Part shown: positions 1-64,000 of the stretch, piece by piece | How positions within the stretch are numbered: position 1 is the first letter of the stretch | Layout: the number at the start of each line of letters is the position of its first letter | NCBI RefSeq assembly: GCF_000177635.2 | Contig: NC_014836.1 | Span: forward strand, 167,501 to 231,500 | DNA: 64,000 nt | Reading direction: 5' to 3' | Source: Desulfurispirillum indicum S5 | GTDB taxonomy: Bacteria > Chrysiogenota > Chrysiogenetes > Chrysiogenales > Chrysiogenaceae | Translations under genes and position numbers: made by a program | The notes under the pieces: model-generated | The model's database searches: none | What the model was told of the DNA's origin: nothing | What the model saw: the letters and a program-made list of their open reading frames with translations, nothing else

Positions 1-240
<240 letters not shown>

Positions 241-375
241 TTCTGGCTTGATGCGCACCGTGCATTTTTTGATCTTGACGCTTCAGATCAAAAGAGATAC
301 AACCCTGAGTGTTTGGAAGAAACGCATATTCAACTCGACTGCCAGTCAGTCACGCAAAACCGTTTTTAACCGTTT

Positions 376-493
<118 letters not shown>

Positions 494-506
494 AATTACC
501 TTATAG

Positions 507-540
507 ATCAGCCCCGCAGGAGTCTTCCTGCGGGGCTGAT
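507..540 (+). terminator. rRNA operon terminator hairpin
   Basis: Perfect 15-bp inverted repeat (arms 507-521 and 526-540, 4-nt loop GTCT), very GC-rich, 13 nt after the 5S gene. There is no long T run behind it, so it may act with other factors, but the position and stem stability fit the end of the rrn transcript. Confidence 0.8.
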
Positions 541-578
541 TGCGTTGGAAAAGACAGGCAAAAGGTAACAGCAGACAC

Positions 579-605
579 AACAGCCGGAGAAGCTCTCCGG
601 CTGTT
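579..605 (-). terminator. Hairpin downstream of the DUF3373 gene
   Basis: Perfect 12-bp inverted repeat (579-590 / 594-605, loop AGC) directly after the stop codon of the minus-strand outer-membrane gene. On the minus strand it is followed by a T-rich but not uniform tail. Probably it ends the porin message and keeps it apart from the converging rrn transcript. Confidence 0.65.
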
Positions 606-617
606 TGTGCAGGGAAA

Positions 618-2135
618 TCAAAAACGGTAGCGGAAGCTCAGGCGAATGTCTGACGCGCTGTCAACGGGGTCCATTCCCATGGCTGCACCAGCAGCGGCGG
701 CATCGGCAATGGTCTGCGGTGCGCCATCATCGCCAAAGAAGGCATTGCTGCCAGTGTAATCATAGTCAATATAGGTGTAGCGCAGCTGCATGCTGAGGGT
801 GTTGCCCACCAGGGGCTGGGTATAGTACGCCTCGTACGCTTTGCCACGAGCCGCGAGCTTGGAGCCGATCATGGTATCTTCACCGTAGGTGAAACTTCTC
901 CAGTACTTGCTTCCCTCGTTGTACTCAAATCCCAGGCGGCCGTTTCTGGTGATCATGCCGGGAATTTCCGCTCCCATCCAGATGGAGTAGCCGGTCTTGT
1001 TATCAGTGCTGCCCAGCATGCTCATGCTGTCGTTGGGCAGGGTCTGGCTGACGGCATAACTGACGAAGAGTTTGGTGTTATCCAGGAAACTGTTGAAGTC
1101 GCCAACCCCATTGGCCAGCACACTCACCGTCGCGCCGTACATGTCGCCCACATCGGAGAAGGAGGGCTGGGCCATCATCATGTTGACGTAGTTGTTGGCA
1201 AGGTTGTTGGGGTCAGGATCCATCATGAAGGTGCCCACCGCGTTCTGGTACGCCATCATATCCGCGCCGGTAAACCCGATGAGATTCCACGCCTTGAACG
1301 CCTGGGTCTGCACGGTGTACTGACCATCGCTGTACGGCTGGAAGATAAAGCCCAGCATGTCGATGTTGCTGTGCAGGCTCTCGTCTTTGGCGTAGTCGTA
1401 GCCCATCATGTCAAAGCGGGGGTTGGCATTGGTGAGACCGCGTCCTGTGCAGATTTTAAAGCTGCTGCCGGGAAGGCCAATCAAGCCTTCGAGCTGCCAG
1501 GTGAAGCTGGCTCCATCAAACTCCACATTGATGGAGTGGGCCAGGGGCGACTGATAGTGGGAGTCGCCCTCGCGCAGGTGGGCCAGGAAACCGTCAGTGG
1601 AAGGGCGTCGCCCCAGACTGGCGGCAAAAGGAACGCTGCCCATGGAGGTGGCGTAGTGGAAATAGGCTTCCTTGACCTTGAGGGTGTTGTCCAGGGGGTT
1701 TTCGTTGACGACCCAGTCGAAGTTGGCGTAACCGGGGTCTGTATTGGACTGGCTGTGGTTGGCGGTGTCGCCGAATGCTTTGTTGTAAGCGAGCTTACCG
1801 GCAAAGCGCACACTGTCGTTGGGGCGGAAATTCATGCCCAGAATCATGCGATTGGCAAGCAAAGAGCTGTTTTCCTGGGTGGCGCCACTGTGCAGCTTGT
1901 ATTTCAGGCTGTCCATGGTAACCCGGTAGTCCACATCAAATTTGAGGTTGTCCCCCATGGCCTGGGCTTCCACCCGTGAGAGGCGCTGGTCGAAGCGCTG
2001 TTTCTCGAGCTCCTGCTGTCGCTGCTCCAACTGCTGGATTTGTTGCCGAAGTTCCTGAAGTTCCGTGTTGGCCTGGGCGTAGCTCATTGATGCCGTTGCC
2101 GCAATGGCCAGTGAAATGCTGATGATTTTGCGCAT
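618..2135 (-). CDS. DUF3373 family outer-membrane beta-barrel (porin-like) protein
   Basis: 505 residues. The start is the ATG at 2135, preceded at good spacing by AAGGAGAGG; an upstream TTG would only add nine residues with no ribosome site. Residues 1-22 form a Sec signal peptide ending SYAQA. Residues 24-45 are a Glu/Gln-rich coiled coil (ELQELRQQIQQLEQRQQELE), as in trimeric or periplasm-anchored porins. The rest alternates short beta strands rich in Tyr, Phe and Trp and ends RLSFRYRF, a C-terminal aromatic BAM-recognition signal. Sequence style matches the DUF3373 family known from Geobacter, Campylobacterota and Chrysiogenota. Likely location is the outer membrane; the substrate cannot be told. 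It is monocistronic, with a hairpin behind it and an AT-rich upstream region (2136-2230). Confidence 0.75.
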   Translation of the reverse strand: MRKIISISLAIAATASMSYAQANTELQELRQQIQQLEQRQQELEKQRFDQRLSRVEAQAMGDNLKFDVDYRVTMDSLKYKLHSGATQENSSLLANRMILGMNFRPNDSVRFAGKLAYNKAFGDTANHSQSNTDPGYANFDWVVNENPLDNTLKVKEAYFHYATSMGSVPFAASLGRRPSTDGFLAHLREGDSHYQSPLAHSINVEFDGASFTWQLEGLIGLPGSSFKICTGRGLTNANPRFDMMGYDYAKDESLHSNIDMLGFIFQPYSDGQYTVQTQAFKAWNLIGFTGADMMAYQNAVGTFMMDPDPNNLANNYVNMMMAQPSFSDVGDMYGATVSVLANGVGDFNSFLDNTKLFVSYAVSQTLPNDSMSMLGSTDNKTGYSIWMGAEIPGMITRNGRLGFEYNEGSKYWRSFTYGEDTMIGSKLAARGKAYEAYYTQPLVGNTLSMQLRYTYIDYDYTGSNAFFGDDGAPQTIADAAAAGAAMGMDPVDSASDIRLSFRYRF

Positions 2136-2372
2136 AACCTCTCCTTGTGAATAATTAGGCAAGTAGCTAAATAACTAATTAACAAAACTGTAAAATAATT
2201 GCAAGAAAATCCGTGAAATGCTTCACAAGGAATGCTTCCTGACTGAAGTTTCGCACCCCCCGAAGCGGCAGGTTGTCGGCGTCGACACTGATGCCATATT
2301 GGAATGGCAGAAATGGTTCTGCACAGACTGCGTCGCTTGACATTATCCTCACCATATATACGAGTTTCTTTT

Positions 2373-2912
2373 GCCACTTTTTCCCCGCAAAAAGTGGCTG
2401 GGAAGCGGCCCCCAGTGCTGTCCTTTTCAGCCGTCCGCTTGCCTGGAACTGGGGACCGCAAACAACCGCCTTCCCTGGCTTTTGGTTTGCGGTTGCCGCC
2501 CTCGTGGCGGCAACCCTGCGGGTCCATCGCGTTATACAGGCAATTGAAAAGTTTTCAGGTGCAAGGCGCGAGCTAGGTGAGGAGTGAGGCGTACTTCCTG
2601 TACGTCGCAGCGACGAGCACTGGTGAGCAACGCCGCAGATGAGGGTTTTTCAGCAGCCTGACAGTCGGCGCGTCCTGGCTGGGAAAGAACACAGGGGGAG
2701 AGGCAGAAGCAGGCCGTTCCCCCCTGAGCCCGTCCGGTGAGTGCGACGCCTGGCTGGCAAGACCCGAACGGGACACTCACAGGAAGTGAGTGGTCCGGCA
2801 GCACTGCAGGGATGCAGTGTCTGCGGGATCTCCAGAGCAGGCGAGTAACGAACCGGAAGAACGGGCGTTCGGGGGGCGCGTTTTTGTTCCCTTTTTGCGC
2901 GGTCAAAAAGGG
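2373..2912. repeat. Composite intergenic repeat bounded by hairpins
   Basis: Gene-free DNA between the porin promoter and 3213. It begins with a perfect 10-bp hairpin (GCCACTTTTT / AAAAAGTGGC, 2373-2382 and 2389-2398) and ends with a 9-bp hairpin (CCCTTTTTG / CAAAAAGGG, 2889-2897 and 2904-2912). Both have six-base loops. The segments 2383-2536 and 2661-2735 align by eye, with gaps, to 63765-63945 at the other end of the window. A separate 124-bp element sits inside it (2537-2660). No open frame here resembles a protein. The rest, 2136-2372 and 2913-3125, shows nothing recognisable beyond the AT-rich porin upstream region. Confidence 0.6.
2537..2660 (+). repeat. 124-bp MITE-like dispersed repeat, copy A
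   Basis: Begins CAGGCAATTGAAAA and ends TTTTCAGCAGCCTG. Read as inverted repeats, these ends match at 11 of 14 positions. The body contains GGTGCAAGGCGC near the left end and CGCCGCAGATGAGGG near the right end. The same 124-bp length and both ends recur at 8150-8273 (opposite strand) and, at 123 bp, at 11179-11301. No coding capacity. Here it interrupts the composite repeat 2373-2912. Confidence 0.7.
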
Positions 2913-3125
2913 TAATATCTGGAAACAGAAAGAGGAATACCAGATGATTCAAGTAATTAAAATCAATACGGTTTCCGCGAGATAAGCGCCAGTATAATAA
3001 CAGCTTAACTCAAGGCAACAAGGTGCGAAAGTTGAGTTCCTGATTTTCGAATGCGGGCTCATGGATATGAAAAGCGATTTTGGCTCAAGGGAAGCTTTGG
3101 TCAGAAGTGTTGCGGGCCTTGTGGA

Positions 3126-3160
3126 CAAAAAAAATCAGCCACCTTGGAAAAGGTGGCTGA
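3126..3160 (-). terminator. Rho-independent terminator for the VKOR/rhodanese operon
   Basis: Stem TCAGCCACCT / AGGTGGCTGA (3135-3144 and 3151-3160). On the minus strand it is followed by an uninterrupted T8 tract (the A run at 3127-3134). It lies about 50 nt after the stop codon of the minus-strand gene at 3214 and is a textbook intrinsic terminator. Confidence 0.85.
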
Positions 3161-3213
3161 AGGGAAAGTCAGAGATTTTTGTGGAAAATATGTGAGTGGA
3201 ATGCGTTGGTGCG

Positions 3214-4218
3214 CTATTGCGGCTCCTGTGTGTCCGGGCACTCCTCCGTGGGGTTCAATAGCGAACATCCGGCGCTGAAGCCAAAACCACCTCCCCCCGA
3301 GGAGGCGGGGCGGTTCAGCAGATCCTGAAGTGTGCCGATTCCAGTGCTGGCGGGAATGCTTTCCCCTGGTGCAGCTTCCTGAACAACCGGTATTTCCATA
3401 ATCCCGGGTGCAATGACCAGTGGTATGCTGGCTGCTCCCATGCGGGCCATGGCCATGGTATTGGCCTGCAGTCGCAGTTTCTCCTGCCAGCTCATGGGAG
3501 CAGCGTCGGCAGGTGGTTCCTGGGTAAAGAGATTCTGCAGGGCCTGGAAGTCATTGGCTCCTTCGCGGAGTTGGTGCAGGTAGTGGGCAATGGAGCGTTC
3601 CTCGGCAGCATCCTTGGCGATAAGGTAGATGGCGCTTTGGCGCATCAGCTCAGGATGGGAAGTGAGCTTGGACATCAACTCCCGGCAGGCGGGGCATGAG
3701 GGTGAAACATAGACGCTGACGATGGCGTTTTCGGGGCCATAGGCTGCCCAGGGGGGCAGATAGATTTCCTGGGCAATTTCCATGGCGATGATAATAAAGA
3801 AGAAAAGCCACAGACCAATTATCCCATAGTAGGCTTTGTGCCGCAGCCAGGGCAGCAGCACAAGAGCGACAATGGCAATGAGTCCCAGCAAAAGTGCTAC
3901 GACCATGCAGCTGGCGCAGGGCCAGAAGAGAAACTGGTAGAAGAGAAAGGCGGTATCGGCCAGGAGTGCTGCAATGACAAGCATGGCAAAGGCGGCTGCG
4001 GCAAGGCGGCTGCGGGTGGAGAAAAAAGTCAGCACGCCCAGCAGGCCAAAAGCAATGGCTCCATATACATAGAAGGAGATGCCCAGAAATTCGTAACTGG
4101 AGTAGATCTGGCAACCCTGGGTGAAACAGGCCAGATCGGCACCAAAGGCGTTCAGGAGGCAGAAGGCAAATCCGGCAGTGCTGAGTGCGACAAGAGTCCA
4201 GCGGGCAATGGTGGTCAT
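3214..4218 (-). CDS. VKOR-like membrane protein fused to a thioredoxin-like domain
   Basis: 334 residues. The N-terminal half (about 1-150) is a membrane bundle with several hydrophobic segments. It holds a loop cysteine pair C31/C36, the sequence FLGISFYVYG (compare FGIP...G in the family) and a membrane CASC at C101/C104, which is the layout of vitamin K epoxide reductase homologues. About residues 160-300 form a thioredoxin-like domain with CPAC at 175-178 facing the periplasm. This matches bacterial VKOR-DsbA fusions that re-oxidise periplasmic thiols with quinones; that role is inferred. The C-terminus is low complexity (GGGGFGF) and adds two further Cys. The start ATG overlaps the rhodanese stop by 4 nt (ATGA), so the two genes are translationally coupled. 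Confidence 0.65.
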   Translation of the reverse strand: MTTIARWTLVALSTAGFAFCLLNAFGADLACFTQGCQIYSSYEFLGISFYVYGAIAFGLLGVLTFFSTRSRLAAAAFAMLVIAALLADTAFLFYQFLFWPCASCMVVALLLGLIAIVALVLLPWLRHKAYYGIIGLWLFFFIIIAMEIAQEIYLPPWAAYGPENAIVSVYVSPSCPACRELMSKLTSHPELMRQSAIYLIAKDAAEERSIAHYLHQLREGANDFQALQNLFTQEPPADAAPMSWQEKLRLQANTMAMARMGAASIPLVIAPGIMEIPVVQEAAPGESIPASTGIGTLQDLLNRPASSGGGGFGFSAGCSLLNPTEECPDTQEPQ

Positions 4219-4643
4219 GGTGTGCGCTCCGGGTTCATGCTGAAGGTTGCGGGTTCAGGGGGAGTGATTTCCAGACCTGCCTGGGTCCAGGCGACAATGC
4301 CACCGGCCATGTTGAGAACATTGTCAAAGCCCTGTTGCTGCAGATAGCGGGTAAGCTGCCCCGTGCGATTGCCGGTGCGGCAGGTGAGGATGATAGTGCG
4401 ATCACGGGGCAGCTGCTTCAGGTGGTGGGGGATAAGTCCCATGGGCAGGTGCATGGTGCCGGGAATATGGCCCTGGCGGCGCTCCCAGTCTTCGCGGATG
4501 TCGAGAACCAGTACATCATGCTGACTTTCGATCAGTGTGGCAGCCTCCATGACGCTGATGTCAGAAGCGCTGGCAGCTGTGGTTGCTGAGCAAAGCAGCA
4601 CCCATCCGAAGAGAATACGCCTGAATCTGGAGATGGTCTGCAT
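4215..4643 (-). CDS. Periplasmic single-domain rhodanese (sulfurtransferase)
   Basis: 142 residues. An N-terminal hydrophobic segment (about 8-26, ending ASAS) is a signal peptide or anchor. The rest is one rhodanese domain: VLDIREDWERRQGHIPG is the CH2A-type motif and CRTGNR (catalytic C88) is a six-residue active-site loop as in sulfurtransferases of the GlpE/PspE type. It moves sulfane sulfur between thiols, here probably in the periplasm. It is the first gene of a two-gene operon with the VKOR/thioredoxin protein, suggesting a shared role in extracytoplasmic thiol or sulfur chemistry. Separated from carB by a terminator at 4690-4719. Confidence 0.85.
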   Translation of the reverse strand: MQTISRFRRILFGWVLLCSATTAASASDISVMEAATLIESQHDVLVLDIREDWERRQGHIPGTMHLPMGLIPHHLKQLPRDRTIILTCRTGNRTGQLTRYLQQQGFDNVLNMAGGIVAWTQAGLEITPPEPATFSMNPERTP

Positions 4644-4689
4644 GTGCCTGATAACTCCGTGCCTGGTTCGCGTTGGGGGGTGGTGGGGA

Positions 4690-4719
4690 AAAGGCGCCCG
4701 CAGTCTGTACTGCGGGCGC
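4690..4719 (-). terminator. Rho-independent terminator after carB
   Basis: Perfect 11-bp stem GCGCCCGCAGT / ACTGCGGGCGC (4694-4704, 4709-4719), followed on the minus strand by TTTT. It lies 27 nt past the carB stop and before the rhodanese start. Confidence 0.82.
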
Positions 4720-4746
4720 TCTGTAATGGTGTTGCTGGGAAAAAAC

Positions 4747-8010
<3,264 letters not shown>

Positions 8011-8149
8011 AGCGCATCTCCTTGCACACAAATGTTAAAATTCGACCGTGAATCATAGCAAAGCTGCCGATAAAATAAAACATTGAAGCACGTCAAATGA
8101 TAATTTGATTTGCTGGGGGGCATAAAGGAGCCTGTCAGTATTCCCTTGG

Positions 8150-8273
8150 CAGGCTGCTGAAAAACCCTCATCTGCGGTGTTGCCCGCCGTCGCGCGTCAT
8201 TGCAACGTACGGGGAGTACGCTTCATTCCACGCTCCGCGAGCGCCTTGCACCTGAGCATTTTTCAATTGCCTG
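8150..8273 (-). repeat. 124-bp MITE-like dispersed repeat, copy B
   Basis: Inverted relative to copy A and of exactly the same length. On the plus strand it begins CAGGCTGCTGAAAAACCCTC and ends TTTTTCAATTGCCTG. It lies between the trpA stop (8301) and the carB upstream region. A short element-flanking motif (AATACTTAAAAATACG on the minus strand) resembles the sequence before copy C. Confidence 0.7.
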
Positions 8274-8300
8274 CGTATTTTTAAGTATTTCCGCAAGCTG

Positions 8301-9044
8301 TTAGTCTGCAAGTTGCAATCCCTGAAGGAATTGGCGCAACGCGCTGATATTGCGCTCCCTGCCGGCATCCGGCTGAATGCACTGGATCAGGGCCGTGCCG
8401 ATGATGGCGCCATCGGCGATCGCCATGGCTTTGGCCGCCGTCTGGCCATCCTTGATGCCAAAGCCGATGAAAATGGGGGTGCTGGTGTGCTGGCGGGCCA
8501 GCGAAATTTTTGCCTCAATAAGCGAGAAGTTATCCACTGCCTGACCCGTGACATTGGGTGAGCTGACGGCATAGATGAATCCCGCCGAGCGGGAGGTAAT
8601 CGCTTCCACTCGCCCATCGTCAGTTGTGGTGGCGATAAAGGGCACCAGCGCAAAGTCTTCGGGAACCTCCGCCGCAAAGTCGTCACGCTGCTCAAAGCTC
8701 AGATCGGGGATGATCGCGCCACGGTAGCCAAGCCGGGTAAGCCACTGGAACGTGTCAGCCGGACCATAGTGATAAAAAAGGTTGGCGTAGGTCATGACAT
8801 AGTGGTCGGCCTTGCCCGTGTCGATGCGCAGCGCTTCCAGACTGCGGAAGTTGATACCCCGCGCCAGGGCGTAGTCATTGGCCTCCTGGATCACCGGCCC
8901 GTCTGCCATGGGGTCGGAAAAGGGAATGCCGATCTCAATACGCTTGATGCCCAGCTCGTAGCACAGCTCAAGAAAGGCCTGGGTCGTTTCCAGGTCGGGA
9001 TAGCCAAGGGTGATGTAGGGAATGATGCGGCTGTAGATGTTCAT
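8301..9044 (-). CDS. trpA: Tryptophan synthase alpha subunit
   Basis: 247 residues, somewhat short because the N-terminal helix of E. coli TrpA is missing; the protein starts near the first TIM-barrel strand (RIIPYITLGYPD). Both catalytic acids are present: E37 in IEIGIPFSDP (E49 in E. coli) and D48 in DPMADGP (D60). The phosphate-binding end IGFGIKDGQTA and GAIIGTALI is intact. It cleaves indole-3-glycerol phosphate and passes indole to TrpB. ATG start with GGAGCG upstream. trpB and other trp genes are absent nearby, so trpA stands alone, with its own extended -10 promoter. Confidence 0.93.
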   Translation of the reverse strand: MNIYSRIIPYITLGYPDLETTQAFLELCYELGIKRIEIGIPFSDPMADGPVIQEANDYALARGINFRSLEALRIDTGKADHYVMTYANLFYHYGPADTFQWLTRLGYRGAIIPDLSFEQRDDFAAEVPEDFALVPFIATTTDDGRVEAITSRSAGFIYAVSSPNVTGQAVDNFSLIEAKISLARQHTSTPIFIGFGIKDGQTAAKAMAIADGAIIGTALIQCIQPDAGRERNISALRQFLQGLQLAD

Positions 9045-9079
9045 GGGCGCTCCAGTGCTTACATGGAAAGTATGCGAAT

Positions 9080-9088
9080 ATTATAGCA
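9080..9088 (-). promoter_or_regulatory. Extended -10 promoter for trpA
   Basis: On the minus strand the sequence TGCTATAAT gives a consensus TATAAT with an upstream TGn, 35 nt before the trpA start. The -35 region is weak, as expected for extended -10 promoters. Confidence 0.55.
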
Positions 9089-9221
9089 TTTTTCCCGTGA
9101 TGACGCACGTAAAGAGGGAGTTCGGCAGAGGAAAACGGCACGGAGTGCGTGGTGAAGTGCAGAGGAAGGCGAGGCATGGATGTAGAGAGTTTGCATGGTG
9201 CGTGTCTAACCGCTTGCTGAG

Positions 9222-9280
9222 ATACCTCAAATCATGCAGGCAAGTAACCATTCACGGCTACCCTGCGTATTTTCAGCAGG
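9222..9280 (+). repeat. Shortened relative of the MITE-like repeat
   Basis: GATACCTCAAATCATGCAGGCAAGTAA resembles the left flank and left end of copy C (ATACCTCAAACAGGCAGGCAAATG). About 30 nt later comes TATTTTCAGCAGG, the right end of the family. The ~100-bp body is missing, so this looks like an internally deleted copy. Confidence 0.45.
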
Positions 9281-9281
9281 A

Positions 9282-9373
9282 GCGCCAGTATTCCGAGAGC
9301 GAGCCCGGATGGTGAGCGGCAGAGACGTAGGTCCGCGGACGAAAGTGAGCGTCTCTGGGAGGAATGCTGGCGC
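9282..9373. repeat. Large nested inverted repeat (possible structured RNA or element end)
   Basis: Outer arms GCGCCAGTATTCC (9282-9294) and GGAATGCTGGCGC (9361-9373) pair at 12 of 13 positions. Inner arms CAGAGACG (9320-9327) and CGTCTCTG (9350-9357) pair perfectly, and GTCCGCGGAC (9331-9340) is a palindrome in the loop. No T run follows. The gene-free stretch 9045-9472 holds this, the short repeat relative and the trpA promoter; nothing else was recognised. Confidence 0.5.
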
Positions 9374-9472
9374 GAGTACCAACACACCGTAAAGAGTTAC
9401 GAAATATCAAAGCAAAAGCCGCACAGGAAACCAAGGGTGAAGAGTTACAGCGGAACGATTATCTACCGCTTG

Positions 9473-10235
9473 TTACTCAGAGGGGGAAATCTCCGGCACC
9501 TGGCGCCAGCCAAACACTCGCGTGCCACTGCGCTCCTGAGTGTCGCTGCCGCCATAAATCACTGTGGGTTGATGGGCGAGATCCTTAGCCAGTGATTTCC
9601 AGCGCTCAAGGCTTTTGAAAGAGTCGCGGGTAATGGTCTGGCCAGATTTGATTTCTACAGGCATCAGCTTCCCTCCAGCACAGAAAGCCATCCAGGTTCT
9701 CGATATTGACCAGCTGGCGCACGTCCTTCTCCACATAGGCCGTGACATAAGCAGTAAACCAGGTGCGTGGGGAAAGCTGCCGATCATACAACGGTGGATA
9801 GCTGCCATGAAACAACTGCTCATCCAGCCCGCTCTGGGCAACTCCCGCAGATTGCAGCTCTTTCAGCGAAAAGGGGAGCAGTTCCACAAAAGCCGTATGT
9901 CCCGCCAGGGACTGGGTGATCCCCGACAGCAAACCAAATTGCTGGGAGAGCGTCAGGAGAAACAGACCCATGCGCCCATCTTTGTCAACCAGAGTCTGAA
10001 GGTACGAGAAAAGACTCGGTACCCGCTGCACTTCATCAAAGACCGCCCCATCAGGAAACTGACCCAGAAAGCCACGAGGATCATCTGTCGCGAAAGACCG
10101 CACATCCGGATCTTCCAGGGAAATATAGGGCTTCCCGGCAAAGATCGCCTTCGCCAGTGTGGTTTTGCCGGACTGGCGTGGTCCGGTAATTGTGACAATG
10201 GGAAATCCCTGCAGAAGCGTGCATATCTGGTCCAT
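9473..10235 (-). pseudogene. Decayed AAA ATPase of the DUF4143 family
   Basis: The N-terminal part (start 10235) reads as a P-loop ATPase with Walker A GPRQSGKTT, Walker B-like AVFDEVQRVP and the family segment YVEKDVRQLVNIENLDGF. After that the frame runs out. The next frame (from about 9690 downwards) carries the family C-terminus LMPVEIKSGQTITRD ... WRQVPEI. Intact relatives have roughly 150 more residues between these two segments, so an internal deletion together with a frameshift has removed the middle. These proteins are about 380-400 residues in other genomes; their function is poorly known. The remnant lies next to a toxin-antitoxin pair and repeats. Confidence 0.75.
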
Positions 10236-10357
10236 GGCGCTACGTGTAATTATAAAAGTGGTTTATCAGGTTTTATGTGAATTGCTATGTCGACATGCCA
10301 ATTTACATAGGTTTTCGGCGAAATCGCCGCACGCATGAGATAACTGCGGGCAGAAGC

Positions 10358-10406
10358 TTGTTTATCAGTTTTCTCTTGCCTATTGTAATCGAACGATTAC
10401 AATAGG
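10358..10406 (+). promoter_or_regulatory. Promoter and operator of the toxin-antitoxin pair
   Basis: A perfect 13-bp inverted repeat CCTATTGTAATCG / CGATTACAATAGG (10379-10391, 10394-10406; spacer AA) ends four bases before the toxin ATG. A candidate promoter TTGTTT-17 bp-TATTGT (10358-10363, 10381-10386) puts the -10 box inside the left arm. This layout fits autorepression by the HTH antitoxin, alone or with the toxin. The promoter call is weaker than the operator call. Confidence 0.65.
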
Positions 10407-10410
10407 CATC

Positions 10411-10737
10411 ATGTACACGATCAAGCTGCTACCGGAATTTGAAAGCTGGCTCGGTTCCTTGCGTGACCGCTCTACTCGCATACGCTTGCTACGTCGCCTT
10501 GAAAAAGCGCAGCGAGGGTTGCTCGGCGATGTAAAACCCTTGGGAGATGGTGTATATGAGATGCGAGAGCCTTTCGGCCCAGGATGGCGCATGTACTATG
10601 CAATGCATGGCAATGTAATGATTATCATGCTTGCCGGTGGAGAGAAAAGTAGTCAGCCTGACGACATTGCCTTAGCAAAAGAGCTTTTCAAGCAAGTCAG
10701 CAGCTTATCAAAAAACGAAACACACGCAGGTAATTGA
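10411..10737 (+). CDS. RelE/ParE-superfamily toxin (HigB-like addiction module killer)
   Basis: 108 residues. The fold-defining pattern of the HigB-like/phage Gp49-type killers is visible: LPEFESWLGSLRD, RIRLLRRLEKAQRGLLGDVKPLGDGVYEMREPFGPGWRMYYAMHG in blocks, then IMLAGGEKSSQPDDIALAKEL. Arg and Lys residues around R52-R58 are those expected for ribosome-dependent mRNA cleavage, but activity is inferred. The gene comes first, as usual for HigBA-type modules, with the antitoxin 61 nt downstream. It has no separate Shine-Dalgarno site; only AGG within the operator precedes the ATG, which may limit toxin synthesis. Confidence 0.85.
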   Translation: MYTIKLLPEFESWLGSLRDRSTRIRLLRRLEKAQRGLLGDVKPLGDGVYEMREPFGPGWRMYYAMHGNVMIIMLAGGEKSSQPDDIALAKELFKQVSSLSKNETHAGN

Positions 10738-10798
10738 ACACCGATCATAAGTTACGTTGCCATGGGAATTAATCGGCAGCGTATAAAGGAGCAGACCC

Positions 10799-11119
10799 AT
10801 GAATAAGCATATACCCCTGAATACCCTCCCCGAATTTGACATGGCAGAGCACTTGAAAAGTGAAGCTGATATGCTTGAATACCTGCAGCAGGTCCTTGAA
10901 GAGGGTGACTCCGGGGAACTGGCAGCAGCACTGGGCCATGTTGCCAAGGCCAGGGGAATGAGTCAAATTGCTCTGGCCAGCGGAATCAAGCGCGAAGCCC
11001 TGTATAAAGCTTTGCGCCCCAACAGCAAGCCACGATTCGAAACTATCCAGCGCGTCTGTGCCGCGCTTGGAATCAAGCTGACCGTGACCCTTGCTGAGGG
11101 TAAAACTTTGCCGCATTAG
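10799..11119 (+). CDS. HigA-like HTH antitoxin (addiction module antidote)
   Basis: 106 residues. N-terminal segment EFDMAEHLKSEADMLEYLQQVLEEGD followed by an XRE-type helix-turn-helix (about 45-95): AAALGHVAKARGMSQIALAS, then REALYKAL, and RVCAALGIKLTV as closing helix. This is the standard antidote partner of the preceding killer and would bind both the toxin and the operator at 10379-10406. It has its own strong ribosome site (AAGGAG), in contrast to the toxin gene, consistent with antitoxin excess. A dispersed repeat follows at 11179. Confidence 0.87.
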   Translation: MNKHIPLNTLPEFDMAEHLKSEADMLEYLQQVLEEGDSGELAAALGHVAKARGMSQIALASGIKREALYKALRPNSKPRFETIQRVCAALGIKLTVTLAEGKTLPH

Positions 11120-11178
11120 CTTGAGAGGATAGAGAGCACTCTGGCCAGTCAACAACTTACGGTAATACCTCAAACAGG

Positions 11179-11301
11179 CAGGCAAATGAAAACCCACAGG
11201 TGCAAGGCGCTCGCGAAGCACGGAATGACGCGTACTCCCCGTATGTTGCAGTGACGAGCGACAGCGGGTAACGCCGCAGATGGGGGATTTTCAGCAGCCT
11301 G
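11179..11301 (+). repeat. MITE-like dispersed repeat, copy C (123 bp)
   Basis: Same orientation as copy A. It begins CAGGCAAATGAAAAC and ends ATTTTCAGCAGCCTG. The central GCGTACTCCCCGTA matches copy B. It ends four bases from the stop codon of thiD on the other strand, between the convergent antitoxin and thiD genes. Confidence 0.7.
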
Positions 11302-11304
11302 CTG

Positions 11305-12111
11305 TCAGCGGGGCACATGGTGCAACAGCGGCCCATTGCCTTTGCCAACACTCCCCTGCGCCGCCCGCGTGATCAACCGGTGCACATAGGCAATGCCCTG
11401 CTGAACGGCCTCCACCATGTCGCCATTGGACCTGGCCAGATACGCTGCAATCGCCGATGAAAGCGTGCAGCCCGTGCCGTGGGTGTTGGGCGTGTCAATG
11501 CGCGGATGGGTGGAGGAGTGGTGGCTGAAACCGCCGCCATGGCGCATGATCAACGTATCAGTGACCGTAGTCGCCTGTTCGTTGATATGTCCTCCCTTCA
11601 CCAGTAGCGCCTGCAGACGGGGAAAGCGCTGCATGATGCGTTCACCGCACTCCAGCGGGTCAGCGCTTTCATCAGCCTGTGCCAGCGCCAGCAGCTCGTG
11701 GAAGTTGGGCGTCAGAATCGTGGCTCGGGCCACCACATGCTCCATAATGGCGTCCATGGCATCCTGATTCATGAGCGCGTAGCCACTCTTGGAAATCATC
11801 ACCGGGTCGCAGACAATGGTGCGGCCCTCAATGGCCTCCCCCACGTGGCGGGCAATATCCCCATTGCCCAGCATCCCCGTCTTGATCACGTTGATGGGAA
11901 TATCCTCCAGCACCCGCTCCACCTGGGCGCGTACAAAAACACCATCCAGCATCAGCGCATCGTGGACCTTGATGGTGTTCTGCACCGTCAGGCAGGTAAT
12001 GGCCGCAGCGCCATAGGTTTCAAGGGCGGAAAAAACCTTCAGATCAGCCTGGATGCCCGCTCCGCCTGAAGGATCGGAACCGGCGATGGAAAGAACGCAG
12101 GGAATGGTCAT
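11305..12111 (-). CDS. thiD: Hydroxymethylpyrimidine/phosphomethylpyrimidine kinase
   Basis: 268 residues from the ATG at 12111 (MTIPCVLSIAGSDPSGGAG). Upstream in-frame codons up to 12357 do not resemble ThiD and have no ribosome site. Ribokinase-fold features are intact: the N-terminal GSDPSGGAGIQADLK substrate site and the C-terminal anion hole and catalytic base in TPNTHGTGCTLSSAIAA. ThiD phosphorylates HMP and HMP-P in thiamine synthesis. Two other thiamine-related points: thiL lies 4 kb away, and no TPP riboswitch is visible upstream of either gene. A KTSG-type repeat remnant lies just upstream (12141-12169). Confidence 0.95.
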   Translation of the reverse strand: MTIPCVLSIAGSDPSGGAGIQADLKVFSALETYGAAAITCLTVQNTIKVHDALMLDGVFVRAQVERVLEDIPINVIKTGMLGNGDIARHVGEAIEGRTIVCDPVMISKSGYALMNQDAMDAIMEHVVARATILTPNFHELLALAQADESADPLECGERIMQRFPRLQALLVKGGHINEQATTVTDTLIMRHGGGFSHHSSTHPRIDTPNTHGTGCTLSSAIAAYLARSNGDMVEAVQQGIAYVHRLITRAAQGSVGKGNGPLLHHVPR

Positions 12112-12140
12112 GGAAGTGCCTCGTATCATAAATTGTTGGT

Positions 12141-12169
12141 TTTTTCCCGAAGTTTTCCCCGAAGCTTTT
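12141..12169 (-). repeat. Remnant of a 12-nt KTSG-coding tandem repeat
   Basis: On the minus strand two units AAAGCTTCGGGG / AAAACTTCGGGA would read K-A-S-G-K-T-S-G. They match the tandem units inside the AlbA_2 gene at 12563-12598, but lie outside any gene, between thiD and that gene. Probably a leftover of a duplicated or truncated gene end. Confidence 0.45.
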
Positions 12170-12392
12170 TGGAGAGCTCTTCGGGGAACACCTGTAAAAG
12201 GAGCAAGAAAACTGCTGCTCACCGTGCTGGAGCCGATCTCGCTGGCAAAAAGGCAGGGTCTCACACGAAGCCCCGCCAAGCCACAAAGAAAGGCAGTTAA
12301 AACGGAAGGCATACCTCTCGCCCGCTCGCTTCGCTCCCTCAAGGCGCAGAGTCGCAAAGGGAAAGCAGGTGAATGATGCGTTCAGTGGGGCA

Positions 12393-13739
12393 TTACCTGT
12401 CAATAATTTCCCAGTGGCCGCCTTTTGCGGGTCCAATTCGGACAATCACGCCCTCTTCACGAAGCCGTGAAAGCTGCTGCTCGATCGTACGGGCAGATTT
12501 TTCAAGATGTACCGCCATTTCGGGAATGGTTATTTTAGGATTTTCGCGAATGAGCTCGACGATTTTCCCCGAAGTTTTCCCCGAAGTTTTCCCCGAAGTT
12601 TTCTGGGCAGTGCCGCCTGAAAGATGTTCAAAATATTCTTGTGAAAACACAAATTCTGTCCATATGCCTCCGGCATGCAGGCGGATGTATGGCTCTGGAG
12701 TACGTGCTTCGTGACAGGCGGAGAAGATGCGCTCAATGCCTCGCCCCCAGGCTTCAATTTCACCGGCGCGGAAGAATGCATTCGCGATATCAGGATTATG
12801 GGGCTGGGATATATGCGGCTCCAGCAGGGTCTGCTCGGTCCAGCCATCCGGCAGCACGGCAGGGTTCCAAAGTACCAGCCGGTCATCATAAACACGAATC
12901 TGTATCGGAGCCGTGTTCATGTAGTCGCGATGGACCAGCGCATTCAACAGTGCCTCACGCAGCGCTTCCCGTGGCACCGGAAAACGCTCTACCCTGACAA
13001 TATCTTCGTAGGTGACTACCGCTTTCAGGTATTTGGTCATCAGTAAATCAAGGGCGAGCGCCGCCTGGGTAAATAAATCGCCATTGACCTCGTCGTGGTA
13101 CACCAGATCAGCATCTGGACGGAAGTAACCGATTTTTATAAAAGCCCCACTGAAGAAAGACAGTGGATCGGGATGGAACAGCAATGCCGCAGCTCGCTTC
13201 AGGTAGGAACCCTCCATGAGCTTCAGCTTATCCAGCAATGCCGCATCAGGCTCTTTCAATGCAGCAGTATCCAGCCTCCCGCTGCGCCGAGCCAATTGCC
13301 GAAACTGAGCAAGAGCTGAAGGAGACAGGTCAGCTACTGTCACGCCGGGAAGGGGCGAGCCATCCCATGTGCGGCCATAGCGATTCAAAAGAAAGCGATC
13401 CAGCGCAGCTCCCTTGAGCAGCTGATTGGTGTTGCCGCTGCGCAGGTAATACTCACCCTTGCAGCTGATCGGGTTGGGGTGACCCTCTACGACAATCTCC
13501 AGATACTCCTTATCACCCTCTGTGCACAAATTGACTGCTACCAGGATACCCAGGATATCCCGAACCTTATTGGGCAGTTCCTCCAGTAAGCGGTGCGCTT
13601 CCGGGGCGCCAGTCACCTGGCCCCTGTCGTTGCGGCCAATGAACAGTACACCACCACCTGCATTGGCAAAGCCGCAAATCCACTTGAGGTGATCATCGCG
13701 CCAGGATTGTTTGTATTCAATGTTTTGTGTCTCAGTCAT
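12393..13739 (-). CDS. AlbA_2-domain ATP-binding transcriptional regulator-like protein
   Basis: 448 residues. N-terminal AlbA_2 domain (about 1-110: NIEYKQSW at the start, FANAGGGVLFIGRNDRGQ). Then an HATPase-like C-terminal segment with ALREALLNALVHRDY and EAWGRGIERIF, a linker of tandem KTSG units (about 378-392) and a winged helix-turn-helix (TIPEMAVHLEKSARTIEQQL ... LREEGVIVRIG). This is the COG2865 family, often annotated as ATP-binding or putative transcriptional regulators; the true role is unknown. The linker is encoded by three exact copies of TTTTCCCCGAAG (12563-12598), a sequence prone to copy-number change. ATG start with GAGGGA upstream. Located among repeats and selfish genes. 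Confidence 0.8.
   Translation of the reverse strand: MTETQNIEYKQSWRDDHLKWICGFANAGGGVLFIGRNDRGQVTGAPEAHRLLEELPNKVRDILGILVAVNLCTEGDKEYLEIVVEGHPNPISCKGEYYLRSGNTNQLLKGAALDRFLLNRYGRTWDGSPLPGVTVADLSPSALAQFRQLARRSGRLDTAALKEPDAALLDKLKLMEGSYLKRAAALLFHPDPLSFFSGAFIKIGYFRPDADLVYHDEVNGDLFTQAALALDLLMTKYLKAVVTYEDIVRVERFPVPREALREALLNALVHRDYMNTAPIQIRVYDDRLVLWNPAVLPDGWTEQTLLEPHISQPHNPDIANAFFRAGEIEAWGRGIERIFSACHEARTPEPYIRLHAGGIWTEFVFSQEYFEHLSGGTAQKTSGKTSGKTSGKIVELIRENPKITIPEMAVHLEKSARTIEQQLSRLREEGVIVRIGPAKGGHWEIIDR
12563..12598 (-). repeat. Three tandem 12-nt units coding KTSG
   Basis: Three identical copies of TTTTCCCCGAAG on the plus strand, inside the AlbA_2 gene. Each adds Lys-Thr-Ser-Gly, so expansion or loss keeps the frame and changes only linker length. 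Confidence 0.85.
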
Positions 13740-14128
13740 TGGCTTCCCTCACGATATAACCTAGTGGAATATAACCTGGGAGGCAAACAGTCAGTCCCCC
13801 TGATCCGCCGTGTCCTTTGCTCGTCCATATGAGGGCAAGTTCGAATTTGCATTTTTACCGGCGCTTTCACCGGCGTTTTTTGGGGCCCAATATATGAGCT
13901 TGCGTTAGGTACGAACAAAGGGAGTCAAAGGCATGCCCCGCACCTGCTCACTCCGCCCATTTTTATTGTTGCCAGCATCCTGGCAGAGGTGTTCGAGGTG
14001 CATGTTCATTTTAATGTTTATTGAAGTATAATAACCGTTTACGTAAGGCATTGATCGAGTTTATTTGTCACTCAACTTTCTCCAGATTCCTAACCATAGC
14101 CATAAATCACCTCAAAATGTGATGTAAA
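13740..14128. other. Gene-free stretch with a KTPV-coding repeat remnant
   Basis: At 13854-13881 the minus strand reads two 12-nt units (K-T-P-V-K-A-P-V), the same type of linker repeat as in the neighbouring AlbA_2 gene. No flanking coding sequence supports a gene. The stretch 13960-14128 is AT-rich and featureless apart from serving as the region downstream of the mutT-like gene. Confidence 0.4.
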
Positions 14129-14566
14129 TCAAGTGGTATATATGAGTGCCTTGATTTGGTGTTTTCCCTTCTCCTGCTGTTTGTACACGCGGTAGCTCTG
14201 TAAAACGGGAATATCCGCTTCAGCCAGATCGTATGTCAATACCTCATCCACGCTCAGCCACTGGTGGTCGGCGTGCTCGGTCAGTGTAATGGTATTGCTT
14301 GTGGGAGTGCAAACAAAAGGGTGCAGGGTGACTTGAAGGTTGGGGTACTGGTGGGTGGAGGGTGGCAGTGGGGCAAGTATCCGGATATCCAGGCACAGCT
14401 CTTCGCGTATTTCACGGATAATGCTGTCGCTGGCGGGCTCACCGGCCTGAATTTTGCCGCCGGGAAATTCCCACTTGAGGGGCATGGACATGGACTCGCT
14501 GCGCTGGGCAATAAGGATGTGGGTATCTTTTTCGATTATGGCGCAGGTGACGTCAATGTGTTTCAT
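14129..14566 (-). CDS. MutT-type Nudix hydrolase ((d)NTP pyrophosphohydrolase)
   Basis: 145 residues. The Nudix box is complete apart from one position: G37-x5-E43-x7-R51-E52-I-x-E55-E56-x-C58-L. Cys stands where Gly is usual. The flanks KWEFPGGKIQAGE and the N-terminal VTCAIIEKDTHILIAQR fit the MutT/CTP pyrophosphohydrolase branch. Probably sanitises oxidised or non-canonical nucleotides. Small and monocistronic. ATG at 14566, just before the degenerate repeat at 14581. Base composition is lower in GC than carB or rpoD. Confidence 0.85.
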   Translation of the reverse strand: MKHIDVTCAIIEKDTHILIAQRSESMSMPLKWEFPGGKIQAGEPASDSIIREIREELCLDIRILAPLPPSTHQYPNLQVTLHPFVCTPTSNTITLTEHADHQWLSVDEVLTYDLAEADIPVLQSYRVYKQQEKGKHQIKALIYTT

Positions 14567-14580
14567 CGATTCCCTTTTTG

Positions 14581-14615
14581 CAGGATGCTGAAAAACCCCA
14601 ATTTGCGGCGTTGCC
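14581..14615 (-). repeat. Partial end of the MITE-like repeat, copy D
   Basis: CAGGATGCTGAAAAACCCCA and the following TTTGCGGCGTTGCC match the right end of copies A-C in inverted orientation, with about five differences in 35. Beyond 14615 the similarity stops. Confidence 0.5.
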
Positions 14616-14685
14616 TTCTCTTTTAGCCTTTACGGTTGTCACTACTGTTGAACCAGGTGCTTTTGCGAGTCGCTTCCTGTGGATG

Positions 14686-15906
14686 TCAGTACAGAAACCC
14701 GAAGAGCCACAGCGGGATTGTATTCTTGAATCCCGTTTCCATATCGTCAACAGCCAGGTAGGAATCGGCAATGTCTTTTATCTGCCCGTACCCTTTGTTT
14801 TTCCCGCCGACTTCAATGGTGAACTGGTTATCAATACGGAAGTCGCCGTTCGCGCTCAGAGCGATGGAGGTGTCCAGCAGCGACGTTGTGTTGTAAAAAC
14901 TGCTTTTGATCTGGTTTACAAAAAAGGTTTCCCGGCTGGTTCCGATGTGCGGGGTTTTGTTGATGGCGCAGGCAAGGTTGGTATTATAGAGGTATATTTT
15001 CTCTGGCTTTCTGATTCTCCCAGTGCCTTTGGTGGCACTGGGAACACGCTGAAGCAGCGAGGCTTGCTCAAGGTAGCGCAGGTAGTCGCCCATGGTGGCT
15101 CTCGAAATTTCTGTCATGGCCGCGAGTTTGGAAATATTGGGTTCGAAGGGGGCTGATTCGGCCAGCAGATAGAGGAGCTTTTTGAGTTTATCGATTTGTG
15201 TCACCGGAATCTGAGTGACGTAAGGCAGGTCGCTTTCGAGTATCTGATTGATGATGCTGACCAGTTTGCTTTGGTAGGTGTCTGGCCCTTCACAGATAAA
15301 GGGGTAGCAGCCGTGCGCCAGGTAGTCGTTGAAGTGCTTGAGGGGTTTTATGTGGGCAGCGACTTCTCCTGCCATGCTGGTGTGCTGTGCAAAGAGTTCG
15401 CCCAGGGATATTGCGGGAAAGGTACCTGCCCCGATAAGGCTGAGGTACTCGCGAAACGAAAGATTGGCAAGACGATGAATAATTGCCCTGCGGGAAAGAT
15501 CGGCTTCCTGTGCGTGAATCTGCAGCATGGATGAGCCGGAAAAGACAATATTGAGCTGGGTGGAATCGTAAATTGACTTCAGGTGGGATGACCAGTCGGA
15601 GTATTTGTGAACCTCATCAATGTAAAGCGTTTTTCCGCCCAGCTGTTCAAAGTGGATAGCAAACTCATAGAGGGAAATGGCCTTGAAAAACGGGTTATCG
15701 ACACTGATGTAGAGGGCGTGGTCACTTGTGCCGTACTGCTCTTTCAGAGCTTGCAGCATCAGTGTGGTTTTACCGACGCCACGCTGGCCTATAATGCCGA
15801 TGAGACGCTGGCTCCAGTCGATATGGGCAAAGAGGGAGCGCTTTATCCGGGGTGACACATGCCTGAGGAGCTTTTGCTGCTCCTGAAAGAAGAGTGATAT
15901 TTCCAT
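14686..15906 (-). CDS. AAA ATPase (DUF4143-type, ATPase of the ARCHAEA/MNS-like group)
   Basis: 406 residues from the ATG at 15906 (MEISLFFQEQQ); an upstream start is not supported. P-loop IIGQRGVGKTTLMLQALKEQ near residue 40, Walker B-like KTLYIDEVHKYSDWS near 100, sensor-1-like NIVFSGSSMLQI near 125. A winged-helix segment ISKLAAMTEISRATMGDYLRYLEQASLL and a C-terminal nuclease-like piece (DFRIDNQFTIEVGGKNKGY) follow. This architecture (ATPase, wHTH, PD-(D/E)xK-like end) is widespread and of unknown cellular role. It is intact, unlike the relative at 9473-10235. Confidence 0.75.
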   Translation of the reverse strand: MEISLFFQEQQKLLRHVSPRIKRSLFAHIDWSQRLIGIIGQRGVGKTTLMLQALKEQYGTSDHALYISVDNPFFKAISLYEFAIHFEQLGGKTLYIDEVHKYSDWSSHLKSIYDSTQLNIVFSGSSMLQIHAQEADLSRRAIIHRLANLSFREYLSLIGAGTFPAISLGELFAQHTSMAGEVAAHIKPLKHFNDYLAHGCYPFICEGPDTYQSKLVSIINQILESDLPYVTQIPVTQIDKLKKLLYLLAESAPFEPNISKLAAMTEISRATMGDYLRYLEQASLLQRVPSATKGTGRIRKPEKIYLYNTNLACAINKTPHIGTSRETFFVNQIKSSFYNTTSLLDTSIALSANGDFRIDNQFTIEVGGKNKGYGQIKDIADSYLAVDDMETGFKNTIPLWLFGFLY

Positions 15907-16005
15907 TGTGCGTTTCCGCCTGTATTTTGTGAATCGAACATTACAACATTGGCGCAAAAGTGTCAATCTCGATTTACATTTATGACTTTCAGTAGGCTGC
16001 CCCTC

Positions 16006-16974
16006 TCATGGCTTCCAATCCACTCCATGCACAAAGGATGCTCCAGCCGCTCCGGTAACCGGCTGTGCGCCACGGGGAAGAATCCGGCCCACCACTTGCA
16101 CGGTGGGGAGTTTGGTGCGGATGCTTTTCAGCTGCTGCTCGCTGCAGGTGAAGAGCAGTTCGTAGTCTTCACCACCACCGGCGATCATGGCGATGGGGTC
16201 GAGGTGGTGCTGCGTGGCGTATTCCCGCAGGTCGGGGTGGAGGTGTTCCTGGGCAATGTGCAGTTCAATGCTGACGCCTGAAGCGCTGGCGATTTTCTCG
16301 CTGTCGCCCTGCAGGCCGTCGCTGATGTCCATGAGGGTTGTCACTTCGGCTGTGTGCAGTATGGGGGCGGCATCAAAGCGGGCGCGGGGGGCGCGGAAGG
16401 CTTCCAGCAGGGAGGCGGGGGCGTGGTGCCCGTGCATGAGGGCGTGGAGTCCGGCGCGGGCAAGGCCCAGGTACCCGCTGCTGCACAGCAGTTCGCCGGG
16501 TCGGGCGTTGCTGCGCAGGGGCATGGGGGCGTAGCCTTCGCCGATGGCGAAGAGGTCGATGGCCAGGTCGTTTTCACGGCTGCTGCTGATGTTGCCCCCT
16601 GCCAGTACACCGCCGTATGTTTCCAGGGCGTCACCAAATCCGCGGTAGAGGTCCAGCAGGTAGGGCTGATCGGTGTTTTCCGGCAGGCACAGGTTAATGA
16701 AGAGGGCCTGGGGTGTGGCGTAGGAGGCGGCCAGGTCGCTGAGGCACACCATGGCGGCTTTTTGTCCCAGCTGGCGTCCGGTCAGCCAGGCGCGTTGGAA
16801 GTGTACGCCCTCGCGCTGGGTGTCGGTGGTGACGACGGGGCTGTGCAGGGTGTGCAGGGCGGCGGCGTCGTCACCGGCTCCTGTCTTCAGGATGCCGCCC
16901 TGGCGGCGATGGTGCGGGAGTTGCTGCAGGAGCTCTTCAATAAGGTGGAATTCACGGTATGGTGAAGCTGACAT
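16006..16974 (-). CDS. thiL: Thiamine-monophosphate kinase
   Basis: 322 residues from the ATG at 16974 (MSASPYREFHLIEELLQQL), with AAGGA upstream. The frame is open much further upstream but without family similarity. The AIR-synthase-like ATP/Mg fold is clear: GAGDDAAAL, VVTTDTQREGVHF, LSDLAA, then GNISSS, DISDGLQGDSEKIA and GGGEDYELLFT. ThiL phosphorylates thiamine phosphate to thiamine diphosphate. Divergent from the prepilin gene at 17278. Confidence 0.95.
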   Translation of the reverse strand: MSASPYREFHLIEELLQQLPHHRRQGGILKTGAGDDAAALHTLHSPVVTTDTQREGVHFQRAWLTGRQLGQKAAMVCLSDLAASYATPQALFINLCLPENTDQPYLLDLYRGFGDALETYGGVLAGGNISSSRENDLAIDLFAIGEGYAPMPLRSNARPGELLCSSGYLGLARAGLHALMHGHHAPASLLEAFRAPRARFDAAPILHTAEVTTLMDISDGLQGDSEKIASASGVSIELHIAQEHLHPDLREYATQHHLDPIAMIAGGGEDYELLFTCSEQQLKSIRTKLPTVQVVGRILPRGAQPVTGAAGASFVHGVDWKP

Positions 16975-17186
16975 GGTGTTTCCTTGGCCTGCATATTCCG
17001 ATGTTTCAGTTTCTTCTCTGTCTCCCACAATGCCAAAAAAACGCAGGCTTGTACAGCCTCTTCCCGATGAAGTGTCTGCGTGGGCGATGGTGGTGTGACC
17101 ATGCTGAAAGGTAGAGGTGGTGTCCGATTTTTCGGCAAAATGTATCAAATAGCTCCATTGAATTTGCATAAACCTGAAATTGTGTC

Positions 17187-17216
17187 TTGCTGGTGGGTGA
17201 AAGTATGTGCTATGAC
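17187..17216 (+). promoter_or_regulatory. Candidate promoter of the prepilin gene
   Basis: TTGCTG (17187-17192), 18-bp spacer, TATGAC (17211-17216) with a TG-C extension just before the -10. It gives a leader of about 55 nt to the ATG at 17278. No sigma-54 type GG/GC pair was seen. Confidence 0.4.
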
Positions 17217-17277
17217 TTGAATGGAGGCAGCGTTGGCTGTCTCTCATCAAGATTGCCTGGTAAGGGAGAGAAAAGTT

Positions 17278-17718
17278 ATGCAGAAGATTTCCGAAACGCC
17301 ATCGGTTGCCGTACCCGTGAATCGTAAAAAACGTCAGAAGGGCTTCACCCTCATCGAACTTATCATGGTTATCGTTATCCTGGGTATTCTGGCGGCCATC
17401 GCGGTGCCCCAGTTTGTGGATCTGAGTGAGGAGGCACAAGGGGCTGCGGATACGGCCAATTTAAATGCTGCGCGTAGTGCTGTTAATATGCTACTTGCCT
17501 CAAATGATGGTGGCGGAGCCGTAGGTACCTATCCTACGGTAACTGAGCTAGCAAACAACTTGGGTGGAACGGCGGCTGTAAGTACTATTACCGTAGGTGA
17601 GACCACTATTTATACCTTCGGAGCGCGGGAAGCAGCTAACGCCAACTGCAGTGGTGCAACAACTGCGGTTACTGATTCGGTTCGGTGTCTCAGCCTGGAC
17701 GCAAGCGGAGCAAATTAA
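17278..17718 (+). CDS. Type IV prepilin, probable MSHA-like major pilin
   Basis: 146 residues from the ATG at 17278 (GGGAGAG upstream). A long, Lys/Arg-rich leader of 22 residues ends KRQKG, followed by the mature N-terminus [20 protein letters not shown] with Glu at +5 for assembly. The globular part is small and ends with a Cys pair (ANANC ... VRCLSL) that can close a D-loop. The start of the mature part ([12 protein letters not shown]) is like MshA/MshB pilins. The leader would be cut and methylated by PilD, which is not in the window. It stands alone between thiL and a hemerythrin gene, while the matching assembly operon is at 38.6-52.5 kb. Whether it is the major subunit is inference. 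Confidence 0.85.
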
Positions 17719-17738
17719 CGGCGAGACAAGTCTCCTGG

Positions 17739-17774
17739 TTGCGCGCAGCCTGCTGAATATGGGCTGCGCGGCAA
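17739..17774 (+). terminator. Hairpin after the prepilin gene
   Basis: Arms TTGCGCGCAGCC (17739-17750) and GGCTGCGCGGCAA (17762-17774) pair with a single bulged base, 20 nt after the pilin stop. No T run follows. It may stabilise pilin mRNA or reduce read-through into the hemerythrin gene. Confidence 0.5.
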
Positions 17775-17810
17775 TCAGCCTGCACTGTCTGGTTCATGAA
17801 AGGCATAGCC

Positions 17811-18302
17811 ATGAGTATTGAGCTTCCACAGTTCGGGGATGTGCGTACGGGCATCCCCATTGTGGACGACCAGCATCGGGAGCTGTTGAGCCTTATGGGG
17901 AATCTGCACGATCTGCTTGTGTCACCGGGCACTGGCGATGACGTGCAGGTTTTTTTGATGGCGCGGGAAGCGCTGCTGAGGTACATAGGGGAGCACTTTG
18001 CCTGTGAGGAGCGGTTGATGCGCTGTCACGGGCTGGATGTGCGCCATGTTCTGCTTCACCTGCGCGAGCATGAGCGCTTTACTCATCGCGCCTACATGGT
18101 GGCCCTCTCCCATGGCGATGACTTCTGCGTCGATGACACCCGCCAGCTGCTGGAGTTTCTCATACACTGGTGGCACAGCCACCTGCCTACGGATCGCAGT
18201 ATGGCCCGGCAGATTGCCGCCGTTCTGGCAGGAAGCCAGGCCAGCGACGCTTATGATGATGACTTTTCACGATTTACCCTGGAAGCAAAGAGGCAATCAT
18301 GA
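17811..18302 (+). CDS. Bacteriohemerythrin
   Basis: 163 residues from the ATG at 17811 (AAAGG eight bases upstream); an ATG 15 nt earlier is possible. All seven diiron ligands of the family are present: H22 (DDQHREL), H62 and E66 (EHFACEE), H83 and H87 (HLREH), H124 and D128 (HLPTD). It binds O2 reversibly and serves in oxygen sensing, storage or delivery in anaerobes and microaerophiles. Its last codon overlaps the following receiver-like gene by ATGA, so both are made together. Confidence 0.92.
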   Translation: MSIELPQFGDVRTGIPIVDDQHRELLSLMGNLHDLLVSPGTGDDVQVFLMAREALLRYIGEHFACEERLMRCHGLDVRHVLLHLREHERFTHRAYMVALSHGDDFCVDDTRQLLEFLIHWWHSHLPTDRSMARQIAAVLAGSQASDAYDDDFSRFTLEAKRQS

Positions 18303-18673
18303 CCATTTCTGAACAGAACCCCCTTGATGGACAGTCCATTCTCTATGTGGATGCTGACGAGACAACCCGTACCCTGATTTCCCGCATGCTCAGCAAGCGC
18401 GGTGCCCGCGTGGCGGCTGTCGCCTCTGCCGGTGTTGCCCTGAAGGCTTTCCATGTTCAGCCTCCCAGTACGGTGATTGCCGGTCAGGATGTAGGTGAGC
18501 CCGCGCTGCCGGAATTTATCCGTGCCCTGCAAGGGGAGAATTCTCCGGCAACTCCTGTTATCCTCTACACGGAAAGTTCGCTGCAGGATGCTGCTGAAAT
18601 TCCGCACCTCTTTCACGTTCCCCGCAACGCCGGATTCGGCGTTCTGGTGAAGGTTCTGCAACGCATTTCCTGA
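18299..18673 (+). CDS. Degenerate CheY-like receiver domain protein
   Basis: 124 residues, stand-alone. It starts with a receiver-type first strand and acidic pair, ILYVDADETTRTLISRMLSK. It continues with the usual helix-strand order (GARVAAVASAGVALKAF; TVIAG; PVILYTES). At the place of the phospho-acceptor Asp it reads TVIAGQDVGEP instead of a D-x-x-M-P pattern, and the usual C-terminal Lys is not evident. It is probably a pseudo-receiver that does not take phosphate in the normal way. Overlap with bacteriohemerythrin suggests that the two proteins work together, for example as an O2-linked signalling pair; this is inference. Confidence 0.6.
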   Translation: MTISEQNPLDGQSILYVDADETTRTLISRMLSKRGARVAAVASAGVALKAFHVQPPSTVIAGQDVGEPALPEFIRALQGENSPATPVILYTESSLQDAAEIPHLFHVPRNAGFGVLVKVLQRIS

Positions 18674-18733
18674 GTGTGGATGGTGTGGCATCCGGCTGAT
18701 CCGGAGGGCTCCTCTGCCACGGAAAATCTCCCC

Positions 18734-18761
18734 TTGAAAAGAATTTTCGCGGGCCTATAAT
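18734..18761 (+). promoter_or_regulatory. Sigma-70 promoter of dnaG-rpoD
   Basis: TTGAAA (18734-18739), 16-bp spacer, perfect TATAAT (18756-18761), 36 nt before the dnaG ATG. One of the best promoter matches in the window. Confidence 0.75.
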
Positions 18762-18796
18762 GCTTAGCTCGACTTCGGAAAATCACGGGGAGCCTC

Positions 18797-20602
18797 ATGC
18801 GCAAAATCCGCCAGGACAGTATTGAACGAGTACTCAACGCGGTGGATATTGTCGAGATTGTCGGTGGGCATGTGCACCTGCGCAAGGCGGGCGGCAGCCA
18901 CATCGGCCTCTGTCCTTTCCATTCGGAGAAAACCCCATCATTTCACGTTACCCCGGACAAGGGGCTCTACTACTGCTTCGGCTGTGGCGCCGGGGGCAAT
19001 GCCAGCAAATTCCTGATGGAAAAGCTGGGGATGACCTTTGTGGAGGCCATGGAGCTGCTTTCCCAGAAAACTGGAGTGGCGCTGGAGTACGAGTCGGGCA
19101 CGGAGCCTCGCGAGGACAGTCGGCGCGAAAATCTTTTGACCCTGAATCGCCGTGTGCTGCTGAGCTTTCGCAACCAGCTGGGCAAGAATGCACGGGCGAG
19201 GCAGTACCTGGAGTCGCGCCTGATTCCCGGACAGCTGATTGACGAGTTCGGCCTTGGCTACGCCGATGGCCGGGAGTACTCGCTGCTGGAGCTGTTTGAG
19301 GAAAATCACGACGATCTGTTGGAGCTGGGGTTGATTGCCAGTGGCGAAGACAAGCGGCTCTACGATCGCTTTCGCCAGCGGGTGATGTTTCCCATCTGGG
19401 ATGCTGCCGGTGGCGTGGTGGGTTTTGCCGGGCGGGACCTGTCGGGCAAGAGCCCGGCCAAGTATATGAATTCGCCGGAATCGGGCCTCTTTGAGAAGAA
19501 AAAATTGCTGTATGCCTACCATATCGCCAAGGCGTCCATCCGCAAAAAGCGGCGCGCCATCGTGGTGGAGGGATACTTTGACGTCATCCGCGCCCACCAG
19601 CAGGGATTGACGGAGACGGTGGCGGTCATGGGAACCAGTCTTTCCACCTACCATGCCCGCCTGCTGGGGCAGCAGACGGATGTCTATGTGGTTTTTGACG
19701 GAGACGAGGCCGGTTTGCGGGCTGCTTTGCGGACTTCTGAACTGTTGACCCAGAGCGATCTGGCCCTGCGGGTAGTTTTTCTGCCCGATGGTCATGATCC
19801 TGATACCTACTTTCAGCGCCACCGGGTGGAACAGTTTGAGGAGCTGCTGAGCCAGGCGCGGGATGTGGGAGAGTTTCGTATCGATCGTCTCCTTGAAAGC
19901 AGCTCCGGCGATGTGACCCAGCTTTCCCAGGCGGTGCGGGAGCTGCGGGAGTTTATCAACCGCATACCCGACAGTATCCGGCGCCAGGCTTATGCCAATT
20001 ACCTCAGGGAGCGCACCCAGATAGATCCTTTCGGGTCAGGGCAGTCGCCGTCGGGCCGTTCGCGCATGCGTCCTCCCCGCAGTGGCGGAAATCTGTCGAC
20101 AGGGCAACCCCTTGGCAGCGAAGCTTCCGGAAGTTTTTTGCGGGAAAGTCTCCGGAAAGTCAAAAAGCCCGTTGATAAAAATGATGCAGCACCATACCTT
20201 CTTAAAGTAATGTTCTCTTCGGAAGAGATGTTCGAGGAGATATCCAGTGCACTGGGTAGTGATATACTGTCTGCGCCATACAGTACGATTAAAGATCAGG
20301 CCACATCCTGGCATCTTGAGCGGCTCCCCCTGGAGCAGATCATCGAGCGCCTGATGGACAGTCCTCTGGCTGCCCCCATGGCTCATATTCTGAGCCTTGA
20401 TATTGGCAAGGAAGATATCCTGGGCATGACGCCCGATATTATAGAAAAAATAGAGTCCCTCTACATGCATCACCGCCATGAAAACCTGAAGCAACAGCTG
20501 TTCGCACCTTCCCCATCTGAATCGGGGGCCCCTCTGTCCGAGGATGAACGGCGCAGAATGCTGCAGGAGCTGCTGGAAATTCAGAGGGAGCTCACTTCAT
20601 GA
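18797..20602 (+). CDS. dnaG: DNA primase
   Basis: 601 residues. CHC2 zinc finger C39-PF-H42 ... C60-FG-C63. The RNA polymerase-like core and TOPRIM domain are intact, with VVEGYFDVI and [14 protein letters not shown] as the catalytic Glu and Asp motifs. The C-terminal helicase-interacting part (about 450-600) is present and divergent. DnaG makes RNA primers at the replication fork. ATG with GGGGAG upstream, 34 nt before rpoD, forming the common dnaG-rpoD macromolecular synthesis pair. rpsU is not in front of it here. Confidence 0.97.
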
Positions 20603-20636
20603 CCCGCACCAAGTTCTTCCGGGAGGAAAATACTCA

Positions 20637-22520
20637 ATGAAATCTACTGCTGAAGATCAGAAACTTTTCACCCAGTTGATGGAGAAAAGTAAGGAACGTG
20701 GCTTTATCACCTATGACGAGCTGAATGACTTCCTGCCCAAGGAGACCACGGATCCTGACTTGATCGACTCCATCATCGAAAATCTTGGACGCATCGGCAT
20801 ACGCCTGGTTGCGACCAATAAACTCAGCAAAGGCAAGGGCGAAAGTTCTGATGAATTTGCCGTTTTCCTCAAAGATCAGCCTGCCGTTCTGGATGGCGAT
20901 GACATAGAGAACGACGATGAAGAGGAGAGTGACGAGGAGGAGAGCGAGGAGAGTACCCTCGACCTGACTCCTGATACCTCGTTTCGCACCGATGATCCCG
21001 TGCGTCTGTATCTCAAGGAAATGGGCTCGGTTCCACTGCTCACCCGCGAGGGCGAAGTGGACATTGCCAAGAAAATCGAGGCGGGCTACGAGAAGATCAT
21101 CAGCTCGCTTATTGCCATTCCCAAGGCCGTAGAGTCGCTGCAGGAGCTGGCCGAAAAGCTTGAGGCTGGTGAAATCGGGCTCAAGGATATCATCATGCTC
21201 GATGATGAGGTGGGCAGCATGGGCATCATTGGCAACTCCACCTCCTATGACGAGGACGAGGAGTCCGCGGAAGAGGATGCGGAAGACCCTTCCAGTGCCC
21301 ATGTTCGCGCAGAGAATGCCACGGAGATGCGCGACTTTGTCATCAACTCCATCTGCGATATCGGGCAGCAGCTTCTGAGCCTGCGGGAGTACAAGGCCAA
21401 GGGTAAAAAGGATAAATATCGCAAGACGCTGGAGTCCATGACGGCGGTTATTTCGGAAATTCGCCTGACCAACGAAACCATCTCGCGCATCAGCAACATG
21501 ATCAAGGAACAGTACCTGGAAAGTCGGCGTGCCGGCTCGGAACTGGCCAAGATCATCAAGGTCACCGGACTCTCCCGGGACGACCTGCAGTATCTGTGCG
21601 GCGAGGAATCCAGCGCCGAGCACGTGGAGTCGGCTCGCGCCAAGACCTCTTTGCGGGCGGAAGACTTTGAGCGCCTCCTGGGCAAGGCGTCCGAGAGCAT
21701 TGCCTCGCTCCGGGAAATTGAGGAATCCACCGGTGTCGATGCCAATGAGCTGATGAGCATTGTGCAGCAGGTGCGCGAGGGTGAAGAGGAGTCCAAAGCC
21801 GCCAAGATGCAGCTGATCGAAGCCAACCTGCGCCTGGTGGTTTCCATTGCCAAGAAGTATACCAACCGTGGCCTGCAGTTCCTGGATCTGATCCAGGAGG
21901 GAAATATCGGCCTGATGAAGGCCGTGGACAAATTTGAGTACCGTCGTGGCTACAAGTTCTCCACCTACGCCACCTGGTGGATCCGCCAGGCCATTACCCG
22001 CGCCATTGCCGATCAGGCCCGTACCATCCGCATTCCGGTGCACATGATCGAGACCATCAACAAGCTGGTGCGCACCAGCCGGAACCTGGTGCAGGAGCTG
22101 GGTCGCGAACCGACCCCCGAGGAGATTGCCGACAAGATGGATCTGCCTGTGGAAAAAGTGCGCAAAGTGCTGAAAATTGCCAAAGAACCCATCAGTCTGG
22201 AAACGCCCATTGGTGAGGAGGAGGACTCCTCCCTGGGGGACTTTATCGAGGACAAGAACACCGTATCTCCGGCGGAAGCGGTCATCAGCTTCAACCTGAA
22301 GGAGCAGGTGCGCTCGGTACTCCACACCCTCAGCGCCCGTGAAGCCGAGGTGCTGAAGCTGCGCTTTGGCATTGACACCGACAGCGATCATACCCTGGAG
22401 GAAGTGGGCAAGAAATTCAATGTCACCCGTGAGCGTATCCGGCAGATTGAAGCCAAAGCCCTGCGCAAGCTGCGCCACCCGACCAGAAGCAAGATTCTGC
22501 GCACGTTCCTGGAACCCTGA
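20637..22520 (+). CDS. rpoD: RNA polymerase primary sigma factor (sigma-70)
   Basis: 627 residues from the ATG at 20637 (GGGAGG upstream). Region 1.1 at the N-terminus, then a strongly acidic linker (about 80-105, runs of Asp and Glu), region 1.2 ([19 protein letters not shown]), a long non-conserved region, region 2 with [15 protein letters not shown] for -10 recognition and melting, region 3, and region 4.2 helix-turn-helix [20 protein letters not shown]. Directs housekeeping transcription. Ends KILRTFLEP. Co-transcribed with dnaG. Confidence 0.98.
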
Positions 22521-22544
22521 CAGGCGGTATTTGAAGGGTATGAA

Positions 22545-22581
22545 GGCAGCAGGAGTCAGGCATGGCCCGACCCCTGCTGCC
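22545..22581 (+). terminator. Possible terminator after rpoD
   Basis: GGCAGCAGG (22545-22553) pairs with CCTGCTGCC (22573-22581). The 19-nt loop contains a further short GTC/GAC pairing. T-rich sequence (GTTTGGGTATTTTT) follows a few bases later. Confidence 0.45.
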
Positions 22582-22731
22582 CATGTCGTTTGGGTATTTT
22601 TCCGGGGAGTTTTTTCCGGCTGACGCTGTTCTTTGTGGTCTTTGTGTGAGAATATCTGCCCGGCAGACTGGTTGCCAAGCCGGAATCGTCACCAGCCTTT
22701 TCCAATATGATGAAGCGTAAAGAGGATCTCC

Positions 22732-23883
22732 ATGCAAAAATCGTATCTCCTGGCCCCTGGCCCCACACCCGTTCCCGAGCAGGTTGCCCTGCGCATGGCC
22801 GCTCCGGCGGTTCACCATCGCACTCCGCAGTTTTCCCGTCTCTTTGCTGAAGTGGAAGAAGGTCTGAAGTACCTGCTGCAGACCCGTAACGATGTACTCA
22901 TGCTTGCCAGCAGTGGTTCCGGTGCCATGGAAGCTGCTGTTGTCAATATCATGCATTCTGCGGAAAAGGCGATCGTGGTCAACGCCGGGAAATTTGGTGA
23001 GCGCTGGGGGAAAATCTGCCAGGCCTATGGCGTGGAGGTCATCTGGCTCAACTCGCCCTGGGGAACGCCGGTCAACCCCGATGAAGTTGCCCAGGCGCTG
23101 CGGGAAAACCAGAACGTGGGAGCCGTCTTCGTGCAGGGGTGCGACACCTCGGCGACGGTTCAGCATCCCGTTGCCGCCCTTGGGGCCATCGTGAAGGAAT
23201 ACCCCCGGACCCTGCTGGTGGTGGATGGCATCACGGCGGTGGGTGCCGCTGATCTGGCCATGGATCGTGATCATATTGACGTGCTGGTTGTCGGCTCTCA
23301 GAAAGCGTTGATGCTTCCTCCGGGCCTGGCTTGTGTGGGCGTGAGCGAAAAGGCCTGGCAGAAAATGGATACTACCGATCTGCCCAGATTTTATTTTGAT
23401 ATGCGCAAGGAGCGCAAATCCCTGGCCAAGCACACCACGGCCTATACGCCGGCCACGTCTCTGATTACCGGGCTCCATGAGGTGCTTACGATGATCCGCT
23501 CCGAAGGCCTGGAGAACCTCTTCCGGCGCATTGACTGCCTGGCCCGCGCCACCCGCGCTGGTTTGCAGGCTCTGGGACTGGAGCTGCTGGCTCCCGGTGC
23601 ACCGGCAGCCTCCTGTACCGGTGCCTATCTGCCGGCTGCCATCGACGGCAAGGCCTTTGTGCGCTTTGCCCGCGATACCATGGGCGTGACCTTTGCCGGT
23701 GGCCAGGATGACCTGGAAGGAAAAATTGTTCGTATCAACCACATGGGGTATGTGGATACGTTTGATGTGATTATCAGCATCAGCGCCATGGAAATGGCCC
23801 TGAAGGCCTTTGGACACGCCTTTACACCCGGCAGTGGCGTGGGCGCTGCCCAGGAAATTCTCGCGGAAAGGTATTCCCTATGA
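22732..23883 (+). CDS. Class V PLP-dependent aminotransferase (alanine/serine-glyoxylate or phosphoserine type)
   Basis: 383 residues. Begins SYLLAPGPTPVPEQV, as in alanine-glyoxylate and SerC-like soluble hydrogenase-subunit homologues. The PLP Lys is in VVGSQKALMLPPG, and the motif VDGITAVGAADLAMD holds the pyridine-contacting Asp region. It overlaps serA by ATGA, so it probably supplies the transamination step of the serine pathway (3-phosphohydroxypyruvate to phosphoserine) in place of a canonical serC. That assignment rests on context. GAGG ribosome site before the ATG. Confidence 0.85.
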   Translation: MQKSYLLAPGPTPVPEQVALRMAAPAVHHRTPQFSRLFAEVEEGLKYLLQTRNDVLMLASSGSGAMEAAVVNIMHSAEKAIVVNAGKFGERWGKICQAYGVEVIWLNSPWGTPVNPDEVAQALRENQNVGAVFVQGCDTSATVQHPVAALGAIVKEYPRTLLVVDGITAVGAADLAMDRDHIDVLVVGSQKALMLPPGLACVGVSEKAWQKMDTTDLPRFYFDMRKERKSLAKHTTAYTPATSLITGLHEVLTMIRSEGLENLFRRIDCLARATRAGLQALGLELLAPGAPAASCTGAYLPAAIDGKAFVRFARDTMGVTFAGGQDDLEGKIVRINHMGYVDTFDVIISISAMEMALKAFGHAFTPGSGVGAAQEILAERYSL

Positions 23884-25442
23884 AAATAGTTGTATGCGAC
23901 CGGCTGGAAGCCAAGGCGACCCGCAAACTGCAGGAAAAGTATGACCAGGTGGTGCTGCTGGAGAGTCCCGATCGCCAGACCATCATTGAGCACAGCGCCG
24001 ACGCCGATGCCATCATAGTCAGAAGCCATACGGTCATTGACCGCACGATTATTGAAAACAGTCCGCGCCTGCGGGTTCTCGGAAGGGCCGGCTCAGGCTC
24101 CTATAATATCGACGTGGAAGCTGCCAGCAAAAGAGGCATTGTGGTACTGCACACGCCCTTTATCTCCAGCACATCCACCGCTGAGCTGGCTATCGCCCTG
24201 CTGATCGGCGCGGCCCGCAAGCTCAAGGAAGCCACTGCCGATATGGCCGGTGGCAAGTGGGATCGCGGTGCCCTCAACGGGTTGGAACTTTCCGGCCAGA
24301 CGGTGGGTATCATCGGCTACGGAAATATCGGTCGCAAGGTGGCTGCCATCACCAAGGCCATCGGTATGGAAGTCCTGGCGTACGACCCCTATGTGCGCTA
24401 TCAGCAGACCGAATCGCCTGTTGCTGATCTGGTAAGCCTGGATGAATTGCTGACCCGCAGCACTGCTGTGATCGTCTGCTGCCCGCGGACTCCGGAAACC
24501 GCAGGCATGTTCAATGCGGCCCTGTTTGCCCGTATGCGTGCGGGTTCTTTGCTGGTCAATGTGGGCCACGGGCAGGTGGTGGTGGAAAAGGACCTGATTG
24601 CGGCCCTGGACAGCGGTCATCTTTTCGGTGCAGGCCTTGACGTGTTCGAGGAAGAGCCGACCCGTCGCGAGACGGCGGTGGTTCAGCATCCCAGGGTGTA
24701 CACCACACCCCATATAGGTGCTGCCACCATGAAAGCCCAGGAAGGCGTCTGCACTGATATCGTCGATAAGGTTATCGGTTTCCTGGACAACGGATACATC
24801 TCCGGCTCAATCAATCTGCCCGTTGTCGACGAAAATACCGAAGTGAACATCCAGGGGTATATTGAGCTGGCGGGAAAGCTGGCATCCATGGTTTCGCAGC
24901 TTGACCCCGCAACCACCAGGCTTTGCCTGCAGGTCAATGGCAAGCTGGCCTATAGTGATACCGGTGCCCTGGAAAACCGCGTGGCCAGAGAGTTTCTGTT
25001 GGCCCGGCGCCAGGAGGCCAGTGATATCAATGCCCGCTTCCTGCTGGATGACCAGGGTATCAGCATCAGCCTTGGCAAGGCCGATCAGGGCTCAGCTTTC
25101 GTCAATGAGGTTGAGGTGGCAACGGACAACTACTCCCTCAAGGGAACCCTGCTGGCCGACAAGTTCCCGCGCATCGTCGAGGTGAATGAGTACAAGATCG
25201 AAGCCGTGCCCCAGGGCACCATGCTCTTTTTCCGCAACTACGACCGTCCCGGTGTGATCGGCAGCCTCGGCCGCCTGCTGGGAGAGAAGAATATCAACGT
25301 TGCCAATATGCGCCTGGGATTCCGGGGTGACGACGAAGCCATTGCCATGGTCAATATTGACACCGCTGTGGACGCGGCAACCCTGCAGGAAATCACCCGT
25401 CTTGACAATATCATCGACTGCTTTCAACTGGAGTTTACATGA
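23880..25442 (+). CDS. serA: D-3-phosphoglycerate dehydrogenase-like protein (SerA) with altered active-site loops
   Basis: 520 residues, the long SerA form. Catalytic and Rossmann domains (about 1-310; NAD motif GIIGYGNIGRKVA), an allosteric substrate-binding domain (about 320-445) and a C-terminal ACT domain (GTMLFFRNYDRPGVIGSLG ... NVANMRLGF). Usual role is oxidation of 3-phosphoglycerate, the first step of serine synthesis. Deviations: where the family has an N-x-x-R-G catalytic Arg loop this protein reads VNVGHGQVV, i.e. His for Arg (codon CAC). GRAGSGSYNID and HTPFISSTSTAE replace the normal GRAGVGxDN and NTPxxNxxxxAE loops. The Glu of FEEEP and the His of TPHIGAAT are kept. Overlaps the aminotransferase and hisZ by 4 nt each. 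Confidence 0.85.
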   Translation: MKIVVCDRLEAKATRKLQEKYDQVVLLESPDRQTIIEHSADADAIIVRSHTVIDRTIIENSPRLRVLGRAGSGSYNIDVEAASKRGIVVLHTPFISSTSTAELAIALLIGAARKLKEATADMAGGKWDRGALNGLELSGQTVGIIGYGNIGRKVAAITKAIGMEVLAYDPYVRYQQTESPVADLVSLDELLTRSTAVIVCCPRTPETAGMFNAALFARMRAGSLLVNVGHGQVVVEKDLIAALDSGHLFGAGLDVFEEEPTRRETAVVQHPRVYTTPHIGAATMKAQEGVCTDIVDKVIGFLDNGYISGSINLPVVDENTEVNIQGYIELAGKLASMVSQLDPATTRLCLQVNGKLAYSDTGALENRVAREFLLARRQEASDINARFLLDDQGISISLGKADQGSAFVNEVEVATDNYSLKGTLLADKFPRIVEVNEYKIEAVPQGTMLFFRNYDRPGVIGSLGRLLGEKNINVANMRLGFRGDDEAIAMVNIDTAVDAATLQEITRLDNIIDCFQLEFT

Positions 25443-26599
25443 ATACACCCGGCACCATGGAACCGAAGGATATCCCCAAAGGCTTTCGCGCCTCCATAGG
25501 CCCGCAGGCACGGACCATCTTCTCCCTGGAGAAGGACATGGTGGATATCTTCCAGTCCTGGGGCTATCAGCCGATTCTGACCCCCAGCCTGGAGTACGAG
25601 GACGTTATCGCCCGCGCCCTGGATGAAAACACCCTGCCCAGCACCTATCGCATCATCGACAGCATTACCGGGCGCGTCCTGCTGCTGCGCCCCGACTTTA
25701 CCCCCTCCATAGCGCGGGCCTACTCCACGGCCACCACCAAGCTTGGCGACTGCGTGCGCCTGTGCTACAGCGGCTCGGTATTTCGCTCCATCAACAAGCA
25801 CGAGGGCAACCAGGCCCAGGTGGTTCAGGCGGGGGGGGAATTCCTGGGCTGTTCATCCCTTGAAGCGGATTTTGAAGCCATTGCGCTGTGCGTGCACGCC
25901 ATTGGTCAGGTCAGCAGCCATGGCCTGAATCTGGTGCTCACCCACAGCCGTTTTATCGGTGGCATCCTTGCGGCGCTGGAGGTGGAGCCTGCCATGGAGA
26001 AGGCCATTGTCAGCGCCCTGCACAAAAAGGATCTCTCCGCGCTGAAGGAGCTGTTGGAACAGTCCGGAACCACCTACCACAACCGCGAAGTGCTGCTGAA
26101 GCTGCCCGGCCTGATTGGTGATACCAGCCTGATCGACCGCGCCCGCAGCCTTGTCTGTAACGAGACTTCCCACCGGGCTCTCGATGAGCTGGGGGCCCTG
26201 CTGCAGAAACTGGAGCATATTGGCTGTCGCATCACTCTGGATCTTTCCGAGCTCTCCTACCTGAACTACTACACCGGGTGCAGCTTTGAACTCTATGACG
26301 AAGAGTGCGGCATGAAGGTGGCTGGCGGCGGACGTTACGACAACCTGGTTGGCAAGTATACCCATCCCACACCTGCCGTGGGATTCGCCGTCAACATCAA
26401 TCACCTGTGCGAAGCGGGTCTGCGAAATCAGCATGAAATCCTTGTGGATTATGTGGTATACAGTGAGAGCGATACCCTGGAACAGGCCCAGCAGGAAGTG
26501 GAACGTCTGCGCCGCCAGGGACACAGTGCCTTCTGGATAACGGCCTCCAGCGCCGCTCAACACCAGCAGCGTGCCAGAAACATCATCAAGTTACCGTAA
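25439..26599 (+). CDS. hisZ: ATP phosphoribosyltransferase regulatory subunit
   Basis: 386 residues, a histidyl-tRNA synthetase paralogue without the anticodon domain. Class II core motifs are visible: RPDFTPSIARAYST (motif 2-like), SELSYLNYYTGCSFELY and GGGRYDNLVGKY. HisZ partners with a short-form HisG in the first step of histidine synthesis; hisG itself is outside the window. The C-terminus is short and ends with SAAQHQQRARNIIKLP. Start ATG overlaps the serA stop; purA follows after 66 nt. Confidence 0.9.
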   Translation: MNTPGTMEPKDIPKGFRASIGPQARTIFSLEKDMVDIFQSWGYQPILTPSLEYEDVIARALDENTLPSTYRIIDSITGRVLLLRPDFTPSIARAYSTATTKLGDCVRLCYSGSVFRSINKHEGNQAQVVQAGGEFLGCSSLEADFEAIALCVHAIGQVSSHGLNLVLTHSRFIGGILAALEVEPAMEKAIVSALHKKDLSALKELLEQSGTTYHNREVLLKLPGLIGDTSLIDRARSLVCNETSHRALDELGALLQKLEHIGCRITLDLSELSYLNYYTGCSFELYDEECGMKVAGGGRYDNLVGKYTHPTPAVGFAVNINHLCEAGLRNQHEILVDYVVYSESDTLEQAQQEVERLRRQGHSAFWITASSAAQHQQRARNIIKLP

Positions 26600-26665
26600 C
26601 CGATAGTTGAAATACTTGCCGCAGCCTGACGAGCATCGACCAGGCTGCCAGAAAGAGGACTTTTC

Positions 26666-27961
26666 ATGGCAAATCTCGTTATTTTAGGCGCCCAGTGGGG
26701 CGATGAGGGAAAAGGGAAAATAGTCGACCTGCTTTCGGAGAAGGCTGATGTGGTCGTTCGTTACCAGGGTGGACACAATGCCGGGCATACCGTCAAGGTC
26801 GGTGACGATGAAACTATCCTGCACCTGATTCCCAGTGGCATCCTGCACGAAGGAAAGATGTGCGTGATCGGCCAGGGTGTAGTGGTTGATCCCAAGGCCC
26901 TGCTGGATGAAATTGAAAAGCTTGAGAAAAAAGGTATCAAAGTGGCCGGTCGCCTGCTCATCTCCGAGCGCGCCAACCTGATCATGCCCTACCATCGTGT
27001 CATCGACAAATCCAACGAGAGTCACCGCGGCGAAAAGAAGATCGGCACCACCGGGCGCGGTATCGGCCCCGCCTATTCCGACAAGATGGCCCGCATCGGC
27101 ATCCGCTTTGTGGATCTTCTGGAAACAGAGCTCTTTGCCGAGCGCCTGGCTGACAACCTGCAGAACTACAACTATATTCTCGAAAAACTCTACCACCACC
27201 CCGACCTCAAATTTGCCCAGGTTTTCGCTGAGTACGAAGAGTATGGTCAACGCCTGAAGCCCTATATCGCCGATACCTCCCTCTACCTCGCCAACGCCAT
27301 GGCCCGGGGGGAGAAAATTCTCTTCGAAGGGGCCCAGGGCACGCTGCTGGATGTGGACAGCGGCACCTATCCCTATGTCACCTCATCTTCCTGCTGCAGT
27401 GGTGGCAGCCTGACGGGAACTGGTGTGGGCCCCCAGGCCATCAACCATGTGGTGGGCGTCATGAAAGCCTATACCACCCGTGTGGGCGAAGGGCCGTTCC
27501 CCACGGAGCTGCTGGATGCCGATGGCGAAAAACTGCGTGAAATCGGACATGAATATGGCGCCACTACCGGACGGCCCCGTCGCTGCGGCTGGTTTGACTC
27601 GGTTGTTGGCCGCTATGCGGTGCGCACCAATGGCCTGACCGGCCTGGCTGTCACCAAGCTTGATGTGCTCGATGCCTTTGATACCATCAAGATCTGCACC
27701 GGCTACAAGATTGATGGCGAAGTGGTTCAGGAATTCCCCGCCAGCCTCAGCAAACTGCGCAGAATCGAGCCGGTTTTCGAAGAGATGCCTGGCTGGAAGA
27801 CATCCACCGTTGGCGCCAAAGGGGAACAGGATCTGCCACCGAATGCCGTGGCGTACCTGCGCCGCATTGAGGAGCTGGTCGGCTGCAAGGCTGTTCTCGT
27901 CTCCACTGGCCCGAAGCGTGATCAGACGTACTTTACGCCCGATTTTGACACCCTGCTGTAA
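26666..27961 (+). CDS. purA: Adenylosuccinate synthetase
   Basis: 431 residues, family-typical. Begins MANLVILGAQWGDEGKGK (GTP P-loop with catalytic Asp) and has the conserved GGHNAGHTV, IGTTGRGIGPAYSDK, FEGAQGTLLD and TTGRPRRCGWFD blocks. Converts IMP and aspartate to adenylosuccinate using GTP. Likely the last gene of the aminotransferase-serA-hisZ-purA transcription unit; a small inverted repeat (26621-26648) lies in the gap before it. A bidirectional terminator follows. Confidence 0.97.
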   Translation: MANLVILGAQWGDEGKGKIVDLLSEKADVVVRYQGGHNAGHTVKVGDDETILHLIPSGILHEGKMCVIGQGVVVDPKALLDEIEKLEKKGIKVAGRLLISERANLIMPYHRVIDKSNESHRGEKKIGTTGRGIGPAYSDKMARIGIRFVDLLETELFAERLADNLQNYNYILEKLYHHPDLKFAQVFAEYEEYGQRLKPYIADTSLYLANAMARGEKILFEGAQGTLLDVDSGTYPYVTSSSCCSGGSLTGTGVGPQAINHVVGVMKAYTTRVGEGPFPTELLDADGEKLREIGHEYGATTGRPRRCGWFDSVVGRYAVRTNGLTGLAVTKLDVLDAFDTIKICTGYKIDGEVVQEFPASLSKLRRIEPVFEEMPGWKTSTVGAKGEQDLPPNAVAYLRRIEELVGCKAVLVSTGPKRDQTYFTPDFDTLL

Positions 27962-27975
27962 TTCCTTTTCCCATA

Positions 27976-28011
27976 AAAAAAGCGCAGATGCTCCTGGCAT
28001 CTGCGCTTTTT
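27976..28011. terminator. Bidirectional rho-independent terminator between purA and the DsbA-like gene
   Basis: Perfect 15-bp stem AAAAAGCGCAGATGC / GCATCTGCGCTTTTT (27977-27991, 27997-28011) with 5-nt loop. A-tract and T-tract on the two sides serve both converging transcripts. Confidence 0.9.
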
Positions 28012-28026
28012 CTGTTGAATGGTTTT

Positions 28027-28893
28027 TTACTTGAGCATCTCGCTGATCACATCCTGATTGAAGCCACCGGGAACCACGCGGCCGTTGATGACCACCACGG
28101 GGGTTCCGCTCCAGCCCTGGGCGCGGGCGAAATGGGTGGACTCCTGAATCGTCGCGCTGATCTGGCCGTCATGCTGGTCCAGATAGGCTTTGACCTTCTC
28201 CCTCTCGGCTGCCGGAACCGCTTCGAGGGCAGCCTGGGTTGCCTGCTGAGGAGTCATGCGGGCCATGCTCTTGCTGTACATGCCGCTTTTCACGGCGTGG
28301 ATATCCTGAACCCCAGCGCGTTTGGCGGCCAGAACCACCTTGGCCTGAACCAGTGAGTTGGGGAAGAGGACAAAATCTTTGGTGTAGAAGGCGACAGTGT
28401 TGCCTGCCTTGCCGTGCAGGAACTCGTAGGCCTGGGCGCAGTAACCGCAGTCGTAGTCGCCGAATGCCACGACGACTGTACTGGCGTTGGGGTTCCCTGC
28501 CGCCAGGTCTTCCGCGCTCAGGGGGATTTCCAGAGCCGGGGCAAAGCGGGCTTTGGCCTCAGCGATGACATCGGAGCGGTCAGTCAGGTCAAGGGCCTGC
28601 CCCAGAACGTAGCGACCATCGGAAATTTCGATGACCTGTTGGGAGCGCTCTCCCTGCTGGTCTTTCCAGCGTACCGTCAGGTCAAAGTAATTAAAGCCGG
28701 AAAAGAGTGCCTCTTCGCGGTTGATCTCAATACAGCTCTGGTCGGGAAGGTAGGGTATCAGGTTACGGGCGAGTGTCTTTGCCGTGCGGGTCTGGGGAGC
28801 TTTTGGGGGGTCACAGAGGCTGGCAGCGACAGCGGTTGTACCGATGCTGGCCAGCGCAAGGGCCATCAGACAGAAAAAAAAAGAACGCAACAT
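28027..28893 (-). CDS. Periplasmic DsbA/DsbC-family thiol-disulfide protein
   Basis: 288 residues. Signal peptide (about 1-24, ending AVAAS), then an N-terminal domain of about 100 residues with two Cys (C27, C54) as in DsbC/DsbG-like disulfide isomerases. A thioredoxin domain follows with active site C149-G-Y-C152 (FGDYDCGYC) and the cis-Pro loop SGTPVVVINGRVVPGG. Probably oxidises or isomerises disulfides in exported proteins, such as the Cys-containing pilins encoded here. AGGAG before the ATG. Single gene with a strong terminator behind it. Confidence 0.82.
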   Translation of the reverse strand: MLRSFFFCLMALALASIGTTAVAASLCDPPKAPQTRTAKTLARNLIPYLPDQSCIEINREEALFSGFNYFDLTVRWKDQQGERSQQVIEISDGRYVLGQALDLTDRSDVIAEAKARFAPALEIPLSAEDLAAGNPNASTVVVAFGDYDCGYCAQAYEFLHGKAGNTVAFYTKDFVLFPNSLVQAKVVLAAKRAGVQDIHAVKSGMYSKSMARMTPQQATQAALEAVPAAEREKVKAYLDQHDGQISATIQESTHFARAQGWSGTPVVVINGRVVPGGFNQDVISEMLK

Positions 28894-29144
28894 AATATCT
28901 CCTGGTAATGAAGGTCATCTGCAGGCGGAACAACACACACACCGTTGAGGACTCCTCCTCGCATCGCCAGCAGATGCACCATGTCAAAGTACGGGAAATG
29001 GCGCTAAAGTGCAAGGAGCAATACGTCAGAAGCCTCCGGAGGGTTGCTGACGGAAAGAGGGGATAGCGAAAACCGGTGTGTTGGCGTATCCTTTCCGGCG
29101 TGGCAGCAGTATGTTTTGATGATTGATATATGCAGGAGAAGTCA

Positions 29145-29672
29145 ATGCCAGAGAAGAGGCTCCCGGAAAAAGGATCACCCGGGTTTCAGGAAAATCAGGG
29201 GCGCCTGCCCGCAGGCTGGGTGGTTGCGCTGTGTATTTCTGCGGTTTTTGCCGGGCTCTATTTTTTTTCTGGCGATAGGACACCGCGTCATATTGCCAGG
29301 GCTCAGGTGGTGCAGGCGATAGGTGGCGAGGTGAGTCATGAACTGGCTGATTTTTCAGATGGCAAAGCTCGCTATTTTCTTTTCCGGTCGGAAGCGCAAG
29401 AAGTGCGCTACTTTATCCTGATGGGTGCTGATGGGGTGGTGCGGGTTGCGCTGGATGCCTGTGAAGTGTGCTGGCAGGAGAACCTGGGGTACGTTCAGGA
29501 TGGTGAATCCATGGTCTGTGCCCACTGCGGGCTTCGCTTCCCCTTCAGCCAGATCGGCATGAAACAAGGAGGGTGCCACCCCGTTCCCCTGAACCATAGG
29601 GTTGAGGGTGGCCGCCTGATCCTGTCAGTGGAGGATCTGCAGGAAGCCGTGGCCTACTTCACGTTTTCCTGA
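29145..29672 (+). CDS. DUF2318 domain membrane-anchored metal/Fe-S-like protein
   Basis: 175 residues. The ATG at 29145 is chosen because AGGAG lies six bases before it; the ATG at 29130 overlaps that site. One transmembrane segment (about 25-43, WVVALCISAVFAGLYFF), then a domain with DACEVCWQENLGY, MVCAHCGLRFPFSQIG and GGCHPVPL. The two C-x-x-C pairs plus C-H are typical of DUF2318, which is often linked to FTR1-type iron uptake or periplasmic metal handling. No permease is next to it. Function is unknown; location is probably the outer face of the inner membrane. Confidence 0.75.
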   Translation: MPEKRLPEKGSPGFQENQGRLPAGWVVALCISAVFAGLYFFSGDRTPRHIARAQVVQAIGGEVSHELADFSDGKARYFLFRSEAQEVRYFILMGADGVVRVALDACEVCWQENLGYVQDGESMVCAHCGLRFPFSQIGMKQGGCHPVPLNHRVEGGRLILSVEDLQEAVAYFTFS

Positions 29673-29693
29673 GTTTTTGACATGTTGTTCTTC

Positions 29694-29723
29694 GCAGCCC
29701 CTTGCCGTTAGGCAAGGGGCTGC
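29694..29723. terminator. Terminator between the DUF2318 gene and kdsD
   Basis: Perfect 13-bp stem GCAGCCCCTTGCC / GGCAAGGGGCTGC (29694-29706, 29711-29723), loop GTTA, between two converging genes. T-richness is limited on both sides. Confidence 0.75.
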
Positions 29724-29743
29724 GCGTATTGTATTCGGGGCTT

Positions 29744-30694
29744 TCAGAGGTCGTAGAGCTGGATGATACCACTGACCCGCAGATCCTGGGCGACCAGCAG
29801 GGAGTTGATTTTCCTGCTGATCATCAGGGCTTCGGCGTCGACCAGGCGGGTTTGTGGTGCCACGGTTTTGGGTTCCCTGGTCATGATATCCTGGGCGCTC
29901 AGACGGAAGAAATCCTCCTGGCGTTTATCCATGGCACGCCGCAGGTCACCATCGGTGATGATGCCTACCAGGAAGTTCTGGGCGTTGACCACAATGGCCA
30001 GTCCGCAGCGTCCTTCGCTCATGGTGTGAATGATATCCTTCATGCCGGTCTGGCTGTCGACAAAGGGCAGGTTGTCCTGCTTCATGACCTGCTCCACCCG
30101 TGTTAGCAGCTTGCGCCCCAGGGAGCCGCCGGGATGGAAACGGGCAAAGTTCTCGGGCTGAAAGTTTCGGGCCTCCATGAGGGTCACTGCCAGGGCGTCT
30201 CCCAGTACCAGTGTCGCCGTTGTGGATGAGGTGGGAGCCAGCTGGAGCGGGCAGGCCTCCCTGGTGACGCCGGTGTTGAGGTGGCTGTGAGCGGCGCGTG
30301 CCAGGGTGGATGCGGGATTTCCCGTCAGCGCGATCAGATAGTTGCCATTGTCCTGCAGAAAGGGAATGAGCTTGACCACCTCGTCGGTCTCACCGGAATG
30401 GGAGATGGCAATGAAGACGTCGTCAGGCGTCACCATGCCGAGGTCGCCGTGGTAGGCTTCGCCGGGGTGCATGAAAAAACTCGGCGTGCCGGTGCTGGCC
30501 ATGGTGGCGGCGATCTTCTTGCCGATGATACCTGATTTTCCCATGCCGCAGACGATAACCCGGCCACGGGACTGCAGGATGGCTTCGACACTGCGGGCAA
30601 AGTCCATATCCAGGTGCTCCACCAGCCTGGCCACTTCGGTGGCTTCGGTGGTGATCACCTGGCGGGCGCTCTGGAGAAAGTGCTCGTGGTTCAT
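29744..30694 (-). CDS. kdsD: Arabinose-5-phosphate isomerase
   Basis: 316 residues from the ATG at 30694 (MNHEHFLQSARQV), overlapping the kdsB stop by ATGA. Sugar-isomerase SIS domain (about 35-170) with GMGKSGIIGKKIAATMASTG, HPGEAYHGDLGM and SHSGETDEV, followed by two CBS repeats (about 205-316; DIIHTMSEGRCGLAIVV, GIITDGDLRRAM). Converts ribulose 5-phosphate to arabinose 5-phosphate, the first step to Kdo. Last gene of kdsA-kdsB-kdsD; the Kdo-8-P phosphatase gene kdsC, often found here, is absent. Confidence 0.95.
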   Translation of the reverse strand: MNHEHFLQSARQVITTEATEVARLVEHLDMDFARSVEAILQSRGRVIVCGMGKSGIIGKKIAATMASTGTPSFFMHPGEAYHGDLGMVTPDDVFIAISHSGETDEVVKLIPFLQDNGNYLIALTGNPASTLARAAHSHLNTGVTREACPLQLAPTSSTTATLVLGDALAVTLMEARNFQPENFARFHPGGSLGRKLLTRVEQVMKQDNLPFVDSQTGMKDIIHTMSEGRCGLAIVVNAQNFLVGIITDGDLRRAMDKRQEDFFRLSAQDIMTREPKTVAPQTRLVDAEALMISRKINSLLVAQDLRVSGIIQLYDL

Positions 30695-31470
30695 GGTGTA
30701 TCCTTTTGCTGTTGAAGTATGCGGATTACCCGCTGCACATCGGCGGGCGTGTCGACGCCATGGGGTGGCGACTCGTGCCATGCCATGACCCGGATGGGTA
30801 TACCCAGCCACAGCGCGCGCAGCTGCTCCAGTTTCTCCCGGAGCTCCAGGGCGCATGGTGGTGTGGTGGCCAGCCGCTGCAGCACCCGGTTGCGGTAGGC
30901 GTAGATACCAATATGGCGGGCGAAGGCTTCCAGTGGCCACTGCTCGGGGGAAATGTCCCGGCAGTGGGGGATCGGAGCGCGGGAGAAGAGCAGTGCGTCT
31001 TGCTGCTGGTTCAGCACCACCTTGACCACATTGGGATCATGGATATGCTGATATTCAGTGACGGGCACCACAATGGTTCCCATCTGCAGCGCGGTCTGCT
31101 GCTGGCAGAAATCGGCGAAGGCCCTCAGCAGCTCGCAGGGAACCAGGGGTTCATCGCCCTGCACATTGAGGATGATATCATCGTCTGACCAGCCACTGAG
31201 CCTGGCCACCTCGGCGGCGCGGTCGGTTCCGCTCTGGTGGTCGGCAGCGGTGAGGACATGGGGAATGTCATGTCTGGCCAGCACCTGGACAATGCGTTCG
31301 TCATCGGTGGCGACGAGAATATCTTCTCCGGGCAGCCCCAGTTGAACTCTCTGAAATACCCGCACAATCATGGGCAGCCCTGCCAGATCCACCAGGGGCT
31401 TGGCGGGAAGCCGCATGGAAGCGTAGCGGGCGGGAATCACCACCCGTATGGTCGGTTGCGGCGTGCTCAT
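30691..31470 (-). CDS. kdsB: 3-deoxy-manno-octulosonate cytidylyltransferase
   Basis: 259 residues. N-terminal nucleotide-binding signature VVIPARYASMRLPAKPL, then DDERIVQVL, SGTDRAAEVA and VQGDEPLVP, all typical for CMP-Kdo synthetase. Activates Kdo with CTP for lipid A-core assembly. AAGGAGAG before the ATG; 21 nt after the kdsA stop. The C-terminal region ends with the family segment PHGVDTPADVQRV. Confidence 0.96.
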   Translation of the reverse strand: MSTPQPTIRVVIPARYASMRLPAKPLVDLAGLPMIVRVFQRVQLGLPGEDILVATDDERIVQVLARHDIPHVLTAADHQSGTDRAAEVARLSGWSDDDIILNVQGDEPLVPCELLRAFADFCQQQTALQMGTIVVPVTEYQHIHDPNVVKVVLNQQQDALLFSRAPIPHCRDISPEQWPLEAFARHIGIYAYRNRVLQRLATTPPCALELREKLEQLRALWLGIPIRVMAWHESPPHGVDTPADVQRVIRILQQQKDTP

Positions 31471-31491
31471 ATGTCTCTCCTTGGCTGGTCG

Positions 31492-32439
<948 letters not shown>

Positions 32440-32452
32440 TCAAGGAGAACCT

Positions 32453-33283
32453 ATGCTGCGGACACTTGTGATGCTGATGTTACTGGCTGGAATTTTCTAT
32501 GGGTTGCTGGTGCTGGGCATGTATCTGCTGCAGGCGCGCCTGCTCTTCTTCCCCAGCTCTCGTCTGGAGGCGACTCCGGGGGATATTGGCCTGGACTATC
32601 GTGATGTGCGTTTTCAGGCCGCCGATGATACCCGGCTGCACGGCTGGTTTGTGCCGGTACCGCAGGCCCGGGCCACGGTGATTTTCTTTCACGGCAACGC
32701 CGGGAACATATCCCATCGCCTGCAGACCATCAGGGTTTTCCACGATCTTGGCCTGTCAGTGCTGATTTTTGACTATCGCGGTTATGGGCTCAGCGAGGGC
32801 ACGCCCGATGAAAAGGGCCTGCAGCTTGATGCCGTTGCGGCCTGGCAGGCAGCGCTGGCCCAACCGGAAGTGGATGCGGAGCGTATTGTCTTCTGGGGGC
32901 GCTCCCTGGGTGGTTCCATTGCCGCCTGTGGAGCGCTCCAGGCCCAGCGGCAGGGGGGAGCGCCTGTTGCCGTGGTGCTGGAGTCCACCTTCACCTCCCT
33001 GCCCGACCTGGCGGCCCAGCTCTATCCTTTTCTGCCCGCGCGCCGGCTCAGTCGCTTTCACTTTGATACTCGCGACGCTGCCGCGCAGCTGGTCAGCCCC
33101 TTGCTGGTGGTGCACAGCCGTGATGATGAGGTCGTGCCCTTCAGCCATGGCGAGGAACTCTCTGCCATCAGCGGCCCCGAGGCCTTTGTGGTCTTGCGGG
33201 GAGGGCATAATGATGGATTTTTACGGGATGCGCAGACCTATCGACAGGGAGTCGAGGCCTTCCTGCGGCGGCACCTGCCGTAG
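32453..33283 (+). CDS. Membrane-anchored alpha/beta hydrolase
   Basis: 276 residues from the ATG at 32453 (AAGGAG upstream). An N-terminal transmembrane anchor (about 2-26) is followed by an alpha/beta-hydrolase fold: oxyanion segment FFHGNAGNISHR, nucleophile elbow GRSLGGSIA, acid in VVHSRDDEVVP and His in RGGHNDGF. This matches the YpfH/BEM46-like serine hydrolase group (COG1073) of unknown substrate. Ends six bases before the converging rsmH gene. Confidence 0.85.
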   Translation: MLRTLVMLMLLAGIFYGLLVLGMYLLQARLLFFPSSRLEATPGDIGLDYRDVRFQAADDTRLHGWFVPVPQARATVIFFHGNAGNISHRLQTIRVFHDLGLSVLIFDYRGYGLSEGTPDEKGLQLDAVAAWQAALAQPEVDAERIVFWGRSLGGSIAACGALQAQRQGGAPVAVVLESTFTSLPDLAAQLYPFLPARRLSRFHFDTRDAAAQLVSPLLVVHSRDDEVVPFSHGEELSAISGPEAFVVLRGGHNDGFLRDAQTYRQGVEAFLRRHLP

Positions 33284-33289
33284 CGGCTT

Positions 33290-34240
33290 TCAGGCGGAAG
33301 TTCTGCGGGCGACACGCAGTTTGGCGCTGCGGGAGCGGGGATTGAGCTGCTTTTCGGCTTCATCGGCGATCAGGGGTTTTCTAGTGAGAATTTCCAGGAG
33401 CGGCTGGTGCTGGCAACGGCACTGCCAGACTTCCGGTGGGCAGATACACGTGCTTGCGTGTTGACGGAAAAATTGCTTGATAATGCGATCTTCCAGGGAG
33501 TGGAAGGAGATGACGGCCAGTATGCCACCGGGGCGCAGGTATGTCAGGGCGCTTTCCAGTGAGGTGGTGATGGCGTCCAGCTCCCCATTCACCTCTATGC
33601 GCAGGGCCTGGAAGGTGCGGGTTGCCGGATGGATGGACTCGTTGCGATAGAATTTGGCGATATCACGATGAATGAGGTCGGCCAGTTCTTTGGTGGTGGT
33701 AAAGGGCTTTTCCCGACGGCAGGCGGCGATAACCCGGGCCACTCTGCGGCTGTGCCGTTCTTCGCCATAGGCGTGAATGATCCGCGCCAGCTCCTCTTCA
33801 CTGTAGGTATTGACCACATCGGCCGCGCTCAGGGGCGCCGATGGATCCATGCGCATGTCCAGGGGGCCATCGCTGAGGAAGGAGAATCCCCGCTCGGGGG
33901 TGTCCAGCTGGTGGGAGGAGACGCCCAGGTCATAGAGAAATCCGTTGACCGAGGATGGTGCCACATTGGCCTGCTTCAGCAGGCGGTGCAGCTGGGCGAA
34001 GTTGCCTCGCAGGGGAGTGAAACGCTCGCCCAGCCTGTCACTGCAGGCCTGCAGCGCGGCGGGGTCCTGGTCGATACCGATGATGCGGACGCTGGGGCAG
34101 TGTTCCAGAATCAGAGAGCTGTGGCCGCCGCCGCCGACGGTGCAGTCCACCAGTAATGGCTGCTCTGCGTTCAGGGCAGGGCCAAGGCTGCTCAGCACGG
34201 CGTCCGCCAGGACGGGAATATGGTGAAAAGTCGTACTCAC
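33290..34240 (-). CDS. rsmH: 16S rRNA (cytosine1402-N4)-methyltransferase
   Basis: 316 residues. Starts HHIPVLADAVLSSL; SAM-binding DCTVGGGGHSSLILE; then GFLYDLGVSSHQLD, RGFSFLSDGPLDMRMDP and VISFHSLEDRIIKQF are all family blocks. Methylates C1402 in the ribosomal P site. The start codon is GTG and overlaps the stop of the DnaJ-like gene (GTGA), without its own clear ribosome site, so translation is coupled. It is not followed by ftsL/ftsI as in the usual dcw cluster. Confidence 0.96.
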   Translation of the reverse strand: MSTTFHHIPVLADAVLSSLGPALNAEQPLLVDCTVGGGGHSSLILEHCPSVRIIGIDQDPAALQACSDRLGERFTPLRGNFAQLHRLLKQANVAPSSVNGFLYDLGVSSHQLDTPERGFSFLSDGPLDMRMDPSAPLSAADVVNTYSEEELARIIHAYGEERHSRRVARVIAACRREKPFTTTKELADLIHRDIAKFYRNESIHPATRTFQALRIEVNGELDAITTSLESALTYLRPGGILAVISFHSLEDRIIKQFFRQHASTCICPPEVWQCRCQHQPLLEILTRKPLIADEAEKQLNPRSRSAKLRVARRTSA

Positions 34241-34965
34241 GGATGGGTGGTGGGGCGCACGGAGCTGTCAAATACCCGCACGATGCCGTTGACCAGCTTG
34301 CTGACCCAGGCGAAGAAGGGGTTTGCGCCGCCGTCGTTCTCCATCATGCGCTTGAAGCGGTCATCGGACTGGAAGAGCAGCTCGTCGATAATTTCTCTGG
34401 CGTCGTTGTCGGAGCTTTTCTGCAGGTAGAGTATGCCTTTGACTGCCTCAGGAGTGCCCTTGAAGATGAGCGCTTTGATGGCCTCGCGTTTTACGTAATA
34501 ATTGTCACTGAATTCACAGCGCATGATCAGGGCTTCGATACCCATCTCGGCCACCAGGGGATCGACCGTGAATGCGCCTTTCTGCATCTTCTGCATTTTT
34601 TTCAGCAGCAGTTGCTCCTGGGATGGTGGGCGGCTTTCCTTACGGGGCGCGCGGGCTGCGGGCCGTGTCTGGGCCGCCCTGTGTTGGCGGTTGAAGTCAC
34701 GGTGGGCCGGCGCCGGACGAGCGGAGGCTCTGTTTGCCTGGGGCACCTGATTGGGAGCGGCATCGGGGTGGGTGCTCTTGTACTGCAGCAGTTCGCTGTA
34801 GACGCGGTTGATATGCTGGAAATAGCGGACGCTGCCGGGAGTGTTGCCCAGAACATCCGGATGATATTTCTTTACGCAGGCACGGAAGGCTGCCTTGATC
34901 TGGGCAACGGTATGGGTGTGGTCGACACCCAGAAGCCTTTGGGATTCCCTTGCGTATTTGAACAT
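34237..34965 (-). CDS. DnaJ-domain protein with HEAT-like C-terminal part
   Basis: 242 residues from the ATG at 34965, one base after the CheZ-like stop. N-terminal J-domain (about 1-62) with the HPD tripeptide in KKYHPDVLG, then a basic, Pro/Ala/Arg-rich linker (about 65-115). The helical C-terminal region reads like one or two HEAT repeats (ALIMRCEFSDNYYVKREAI, TPEAVKGILYLQKSSDNDAR). Likely an Hsp70 co-chaperone for a specific client; the client is unknown. Sits between a CheZ-like gene and rsmH in one operon. Confidence 0.78.
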   Translation of the reverse strand: MFKYARESQRLLGVDHTHTVAQIKAAFRACVKKYHPDVLGNTPGSVRYFQHINRVYSELLQYKSTHPDAAPNQVPQANRASARPAPAHRDFNRQHRAAQTRPAARAPRKESRPPSQEQLLLKKMQKMQKGAFTVDPLVAEMGIEALIMRCEFSDNYYVKREAIKALIFKGTPEAVKGILYLQKSSDNDAREIIDELLFQSDDRFKRMMENDGGANPFFAWVSKLVNGIVRVFDSSVRPTTHP

Positions 34966-34966
34966 A

Positions 34967-35851
34967 TCAGTTTTTCTCCTGAAACTCCCCGATGAGTGCT
35001 TCAATATCTTCGTCGGTGGTTGCCTGGACATCCTCCTTGCCAAAGGTCTTGGCGACCGAGGCGCGGGAAGAGTCAGGGCGGGAAGTACCGAACCAGGTAT
35101 TGAGGTATCCATTCAGTGCGCGAATGACGGCGATGACCTTTTCAATCTTCTGTCGCGAAATATCCTGGAACTGAAGCAGATCCATGGCGACATAGATGTC
35201 ATCCTGGCACTCCTGGGCCGTTTTTTTAATCTGTTCTATCTGATCTAGTGTTTCGGAAAAATCCCGTAAAAACTTTACCACCGGATTGTCTGGGTGCTTG
35301 TGGCTGAGCATCTCGACCACGCGTTCATGGCGATCCAGCAGCTTGGAGAAACGATCGATGTCGGTGACCATGGTGTTGACCTTTTCGATGGCCGCGTCCA
35401 GTTTGTCCATGACCTCATTGGTCTTGATTTCGGTCTCGGTGGTGATTTCATCCAGACTGTCGATGATGCGGTGGTCCGGTTCAGGCAGCAGGACACCGCC
35501 GTCGGATTTTTTCTTGGAGGGAGCGTCTTCCAGGTGGCAGACCGACTGCAGAATTTCGGCGTGCTCGTCCGGAAGGGGCAGGTCGGGCTCCGGCTCTTTG
35601 CTGGGGGCAGCCGCTTTCGGGGCAGGGGCAGCCTGTTTCGTCGCAGGGGCGACCTTGGCGGGTTTTGGTGTCGCTTTGGCCGCAGCTTTGGGAGCCTGTG
35701 CCGGGGGCTGCTGCTCAGCGGCGTCAACCTCCTGCAGCAAAGCGTCTACATCTATATCATCGCTTTGGTTACTGCTGTTGTCTGAGCCTGCTCCCGCTGC
35801 TTCAAACTCAGCGAGCAGGCTGTCGATATCGCTTTGATCCGGTTTCGCCAT
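34967..35851 (-). CDS. CheZ-like chemotaxis phosphatase
   Basis: 294 residues. N-terminal third: acidic motifs SDIDSLLAEFEA and DIDVDALLQEVDA, then an Ala/Pro/Lys linker (about 48-90). The rest is a long helical hairpin. The catalytic CheZ signature FQD-x3-Q is present as LQFQDISRQKIEKV (D230, Q234; D143 and Q147 in E. coli). The C-terminus EDIEALIGEFQEKN resembles the CheY-binding tail of CheZ. Expected to dephosphorylate CheY-P. ATG with AGGAGGG upstream, first gene of cheZ-dnaJ-rsmH. Other chemotaxis genes are absent from the window. Family assignment is by motif, as overall similarity to enterobacterial CheZ is low. Confidence 0.7.
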   Translation of the reverse strand: MAKPDQSDIDSLLAEFEAAGAGSDNSSNQSDDIDVDALLQEVDAAEQQPPAQAPKAAAKATPKPAKVAPATKQAAPAPKAAAPSKEPEPDLPLPDEHAEILQSVCHLEDAPSKKKSDGGVLLPEPDHRIIDSLDEITTETEIKTNEVMDKLDAAIEKVNTMVTDIDRFSKLLDRHERVVEMLSHKHPDNPVVKFLRDFSETLDQIEQIKKTAQECQDDIYVAMDLLQFQDISRQKIEKVIAVIRALNGYLNTWFGTSRPDSSRASVAKTFGKEDVQATTDEDIEALIGEFQEKN

Positions 35852-35876
35852 GCGGTTCCCTCCTGTATATGGTCGA

Positions 35877-35911
35877 AGCTTCCGCGGAAGCTGCTGAGCC
35901 TCATGCTCAGC
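35877..35911. repeat. Two adjacent inverted repeats upstream of the cheZ-like gene
   Basis: A perfect 16-bp palindrome AGCTTCCGCGGAAGCT (35877-35892) is followed directly by GCTGAGC-ctcat-GCTCAGC (35893-35911). They lie 26-60 bases before the cheZ start and about 110 after the preceding gene's stop. Could be a regulator site or a terminator without T run. Confidence 0.5.
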
Positions 35912-36020
35912 CGGTAGTGTCTTGGTGTGTCGCTTGCGCTGAGCAGGCGCGCAACATATTAATTATGGGGACTTCAGCCAGGGATTTCAAGGAGAGGTTT
36001 ACCGTTCCGGAAAACCGCGC

Positions 36021-38525
36021 TCAGGCCTCGTTGATCCACTGGCGGATTTTGCCCTTGTACTCTTCCAGCAGCTGCCTGGCAGACTCCTCGTCGCGGTGCT
36101 CGCAGTACAGGTGCACTGCGGGCTGGTGCTGGTCGGGAATCATGTGGATGCTGCTGTTTTCCATAAGGATCTTGATGCCATCCACAAAGCTTGCCTCTCT
36201 GGTGATGGCGTCTTCACTCATCTTGCGCATCACGGTGCCCTTGAATTCGCTGGGGCAGGAGATGCTGCTGCTGAGGAAGGCATAGGCCGGGATGGCGCTG
36301 AATATCTCGGAAGCCGGCTTGCCGACCGTGGCCAGCAGTTCCAGGATCTTGGCGATGGAGTACATGCCGTCGAAGGCACTGGAAAACTCGCGGAACGCGA
36401 TCAGGCCATTGTGGTAGGCAATCAGATCCGTATCGCCCAGGGCAGAGCCCTGCAGCCCGACAAACTTGCCACGGGTAATCTTGACATGTGGGGAAATGGC
36501 CTCATCCAGAACACTGGGGGCGGAGACCGGAATATAGACCTTCTGAATGCTCTGCTTGAGGCGGGCGTAGTCGTGGAGGAGCTGGAGGGTAAAGAGGATC
36601 AGCTGGTGATCCGCCCGCACATTGCCCTTGTCGCCCACCATCAGGAAGTGCTCTCCATCGGGGAAGAGAATGAACCCAAGGTCAGCCGATGTGGACTGCA
36701 CGATGGAGCGCACATCGTTGACGGCATCCTGCAGCTGGGTGGCAGAGCGGGAGAGCCCGTCGGGATTTTCGTAGGCGTTGAGGACGATCATTTCGCAGCC
36801 GAGCTTGCTGAGAATCTCGGGGAAGACATTGATGGTGGCGCCGAAGCTCAGATCCAGAACGATCTTGAAACGGGCGGCGGAAATAGCCTTGCGGTTGATG
36901 GTGGCCAGGAAGGTGTCCAGATAGTTTTTCGGCAGTCCCGAGTCGTCGTAGATGTCTCCCACTTCATCGTGGGCGGCCTTGCGGAATTTCTCCCGGAAGA
37001 ACAGGCGCTCAATGGCCTTTTCCGCCGCCGAGTCGATGACATTGCCGCCCGCGTCGAAGAAGGTCATGATGGTTTCGTCGATATTGTCGCTGCACTGCTG
37101 AAAGTGAACTCCACCGGCCAGCAGTTCATTGTTTTCAAGCTTGAAGCGGTTGACAGGGGCTGGATTGAGGCGCATGTCGATGACATTGACCCCTGCCGAG
37201 AGTACTCCGCCCAGGAAGGAGCGCTTGATCATGCGCGAAGCCTTGTGGTAGTCCCGCGACATGATAATGGTGGAGTTGCGGGGCAGGAAAGATGCCAGGG
37301 CCGCGCCGATCTTGGCGGCAAAGTCAGCGGATATCTGAATGTTGGTAAAGCCGCGGATGGCCCCGCTTTCGAAAATAGTGGCTTTGAACTTGTCGCCCCA
37401 AATGACATTGCTGGACACTATGGCTGCCTCCTCAATGTGTTTATCCGGCCAGATGGTGATGTCCTTTTCGATTTCAACCTGTTTTTCGATGGTGACGTTT
37501 TCGGCAATGATGGCTCCGTGGGGTATATGCACCTTCTCGGCGATGTGCACGTTATTGCACATGACCGTATGGTGCAGAACAGATTCCTCGCCCACAGTGC
37601 AACTGTTCCAGATGATACAGTTTTCCAGCTCGCAACCACTTTTGATGTGGCAGTTGTCGCCGATAATGCAGTTGGTGAGTTTGGCGTACGGTTCAATGAT
37701 CGTGTTGGCACCGATGATGTTGATACCTTCCAGGAGGGTGCTCTGGTAGCTGGTTGAGGGATGGGCGCGGATGGTGGCGCTGGGTGTGACCTGGCATTCT
37801 ATACCCACATCCAGGCTGAAGGCGCCGCTGAAAAATTCATCCATGCACTCCCGGTAGGAATCGGGGTTGCCCACGTCGCGCCAGTAGCCGTGGGCGTTGA
37901 ATCCATGAATGGGTATCTGGCGCTTCATCAGCAGGGGGAAGAGATCCTTGCTGAAGTCAAAGTTGGTTTTCTCGGGAATGTGTTGAAAGATTTCCTTTTC
38001 CAGAACATAGATGCCGGTGTTGATGGTATCGGAAAAGACCTCGCCCCAGCCCGGTTTTTCCAGAAATTTGACGATGCGGTGGTTTTTATCGGTCACCACC
38101 ACGCCGAACTGCAGCGGGTTGGGAACGGAAGTCAGGGTGATGGTCACCATCTCCCGCGACTGCTGATGGGCGCGGATGATGGTGTTGAGGTCAAAGTCGG
38201 TTACCAGGTCGCCGCTGATGATGAGAAAGCTTTCGTCAATATGAGCCTCGGCGCACTTGACCGCGCCGGCAGTGCCATAGTCATCGTTGGGAAGGACATA
38301 GGTGATACGCACCTCGAGCTCGCTGCCATCGCCGAAATGGTTCTGGACGATTTCGGGCATATAGAAGAGGAGGATGACGATATCGGTAATGCCGCTGTCG
38401 CGGAGCTTTCTGACAATGTGCTCCATCATGGGCCTTCCCGCCACAGGGATCATGGGTTTGGGAAGACTGTTGGTCAATGGTTGAATCCTGGTACCAAAAC
38501 CGCCGGCCATGATGACTGCTTTCAT
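36021..38525 (-). CDS. Nucleotidyltransferase / phosphomannomutase-like fusion protein
   Basis: 834 residues from the ATG at 38525 (MKAVIMAGGFGTRIQPLT). About 1-235 is a sugar-nucleotide transferase (LPKPMIPVAGRPMMEH, ISGDLVTDFDL, EKPGWGEVFSDTINTGIYVL). About 250-370 is a left-handed beta-helix of hexapeptide repeats (IIGDNCHIKSGCELENCIIW). The remainder has the alpha-phosphohexomutase fold, starting near FTNIQISADFAAKIGAALAS. The transferase part looks active. In the mutase part the phospho-serine loop near residue 475 reads GGVHFQQCSDN, and the metal loop near 620 reads FPDGEHF rather than DGDGDR, so mutase activity is doubtful. This three-part architecture is known from cyanobacteria and other phyla. 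Its own promoter is at 38577-38605. Confidence 0.8.
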   Translation of the reverse strand: MKAVIMAGGFGTRIQPLTNSLPKPMIPVAGRPMMEHIVRKLRDSGITDIVILLFYMPEIVQNHFGDGSELEVRITYVLPNDDYGTAGAVKCAEAHIDESFLIISGDLVTDFDLNTIIRAHQQSREMVTITLTSVPNPLQFGVVVTDKNHRIVKFLEKPGWGEVFSDTINTGIYVLEKEIFQHIPEKTNFDFSKDLFPLLMKRQIPIHGFNAHGYWRDVGNPDSYRECMDEFFSGAFSLDVGIECQVTPSATIRAHPSTSYQSTLLEGINIIGANTIIEPYAKLTNCIIGDNCHIKSGCELENCIIWNSCTVGEESVLHHTVMCNNVHIAEKVHIPHGAIIAENVTIEKQVEIEKDITIWPDKHIEEAAIVSSNVIWGDKFKATIFESGAIRGFTNIQISADFAAKIGAALASFLPRNSTIIMSRDYHKASRMIKRSFLGGVLSAGVNVIDMRLNPAPVNRFKLENNELLAGGVHFQQCSDNIDETIMTFFDAGGNVIDSAAEKAIERLFFREKFRKAAHDEVGDIYDDSGLPKNYLDTFLATINRKAISAARFKIVLDLSFGATINVFPEILSKLGCEMIVLNAYENPDGLSRSATQLQDAVNDVRSIVQSTSADLGFILFPDGEHFLMVGDKGNVRADHQLILFTLQLLHDYARLKQSIQKVYIPVSAPSVLDEAISPHVKITRGKFVGLQGSALGDTDLIAYHNGLIAFREFSSAFDGMYSIAKILELLATVGKPASEIFSAIPAYAFLSSSISCPSEFKGTVMRKMSEDAITREASFVDGIKILMENSSIHMIPDQHQPAVHLYCEHRDEESARQLLEEYKGKIRQWINEA

Positions 38526-38576
38526 TGGCATTTCCCCCGGTGTACGCTCCAAAAGAGCTATGCAGCATTTTTACAG

Positions 38577-38605
38577 AGTGTAACTTTTGCTGCTGCTTGT
38601 CGCAA
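38577..38605 (-). promoter_or_regulatory. Candidate sigma-70 promoter for the nucleotidyltransferase fusion gene
   Basis: Minus strand: TTGCGA (38605-38600), 17-bp spacer, TACACT (38582-38577), 51 bases before the ATG. Each box has four of six consensus bases, and the spacer is ideal. Confidence 0.45.
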
Positions 38606-38647
38606 GTCTCTTTGCGTTCCGGGGGAAACTTTTCGTGGGCGGAATGT

Positions 38648-41530
38648 TTACCAGCGGTTGGTGTACATATCCCGTATGGTGGCGTTGTACAGGACAAAAT
38701 CCGGGTAGATGCGGACCTCGTCGATAAGCCCGGGAAAGGTCGCTGCGCTGAACATATTTCCATCATGGACATTGCCGATGGCGAACAGGCTCGGCGTGTG
38801 CAGGCTGCGGCCGTGGAGGTCATGGCTGGAACCGCTTGTTTCTCCCAGCTGACGGTTGCCACCGAGGTAGAGACGCAGCTGATTTGCCACGGTGCTGTGC
38901 TCGGGATTGGCCCGCTGCAAAATACCCGCGAGATGCTCCCACTCCCCCAGTTGCAGGGGGCGTTCCGAGCGCACCGAGCGCATGGTGCCGTTGCTGTCGC
39001 GCACCTGGAAGATGACATATCCCTGGGTGTCTACCAACAGGCTGTAGCCGTTGCTGCCGCCGGATCCTCCCTTACCGGCAATCACCCGTGGCTGGGTGGG
39101 CATGGCACTGAGTTTGACCCAGGCACTCAGGGAGAAGTTCTGCGTGGCTATGTTGAATGTGCTGCTGTCTTCCAGGAAGGTGTAGCCGCCAGCCAGGGAT
39201 TGCCCCGCACCGGATGGAGTGTCTGGGGAATAGGAGTGTCCCACCACGATGCCGGGGCCACGGTTGCCGGCATCAAAGGGCCAGTGACTGCCAGTGGCCC
39301 TGGCACTGGGGTAGATGGCCAGGTCGGAAATCTTCAGGCCAAAGGGAATGTCGCCGGTGGCAAAGGTGAACCCCGCTTTCAGCTGCTGAAAAAGGGCTTC
39401 GGTGCTGATGCCCTCTTGCTCTGGAAAGCTGGTGCAGTACTGAAATGAGTTCTGACTCCACTGTGGGTAGGGGCTGGTGACATCCCCGAAGGTACTGTCG
39501 CTGTGGCAGCTTTCTCCTGGATTGCAGACCCAGACCAGCACCAGCAGATTTTTTGCCGGATCAGCCAGATCGCACTGCTGACGGGAGAGTTCGATACGGG
39601 TGGCATAGGTGTGCGGCTCCACACCTGCCGAAGCCTGATACTCCAGCCAGTTGGCCTGGGAAGGATTATAGGTGCACCCGCCTTCGCCGCCAAACTGTGT
39701 CGCAGTGGCGCACGGGGGATTTCCCGTTGCGCCGTGCTCCACACTGGCTGTGGAGAGAAAGGCCACATGGTTGGCCGCCGGATCTCCCAGGTGTTCTTCC
39801 TGGTGCAGGTCGAATTCGATGGCCATACGGGGGCTGTCCTCCGCAGGATCACAGCCGGCCGGACGCACTTCGATAAAGCTGATCTTGGCATTGCGATCTG
39901 CCTCGGGTGCCACTGTCAGCCTGCCGTCATAGACGCCCACCTCCACATTGTTCCACAGGTCAAAATCTCCTCCCGTCCCAAGGGTTGTGGCATAGGGATC
40001 GGGGTCTGCAAAGCGCACACCCTCGACCAGCATGGTGTTGTCCTGATCGGAATAGCGGGGGTCGCCGGCACCCAGCGTCACCAGATACTGCCCATTGGGC
40101 AGGGCCAGTTCCCACTCACGGGCCCACCAGGCGGTGGTGCCCCAGACAAGGGCCATATGGTTGAAGGTATCCCAGCGCAAGTTTTCATCTGCGCTCAGAT
40201 TGGAATCAGCAGGATTGGTCAGAGTGGTACGATAGCGGGGAGGCCCGTAGAATTCACTGGTCCAGCCATAGCGCCAGCCATTGCCGCGATTGCCGAAAGT
40301 TTCACTGTAGTCTGGCAGATACCCATCGGGCACCGGAACCTTCATGTTTCTGATGCTGGTGGCATTGGTGCCGCTGTGCCAGGCACAGAGGTTGCTTCCG
40401 CAGTCTTCCAGGATATCGGGTTGAAAATTGATTTTCACCTCTGTCGCCTCCAGATTGGCAAACCCCAGGTGGGATCCCTGCTGCTGGTCGCCGCTCTTGC
40501 TGGCATTGGTGCAGAGAAAGTTGTGATCGCCCGGGAAGAGGGTAAAGGTAAAGCCACCCTGGGTGCCTCTCGCGTCATTGGCCGTCTGGCCGGGGAAGGT
40601 CTGAAAGCGGAAGAAAGCGCGAAAGGGTCGCTCAGCTGCCCCCATGAGAAACGTCTCCTCCACCCAGGCGTGGGCGGGCAGGTTGGAGTAGGCCAGGGGT
40701 TCGCCGTTTACCAGATTGCCAAAGAGCAGTGCTCCATCCTCGCCAATGACCAGTTCCTGCTGCCCGAGTCCTCCCTGGCCGGAATCGCCACAGCCGTTTT
40801 CAGGCCCCAGGTAGAAGTTGGAGAGGATGAGGTAACGATCACCAGTACTTTGCCAGTTGAACTCCAGCCTGACCGAAGCGATGTCCAGGCCGGGATTGAA
40901 GACGCCGAGGCTGAACTCGATCATTCCCGCCGTGACATTGCCGTTGGAGCGGTTGAACGCCGTGAAGTGGCGGACAATCTGGGCTCCGCTGTGAAGCCCG
41001 ATGGTCAGGGTAAAGGAATTTACCCGCACTGCGGCACGTCCATCGTAGTAGACGCGGAAAACCACCTCTTCGCCTCCCATGTCACACAGCTGCAGGTTGG
41101 TGCTGGTGTAGCCCTGGCTGGATGCTCCCGGTGTCTTCAGCTGCAGGATGCCGGCTTCAGGATTGGATCCAGTCGCGTGTCCACCGGGAAAACCCCAGCT
41201 CTGGAAGTTCTCGCTGAGCATGATATTGCCGGTACGCCGGAGTATCTGCTCGGGGGTCAGGGGCGCGGAGCCATCCTGCAGCCCGATGATCAGATCCGCG
41301 TTGCCCAGGGGGCGGATGACTTCAGGTGGTGTGCCGGTGAGAAATCGGTAGCGATCCTGGGACTTTGCCTGGGTATCGCGGTGTATCCCGAGTCCGGCCA
41401 GCGTTGTGCCGCTGAAAACCGAGGTGACCGCAATGCCCATGGCGGCGACCACGGTAATCAGGAAAACAGCCACGATGAGCAGTGAACCCTTCTGGTGTTT
41501 GACGTTGCAGGATGCCAGTTCATGCTTCAT
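38648..41530 (-). CDS. MshP/MshQ-like prepilin-type protein with LamG domain
   Basis: 960 residues. The N-terminus has a prepilin-like hydrophobic helix after HQKG (SLLIVAVFLITVVAAMGIAV), similar to MshP/PilX minor pilins. The long middle part is rich in Gly, Asn and aromatic residues with many Cys. About 740-950 is a LamG/concanavalin-like domain (FSLSAWVKLSAMPTQPRVIAGK ... GLIDEVRIYP in blocks). In Vibrio, MshP and MshQ are separate adjacent genes; here one protein seems to combine the membrane helix and the LamG end. Likely a pilus-tip or surface adhesin component. Last gene of the msh operon; ATG with GGAG upstream. Confidence 0.7.
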   Translation of the reverse strand: MKHELASCNVKHQKGSLLIVAVFLITVVAAMGIAVTSVFSGTTLAGLGIHRDTQAKSQDRYRFLTGTPPEVIRPLGNADLIIGLQDGSAPLTPEQILRRTGNIMLSENFQSWGFPGGHATGSNPEAGILQLKTPGASSQGYTSTNLQLCDMGGEEVVFRVYYDGRAAVRVNSFTLTIGLHSGAQIVRHFTAFNRSNGNVTAGMIEFSLGVFNPGLDIASVRLEFNWQSTGDRYLILSNFYLGPENGCGDSGQGGLGQQELVIGEDGALLFGNLVNGEPLAYSNLPAHAWVEETFLMGAAERPFRAFFRFQTFPGQTANDARGTQGGFTFTLFPGDHNFLCTNASKSGDQQQGSHLGFANLEATEVKINFQPDILEDCGSNLCAWHSGTNATSIRNMKVPVPDGYLPDYSETFGNRGNGWRYGWTSEFYGPPRYRTTLTNPADSNLSADENLRWDTFNHMALVWGTTAWWAREWELALPNGQYLVTLGAGDPRYSDQDNTMLVEGVRFADPDPYATTLGTGGDFDLWNNVEVGVYDGRLTVAPEADRNAKISFIEVRPAGCDPAEDSPRMAIEFDLHQEEHLGDPAANHVAFLSTASVEHGATGNPPCATATQFGGEGGCTYNPSQANWLEYQASAGVEPHTYATRIELSRQQCDLADPAKNLLVLVWVCNPGESCHSDSTFGDVTSPYPQWSQNSFQYCTSFPEQEGISTEALFQQLKAGFTFATGDIPFGLKISDLAIYPSARATGSHWPFDAGNRGPGIVVGHSYSPDTPSGAGQSLAGGYTFLEDSSTFNIATQNFSLSAWVKLSAMPTQPRVIAGKGGSGGSNGYSLLVDTQGYVIFQVRDSNGTMRSVRSERPLQLGEWEHLAGILQRANPEHSTVANQLRLYLGGNRQLGETSGSSHDLHGRSLHTPSLFAIGNVHDGNMFSAATFPGLIDEVRIYPDFVLYNATIRDMYTNRW

Positions 41531-41540
41531 GGTGAACTCC

Positions 41541-42083
41541 TTACAGGTGGCAGGGGTTGGCAGCGGTATTCACGTAGACGCTGGTGCGAAAGGCGCCGTA
41601 GGTGGACGATGTCAGGTGCAGCTGAACCAGGTGGGCATTCTGCGGCGCAGCAGCACTGTCTTGCAGTTGAGGGTTTGTGCAGTTTGTTCCAAAGCTCCCG
41701 TAGAGAAATGTCGAGCCTGCTTCGAAAACCGCACCCGTGAGCGGATGCCCCGGGTTCGCACAGTTGCCCGTATGCCGCCAGATTCTGCCCTGGTTCAGGC
41801 GGAAGCAGACCTCCTGGCTATCGGAACGTCGGGTAAAGCGCACGGTGGTCTGGTCGCTGTTGGTATCGATGGCAAGCGCTCCCCGCAGTTCACGGCTGAC
41901 GCGCTCCATGGCCATATTGACCTGCATCAGTTCATCGGACATCTGCCGGGCCGTGAAGTAGGCATTGATCGCACTGCCCACCATGGGAGCCGAAGCGGCA
42001 GATAGAATGCCGATGATGACCATGGTGAGGATCAGCTCCAGCAGGGAGAAGCCCTGTTCGCGATGGTTTCTGCTGTCGATCAT
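41541..42083 (-). CDS. MshO-like minor prepilin
   Basis: 180 residues. Leader MIDSRNHREQG, then FSLLELILTMVIIGILSAAS with Glu at +5. The next segment (ELMQVNMAMERVSRELRGAL) is typical of MshO/PilW-like minor pilins, and two Cys pairs follow. Overlaps the upstream prepilin gene by ATGA. In Vibrio MshO precedes MshP and MshQ, and the same order is kept here. Confidence 0.8.
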   Translation of the reverse strand: MIDSRNHREQGFSLLELILTMVIIGILSAASAPMVGSAINAYFTARQMSDELMQVNMAMERVSRELRGALAIDTNSDQTTVRFTRRSDSQEVCFRLNQGRIWRHTGNCANPGHPLTGAVFEAGSTFLYGSFGTNCTNPQLQDSAAAPQNAHLVQLHLTSSTYGAFRTSVYVNTAANPCHL

Positions 42084-42484
42084 GGCTCCTCCCGTGAGAG
42101 GTAGATATCCGTAAAGACCATGGTTGTGTTCACACTGTTCTGGCTGATCTGTACTGAAATGTCGCAGTGGTACGCGTTTGCGTCATCGCCATCGGCGTAA
42201 CAGTTCGCGCTGCCCGCAGTGATGACGCTGTTGTCAAGAGGCTGACAGAGCGGTGTACTCTGGGGGCACCAGCTGGCAAAATCCTGTGTGCTGCCCCGGG
42301 CGTAGCTCAGCTCCACCCGTTCCATGGCCAGGTAGGTTCGTCGCAGGATATCGGCATTGGTGGGCGAGCCCTGCAGTACCGGGGCGAATACTCCCAATAT
42401 GGCCGCAGCGGCCAGTCCGACGACGATGATAAAGACCAGCAACTCGAGAAGGGAGAAGCCGCGCTGGTGTGGTTGCCTGACCAT
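42080..42484 (-). CDS. MshD-like minor prepilin
   Basis: 134 residues. Leader MVRQPHQRG, mature part FSLLELLVFIIVVGLAAAAI, then a small domain with four Cys (ASWCPQSTPLC, ANCYADGDDANAYHC). Size and place between the MshC-like and MshO-like genes fit MshD. CTAGGAG before the ATG. Confidence 0.75.
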   Translation of the reverse strand: MVRQPHQRGFSLLELLVFIIVVGLAAAAILGVFAPVLQGSPTNADILRRTYLAMERVELSYARGSTQDFASWCPQSTPLCQPLDNSVITAGSANCYADGDDANAYHCDISVQISQNSVNTTMVFTDIYLSREEP

Positions 42485-42496
42485 GATGCAGAACTC

Positions 42497-43603
42497 CTAG
42501 GGGGCAAAGCAGAACAGACCATCTGCACTGATAAAACCGTGTTGATAGATGTCCTGGCTGAGCGCCAGGATGTACACTCGTTCACTGGGGTCCGCAGGCA
42601 GATTTCCTCCGCCATCAAGGCACCCTCGGTCAAGGTAATCCCGATGGTACTGATAGATAAATGCTGAGCTGCCTGCCTGCGAGCCATCGGTCTGTCCGGG
42701 AGGGAGTTTATCACTGCCATCAATGCCGTAGATTTCAGAGCCCAGCCTGCTGGCAACCACCAGATAGCGCTGGCTGGCGTATGCTTGCGTGTAAGGGCGC
42801 GCAACCGTGAGCTGACTGTCATTGCCGGTATCGGGATCGGCCGCGATAAACCGGATACGGTCGGCCGGTGGGGCGTCGGGAAGCAGGAGGATATCTCCCT
42901 GGCGAATTGCGCTCCCTCCGACACCGAGAGTGCTGAACCCCTGGCTGCTGTCGGTGATATACCCAGTGCTGACATTGGCATTGCCACTGACAAGCACGGT
43001 GTCGGTGACGAAGAGGTCGAATCGGGTGTGATCCGGGACAGGATAGCCATCTTCGCGAAAAGCCCGCAGCTCCGCGCTCTGGGCGTGGTAAAACTTGTGC
43101 ATTGGCAAGGGGGACGTATCGGTAAGCAGGTTGTAGGTTGCCCCTGTGTCAAAGTCCATATGGGCTGCAGCCAGTGGTGGGGTTGTGTTTGCCCGGACTT
43201 CCAGGGAGGCGGTGGTGCCGTTGATGGTCACGCTGACCAGGGCGGTACCAGTGGCAGAGGAGCGCAGCTTCACGGTGGTGGCTGCTGGGAAGTTCAGGAA
43301 AAAGTTCCCATCGCTGGACTGCCCATTGCTGGTCAGCGGTGTGTCATCCTCAGTGAAAATCTCGCCACGGGTGGTGGTAAACGTCGCTGGCGCGTTGGTA
43401 ACAGCAGAACGATCGGGGAGCCTGACGGCGCTAATGGTCAGTGTGGCACTCTCATGGCCGTCGGCAGCTATGTGCTTTTTGTCTGTGGAGATGACGATCT
43501 GCATATTTTCATTCTGGACGAGTGTCGTGGTACCGGCGCTGCCGCAACCTCCTGCAACAAGCAGCAGAAGTGCCAGGCTGAGGAGATATCCCGTTCGATT
43601 CAT
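42497..43603 (-). CDS. Lipoprotein with Ig-like (Big_1/invasin type) domain
   Basis: 368 residues from the ATG at 43603 (GGAGG upstream). Lipoprotein signal peptide with lipobox LVAGGC near residue 20. About 30-140 is an Ig-like domain of the bacterial Big_1 pattern (VISTDKKHIAADGHESATLT ... TALVSVTINGTTASLEV). The rest is beta-rich and unlike known families, with segments that look like another beta domain (ADPDTGNDSQLTVARPY). It is inserted between the MshC-like and MshD-like prepilin genes, where classical MSHA operons have no such gene. Possibly an outer-membrane adhesin or pilus-tip partner; this is inference. Confidence 0.6.
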   Translation of the reverse strand: MNRTGYLLSLALLLLVAGGCGSAGTTTLVQNENMQIVISTDKKHIAADGHESATLTISAVRLPDRSAVTNAPATFTTTRGEIFTEDDTPLTSNGQSSDGNFFLNFPAATTVKLRSSATGTALVSVTINGTTASLEVRANTTPPLAAAHMDFDTGATYNLLTDTSPLPMHKFYHAQSAELRAFREDGYPVPDHTRFDLFVTDTVLVSGNANVSTGYITDSSQGFSTLGVGGSAIRQGDILLLPDAPPADRIRFIAADPDTGNDSQLTVARPYTQAYASQRYLVVASRLGSEIYGIDGSDKLPPGQTDGSQAGSSAFIYQYHRDYLDRGCLDGGGNLPADPSERVYILALSQDIYQHGFISADGLFCFAP

Positions 43604-43647
43604 TGCGTATCCTCCATTTGGATGTGTTCTCTGCATTCGTGTGTTGC

Positions 43648-44076
43648 TTAGCTGCATGGTCCCGCTTCCACATAGCCGGTTTCCGGGAAGACGCAGATGC
43701 CGCTGTCCGGGGGCAGGTTGATGGTGGGTTCGCCGAAGGTAGCGTCAAAACCCAGAGTACCGCTGAAGCTCAGGCCAGTTGGCTCAAGATCCCGTATCAT
43801 TTCCCCGTCCGCGAATGCTTCAGCGGTAGCGGTGGCGTCGCGGTACAGGAAAAAACGGTACTCAGGGGGATTGACGCTGAATACCATTTCACCCCGGTCG
43901 CAGTTTTCGCAGGCCATCACCCGCAGTTGCGCGTAGCGGATATCGCTGACCAGCCTCTGGACCGACACCCCCTGCTCCAGATTCTGGCCAGGCCAGTTCA
44001 TGATCGCCACTCCACCCAGCACGCTTACGATAATCATGACCAGCAGCAGCTCCAGCAGGGTAAAGCCTCTTTGCAT
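43648..44076 (-). CDS. MshC-like minor prepilin
   Basis: 142 residues from the ATG at 44076 (AAGG upstream). Very short leader MQRG followed by FTLLELLLVMIIVSVLGGVA. The GspH/FimT-like body includes LVSDIRYAQLRVMACENC and two Cys near the end. Follows mshG after only two bases, which is the usual place of minor prepilins in MSHA clusters. Confidence 0.8.
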   Translation of the reverse strand: MQRGFTLLELLLVMIIVSVLGGVAIMNWPGQNLEQGVSVQRLVSDIRYAQLRVMACENCDRGEMVFSVNPPEYRFFLYRDATATAEAFADGEMIRDLEPTGLSFSGTLGFDATFGEPTINLPPDSGICVFPETGYVEAGPCS

Positions 44077-44078
44077 GA

Positions 44079-45338
44079 TTACCTTCCCATGGCGCTGCCC
44101 ATGCTCCACATGGGCATGAAGATTCCCAGGGCCAGCAGCAGCACCAGCGCCCCCATGAATACCAGCAGTATAGGTTCCAAAGCATCGGAGAGGCGTTTGA
44201 GGTCGTAGTCGATGGCCTGATCGTAGAACTCGGCGGTTTCCAGCAGCATGGTGTCGGTGGAGCCGGTCTCCTCACCAACGGCCATCATCTGCAGCACCAT
44301 GGGGGTAAAGCGCTTGGTGGCAGCGGCACTGCGGGAGAGGCTTTCGCCGCCTTCAATACTCTGGCGCATCTGATCGATGGATTGGGCGATATACAGATTG
44401 CCTACGGAGCGGGATACGGCGGAAAGGGCCTGCAGGGCCGGAACTCCGGCGCTGAGCATCATGGCCAGGGTTCGGCAGAAGCGGGAGAGCACGATGCGCT
44501 CGGTCAGCGGCCCTATCAGGGGAATGCTCAGTTTGACGCGATCCAGCAGCAGGGCGCCGGAAGGGGTCCGCTGGGAGTATTTCAGGCTGGCATAGGCCAG
44601 CAGCGCCATCAGGAGCATCAGCCACCAGTAGTGGGTGAAGGCGTTGGACATGCCGATGAGAAAGCGGGTCGCCAGTGGCAGGTCGCTGCCCATGCGGGCG
44701 AACACCTGGGTGAACGCGGGGATGACCATGATGTTGATAACGGTGATGGCCAGTACCATGGCCGAAATGATGACCGTGGGGTAGCGGGTGGCCTGTTTGA
44801 TGCGTTTCTTGTTGTTCTTGTCCATCTCCAGGTAGGCGGCCACCTGTAAAAAGGCATTATCCAGCTGTCCGGTATTCTCTCCGATATGCACCATATTGAT
44901 GACGATGGGAGGAAATACCCGGGAATGTACCTGCATGCTGGCCGAAAGCGACATGCCCGACTCCAGCTGGTGGGCCACATCCCGCAGAACCTTCTGCATG
45001 GCCTTGCTGTGGCTGGCATCGGCCAGTCCGTGCAGGGTGCGCATCAGGGGCACCCCCGCCTTGATAAGGGCGTACATCTGACGGCAGAACATCAGCAGTT
45101 CATCGGGTTTGACCTGGCCTTCGCGGGTGGAAAAATCCCTGGCACTGCGGAAAATTTTCCCGATATCCAGGGAATTTTTTGACGTACCGGTGCCTGCGGT
45201 TCTGGCGGGCAGGATACTGACGGGGGTGATACCCTGGGCCAGCAGCTCTGTGGCGACGGCATCGGCACTGCTGCCTTCCATGACGCCAGTGGCAGGTGAT
45301 CCGCCGGCGCCGCGGCCGGTATACTCGAAGCTCGGCAT
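44079..45338 (-). CDS. mshG: MshG-like inner-membrane platform protein (GspF/PilC family)
   Basis: 419 residues. Two GspF repeats (about 80-200 and 285-405), each ending in a transmembrane segment, plus a third hydrophobic segment near the middle. Motifs include LLMFCRQMYALIKAGVPLMR, IGENTGQLDNAF and FCRTLAMMLSAGVPALQAL. The N-terminal domain FEYTGRGAGGSPATGVMEG matches the family start. Organises pilin extraction at the inner membrane with the ATPase MshE, whose gene ends four bases upstream. Confidence 0.9.
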   Translation of the reverse strand: MPSFEYTGRGAGGSPATGVMEGSSADAVATELLAQGITPVSILPARTAGTGTSKNSLDIGKIFRSARDFSTREGQVKPDELLMFCRQMYALIKAGVPLMRTLHGLADASHSKAMQKVLRDVAHQLESGMSLSASMQVHSRVFPPIVINMVHIGENTGQLDNAFLQVAAYLEMDKNNKKRIKQATRYPTVIISAMVLAITVINIMVIPAFTQVFARMGSDLPLATRFLIGMSNAFTHYWWLMLLMALLAYASLKYSQRTPSGALLLDRVKLSIPLIGPLTERIVLSRFCRTLAMMLSAGVPALQALSAVSRSVGNLYIAQSIDQMRQSIEGGESLSRSAAATKRFTPMVLQMMAVGEETGSTDTMLLETAEFYDQAIDYDLKRLSDALEPILLVFMGALVLLLALGIFMPMWSMGSAMGR

Positions 45339-45342
45339 GGAT

Positions 45343-47160
45343 TTAGTCTCCTTTCAGGGCCGTCAATTCAGCCATGTGGGGCGTGGGCACCATGGATGGA
45401 GCGCTCTGCGTCGCAGAAGGAGGTTCAGCCGAGGGCTCCGGGTGCTCTTCCAGGGAAGCGGAGACCTTAAACACTTCGTCGATAGTGGTTTTTCCGGCCT
45501 GGGCCGCATCCAGAGCGCACAGGGCCAGGGGGCAGTAGCGGCTGTCCTCGCGGGCGGCACGGGCAAAGGCCGAGCCGTCGCTTCGGCGCAGGGCATCCAT
45601 CATGGGCTCATTCATTTCCAGGAGTTCATAGACACCCATGCGGCCGCTGTAACCGGTGTTATTGCACTGGTGGCAGCCCTTGCCCCGGAAGTAGGCAGTC
45701 TGTTCGTCAAAGGCTTTGCCGGTCAGGTATTCGATCCAGATCTTCTCCCGTGGGCTGGGCGTGTCGACTTCCTTGCAGTTTTCGCAGATGCAGCGGATCA
45801 GGCGCTGGGAGATGATTCCGCGCAGAGCCGTGGCCACCAGGAAGGGTTCAGCGCCCATGTCGATCAGGCGGGTGGCGGTGCTGATGGCATCGTTGGTGTG
45901 CAGGGTCGAGAGCACCAGGTGTCCGGTCATGGCCGATCTCAGGCCAATTTCCGCGGTCTCCTGGTCGCGCATTTCCCCTACCAGGAGGATGTCGGGATCC
46001 TGGCGCAGGGAAGAGCGCAGGACACGGGCGAAGGTCAGGCCGACTTTGGGGTTGATCTGTACCTGGGTGATGCGGGGCAGGCGATATTCCACTGGATCTT
46101 CGGCGGTGATGATCTTGACTTCCGGCGTGTTCAGTTCGCTGAGGGCACCGTAGAGGGTGGTGGTTTTACCGCTTCCGGTGGGGCCGGTGACCAGAATCAT
46201 GCCGTGTGGCCGCTTTATCAGGGTGCGAAAGCGCTCCAGTATAGCCTCGGGCATGCCGATGCGATCCAGCTGCAAGATCCCCTGGGACTGGTCGAGGATA
46301 CGCAGGACGACGGTTTCTCCGTACTGGCTGGGCAGGGTGGAAACCCGCACGTCCACCATGTGGCCGCGGATTTTGATGTTGAAGCGTCCATCCTGGGGGA
46401 TGCGTTTTTCCGATATATCCAGGCCGGACATGATCTTCAGGCGCATGACCAGTGCCGAGTCGATGCGCTGTTTTTTCATGGTCTGCTCATGGAGGATGCC
46501 ATCGATGCGGTGGCGGATGCGCAGGATGTTTTCGTCGGGTTCAATGTGAATATCCGAGGCCTTGGCCTGAATGGCGTCTTCCAGGATGGACTGCAGCAGG
46601 CGTACCACCAGCAGTTCCGAGGTGTTGCGTTTGCCGCCGCCCATCAGGGTTGTCAGGTCGAAATCGCTGGCCCCCTTGAGCTCGTCTTCCAGCTCTTCGG
46701 CGATGGAAGAGATGTCCTCCTGACGCCGGTAGACGCTGTCCAGTGAACTGATGAGCTCCGATTCCCGCACCACGGCGGGAAAGACCGGCCGCTTGAGGAT
46801 GCGCTGCATCTCGTCCATGGCGAAGATATCCATGGGGTCGGCCATACCGATCAGGAAGCCGTCTGTGCGCTCACTGAGGATAATGGCGCGAAAGCGGCGG
46901 GCCAGGGTTTCCGGCAGCTTGCGGGTCTGCTCCTCGCGGAACTTGTAGTGCTTGAGCTCCACAAAGGGGAGTCGGGCTTTTTCCGCCAGCAGGCGCAGAA
47001 ACTTATCCTCGCTGACCATGCCACTTTCCACCAGGACATGGCCAAGCTTTTTGCCGGAGCGCTTCTGCTCTTCCAGCGCCTGTCCAAGCTGCTCTTCGGT
47101 AATATATCCCGCCTCGGTCAGCAGGTCGCCGATGCGGATTTTGCGGTTCGGGGCACTCAT
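45343..47160 (-). CDS. mshE: MshE-like assembly ATPase (GspE/PilB family)
   Basis: 605 residues from the ATG at 47160, which overlaps the preceding stop (TGATG). N-terminal GspE_N domain (IRIGDLLTEAGYITEEQLGQ), in MshE a cyclic-di-GMP binding module. The motor has Walker A GPTGSGKTTTLYGALSEL, an Asp box and Walker B (PDILLVGEMRDQET), His box and the zinc tetracysteine CICENC ... CHQC. Powers pilus assembly. Whether the N-terminal c-di-GMP contact residues are all kept was not checked residue by residue. Confidence 0.92.
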   Translation of the reverse strand: MSAPNRKIRIGDLLTEAGYITEEQLGQALEEQKRSGKKLGHVLVESGMVSEDKFLRLLAEKARLPFVELKHYKFREEQTRKLPETLARRFRAIILSERTDGFLIGMADPMDIFAMDEMQRILKRPVFPAVVRESELISSLDSVYRRQEDISSIAEELEDELKGASDFDLTTLMGGGKRNTSELLVVRLLQSILEDAIQAKASDIHIEPDENILRIRHRIDGILHEQTMKKQRIDSALVMRLKIMSGLDISEKRIPQDGRFNIKIRGHMVDVRVSTLPSQYGETVVLRILDQSQGILQLDRIGMPEAILERFRTLIKRPHGMILVTGPTGSGKTTTLYGALSELNTPEVKIITAEDPVEYRLPRITQVQINPKVGLTFARVLRSSLRQDPDILLVGEMRDQETAEIGLRSAMTGHLVLSTLHTNDAISTATRLIDMGAEPFLVATALRGIISQRLIRCICENCKEVDTPSPREKIWIEYLTGKAFDEQTAYFRGKGCHQCNNTGYSGRMGVYELLEMNEPMMDALRRSDGSAFARAAREDSRYCPLALCALDAAQAGKTTIDEVFKVSASLEEHPEPSAEPPSATQSAPSMVPTPHMAELTALKGD

Positions 47161-48344
47161 CACCAGACTCCTGGAGGTTCCAGCTGCTGCAGCCGGGTGC
47201 GGGCGTACTGGGCCAGCTGCTGGTTTGCCGAACGCACGACACTCTGGTAGAGCTGCCGCGCCTGCGCGGTCTGGCCGTTGAGTTCACCCATGCGCGCTGC
47301 GGCGTAGCGGAAGTGTGCGCTGGAAGGGTCGCGCTCCATGGCCTGGAAGTAATGGCGCTGGGCGGCAGCGTATTCTCCCTGCTGCTCGCGGATGGAGCCC
47401 AGCAGGAAGGTGAGCATACCGTTGTGATCAGAGGGCAGGTACTGCTGCAGGGAGGACGTGAGCTCATGGAGGGGGCGCTGGCCCTCCAGAAAGCCGATGG
47501 CGTAGGAGTAGGCCAGCAGGGCCTTGTGCTCAGGGTGCTGGTCGATAAACGCGTGGGCGTGTCCATCGCGCCCAAGCTGCCCCTGCAGATAGACAATATT
47601 GATCAGCAGGCTGCGCGAAGGGTGGCTGTGCTGCACCACATGTTTGTAGAGCAGCAGGCTTTCGTAGAGGCGGCCCTGGCGGTAGAACAGGTCGGCTTTG
47701 TTCAGGTGTTCCATGCGCTCACGGGGAGCCATGAATTTCGCTGGCGAAGCAGTGACAGCCGTTGTCTCGGGGGCTTGCGCTGGACTTTTGGCCAGTGGGG
47801 GCTCTGCCACGGTCGCTGTCATTGGTCCAGAGGTGCTGGTCCTCTGCAGGGTGATATGGGCGGAGTACACAAACCCCCGCTGCTCTTGTGCAAGGCGGAT
47901 TTCATACCAGGGGGCGTGGAGCCCGTTGGGAATTTCCCTTTCAACAGTTACCAGCTCACCTTGCTCCAGAACCCGTACCACGGAGCCCTGGGCGGAGGGC
48001 ATGCTGCGCACATTGAGCTGATAGCTCTGAACCTTTCCCGCCACTGGCTGTCGGGGCTCCTGAGGCAGCAGGTGCAGGTATTTGCCAAAAGCGAATCCCT
48101 GCTGATTTTCGGTTTGCACCCGATACCAGGTATACCCGGCGTCGCTTTGGAGAGTCTCCATGATGGTGACCTCCTGATGGAGGGCGAGGGTGCCGGTTAT
48201 GCTATGGGAAGGGCTGGGCCCTGAACGCAGGTTCAGCATATTGGCCGTGGAAACCGCCTGCCGTGGCATATCCGTGGCGGCCTGGGCAGCGGCACAGCTT
48301 AAGGCCATAAACAGCAAGGTGGTGATAATTCCGGGCCGACTCAT
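47160..48344 (-). CDS. SH3b/TPR protein of the MSHA operon (in the MshN position)
   Basis: 394 residues from the ATG at 48344 (GGAG at good spacing; an ATG two codons earlier overlaps the mshL stop). Signal peptide (about 1-22), two bacterial SH3 domains (about 30-95 and 100-170: STANMLNLRSGPSPSHSITG; VQSYQLNVRSMPSAQGSVV), a short linker and a TPR region (about 215-390: FYRQGRLYESLLLYKHVV, IREQQGEYAAAQRHYFQAM). MshN of Vibrio is also a TPR protein but has no SH3b domains. Probably a periplasmic adaptor that may bind peptidoglycan and the secretin. The ATPase gene mshM, usual beside mshN, is missing. Confidence 0.7.
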   Translation of the reverse strand: MSRPGIITTLLFMALSCAAAQAATDMPRQAVSTANMLNLRSGPSPSHSITGTLALHQEVTIMETLQSDAGYTWYRVQTENQQGFAFGKYLHLLPQEPRQPVAGKVQSYQLNVRSMPSAQGSVVRVLEQGELVTVEREIPNGLHAPWYEIRLAQEQRGFVYSAHITLQRTSTSGPMTATVAEPPLAKSPAQAPETTAVTASPAKFMAPRERMEHLNKADLFYRQGRLYESLLLYKHVVQHSHPSRSLLINIVYLQGQLGRDGHAHAFIDQHPEHKALLAYSYAIGFLEGQRPLHELTSSLQQYLPSDHNGMLTFLLGSIREQQGEYAAAQRHYFQAMERDPSSAHFRYAAARMGELNGQTAQARQLYQSVVRSANQQLAQYARTRLQQLEPPGVW

Positions 48345-48346
48345 GG

Positions 48347-49867
48347 TCATATCTCCACGGAACGGATACGCAGAAAGATCACCAGTTCGCGTCGCTCCTG
48401 CACATCGCGACTGCCACGGAAGAGGTGTCCCAGCAGGGGTATGGCGGAAAGGCCGCTTACTTCCTGGGTCTCCCGACGGGTCGAGGTGGAGATAAGCCCG
48501 CCGATGACCACCATGTCGTTATCCTGCACGCGGATGATCGTGCCCGCTTCCTTCATGTTGACCACCGGTGCCGAAACGATCAGGTCGCCGCTGCTGTCAG
48601 TCTGCTGATCGATCTCTTCGAAGTTGGTGGAGACGGGAATCACCGTGAGCAGAATGGAGCCATCGGGGGCGATGACCGGAGTTACACCCATGGAGATGCC
48701 CGACAGCACATCGCGGCGATCGTAGGTTTCAATGCGGTTGATCTGGCCGCCGACTTCACTGTAGTCCACCCGCTTGGTCCAGAAAGGGGTTATGCGGCCG
48801 GAGGAGATAATGGCCGTCTGGCTGTTCATGACCCGGATACGGGGATTGGAAAGGGCTTCCAGGTTGCCGGCATTGCGCATGACCTGCAGCATCCCCGTGA
48901 AATTGTTACGGGTGTACTGGACGACACCAGTGGCCATATCGCCGCCGGGCAGGCCGAAGGAACCACCTGTTGCCTGGCCGATGATGCCAACTCCACTGCC
49001 AGCGCTGAAGGCGTTGGTCCAGTCAATACCCAGGGAGTGGCTGTCGTTGAGCACCACTTCAAAGATCTGGGCTTCGATGAGCACCTGTTTGAAGGAGTGT
49101 TCCAGGATTCGCTCCAGCATCAGTTCGATATTCTGCACATTGGGGTGGTGATCAGTGACGTTCAGAACACCGCTGAAGCGGTTGAGAACATAGCGCCCCT
49201 CCTCGGAAAGGAGTTTTTCCACATTCTCCTGGATGTGCAGGGAGAAGTCGTTCATCTCTTCGGGATTGTCGTAGCGCATGGAGAACTCGCCACGGTAGTT
49301 GGCACCGGTGCCGCTGCCTCCCAGCACGTCACCACCAAGATTTGACACAAATGATGATCGCGTATTGACATAGGGGATATTGAAGGTTCTGGTGACAAAG
49401 CGGTGAACATGGAGGGTCTGCCCGCGCAGCTGATAGTAGCAGCCGCTGATGTCCATGATAATTTCCAGCGCTTCTTCCACGGGAGTGCGGTCAAGGGTCA
49501 GGCTCAGGGGGAAAGCCTGGGGTACTCCCTGATGGAAAACCACATTGAGGCCAGCGTCTTCCGCCACCGTGGCCAGTACCTCCCGCAGCGGAGCATCAAA
49601 AAGCTGCAGCGATACCGGTGGCGCGCCGTCAAAGGGCGATATCGTCTGGTAGGGCGAGGGGATGACCAGAGGCGGCAGCTCCTGGGGGCTGACGGGACGG
49701 GGAGACTCGCTTTGGGCAAAGGAGTCATCAAAGCTGGGCATCGCGCCCTGGCGCTGGGAAGGCAGTTCTGGGGGCGGACCGCCGGGGCGCTGGGCGGCGC
49801 AGCCAGCGATAGCCATGAGGAATACGAAGATGACGAGTGCTCTTAACGCTTTACCGGAATATTCCAT
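48347..49867 (-). CDS. mshL: MshL-like secretin
   Basis: 506 residues. Lipoprotein signal with lipobox MAIAGC near residue 23, a STN/N0-type domain (about 85-150: PVSLQLFDAPLREVLATVAE), and the secretin domain with VLIEAQIFEVVLNDSHSLGIDW, ISMGVTPVIAPDGSILLTV and VVIGGLISTSTRRE ... IPLLGHLFR. Forms the outer-membrane pore for the pilus. Overlaps the 3' end of mshK by 25 bp. Confidence 0.92.
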   Translation of the reverse strand: MEYSGKALRALVIFVFLMAIAGCAAQRPGGPPPELPSQRQGAMPSFDDSFAQSESPRPVSPQELPPLVIPSPYQTISPFDGAPPVSLQLFDAPLREVLATVAEDAGLNVVFHQGVPQAFPLSLTLDRTPVEEALEIIMDISGCYYQLRGQTLHVHRFVTRTFNIPYVNTRSSFVSNLGGDVLGGSGTGANYRGEFSMRYDNPEEMNDFSLHIQENVEKLLSEEGRYVLNRFSGVLNVTDHHPNVQNIELMLERILEHSFKQVLIEAQIFEVVLNDSHSLGIDWTNAFSAGSGVGIIGQATGGSFGLPGGDMATGVVQYTRNNFTGMLQVMRNAGNLEALSNPRIRVMNSQTAIISSGRITPFWTKRVDYSEVGGQINRIETYDRRDVLSGISMGVTPVIAPDGSILLTVIPVSTNFEEIDQQTDSSGDLIVSAPVVNMKEAGTIIRVQDNDMVVIGGLISTSTRRETQEVSGLSAIPLLGHLFRGSRDVQERRELVIFLRIRSVEI

Positions 49868-50169
49868 CGGTGCCCCCTGATATTTTCCATGGTGATATGG
49901 GTCGTATCTATACTGATGATGTGGCCGTTATCGAAGAAGTCGCCTACCTGGTAGCGCTTGCCGTTGATCATGGCCCATGACTGATGTCCGATGAAGACGA
50001 AGTCGACGGCCTTGGGCTGGCTTGTCTTGTCCTGAGTCTCAAGGGCTGTTGGCGCCGGCGTCTGTTCACTCGGCTTCCAGGGTCGGGTGGGATCGCTCAG
50101 GTGCCGGGCCCAGGTGGTGGCGCACAGGCACAGAACCAGCAGCATGGTCCAGAGAATACGTGTTGTCAT
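49843..50169 (-). CDS. MshK-like protein
   Basis: 108 residues from the ATG at 50169, overlapping the mshJ stop (ATGA). Signal peptide (about 4-21), then LSDPTRPWKPSE, a motif shared with MshK/PilP-type proteins, and a compact beta domain (FIGHQSWAMINGKRYQVGD). Thought to link the inner-membrane complex with the secretin. Confidence 0.75.
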   Translation of the reverse strand: MTTRILWTMLLVLCLCATTWARHLSDPTRPWKPSEQTPAPTALETQDKTSQPKAVDFVFIGHQSWAMINGKRYQVGDFFDNGHIISIDTTHITMENIRGHRWNIPVKR

Positions 50170-50828
50170 ACGCCGATCCATTTCTGCTGGGTGCCGATGG
50201 TGTAGATTTCCAGATAGATGATGGCTTCGGGATGGTCGGTGACCTGGTACTCGATGGTGTGCCAGATGAAGTGCCATGGCAGCTCTTCCACTGTCTCCAG
50301 GTATCGCAGCAGACTCATGTAGGTGCCCTTGAGCTCCATGCGCAGACCGTGGCGATAGGTGCGGGTCGCGCGGGAGCTGACTTCCTGAGCGGCAGGGTGA
50401 AAGGGTGCGCCGGCAATACTCTCCAGGCGCAGCAGGGTGATGTCGTTCTGGCGGGCCAGCAGGTCGCGCAGCAGTACCGGCATTTTCCGTGGTTCCACCA
50501 TATGCTCCATGGCGTGCTGAATGCGCTCTTCCAGGAGCCGGGACTGCTGGGTGAGTTCACTGGCCCTGGTCCGCAGGGCGTGGTCTGGATCGTTCATATG
50601 CGCCTGACGGACCTGCTGCGCCTGTTGCTCCATATGGGCCGCGTTGGCCAGGAGATCGCGGGATTGCTGGCGGTTCTGCTCAATGCGCTGCTGGAGAGGT
50701 TTTGCCATGCCGGTGTGCCAGGCCAACAGCAGAACGAGAACCAGAACCGCTAATACCATGGCCCGTTCCCGGGGGGTACGCTGGTCAAGGCGCTGTGCCA
50801 GGTCGCTGAGGTTGCGGAGTATCTTCAT
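50166..50828 (-). CDS. MshJ-like (PilO/GspM type) alignment protein
   Basis: 220 residues. A single N-terminal transmembrane helix (about 24-40, AMVLAVLVLVLLLAWHTG), a long coiled coil with many Gln (about 45-125), and a ferredoxin-like C-terminal domain (LRMELKGTYMSLLRYLETVEELPW). Overlaps both neighbours by ATGA. Forms the inner-membrane alignment complex with the PilM- and PilN-like proteins. Confidence 0.8.
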   Translation of the reverse strand: MKILRNLSDLAQRLDQRTPRERAMVLAVLVLVLLLAWHTGMAKPLQQRIEQNRQQSRDLLANAAHMEQQAQQVRQAHMNDPDHALRTRASELTQQSRLLEERIQHAMEHMVEPRKMPVLLRDLLARQNDITLLRLESIAGAPFHPAAQEVSSRATRTYRHGLRMELKGTYMSLLRYLETVEELPWHFIWHTIEYQVTDHPEAIIYLEIYTIGTQQKWIGV

Positions 50829-51493
50829 GGCGTCTCTCCCTGGGAACGCATCTGGAATCGCTGCAATGGTGTCATGTTGGTGAGGCTCAGAATCCGGGAG
50901 GGCCGGGGTGTCCCAAGGGTGAACTGCGCGATGGCTGGATCATGCTGGCTGCGTTCCATGGAGAAGGCTTCAAAATCCAGACCCCGAAAAATCTCCTCAC
51001 GGGAGTAGGCGGTCAGCAGCAATGGCATTTTGCCAGGGTCGAGGGTCTCTCCCCGCAGGGCCATCTGCCGGCCTCCGTCGTAGAGATAAATCTGGGTCAG
51101 CCACACCTGGGGAACGGTCTGGCGGGCCATGGCGGAAAGGAAGGGGGAGAATCCCCTTGCGCCAGAGTCGATGTCCAGGGTCAGGGCGCTGATCAGACTG
51201 TTCTGATAGGCGATGGTCTTTTCCAGCTGGGCAATGCGTTCGGGCAACTGGGCATCCGGTTGGGGTTTTGGATACTGGGTGAGGTAGGCTATCAGCTTCT
51301 GCTCTGCTCCCTGTACTGCTGCCTGGGCCTTCAACAGTTCCGCACGGCTTTGCTGAAGGGAGAACGCTTGCAGCAGACTGATGCATATCAATGTCAGCAG
51401 AGCCAGTCCGGCTATCACGGCGATACGCCTGGCAGGGAAGGCGATGGGTTTGGGCCTGAACTGCTCCTGGTAGAGATTTATCTCCTGTCTCAT
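50825..51493 (-). CDS. PilN-like alignment protein of the MSHA operon
   Basis: 222 residues. Starts MRQEINLYQEQFR, the PilN signature that docks in PilM/MshI. One transmembrane helix (about 24-42), coiled coil (about 45-100), then a ferredoxin-like domain (WLTQIYLYDGGRQMALRGET). In Vibrio the equivalent may be called MshI2. Overlaps mshI and mshJ by 4 nt on each side. Confidence 0.82.
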   Translation of the reverse strand: MRQEINLYQEQFRPKPIAFPARRIAVIAGLALLTLICISLLQAFSLQQSRAELLKAQAAVQGAEQKLIAYLTQYPKPQPDAQLPERIAQLEKTIAYQNSLISALTLDIDSGARGFSPFLSAMARQTVPQVWLTQIYLYDGGRQMALRGETLDPGKMPLLLTAYSREEIFRGLDFEAFSMERSQHDPAIAQFTLGTPRPSRILSLTNMTPLQRFQMRSQGETP

Positions 51494-52464
51494 GCCTGCT
51501 CCCGTTGGCGCAGTGCTCCGCCAATGGCGCGAATGCAGCGCTGTTGAAGTTTCAGGGGCCAGGGTTCGCTTGCCTGCAGAAAGTGGTTCAGTTGCATGAC
51601 TTCGACGGGAATGCCCAGGCGCTCCTGCAGGAACTCCAGGGGGAGGTCGGCGTCCAGGGGAGTGAAGTGCAGTCTGGCTATGCTGCCCTTGCCAAGCTGG
51701 CTTTCATAGTAATCAAGTGAGCGCTGAAGTTCCAGCAGCAGGGCTTCCGCAGGGCTATCCACCGTCTGGAAAAAGGCGAAGTTGGGATCCACCTCGCGGG
51801 GTTCGGCCTGGTCTGGCTGCAGGGAGAGCAAGCCATTTTCGATACGGCGGCTCAGGTAGAGGGCCTCTTTTTCCATCAGGTTGATGGTTCCCCCCTCGTC
51901 TTCCACGCGCACAATGCCGAATCCCTGCTGCCGCTGGGGGAGCAGCAGGCCGATGTTGCGCAGGGCCATTTCGCCAATATCTATAGCCTGCAGGTGCAGC
52001 CCGCAGTACTTGATGGCCTCTGCCTTCTCCTCAATGGTTTTGCGGTGGGCAACCACCACATACACCATCTGCATGCGGCCCCGGAACGCGTCGGCGGGGA
52101 GGGTGATCACCTCCAGCACGGCTTCCGCCATGGGTATCTGCGACAGATCCTTGATGCGCCAGCGCAGTGCTTCAGCCAGCTCGTCGTCAGGAATCTCTTC
52201 GGGCCGGTCAAGAAAGAGCAGCTGGTACTGGCTCGGATGCAAGACAACGGAGCAGGGCCTGCCCTGCAGGGCGTGGCGCTGCACATGCTCGCGGAGCAGC
52301 TGTACCTGCTGCTTCTGGGGTGACTCCAGGAAAGCGCAGTGGGTCAGTCGACTTGCTTCGGGTTCTTGTTCTATCTCGGCAATCGATACGCCTTGTGGCG
52401 AAAATTCTGTTGCAAAAAGTGACTGGGAGTCAGCTTGTTTTTTGAAAAAGAAGCTTTGAAGCAA
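51490..52464 (-). CDS. MshI-like (PilM family) cytoplasmic protein
   Basis: 324 residues. Actin-like fold fragments in PilM/MshI style: FATEFSPQGVSIAEIEQE, LDRPEEIPDDELAEALRWRIKDLSQIP, and GLHLQAIDIGEMALRNIGLL. The start codon appears to be TTG at 52464, with CGGAG seven bases upstream; no better start exists before 52500. First gene of the msh operon. The 117 bp to the GH57 gene could hold a promoter, but no convincing box pair was found. Confidence 0.82.
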   Translation of the reverse strand: MLQSFFFKKQADSQSLFATEFSPQGVSIAEIEQEPEASRLTHCAFLESPQKQQVQLLREHVQRHALQGRPCSVVLHPSQYQLLFLDRPEEIPDDELAEALRWRIKDLSQIPMAEAVLEVITLPADAFRGRMQMVYVVVAHRKTIEEKAEAIKYCGLHLQAIDIGEMALRNIGLLLPQRQQGFGIVRVEDEGGTINLMEKEALYLSRRIENGLLSLQPDQAEPREVDPNFAFFQTVDSPAEALLLELQRSLDYYESQLGKGSIARLHFTPLDADLPLEFLQERLGIPVEVMQLNHFLQASEPWPLKLQQRCIRAIGGALRQREQA

Positions 52465-52581
52465 TGAGACACTCCGGAGCGATAGTTCGCTAAAATGTTA
52501 CAATTGATATTCGCACAAGAACGAACATAAGTGCAACTGTTTTTTCGCGTCGTTCCAAGGAGGGTGGGGCGATACTGATTT

Positions 52582-54627
52582 TCAGACCACCCAGTTCTTC
52601 AGCAGCAGATCCTGCCCTTTTTCCAGAAATGCCGGCCCGTGGGGTGGCGTGCGCTCAATTTCCCCATGGCTGCTGTGGTGGATAAAGGTAAGGGTGAAAT
52701 GCGTGTCGCCGTCTGCGTGCTGCTCCAGGGCCTGGGTGGGGATGGCAATCTCCACCTCGTTTTCCACCGCACTGTGGATGTGTGGCTGGCTGGTGTGTCC
52801 ACCGGTGTGAAAAGGGATGGTGGCGTAGGCGGTGGTGCCTGCCAGCAGCTCCAGGCTGTGGGAGGCATCCTGCGGGATCTCATGACACAGCACTTTCAGG
52901 TAGAGGGTCTGGCCATCGGCAGCGTAGCCGTATTGCAGCCCCCGGATGTTCTGCTTGCGGTGCATGCTCTGGTTGGCGCGCAGGTCGATATAGCCAGCGC
53001 CCAGCCAGGAGAAAAATGAGTCGGTCCTGCCGTCCACAATGGGATGAATGGCGCTGGTGGGTGCCTTGTGGGGGCTTTTGAATCTCTGTTGCCGTATGGG
53101 AGTGAACAGGTTGGATGGCGGATTCTGGTCCAGGCTGCGGTAGACCGTGATCAGGTGTTCGCGGAAGAGCAGATCGAACAGATCCTTCAGCTCGCTGTGC
53201 TGGTCATCGCCCAGCCACCAGAACCAGTCGCTGCCCTGGGCGGCCATGATGGCCTCCCAGGCTTTGGCGTTGCGCTGGTCGGGATCACTTTTCTCCAGAA
53301 ACAGGCGCGTGGCGTTGAGCAGCTCCCAGGCACGATTTTTTTCGTGATGGCCCGCCCAGGTGGAAAATGACGCATAGATCCAGGAGCCGGAGTGCAGCCT
53401 GGGCAGGGGCCTGGCCTCGTGGTGCTCCAGGCACTCCGAGATGGTGGCGGGCTTCAGGAGAGGGTGCTGACGCAGCTGCTGGTAAAGGCTGCTGAGAAAG
53501 TATCTGCCATCTTCGGCGTAATGCTCCCAGGCATTTTCGCCATCAAGGAATATGGGGATAATGCCGCCATCGGGCAGCGTATCGGCAATGCGCTCCAGAC
53601 GGCCAATCAGGTCGTGGGCCGCATCGGTCTGATTCCAGGCGCTGTAGTTGAAGCCCACCAGATCGCTCAGTTCCCGGTCGCGGAACAGCAGCCTGACCCC
53701 TTCGTATGTATAGACCTGAGAGATGTCCCGCCGCTCCAGGTGCCCCAGGCTGCGTCCCAGAATCTCCTCATCGGTGCAGATCCACTGAACCCCTTCCTGG
53801 TGGAACAGGCGGGCGACCTCCGGGCTGACACTGCCTTCGGAGGGCCAGAAGCCCTGGATGGCAAAGCCCAGTTTCTCCATGTACTCTCTGGCCATGCGCA
53901 CCTGCTGAGTCGCGTCCTTGGCGAAAAGCTCATTGGCAATGGCGGGAAAGGTGCTGCCTGGCATGGCTTCCCGTGCCCGTTCCATGTTGATGAGCAGGGG
54001 CAGGATCGGGTGGTAGAAGGGGGTGGCGCTGATCTCAATCAGGCCGTCGGCAACCGCCTGACGATAGGCGGGGATGATGCGTGCCACAAACTCCAGCTGC
54101 AGGGCCATAAGCCGCTGTTTATCCTGGTGGGTGAAGTGGCGGCCCTTGCGCACCAGCTCCGCCACCAGCGGCTCCTTCTTCAGTTCATTGCCGCTCCAGG
54201 CCAGCAGGAACAGCACCTGCAGGTCGAGGATCTCATCGGCGTTGAAGTTATCCCGCCCCGCTTTCTTGCGTTCCAGGAATTCCCGGTAGCGCGGCAGCGG
54301 CCCGATCATGTGCCGCTCGTTGGCGTAGAAGAGGTAGCGCAGCAGCAGAGGCCGTTCCTCGTCATTCAGCAGGCCCGGGTCGCGGGCGATCAGCTCCAGG
54401 ATCTTGTCGTGGGCCTGGCCGCTGGCGTAGTCCTCCAGCTGCTTGAGCAGGGAGGGAACCAGGTTGAAGGTACAGGGACAGCCATTGTGGGTCGCCAGGT
54501 GGAGCATGTCGTAATAATCTTTGATGGCGTGCAGGAACACCCAGGGCATTTCGTAGCGCCCCGAAACGGGGTCACGGTAGTAGGGCTGGTGCATGTGCCA
54601 GAGGATGGCGACGTGGACGGTTTTCAT
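52582..54627 (-). CDS. Glycoside hydrolase family 57 alpha-glucan enzyme
   Basis: 681 residues from the ATG at 54627 (AAGGGAG upstream). GH57 regions are clear: HMHQPYYRDP (region 1), FYHPILPLLINME, GFWPSEGSVSPEVARL with the probable nucleophile Glu, and FLDGENAWEHYAEDG. The C-terminal quarter (about 510-680) is a beta-rich domain. Most relatives are alpha-amylases, 4-alpha-glucanotransferases or branching enzymes; exact specificity is open. No signal peptide, so it acts in the cytoplasm on stored glucan. Last gene after glgP and the stress protein. Confidence 0.88.
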   Translation of the reverse strand: MKTVHVAILWHMHQPYYRDPVSGRYEMPWVFLHAIKDYYDMLHLATHNGCPCTFNLVPSLLKQLEDYASGQAHDKILELIARDPGLLNDEERPLLLRYLFYANERHMIGPLPRYREFLERKKAGRDNFNADEILDLQVLFLLAWSGNELKKEPLVAELVRKGRHFTHQDKQRLMALQLEFVARIIPAYRQAVADGLIEISATPFYHPILPLLINMERAREAMPGSTFPAIANELFAKDATQQVRMAREYMEKLGFAIQGFWPSEGSVSPEVARLFHQEGVQWICTDEEILGRSLGHLERRDISQVYTYEGVRLLFRDRELSDLVGFNYSAWNQTDAAHDLIGRLERIADTLPDGGIIPIFLDGENAWEHYAEDGRYFLSSLYQQLRQHPLLKPATISECLEHHEARPLPRLHSGSWIYASFSTWAGHHEKNRAWELLNATRLFLEKSDPDQRNAKAWEAIMAAQGSDWFWWLGDDQHSELKDLFDLLFREHLITVYRSLDQNPPSNLFTPIRQQRFKSPHKAPTSAIHPIVDGRTDSFFSWLGAGYIDLRANQSMHRKQNIRGLQYGYAADGQTLYLKVLCHEIPQDASHSLELLAGTTAYATIPFHTGGHTSQPHIHSAVENEVEIAIPTQALEQHADGDTHFTLTFIHHSSHGEIERTPPHGPAFLEKGQDLLLKNWVV

Positions 54628-54673
54628 AGGTGCTCCCTTACGCTTGGCAAGCTGATAAAATGATGGCGTGTGC

Positions 54674-55516
54674 TCAGAAGGCCCGCACCGCCGCCACATC
54701 ACATTCCACCCCCTTCAGCAGGCTTTCGGCCACGCTGCCCAGCAGGGCGTGAGCGATGCCCCTGCGACCATGGGTTCCCACCACCAGCAGATCGGCTTTG
54801 AAGCGGCCGAGCTCCTCCTTGATGACCTGCAGTGGCTGTCCTGGCTGTACGCGCAGGTTCAGGGGGCGTGTGGAAATATCAAAAGTGGAAATAAAGGTGC
54901 GCAGTTCGTCGTGGATAATCTGGCGCATTTCCCGCTCGTGACGGTCGCCGGGGGACTGCATGCTCTCATCGCCCACCATGAAGGCGGAAAAGGGGGGCTC
55001 GAAGGCGTGGGTCAGGCAGTATTCGGCCGTGGGGAAGCTGTGCAGGGCGAACTCCACCGCCCGACGCGAGTGGGGCGAAAAGTCCACCGCGATGAGGATG
55101 CGTGCGTAGGTGCTTTTCGGTGGTTGCTTGGTTATAAAGAGCGGGCGATCGCCATGGCGCAGCAGTCGCTCAATGGTGGAGCCGCGCAGCATATCCATAA
55201 AGGTGGTTTCCCGGTGGCGGCCGACGACGATGCAGGCGGCTTCGTGCTCCTGGGCGTACTGGCGGATGGTGCTGCTGCCTCGTCCCTGCACAATGTCAAT
55301 GGGGGTGCCGGCGGGCTTTTCAAGCCCGGCCAGTGCCTGCTCAATGACGCCAACTGCCTCCTCCTGCAGGCTCTCCCTGATGCTTGTTGGCAGCTCTTCG
55401 TCCACCACATGCAGGATGCGCAGGGGCAGGCGCATCTGGCTGGCCAGGTAGATGCCACGCTGCAGCGCCAGGTTGCCCCGTTCTGAAAGGTCGGTGGCGG
55501 CAACTATGCTTTTCAC
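54674..55516 (-). CDS. Universal stress protein with two tandem Usp domains
   Basis: 280 residues, GTG start overlapping the glgP stop (GTGA). Two UspA domains (about 1-135 and 137-280). The second has the ATP-binding pattern GTHGRRGIAHALLGSVAESLL in blocks (G-x2-G-x9-G-S). The first has GRHRETTFMDMLRGST with the G-x2-G part altered. The place between glycogen phosphorylase and a GH57 enzyme is unusual and suggests nucleotide-linked control of glucan use; that is inference. Confidence 0.88.
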   Translation of the reverse strand: MKSIVAATDLSERGNLALQRGIYLASQMRLPLRILHVVDEELPTSIRESLQEEAVGVIEQALAGLEKPAGTPIDIVQGRGSSTIRQYAQEHEAACIVVGRHRETTFMDMLRGSTIERLLRHGDRPLFITKQPPKSTYARILIAVDFSPHSRRAVEFALHSFPTAEYCLTHAFEPPFSAFMVGDESMQSPGDRHEREMRQIIHDELRTFISTFDISTRPLNLRVQPGQPLQVIKEELGRFKADLLVVGTHGRRGIAHALLGSVAESLLKGVECDVAAVRAF

Positions 55517-58029
55517 GCGTCCTCCCCGGGCAGCGGGCAGTTGCCGTTGAAGTCAGCCCTGCTCAGCGGCTCCACTTTCCAGATATCGCGGGCGTAGTCA
55601 CCGATGGAGCGATCGCTGGAGAATTTTCCCATATTGATGCTGTTGATGATACTGCGCCTGGTCCACTCATCCTGGTCCAGGTAGAGCTTATCCACCGCTT
55701 CCTGGGTGGCGGCGTAGTCGGCGTAGTCGGCCAGCAGCATGTAGTGGTCGCCACCTTCCAGCAGCGAATGCAGCAGGGGCTGGAATATTCCCGGTTCTTC
55801 AGGGTTGAAGAAGTTGTCGCGGATCATGTCCAGGGTCTCGCGCAGGGCAGGATTCTGGTGATAGCAGTCCCAGGGGTTATGTCCGCTGCGACGCTTTTCG
55901 GCAACCTCTTCGGCTTTCAGGCCGAAAATGAAGATGTTGTCGCGGCCGACTTCCTCCATGATCTCCACATTGGCGCCGTCCAGGGTGCCGATGGTGAGGG
56001 CCCCGTTGAGGGCGAATTTCATATTCCCGGTTCCCGAAGCCTCCATGCCGGCAGTGGATATCTGTTCGGAAAGGTCGGCGGCGGGGATGATCTTTTCCGC
56101 CTGGGAGACGCAGTAGTTGGAGAGAAAGATGATCTTGAGCTTGTTGTCGATGCTCTGGTCGTTGTTGACCACCTCGGCTACCGAATTGATAAGCTTGATG
56201 ACCAGCTTGGCAGCCACATAGCTGGGGGCGGCCTTGCCGCCGAAGAAAACGGTGCGCGGCACTGTGACCGACGACGGGTCTTTGCGCAGGCGGTTGTAGA
56301 GAGAGATGACATAGATGATATTGAGCAGTTGACGCTTGTATTCGTGGATGCGCTTCACCTGGACATCAAAGAGGGAGCTTTCGTCGATGTTGATGCCGGT
56401 CTTGCGCAGCACATAGCGCAGCAGGCGCTGCTTGTTCTCTTTTTTCACCTTGCGCCACGCCTCCCGGAAGGCGGGGTCATCCACCATGGGGGCCAGCTTC
56501 TTCATCTCATCCAGATGGGTGATCCAGCCAGTGCCGATGTGCTGGCTGATCAGAGCGGCCAGCCCGGGATTGGCCTGCAAAAGCCAGCGGCGGGGGGTGA
56601 TGCCGTTGGTGACATTTCTGATTTTGCCGGGGAACAGCTCCACGAATTCAGGGAAGACGCGCTCCTGCAGCAGGCGGCTGTGGAGGGCGGATACGCCGTT
56701 GACCGTATGGCTGCCCACAATGGCCAGGTGGGCCATGCGTACGCGCCGTTCCGGATGCTCCTGGATGATGGAGAGTTTTTCCAGCAGGTCATCGCGGCCG
56801 GGGAAATGCTGACGAACCTTGGCCAGAAAGTGGCGGTTGATTTCCAGGATGATCTCCATATGGCGGGGCAGCACCCGGCCCAGCAGGGCGGCTGGCCAGG
56901 TTTCCAGGGCTTCGGGCAGCAGGGTGTGGTTGGTGTAGGCGAAGGTGCGCACGCATACGTCCCAGGCCTCGTTCCACTCCAGATGTTCCTGGTCGATGAG
57001 CAGGCGCATGAATTCGGCCACGGCGATGGAGGGGTGGGTATCGTTGAGCTGAACGGCCACGTGGTCGGGGAACTCGCTCCAGCAGGCGATATGCTTCTTA
57101 TGGCGGCGCAGAATATCCTGGAAGGTGGCGGAGACAAAGAAGTACTGCTGGCGCAGTCGCAGCTCGCGTCCCTGATCCACACTGTCATTGGGGTAGAGAA
57201 CCTTGGAAATGGTCTCGCTGTGAATGCGGTCTTCCACCGCGCCCACATAGTTGCCCATGTTGAAGAACTCCAGGTTGAACTCGCGGCTGGACTTGGCAGC
57301 CCACAGGCGCATGTTGATGACATGGCCGTTGTCGTAACCGGGAATCAGGGTGTCGCAGGCCATGGCCATGATATTATCGGTACCTACCCAGCGGAAGCTG
57401 GTTTTGCCATTTTCGTCCTGGTACGCCTCGGTGTGCCCGCCAAACTGAACCTCATAGAGATTTTCCGGTCGCTCGAATTCCCAGGGGTTCCCGTTGCGCA
57501 GCCAGTTGTCGCATTTTTCAATCTGGTGGCCATTGGAGAGGGTCTGGAAGAAGATGCCGTAATCGTAGCGGATGCCGTAGCCGTGGCCGGGAATCTGCAG
57601 AGCGGCCATGGAGTCCAGGAAGCACGAAGCCAGGCGACCCAGGCCGCCATTGCCAAGGCCGGCATCCCATTCCAGCTCGGACAGATCCTCCAGGTCAAAG
57701 CCGAATTCGGCCACCGCCTGACGGCTGCACTGATCCATATTCAGATTGTAGATGTTGTTTTTCAGGAAGCGCCCCGGCAGAAACTCCAGGGAGAGGTAGT
57801 AGACCCGCTTGGCCTTGGACTCGTGGTAACGCCGCTGGGTATAGATCCAGCGATCCACCATGCGATCGCGCACGGCATATGCCAGTGCCTTGTAGTAGGG
57901 GTAGGGACGGGGTGGATCGTAGTCATTGCCCAGCGAGGAGATCACGTGGCGTTGGATATCGTTCTTCAGGCTGTCCTTGTCATCGGATTGGCACAAGGGT
58001 TTGTAAGTGGAGACGGGTCGCGACGGCAT
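55513..58029 (-). CDS. glgP: Glycogen/alpha-glucan phosphorylase
   Basis: 838 residues, full length (GT35). The PLP-Lys signature lies in EASGTGNMKFALNGALTIGT. Other blocks: YYLSLEFLPGRFLKNNIYNL, GLGNGGLGRLASCFLDSMA, QLNDTHPSIAVAEFMR, NGITPRRWL. Releases glucose 1-phosphate from stored glucan. GGAGGTGA before the ATG and a strong promoter at 58089-58117. First gene of glgP-usp-GH57. Confidence 0.97.
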   Translation of the reverse strand: MPSRPVSTYKPLCQSDDKDSLKNDIQRHVISSLGNDYDPPRPYPYYKALAYAVRDRMVDRWIYTQRRYHESKAKRVYYLSLEFLPGRFLKNNIYNLNMDQCSRQAVAEFGFDLEDLSELEWDAGLGNGGLGRLASCFLDSMAALQIPGHGYGIRYDYGIFFQTLSNGHQIEKCDNWLRNGNPWEFERPENLYEVQFGGHTEAYQDENGKTSFRWVGTDNIMAMACDTLIPGYDNGHVINMRLWAAKSSREFNLEFFNMGNYVGAVEDRIHSETISKVLYPNDSVDQGRELRLRQQYFFVSATFQDILRRHKKHIACWSEFPDHVAVQLNDTHPSIAVAEFMRLLIDQEHLEWNEAWDVCVRTFAYTNHTLLPEALETWPAALLGRVLPRHMEIILEINRHFLAKVRQHFPGRDDLLEKLSIIQEHPERRVRMAHLAIVGSHTVNGVSALHSRLLQERVFPEFVELFPGKIRNVTNGITPRRWLLQANPGLAALISQHIGTGWITHLDEMKKLAPMVDDPAFREAWRKVKKENKQRLLRYVLRKTGINIDESSLFDVQVKRIHEYKRQLLNIIYVISLYNRLRKDPSSVTVPRTVFFGGKAAPSYVAAKLVIKLINSVAEVVNNDQSIDNKLKIIFLSNYCVSQAEKIIPAADLSEQISTAGMEASGTGNMKFALNGALTIGTLDGANVEIMEEVGRDNIFIFGLKAEEVAEKRRSGHNPWDCYHQNPALRETLDMIRDNFFNPEEPGIFQPLLHSLLEGGDHYMLLADYADYAATQEAVDKLYLDQDEWTRRSIINSINMGKFSSDRSIGDYARDIWKVEPLSRADFNGNCPLPGEDA

Positions 58030-58088
58030 GGAATCACCTCCGGCGTGATCGCTGAGTTATATGGCAGACCATATGATGGAAATAATGA

Positions 58089-58117
58089 AGTATAGCTGGG
58101 TTAGAGTCAGGTGGCAA
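58089..58117 (-). promoter_or_regulatory. Sigma-70 promoter of the glycogen operon
   Basis: Minus strand: TTGCCA (58117-58112), 17-bp spacer, TATACT (58094-58089), 60 bases before the glgP ATG. Both hexamers match five of six consensus positions. Confidence 0.72.
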
Positions 58118-58188
58118 GCAGGGAAACGCCAGGATGAGCCGGGGTGGCGCAACAAAATACACTTTCAACCGAGGAATGTAGCTTCTTG

Positions 58189-59238
58189 CTACGCGAAGCA
58201 GGCGCGCAGCCAGGGGTCATGCTCCAGCAAGTGGGCGATTTCCGGCCACCAGTCACGCTGGGAGAGAATGGTATGGAAATTTGGCTTGATACGGGGTGCC
58301 AGGGCTATTGCCTCCTGCCACTGCTGGCGGTTCAGGCCACTGCTGGCGGCGCTTTCCCAGAAGCCGGTATGCTCAAAGAGCCCGGCCAGGGCGCACAGGT
58401 GTTCGTTGCGTTGGAGGTGAGCCACAATATAGGTGGCCACACCCACCTGAATGCCATGCAGGTGCTGTTGGGGAGCCATGCGATCCAGGGCGTGGCTGAT
58501 GAGGTGCTCACTGCCGCTGGCCGGGCGCGACGAGCCGCAGATTTCCATGGCAATACCGCTCTGCATCAGGGCAGTGCCCAGCAGGCGCACTCCCTGCAGG
58601 TCGTGGGCAGGACGCGCCAGAAACTGGAAAACAGTGGCATCGGAAAGCAGAGCCGCAAAATCGTTCACTTTTTCGCCTGTCGCGTGGAAGGCCAGCTTCC
58701 AGTCGCGCACCGCCGTCAGCTTGGCTGACAGGTCGCCGACGCCGGAGTGCCACAGCTGGCGGGGAGCGCCCAGGCAGACCTGGGTGTCGATGATGACTCC
58801 GAAGGGCATGGTGGCATTCAGAGAGCGTTTCGCTCCCCTGAGCAGCAGGCTGACTGCCGGGCTGGCAAAGCTGTCGTTGGAAAGGGATGTGGGGACACTC
58901 AGGTAGGGTTTCCGGGCCAGGGCAGCCGCGAATTTGGCCACATCCAGGGCCTTGCCTCCCCCAAAGCCAATGATCGCGTCTGCCTGTGACGGCAGGGCCG
59001 CAAAGATATCGCGAGCCTCGTCGAAGTCAGGCTCCGCGGCCTCCTGCCTGAAGAGGATGTGAATATCGGCGCTTTCCAGGGAGCTTTTCAGCGCCGACGT
59101 CAGAGCAGCGGGCAGGTCGGCGCTCATAACGATGGCCACGCGACCGAATCCCTGGCGTTGGCAGTAGATGCCCAGCCGCTCCAGGGCTCCGGGTTTGATG
59201 CGTACCAGGCCGGGAATGGTGATACTGGTGCTGTTCAT
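58189..59238 (-). CDS. Iron-containing alcohol dehydrogenase, glycerol-1-phosphate dehydrogenase (AraM/EgsA)-like
   Basis: 349 residues. NAD-binding GFGGGKALDVAKFAA, then PTSLSNDSFASPAVSLL. Metal ligands in GVGDLSAKL (Asp) and GSEHLISHALDRM plus HGIQVGVATYI (His). The pattern fits sn-glycerol-1-phosphate dehydrogenases of archaea and the bacterial AraM/EgsA proteins rather than glycerol dehydrogenase. Would reduce dihydroxyacetone phosphate to G1P. It overlaps the HAD phosphatase gene by ATGA. No prenyl-glyceryl transferase (PcrB/GGGPS) is visible here. Confidence 0.8.
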   Translation of the reverse strand: MNSTSITIPGLVRIKPGALERLGIYCQRQGFGRVAIVMSADLPAALTSALKSSLESADIHILFRQEAAEPDFDEARDIFAALPSQADAIIGFGGGKALDVAKFAAALARKPYLSVPTSLSNDSFASPAVSLLLRGAKRSLNATMPFGVIIDTQVCLGAPRQLWHSGVGDLSAKLTAVRDWKLAFHATGEKVNDFAALLSDATVFQFLARPAHDLQGVRLLGTALMQSGIAMEICGSSRPASGSEHLISHALDRMAPQQHLHGIQVGVATYIVAHLQRNEHLCALAGLFEHTGFWESAASSGLNRQQWQEAIALAPRIKPNFHTILSQRDWWPEIAHLLEHDPWLRACFA

Positions 59239-59927
59239 GTGGGTTGTGCTGCCGAATCGGGCAGGTGGGTGACCACCTCGGCCCAGCGTTCAAAGGGAAG
59301 AAAACCCTCCTGGCGGCGGGTCAGCTCCTCGGCCAGCCAGCCGCGGGCAAAGCGCAGGTGAGGGGGAGCCAGCAGCGCTGGTTTCAGATCGGGTCGTCCG
59401 TCTCCGGCGAAGGCGATGGTGCAGCCGCGTTCCAGATAGTGACGGGCGATGGCTTCCTTGTCGACGCCCGTTGTCGGGCAGGTGAAAAACTCGCCTGCGG
59501 GAAGCGTCATTCTCAGTCCATGGGATGGGCTGAAGGTGCCCGGATTGGCATAGATGGTCGGGTTTACCTGGTGCTGACTCAGCAGGCGCTGGATATACCA
59601 GGCGCAACCAGCCGAAGCGATGACCAGCTGCCAGCGGTTCTGCTCCAGCTGTCCGCAGCAGTGGGCCAGCTCTGGTTCCGGCTCCATGGCGCGCAGCAGC
59701 TCATCCATCTGGTCCAGGCTGATACGCAGTTCAGCGAAGGTGCGCGCCAGGGCCTCAAAGTGCCCCAGGCGGCCATCCTCGTAGGCCTGCCACCAGCGCC
59801 CGCACTCAGCGGGAAGCTGTTCCAGGGCGACGCGGAAGAAGTCGCGCCGGGTGATGGTGCCATCGAAATCGCTGATAAATATGTGCTCCGGGAAGGTCTT
59901 CACCGTTACTTCTGCCACTTCTCCCAT
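59235..59927 (-). CDS. HAD-superfamily phosphatase (MtnX/SerB-like)
   Basis: 230 residues from the ATG at 59927, overlapping the small membrane protein gene by 22 bp; a GTG at 59903, two bases after that gene's stop, is an alternative. HAD motif I FISDFDGTITRRDFF, motif II VIASAGCAWYI, motif III/IV FAGDGRPDLKPALLA. Size and DFDGTIT start match the MtnX/phosphoserine-phosphatase-like group. Its tight coupling to the G1P dehydrogenase gene suggests a phosphorylated polyol as substrate; that is inference. Confidence 0.8.
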   Translation of the reverse strand: MGEVAEVTVKTFPEHIFISDFDGTITRRDFFRVALEQLPAECGRWWQAYEDGRLGHFEALARTFAELRISLDQMDELLRAMEPEPELAHCCGQLEQNRWQLVIASAGCAWYIQRLLSQHQVNPTIYANPGTFSPSHGLRMTLPAGEFFTCPTTGVDKEAIARHYLERGCTIAFAGDGRPDLKPALLAPPHLRFARGWLAEELTRRQEGFLPFERWAEVVTHLPDSAAQPT

Positions 59928-60199
59928 GGTTTGCGATACACGGGCTTGTTGGGAATTTCCTGATGGAAAAACACCTTGCGCACAAAGAGGATAAGAGTCA
60001 CTGGCCAGAACAGCCCGAGGGCCAGGCTGAGAAAGAGAGCCATGCCCACATCGGTGCGCCCCTGGCGCAGGGAGTAGACCAGGGCAAAGACAGCCGTAAT
60101 TCCGGCCAGGATCAGGTAGATGGTGGTATATGTGCCCAGCTGGACGCCTATGGCTTCCAGCTGCTCGGCAATGCGTTCTTCTTCGGCAGTGTTGGGCAT
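59906..60199 (-). CDS. Small two-helix membrane protein
   Basis: 97 residues. ATG with AGGAAGG upstream. An N-terminal helix (EEERIAEQLEAIGVQLGTYT), then two hydrophobic segments (about 26-45 and 53-73) and a basic tail NKPVYRKPWEKWQK. Not a family I recognise. It starts the three-gene unit with the HAD phosphatase and the G1P dehydrogenase-like gene and overlaps the former. Confidence 0.7.
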   Translation of the reverse strand: MPNTAEEERIAEQLEAIGVQLGTYTTIYLILAGITAVFALVYSLRQGRTDVGMALFLSLALGLFWPVTLILFVRKVFFHQEIPNKPVYRKPWEKWQK

Positions 60200-60230
60200 G
60201 GGGGCCTTCCTGGAGAGTTTTTCGGAAAAG

Positions 60231-60267
60231 CTTCAGGCTGGAGCACGAAAAGCGCCCCAGCCTGAAG
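60231..60267 (-). terminator. Terminator hairpin after cimA
   Basis: Perfect 11-bp stem CTTCAGGCTGG / CCAGCCTGAAG (60231-60241, 60257-60267), 24 nt past the cimA stop. On the minus strand it is followed by CTTTTCC. Confidence 0.65.
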
Positions 60268-60290
60268 GGAAATATCCTGTTGTGGTCGGA

Positions 60291-61859
60291 TCAGATTTTT
60301 TCTTTATACAACTTATAGCGGATGGAGTCCACCAGTGCCAGGTAGGATGCACGAATGATGTCGCAGTGGACGCCCACCGTTGACCAAGTGCTTTTGCCAT
60401 CGGTGGATTCAATCAGGACACGGGTCTTGGCCTTGGTGCCCACGGTAGTGTTCAGGATGCGCACCTTGTAATCCACCAGGGTGACCTCGTCCAGGATGGG
60501 GTAGAATTGAATCAGCGCCTTGCGCAGGGCGCTGTTGAGGGCGTCTACCGGACCATCGCCCATGGCAGCCGTGTGATAGACCTCATTGTTGGGAGCTTCC
60601 AGGCGCACTGTGGCCTCGCTGATGGGCTCGGCGTCCTGCTCGCGCCGCTCGTCCACCACACGGTAGCCGCGCAGCTTGAAGTACTCGGGCAGGTTGCCAC
60701 GGGACTTCTGCAGCAGCAGTTCCATACTGGCTTCGGCTCCTTCGTAGGCGTAACCCTGATTCTCCAGATCCTTGATCTTCTGCACCACTTCCTGGACGCT
60801 GGGGTCGTTCATATCGATATCCAGCCCCATCTCCTCGATCTTGTACTGGATATTGGAGCGGCCACTGAGGTCGCTGACCAGCACGCGGCGCTTGTTGCCC
60901 ACCACCTCGGGGGCAATATGCTCGTAGGTTTCGGGGTTCTTGAGAATGGCGGAAACGTGGATACCGCCCTTGTGGGCAAAGGCGCTCTTGCCCGTGTAGG
61001 GCTGGTTCTTCCACTCACCCAGGTTGGCCAGCTCCCGCACCGAATGGCTCAGGTGGTTGAGCTTGCGCAGACCCTGATCGCTGACACAGTCAAGGCCCAT
61101 CTTCAGCTTCAGGTTCGGGATGATGCTGATGAGATTGGCATTGCCGCAGCGCTCGCCAAACCCGTTGATAGTGCCCTGCACCTGGGTGATACCGTGCTTC
61201 ACCGCCGTGATGGAGTTGGCCACCGCCAGCTCGCTGTCGTTGTGGCAGTGGATGCCCAGGGGCACGCTGATGTGCTTCTTTACTTCCTCGATGATCGCCC
61301 CCAGCTCAAAGGGCAGCGTGCCGCCGTTGGTATCGCACAGCACGATGGTCTCGGCCCCACCGCGCTGGGCCGCCAGCAGAGTCTTGATGGCGTATTCCGG
61401 ATTGGCCTTGTAGCCGTCAAAGAAGTGCTCGGCGTCGTAGAAGACCTCCTCCACATTCTTCTTCAGGTAGGCCAGGGAGTCCTCGATGATCTCCAGATTC
61501 TGCTCCAGGCTGATCTGCAGTGCCGTGGTCACATGGAAATCCCATGTTTTGCCAAAAATGCAGGCCACCGGAGCCTGACTCTCCAGCAGCGCCTGGATGT
61601 TGGGATCTTCCTCGCACGTCAGTTTGGCACGACGGGTGGAACCGAAAGCGCTGATGCGGGCATTCTTCAGGTTAAGCTTCTTTACCGCGTGGAAGAACTC
61701 AATATCCTTGGGGTTGGAGCCGGGCCAGCCGCCTTCAATATAGTGAATACCGAAGTCGTCAAGCAGCTGAGCCACATGCAATTTATCTTCAACCGTGAAA
61801 GAGATATCCTCCGACTGGGTGCCATCACGCAGGGTTGTGTCGTAAAGTTTTACGTCCAT
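60291..61859 (-). CDS. cimA: (R)-citramalate synthase
   Basis: 522 residues. HMGL-like TIM barrel starting [24 protein letters not shown], with [13 protein letters not shown] (the CimA-type replacement of isopropylmalate synthase motifs), [13 protein letters not shown] and [14 protein letters not shown]-terminal LeuA-type regulatory domain (about 405-520: [21 protein letters not shown]). Condenses pyruvate and acetyl-CoA, giving isoleucine without threonine deaminase. AGAGGG before the ATG. Confidence 0.95.
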
Positions 61860-62305
61860 GGTGTTCCCTCTTTGAAAAGTTATGATTTCTGTAGTTCAGG
61901 AGAGTTACCACAGGCAGGAGTGAATATCAATGACTAAGGCAAACGCCGTTACAATTTACCAGAAATATTGCTGACCATGGTGAGGGACGCAGTTTGTGCA
62001 AAGTTTCAAAAGGGCGAAGCGAGGGGAGTTCTGGGGGTTATGAACGCCTGGTGTACAGGAAGTTCGGATCTCACTCCTCCTGAATTCCTTGTGGCTCAAG
62101 GGCTTACTATTCGCAGTGCAGACCGCAATTTCAGGAGGCCTTCGCCATGGGGTGTTGCGAAGCGTTTCCAGCAGGAGTTCAGGAAAGCAAAACAGAGTCT
62201 ATACCCTTTGCGAGCAATGCTAGGCATAGTGCAAGTGGAGCAGCTTTGCGGAGCCGCGCTATCTTTGGTGGGAAAGGGGATGCGCTGCGCACACGCCTGG
62301 CTTAT
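61860..62305. other. Gene-free stretch between cimA and manC
   Basis: About 446 bases, including the cimA upstream region (from 61860) and the manC downstream region. An open frame at 61968-62309 resembles nothing known. Around 62055-62095 the inverted sequence AGGAGTGAG ... ACTTCCTGTAC recalls the middle of the MITE-like repeat, too weakly to call a copy. No terminator with a T run was seen after manC. Confidence 0.4.
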
Positions 62306-63718
62306 TTAATTTGTGCCAGATTTAGGCGCTCTGCCAAAATCATCTTCAAGCCGAACGATATCGTCTTCGCCTAAATACGAACCTGTCTGTATTTCGATAA
62401 AGATAAGATGAGAGGCTCCGGTGTTAGCAACGCGATGCACGGCTCCTTGGCGAATGAAAATGTGGCTATCTTCACCGTATATTTGATTGCGGTCATCTAT
62501 AGTAACTTCACCGGTTCCACTGATTATGATCCAATGTTCAGATCGATATTGATGTTTTTGTAGTGAAAGACGCTTTCCAGGCTTGACAGTAATTCGCTTA
62601 ACCTTGCATGTCGAAAACTCTGCTATTACAAAATATTCACCCCATGGACGTTTGACTGTGGTGTGGTACTCAAGTAGCTCCAGGTGCCGTGGATCTGCTT
62701 GACTGCTGATCAGATCAACGAGATCACGAACTTTCTGGGTGCTCTGCTTTTTTGTAACCAAAAGCGCGTCTGGAGTATCGACAATAACAAGATCCTGGAT
62801 GTCAACACCGGCAATCAGCCTTTGACTGGAGAGCACCAGATTGTTCTTGCTGTTAATGTGGACAAACTTGCTGGAAATAGTGTTTCCGTAGTCGTCCTTT
62901 GGTTGAGTGGTGTCAAGGGCATCAAAGCTTCCCATATCGCTCCATTTAAACGAGCATGGGACAAGGCGAACATGAGTGCTTTTTTCCATAACCGCATAGT
63001 CAATGCTGTTGGAGGGTATATCCAGCATAAACTCTTTCTGAATACGCAGGCAGTGCTCGGTATCTTTTCGAATGTTGTGGTGGGCTCTCAGCGCGGCATC
63101 ATATATGTCAGGTGAGTGCTGCTTCAGTTCTTGGAGGTAGGATTGAGCGGTAAAGCAAAACATTCCACTATTCCAGTAGCTTGCTCCTGACTGGATATAC
63201 TGCTGGGCAGTCGCTCTATCCGGTTTTTCTTTAAAACCATCTACGTTTTCTCCGTCAGCAATGATGTAACCATACCCTGTTTCAGGGTATGTGGGACTTA
63301 TGCCAAAGGTAACTAAATGTCCCTGGCTCGCAAGCTCTTTTGCTCGATTGACTGCTTGAATGTATTGCTCTGTATTCTCAATTTCATGATCTGAGGGGGT
63401 GGTGAAGACGATTGCTTCACCTGGAAGGTTGAAACATGCTAGCGCAATGGCAGGCGCGGTGTTGCGTCCAATAGGTTCAAGTAAGAAAGTAGTGCGCGAT
63501 TGGTCAGTTGAGAGTTCATGCAGCTGATCTTTGGCTATGAAATACTGTTCTTGACTCGTGACAATAAAAAGTTCGCTTGACAGGGGTAAGTTGCGTTGTA
63601 CTGTCTTCTGGAATAGGGATTTTCCGGAGAGTATCTTTGTGAACTGCTTGGGGAAGTGCCGGCGTGAAAGGGGCCAAAGACGTGTGCCCCCTCCTCCGCA
63701 TAAAATGAGATTTATCAT
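62306..63718 (-). CDS. manC: Mannose-1-phosphate guanylyltransferase / mannose-6-phosphate isomerase
   Basis: 470 residues. N-terminal transferase with LILCGGGGTRLWPLSRRHFPKQF, EPIGRNTAPAIALA and FKEKPDRATAQQYIQSG. C-terminal cupin isomerase part (about 350-465) with RPWGEYFVI, PGKRLSLQKHQYRSEHWIIISG and GAVHRVANTG. Supplies GDP-mannose for surface polysaccharides. The gene is clearly AT-richer, with different codon use, than neighbours such as cimA, suggesting that a polysaccharide locus of foreign origin begins here and continues to the right or was truncated. GGAG before the ATG. Confidence 0.94.
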   Translation of the reverse strand: MINLILCGGGGTRLWPLSRRHFPKQFTKILSGKSLFQKTVQRNLPLSSELFIVTSQEQYFIAKDQLHELSTDQSRTTFLLEPIGRNTAPAIALACFNLPGEAIVFTTPSDHEIENTEQYIQAVNRAKELASQGHLVTFGISPTYPETGYGYIIADGENVDGFKEKPDRATAQQYIQSGASYWNSGMFCFTAQSYLQELKQHSPDIYDAALRAHHNIRKDTEHCLRIQKEFMLDIPSNSIDYAVMEKSTHVRLVPCSFKWSDMGSFDALDTTQPKDDYGNTISSKFVHINSKNNLVLSSQRLIAGVDIQDLVIVDTPDALLVTKKQSTQKVRDLVDLISSQADPRHLELLEYHTTVKRPWGEYFVIAEFSTCKVKRITVKPGKRLSLQKHQYRSEHWIIISGTGEVTIDDRNQIYGEDSHIFIRQGAVHRVANTGASHLIFIEIQTGSYLGEDDIVRLEDDFGRAPKSGTN

Positions 63719-63751
63719 TATAACTCCGGTTGATATGATACAGATAATTGG

Positions 63752-63960
63752 GGCATTTTTTTACAAAAAGTGGCTGGGAAGCGACCCCCAATACTTTCGC
63801 TTACCTGGGAGTGGCTCTCCTTGGCTCTTGGGTTGCGGCGCCTCCATAGTGGTAGCAGCCCTTCAGGTCTATAGCGTTCCAGTGGGCGCGTCCTGTACGG
63901 GGCAGCACACGAGGGGAGATGCAGAAGAAAACAGTGCGCCTCAGGCATGCGCCAAGGCGT
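63752..63960. repeat. Second copy of the composite intergenic repeat (without the MITE-like insert)
   Basis: From TTTTACAAAAAGTGGCTGGG onward the sequence follows 2383-2536 with gaps (GGGAAGCGACCCCCA, GGTTGCGGCG, TAGCGTT). It then continues directly with AGTGGGCGCGTCCTG, which matches 2662-2680 on the far side of the 124-bp element. So this copy lacks that element. No gene is supported between 63719 and the window end. Confidence 0.6.
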
Positions 63961-64000
63961 TTCCCGTGCGGTAACCAACATCATGACGGTATGCTAGGCC

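Follow-up and report, generated by a model that had tools for sequence, protein, structure and literature searches.

Can a protein that has the whole architecture of phosphoglycerate dehydrogenase (PGDH), but not its catalytic arginine, take part in making serine, or does it serve a different purpose? The question is raised by an open reading frame (ORF) at positions 23880–25442 (plus strand) of a 64,000-nucleotide stretch of DNA from Desulfurispirillum indicum S5. This stretch, referred to here as the window, lies on a single contig of 2,928,377 bases; the genome is labeled G000, and the 520-residue product of the ORF is called SerX. The loss of the arginine together with the retention of the ACT sensor domain suggests that, instead of making serine itself, SerX regulates its synthesis or catalyzes some other reaction.

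SerX Is, by Sequence, a Homolog of Type I PGDH

The translation, Pfam searches, alignments, and the presence of orthologs in two further genomes (G001 and G002) identify SerX as a paralog of type I PGDH without the catalytic Arg. Two 2-hydroxyacid dehydrogenase domains are recognized by Pfam, along with the PGDH_inter (ASB) domain at residues 324–436 (positions 24849–25187, plus strand; PF19304, E = 8.2e-11) and an ACT domain at residues 447–509 (25218–25406, plus strand; PF01842, E = 1.7e-8). The same set of domains is found in all three members of the family. With the type I model TIGR01327, SerX scores 453.9 bits against a curated cut-off of 454, a borderline value just under the threshold. 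The PGDH of M. tuberculosis is the top match of SerX in both phmmer and Foldseek, the latter with a query model of moderate quality (pLDDT 74.8). This AlphaFold2 model, built with nine distant relatives, has a pTM of 0.51 and is too weak for active-site geometry; Foldseek returned PGDHs with it, and the superposition was poor. Judged by its sequence, SerX is a full-length homolog of type I PGDH.

The Catalytic Arginine Is Lost and Much of the Pocket Is Kept

The residues of SerX were compared with those of 61 long SerAs. Three of these are the family's own canonical enzymes, 27 belong to genomes of the phylum outside the family, 26 to more distant ones, and five to Corynebacterium. Two loci, L070 and L071, were left out of this set, as their residues mark them as partial copies of SerX. 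An earlier note on this DNA had described a His in place of the catalytic Arg, changes in two substrate loops, and retention of the remaining catalytic residues and of the ASB and ACT domains, and the alignments bear out each of these points. The motif VNVGHGQVV corresponds to residues 226–234, and in pairwise alignments with the PGDHs of M. tuberculosis, P. horikoshii, maize, and human, His230 (codon cac, 24567–24569, plus strand) falls on the Arg of the N-x-x-R-G loop, which is Arg240 in E. coli and Arg235 in the human enzyme. The three SerX orthologs have His, His, and Asn at this position, versus Arg in 61/61 long SerAs. Since one ortholog carries Asn, the change is best described as a loss of Arg and not as Arg to His, and the variability of the position makes a dedicated new His-based chemistry unlikely.

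Three further substitutions accompany this loss. In the loop GRAGSGSYNID (residues 68–78; 24081–24113, plus strand), Gly73 and Asn76 are kept and Asp75 is replaced by Tyr in all three SerX proteins. The second loop, HTPFISSTSTAE (residues 91–102; 24150–24185, plus strand), has His for Asn91 and Ser for Asn96, again in 3/3. Asp75, Asn91, and Asn96 are each constant in 61/61 SerAs. The position of Asn96 is one that we take to be a substrate residue of formate dehydrogenase.

The rest of the catalytic apparatus is present. Glu259 (24654–24656) and His278 (24711–24713), both on the plus strand, are conserved in 3/3 SerX proteins and in 61/61 SerAs, as is the phosphate-binding pair Arg48-Ser49 (24021–24026, plus strand; human R53/S54). 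The NAD motif GxGxxG (G146, G148, and G151) with D169 is intact in all three orthologs, and so are Arg129 and Gln287, which complete the phosphate side. Phosphate-binding roles in PGDH are assigned to the Arg-Ser motif, to the Gln, and to an Arg or Lys of the other subunit in the available passages of two articles (PMC6303947; PMC6300728).

In the part of PMC5732821 that concerns human PHGDH, the contacts of L-tartrate are given as R235, H282, A285, R53, S54, R74, T77, and Q291. By alignment, the equivalents in SerX are, in the same order, H230, H278, A281, R48, S49, R69, S72, and Q287. Six of the eight contacts are thus identical in SerX, T77 is Ser, Ser, and Val in the three orthologs, and R235 alone is lost. 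According to the available passages of a review, no active-site residue of the D-2-hydroxyacid dehydrogenase (2HADH) superfamily is more conserved than the missing one, which binds both the carbonyl and the carboxylate of the substrate (PMC6303947). As far as the alignment tells, the substrate pocket of SerX is largely intact apart from the Arg that, by the same account, polarizes and orients the substrate.

Over the whole alignment, 57 columns show one residue in 97% or more of the 61 SerAs, and 43 of them are kept in all three SerX proteins. When constant columns are defined on 58 SerAs, SerX keeps 45/62 and the resident canonical trio 57/62. Residues specific to the SerX pocket (S74, Y75, H91, I95–T98, and K285) are invariant among the three orthologs.

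SerX Is Restricted to One Lineage

The family consists of three of the 50 genomes of the phylum that were examined (G000, G001, and G002), each belonging to another genus; the NCBI taxonomy lists three named genera in the Chrysiogenaceae. The ortholog in G002 is 68% identical to SerX and has the His, that in G001 is 57% identical and has the Asn, and no other genome among the 50 contains one. The next-best match within the phylum is an Arg-bearing SerA with 37% identity. A search of 384 genomes with a SerX profile (the 50 of the phylum plus others of the same domain) gave about 1000 bits for the three family members and 426 for the next best, and no other long SerA without the Arg was seen among 30 loci taken from this search.

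In quick trees, where long branches are in play, SerX branches apart from the clade formed by the SerAs of the phylum. Neither a grouping with the resident copies (p = 0.191) nor one with all SerAs of the phylum (p = 0.598) is rejected for SerX by the AU test. As to a plasmid or horizontal source, a plasmid collection holds no DNA match to SerX, and its protein matches are all below 60% identity; the 15 matches listed, which include proteins annotated as serA, lie at 31%–34%. A literature search, with subscription journals mostly outside its reach, turned up no publication about a PGDH without the Arg or about any PGDH of Chrysiogenes. The available parts of PMC10102598, PMC5764234, and PMC7311316 contain nothing on the SerX gene, and those of the latter two give background on missing steps of the serine pathway. 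SerX is a lineage-restricted variant of the known PGDH family.

SerX Lies between a Putative Phosphoserine Aminotransferase and hisZ

Immediately upstream of SerX is a gene for a class V aminotransferase of 383 residues (22732–23883, plus strand), and downstream are hisZ (25439–26599, plus strand; TIGR00443, above cut-off) and purA (26666–27961, plus strand), the latter continuing a conserved cluster. The overlap with the aminotransferase that had been reported earlier is real and is matched on the other side: the stop codon of the aminotransferase overlaps the start of SerX, and the stop of SerX overlaps the start of hisZ, each in a four-base ATGA that recurs in all three genera. The order dnaG-rpoD-aminotransferase-SerX-hisZ-purA is common to the three genomes of the family. 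Homologs of the aminotransferase with at least 43% identity occur in 44/50 genomes of the phylum (its own included, and one split over two contigs), and in 27/27 loci taken from outside the family the aminotransferase gene is followed by hisZ on the same strand, in 25 of the 27 then by purA. As SerX lies between the aminotransferase and hisZ solely in the family, it was inserted into an existing pair or, less simply, lost elsewhere. The conservation of the order aminotransferase-hisZ-purA (22732–27961) across the phylum is itself curious, as it pairs serine, histidine, and purine genes without an obvious reason.

The identity of the aminotransferase was approached by homology and context. It scores 25.3 bits with the SerC model TIGR01364, below the cut-off of 443.6, and its closest NCBIfam model is BhcA (284 bits; cut-off 650). 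The five PF00266 matches of G000 that are stronger are of the cysteine-desulfurase type (five further ones are weaker), so that the aminotransferase, as the sole non-desulfurase type among the six strongest, is the best candidate for SerC. It is likely the phosphoserine aminotransferase of the phylum. Two long ORFs on the minus strand, 22423–23817 (464 residues) and 20634–22478 (614 residues), lie opposite the aminotransferase and rpoD genes and are probably shadow frames.

A Canonical SerA Is Encoded Elsewhere

The search for a second, canonical serA and for serC and serB, proposed in the earlier note, gave a clear answer for the first of these. Each of the three genomes carries an Arg-bearing SerA as a separate gene; in G000 it is located at G000:C1:387121-388716, and its product scores 624.8 bits with TIGR01327 (cut-off 454). 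The SerX gene is not adjacent to it; in locus L009 the canonical serA is flanked by what we take to be rpoA-like and ribF-like ORFs. Because this enzyme is encoded elsewhere in all three genomes, serine synthesis does not need SerX. For serC there is the candidate described above. No SerB over the cut-off was found in the whole genomes of G000, G001, and G002, where the best score was 36.7 bits against 144.15.

An observation on the canonical SerA itself (L009:9101-10735, and likewise in G001 and G002) is that the Pro of the DRPG motif in its ACT domain is replaced by Asn, which may alter feedback by serine.

The Catalytic and ASB Domains of SerX Are Less Conserved

The two sets of three sequences, SerX and canonical SerA from the same genomes, were compared domain by domain. 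In the catalytic part, 154/318 columns are invariant within the SerX trio versus 222/318 within the SerA trio, and in the ASB domain 52/118 versus 80/118. In the ACT domain the order is reversed, with 46/79 for SerX and 39/79 for SerA. The difference between ACT and catalytic part was reached in 0/5000 column permutations, a figure that refers to three sequences against three and treats columns as independent. For SerX, then, the relaxation affects the catalytic and ASB domains but spares ACT. The ratio of mismatches at second to third codon positions is 0.33–0.39 for SerX, 0.19–0.25 for SerA, 0.22–0.29 for the aminotransferase, and 0.37–0.45 for hisZ; SerX, with values near those of hisZ, is thus constrained by purifying selection.

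According to the available passages of PMC6300728, the serine site of the ACT domain is formed by H344, N346, and N364 in E. coli PGDH and by Y461, D463, and N481 in M. tuberculosis PGDH, and Pro348 acts as a lid over bound serine in E. coli. SerX has N453, D455 (Asp, Asp, and Asn in the three orthologs), and N473 at the ligand positions and keeps the lid, Pro457. N453 is unlike the His of E. coli or the Tyr of M. tuberculosis, but it is the usual residue, present in 52/58 of the SerAs compared. At the position of Pro457, all three resident SerAs have Asn, and the other ungapped SerAs have Pro in 57/57. The resident canonical enzyme keeps the equivalents of N453, D455, and N473. In 17 ACT columns the residue is conserved in 80% or more of the 58 other SerAs, and the canonical enzyme retains 12 of these, the same number as SerX. 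With the ACT domain of the canonical enzyme equally intact and its ligand residues kept, a transfer of serine sensing to SerX does not have to be assumed.

Possible Roles of SerX

The explanation that is tentatively favored is that SerX is a catalytically impaired PGDH paralog, predicted to bind ligands and to regulate the canonical SerA or the pathway. This reading, absent from the earlier note, is favored by the domain-wise conservation, and it is the best fit to a protein with intact ligand residues, in which the ACT domain is conserved and the catalytic domain relaxed, and which coexists with a separate SerA that looks functional. SerX would have given up efficient oxidation of 3-phosphoglycerate and would still bind NAD(H) and a phosphorylated three-carbon acid, as well as serine through ACT. 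It may join the canonical SerA, the product of another locus, in mixed oligomers, act together with the translationally coupled aminotransferase, or do both; its net role would be that of a regulatory partner of serine synthesis. Several observations weigh against this. A pure regulator would have no need of Glu259, His278, and the NAD motif, which are kept in 3/3, and the invariance of the SerX-specific pocket residues suggests a pocket that is ligand-specific or catalytic. The ASB domain is relaxed as well as the catalytic domain, the SerX gene is distant from the canonical serA, and only three sequences underlie the comparison. A more specific form of the proposal, in which SerX is a serine-sensing pseudo-PGDH subunit that arose through loss of the catalytic Arg, sits in mixed SerA oligomers, and holds the feedback control, the lid of the catalytic SerA having changed from Pro to Asn, is quite doubtful.

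In the main rival explanation, SerX catalyzes the NAD-dependent oxidation or reduction of another substrate that carries phosphate, in a rebuilt pocket with no further need of the Arg, and forms a pair with the aminotransferase. This is possible, though somewhat unlikely. The retained Glu, His, and NAD motif, the phosphate-side residues R48, S49, R129, and Q287, the pocket residues shared by three genera, and the ATGA coupling to the aminotransferase in 3/3 are all consistent with it. The residue at the Arg position is His, His, or Asn, however, so that none has taken over the role of the Arg, which is the most conserved in the active site of 2HADHs and holds both carbonyl and carboxylate, as stated in parts of PMC6303947. 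The aminotransferase, present in 44/50 genomes versus 3/50 for SerX, must also be independent of a SerX product. The suggestion made earlier, of a serine-pathway variant or an enzyme for another 2-hydroxyacid, is thus supported in part: another substrate is possible, yet it is not favored, as Arg and Asn96 are lost together while Arg-Ser, Arg129, and Gln287 stay, and as the Arg position varies.

It is improbable that SerX is a working, if slow, PGDH, kept as a serine-regulated isozyme and co-expressed with the aminotransferase. A TIGR01327 score within 0.1 bit of the cut-off, the identity of 6/8 human ligand contacts with a Ser, Ser, or Val at T77, and the shared operon would agree with such an isozyme, but the joint loss of R230, N96, D75, and N91, all constant in 61/61 SerAs, and the presence of a canonical SerA in the same three genomes argue against it. 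Moreover, Arg235 of D-lactate dehydrogenase, the equivalent of the PGDH Arg, reportedly has an essential role in substrate binding, to go by the title of a study. That SerX is instead a decaying duplicate without function is very improbable. Relaxed conservation of the catalytic and ASB domains and the loss of four constant residues would be expected of decay, but the frame is open, the ATGA overlaps and the gene order are kept in three genera, the ACT domain is no less conserved than that of the working copy, and second codon positions are constrained. Errors of sequencing or assembly in an ordinary SerA, or a frameshift, were also considered as the origin of His230; nothing was found in their favor, and they were rejected as having a negligible chance: the independent genome G002 has the same His, which makes restoration of the Arg by resequencing unlikely, and the same replacements of D75, N91, and N96, the ortholog in G001 has Asn, and the canonical SerA is a separate gene.

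Genome annotation is at risk, as SerX may be called serA and taken for the pathway enzyme on account of its place beside the aminotransferase, while the canonical enzyme lies elsewhere. A paralog under selection that lacks the Arg, its substrate and serine sites otherwise intact, would also offer a simple test of whether serine feedback can sit on a catalytically impaired subunit.

Comparison with Known Systems

SerX resembles type I PGDH (SerA, TIGR01327; M. tuberculosis, 1ygy) in the domain order substrate-NAD-ASB-ACT, in aligning over the full length, and in its phosphate, Glu, His, NAD, and ACT serine-site residues. It differs in the absence of the catalytic Arg and the replacement of D75, N91, and N96, in an identity of only ∼30%–37% to the full-length SerAs compared, and in coexisting with a canonical copy. 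The aminotransferase, its operon partner, has homologs of 43%–75% identity in the phylum, yet belongs to a separate family, and its SerC role is putative. Replacement of a catalytic-triad residue has precedents in the available passages of the 2HADH review, in group X4 (Trp for His) and SERA type IIIK (Lys for His) (PMC6303947). These groups lose both His and Glu, whereas SerX retains both and loses the Arg; no Arg-less 2HADH subfamily is named in sections 9 and 23 and the available passages of the same review.

A parallel for the proposed role, in its logic only, is HisZ, which belongs to ATP phosphoribosyltransferase as a regulatory paralog of histidyl-tRNA synthetase and resembles an enzyme but lacks the activity of its parent. 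The available part of PMC9734150 describes HisZ as regulatory; it enhances HisGS, and inhibition by histidine is mediated by it. It differs from SerX in fold and in pathway, and the regulatory role of SerX is a proposal. The step that HisZ regulates is the first of an amino-acid pathway, as would be the case for SerX, and hisZ follows SerX in the operon. In the more specific form of the proposal, which is quite doubtful, SerX would be a dedicated serine-sensing subunit, the counterpart of HisZ in the serine pathway, encoded directly upstream of hisZ.
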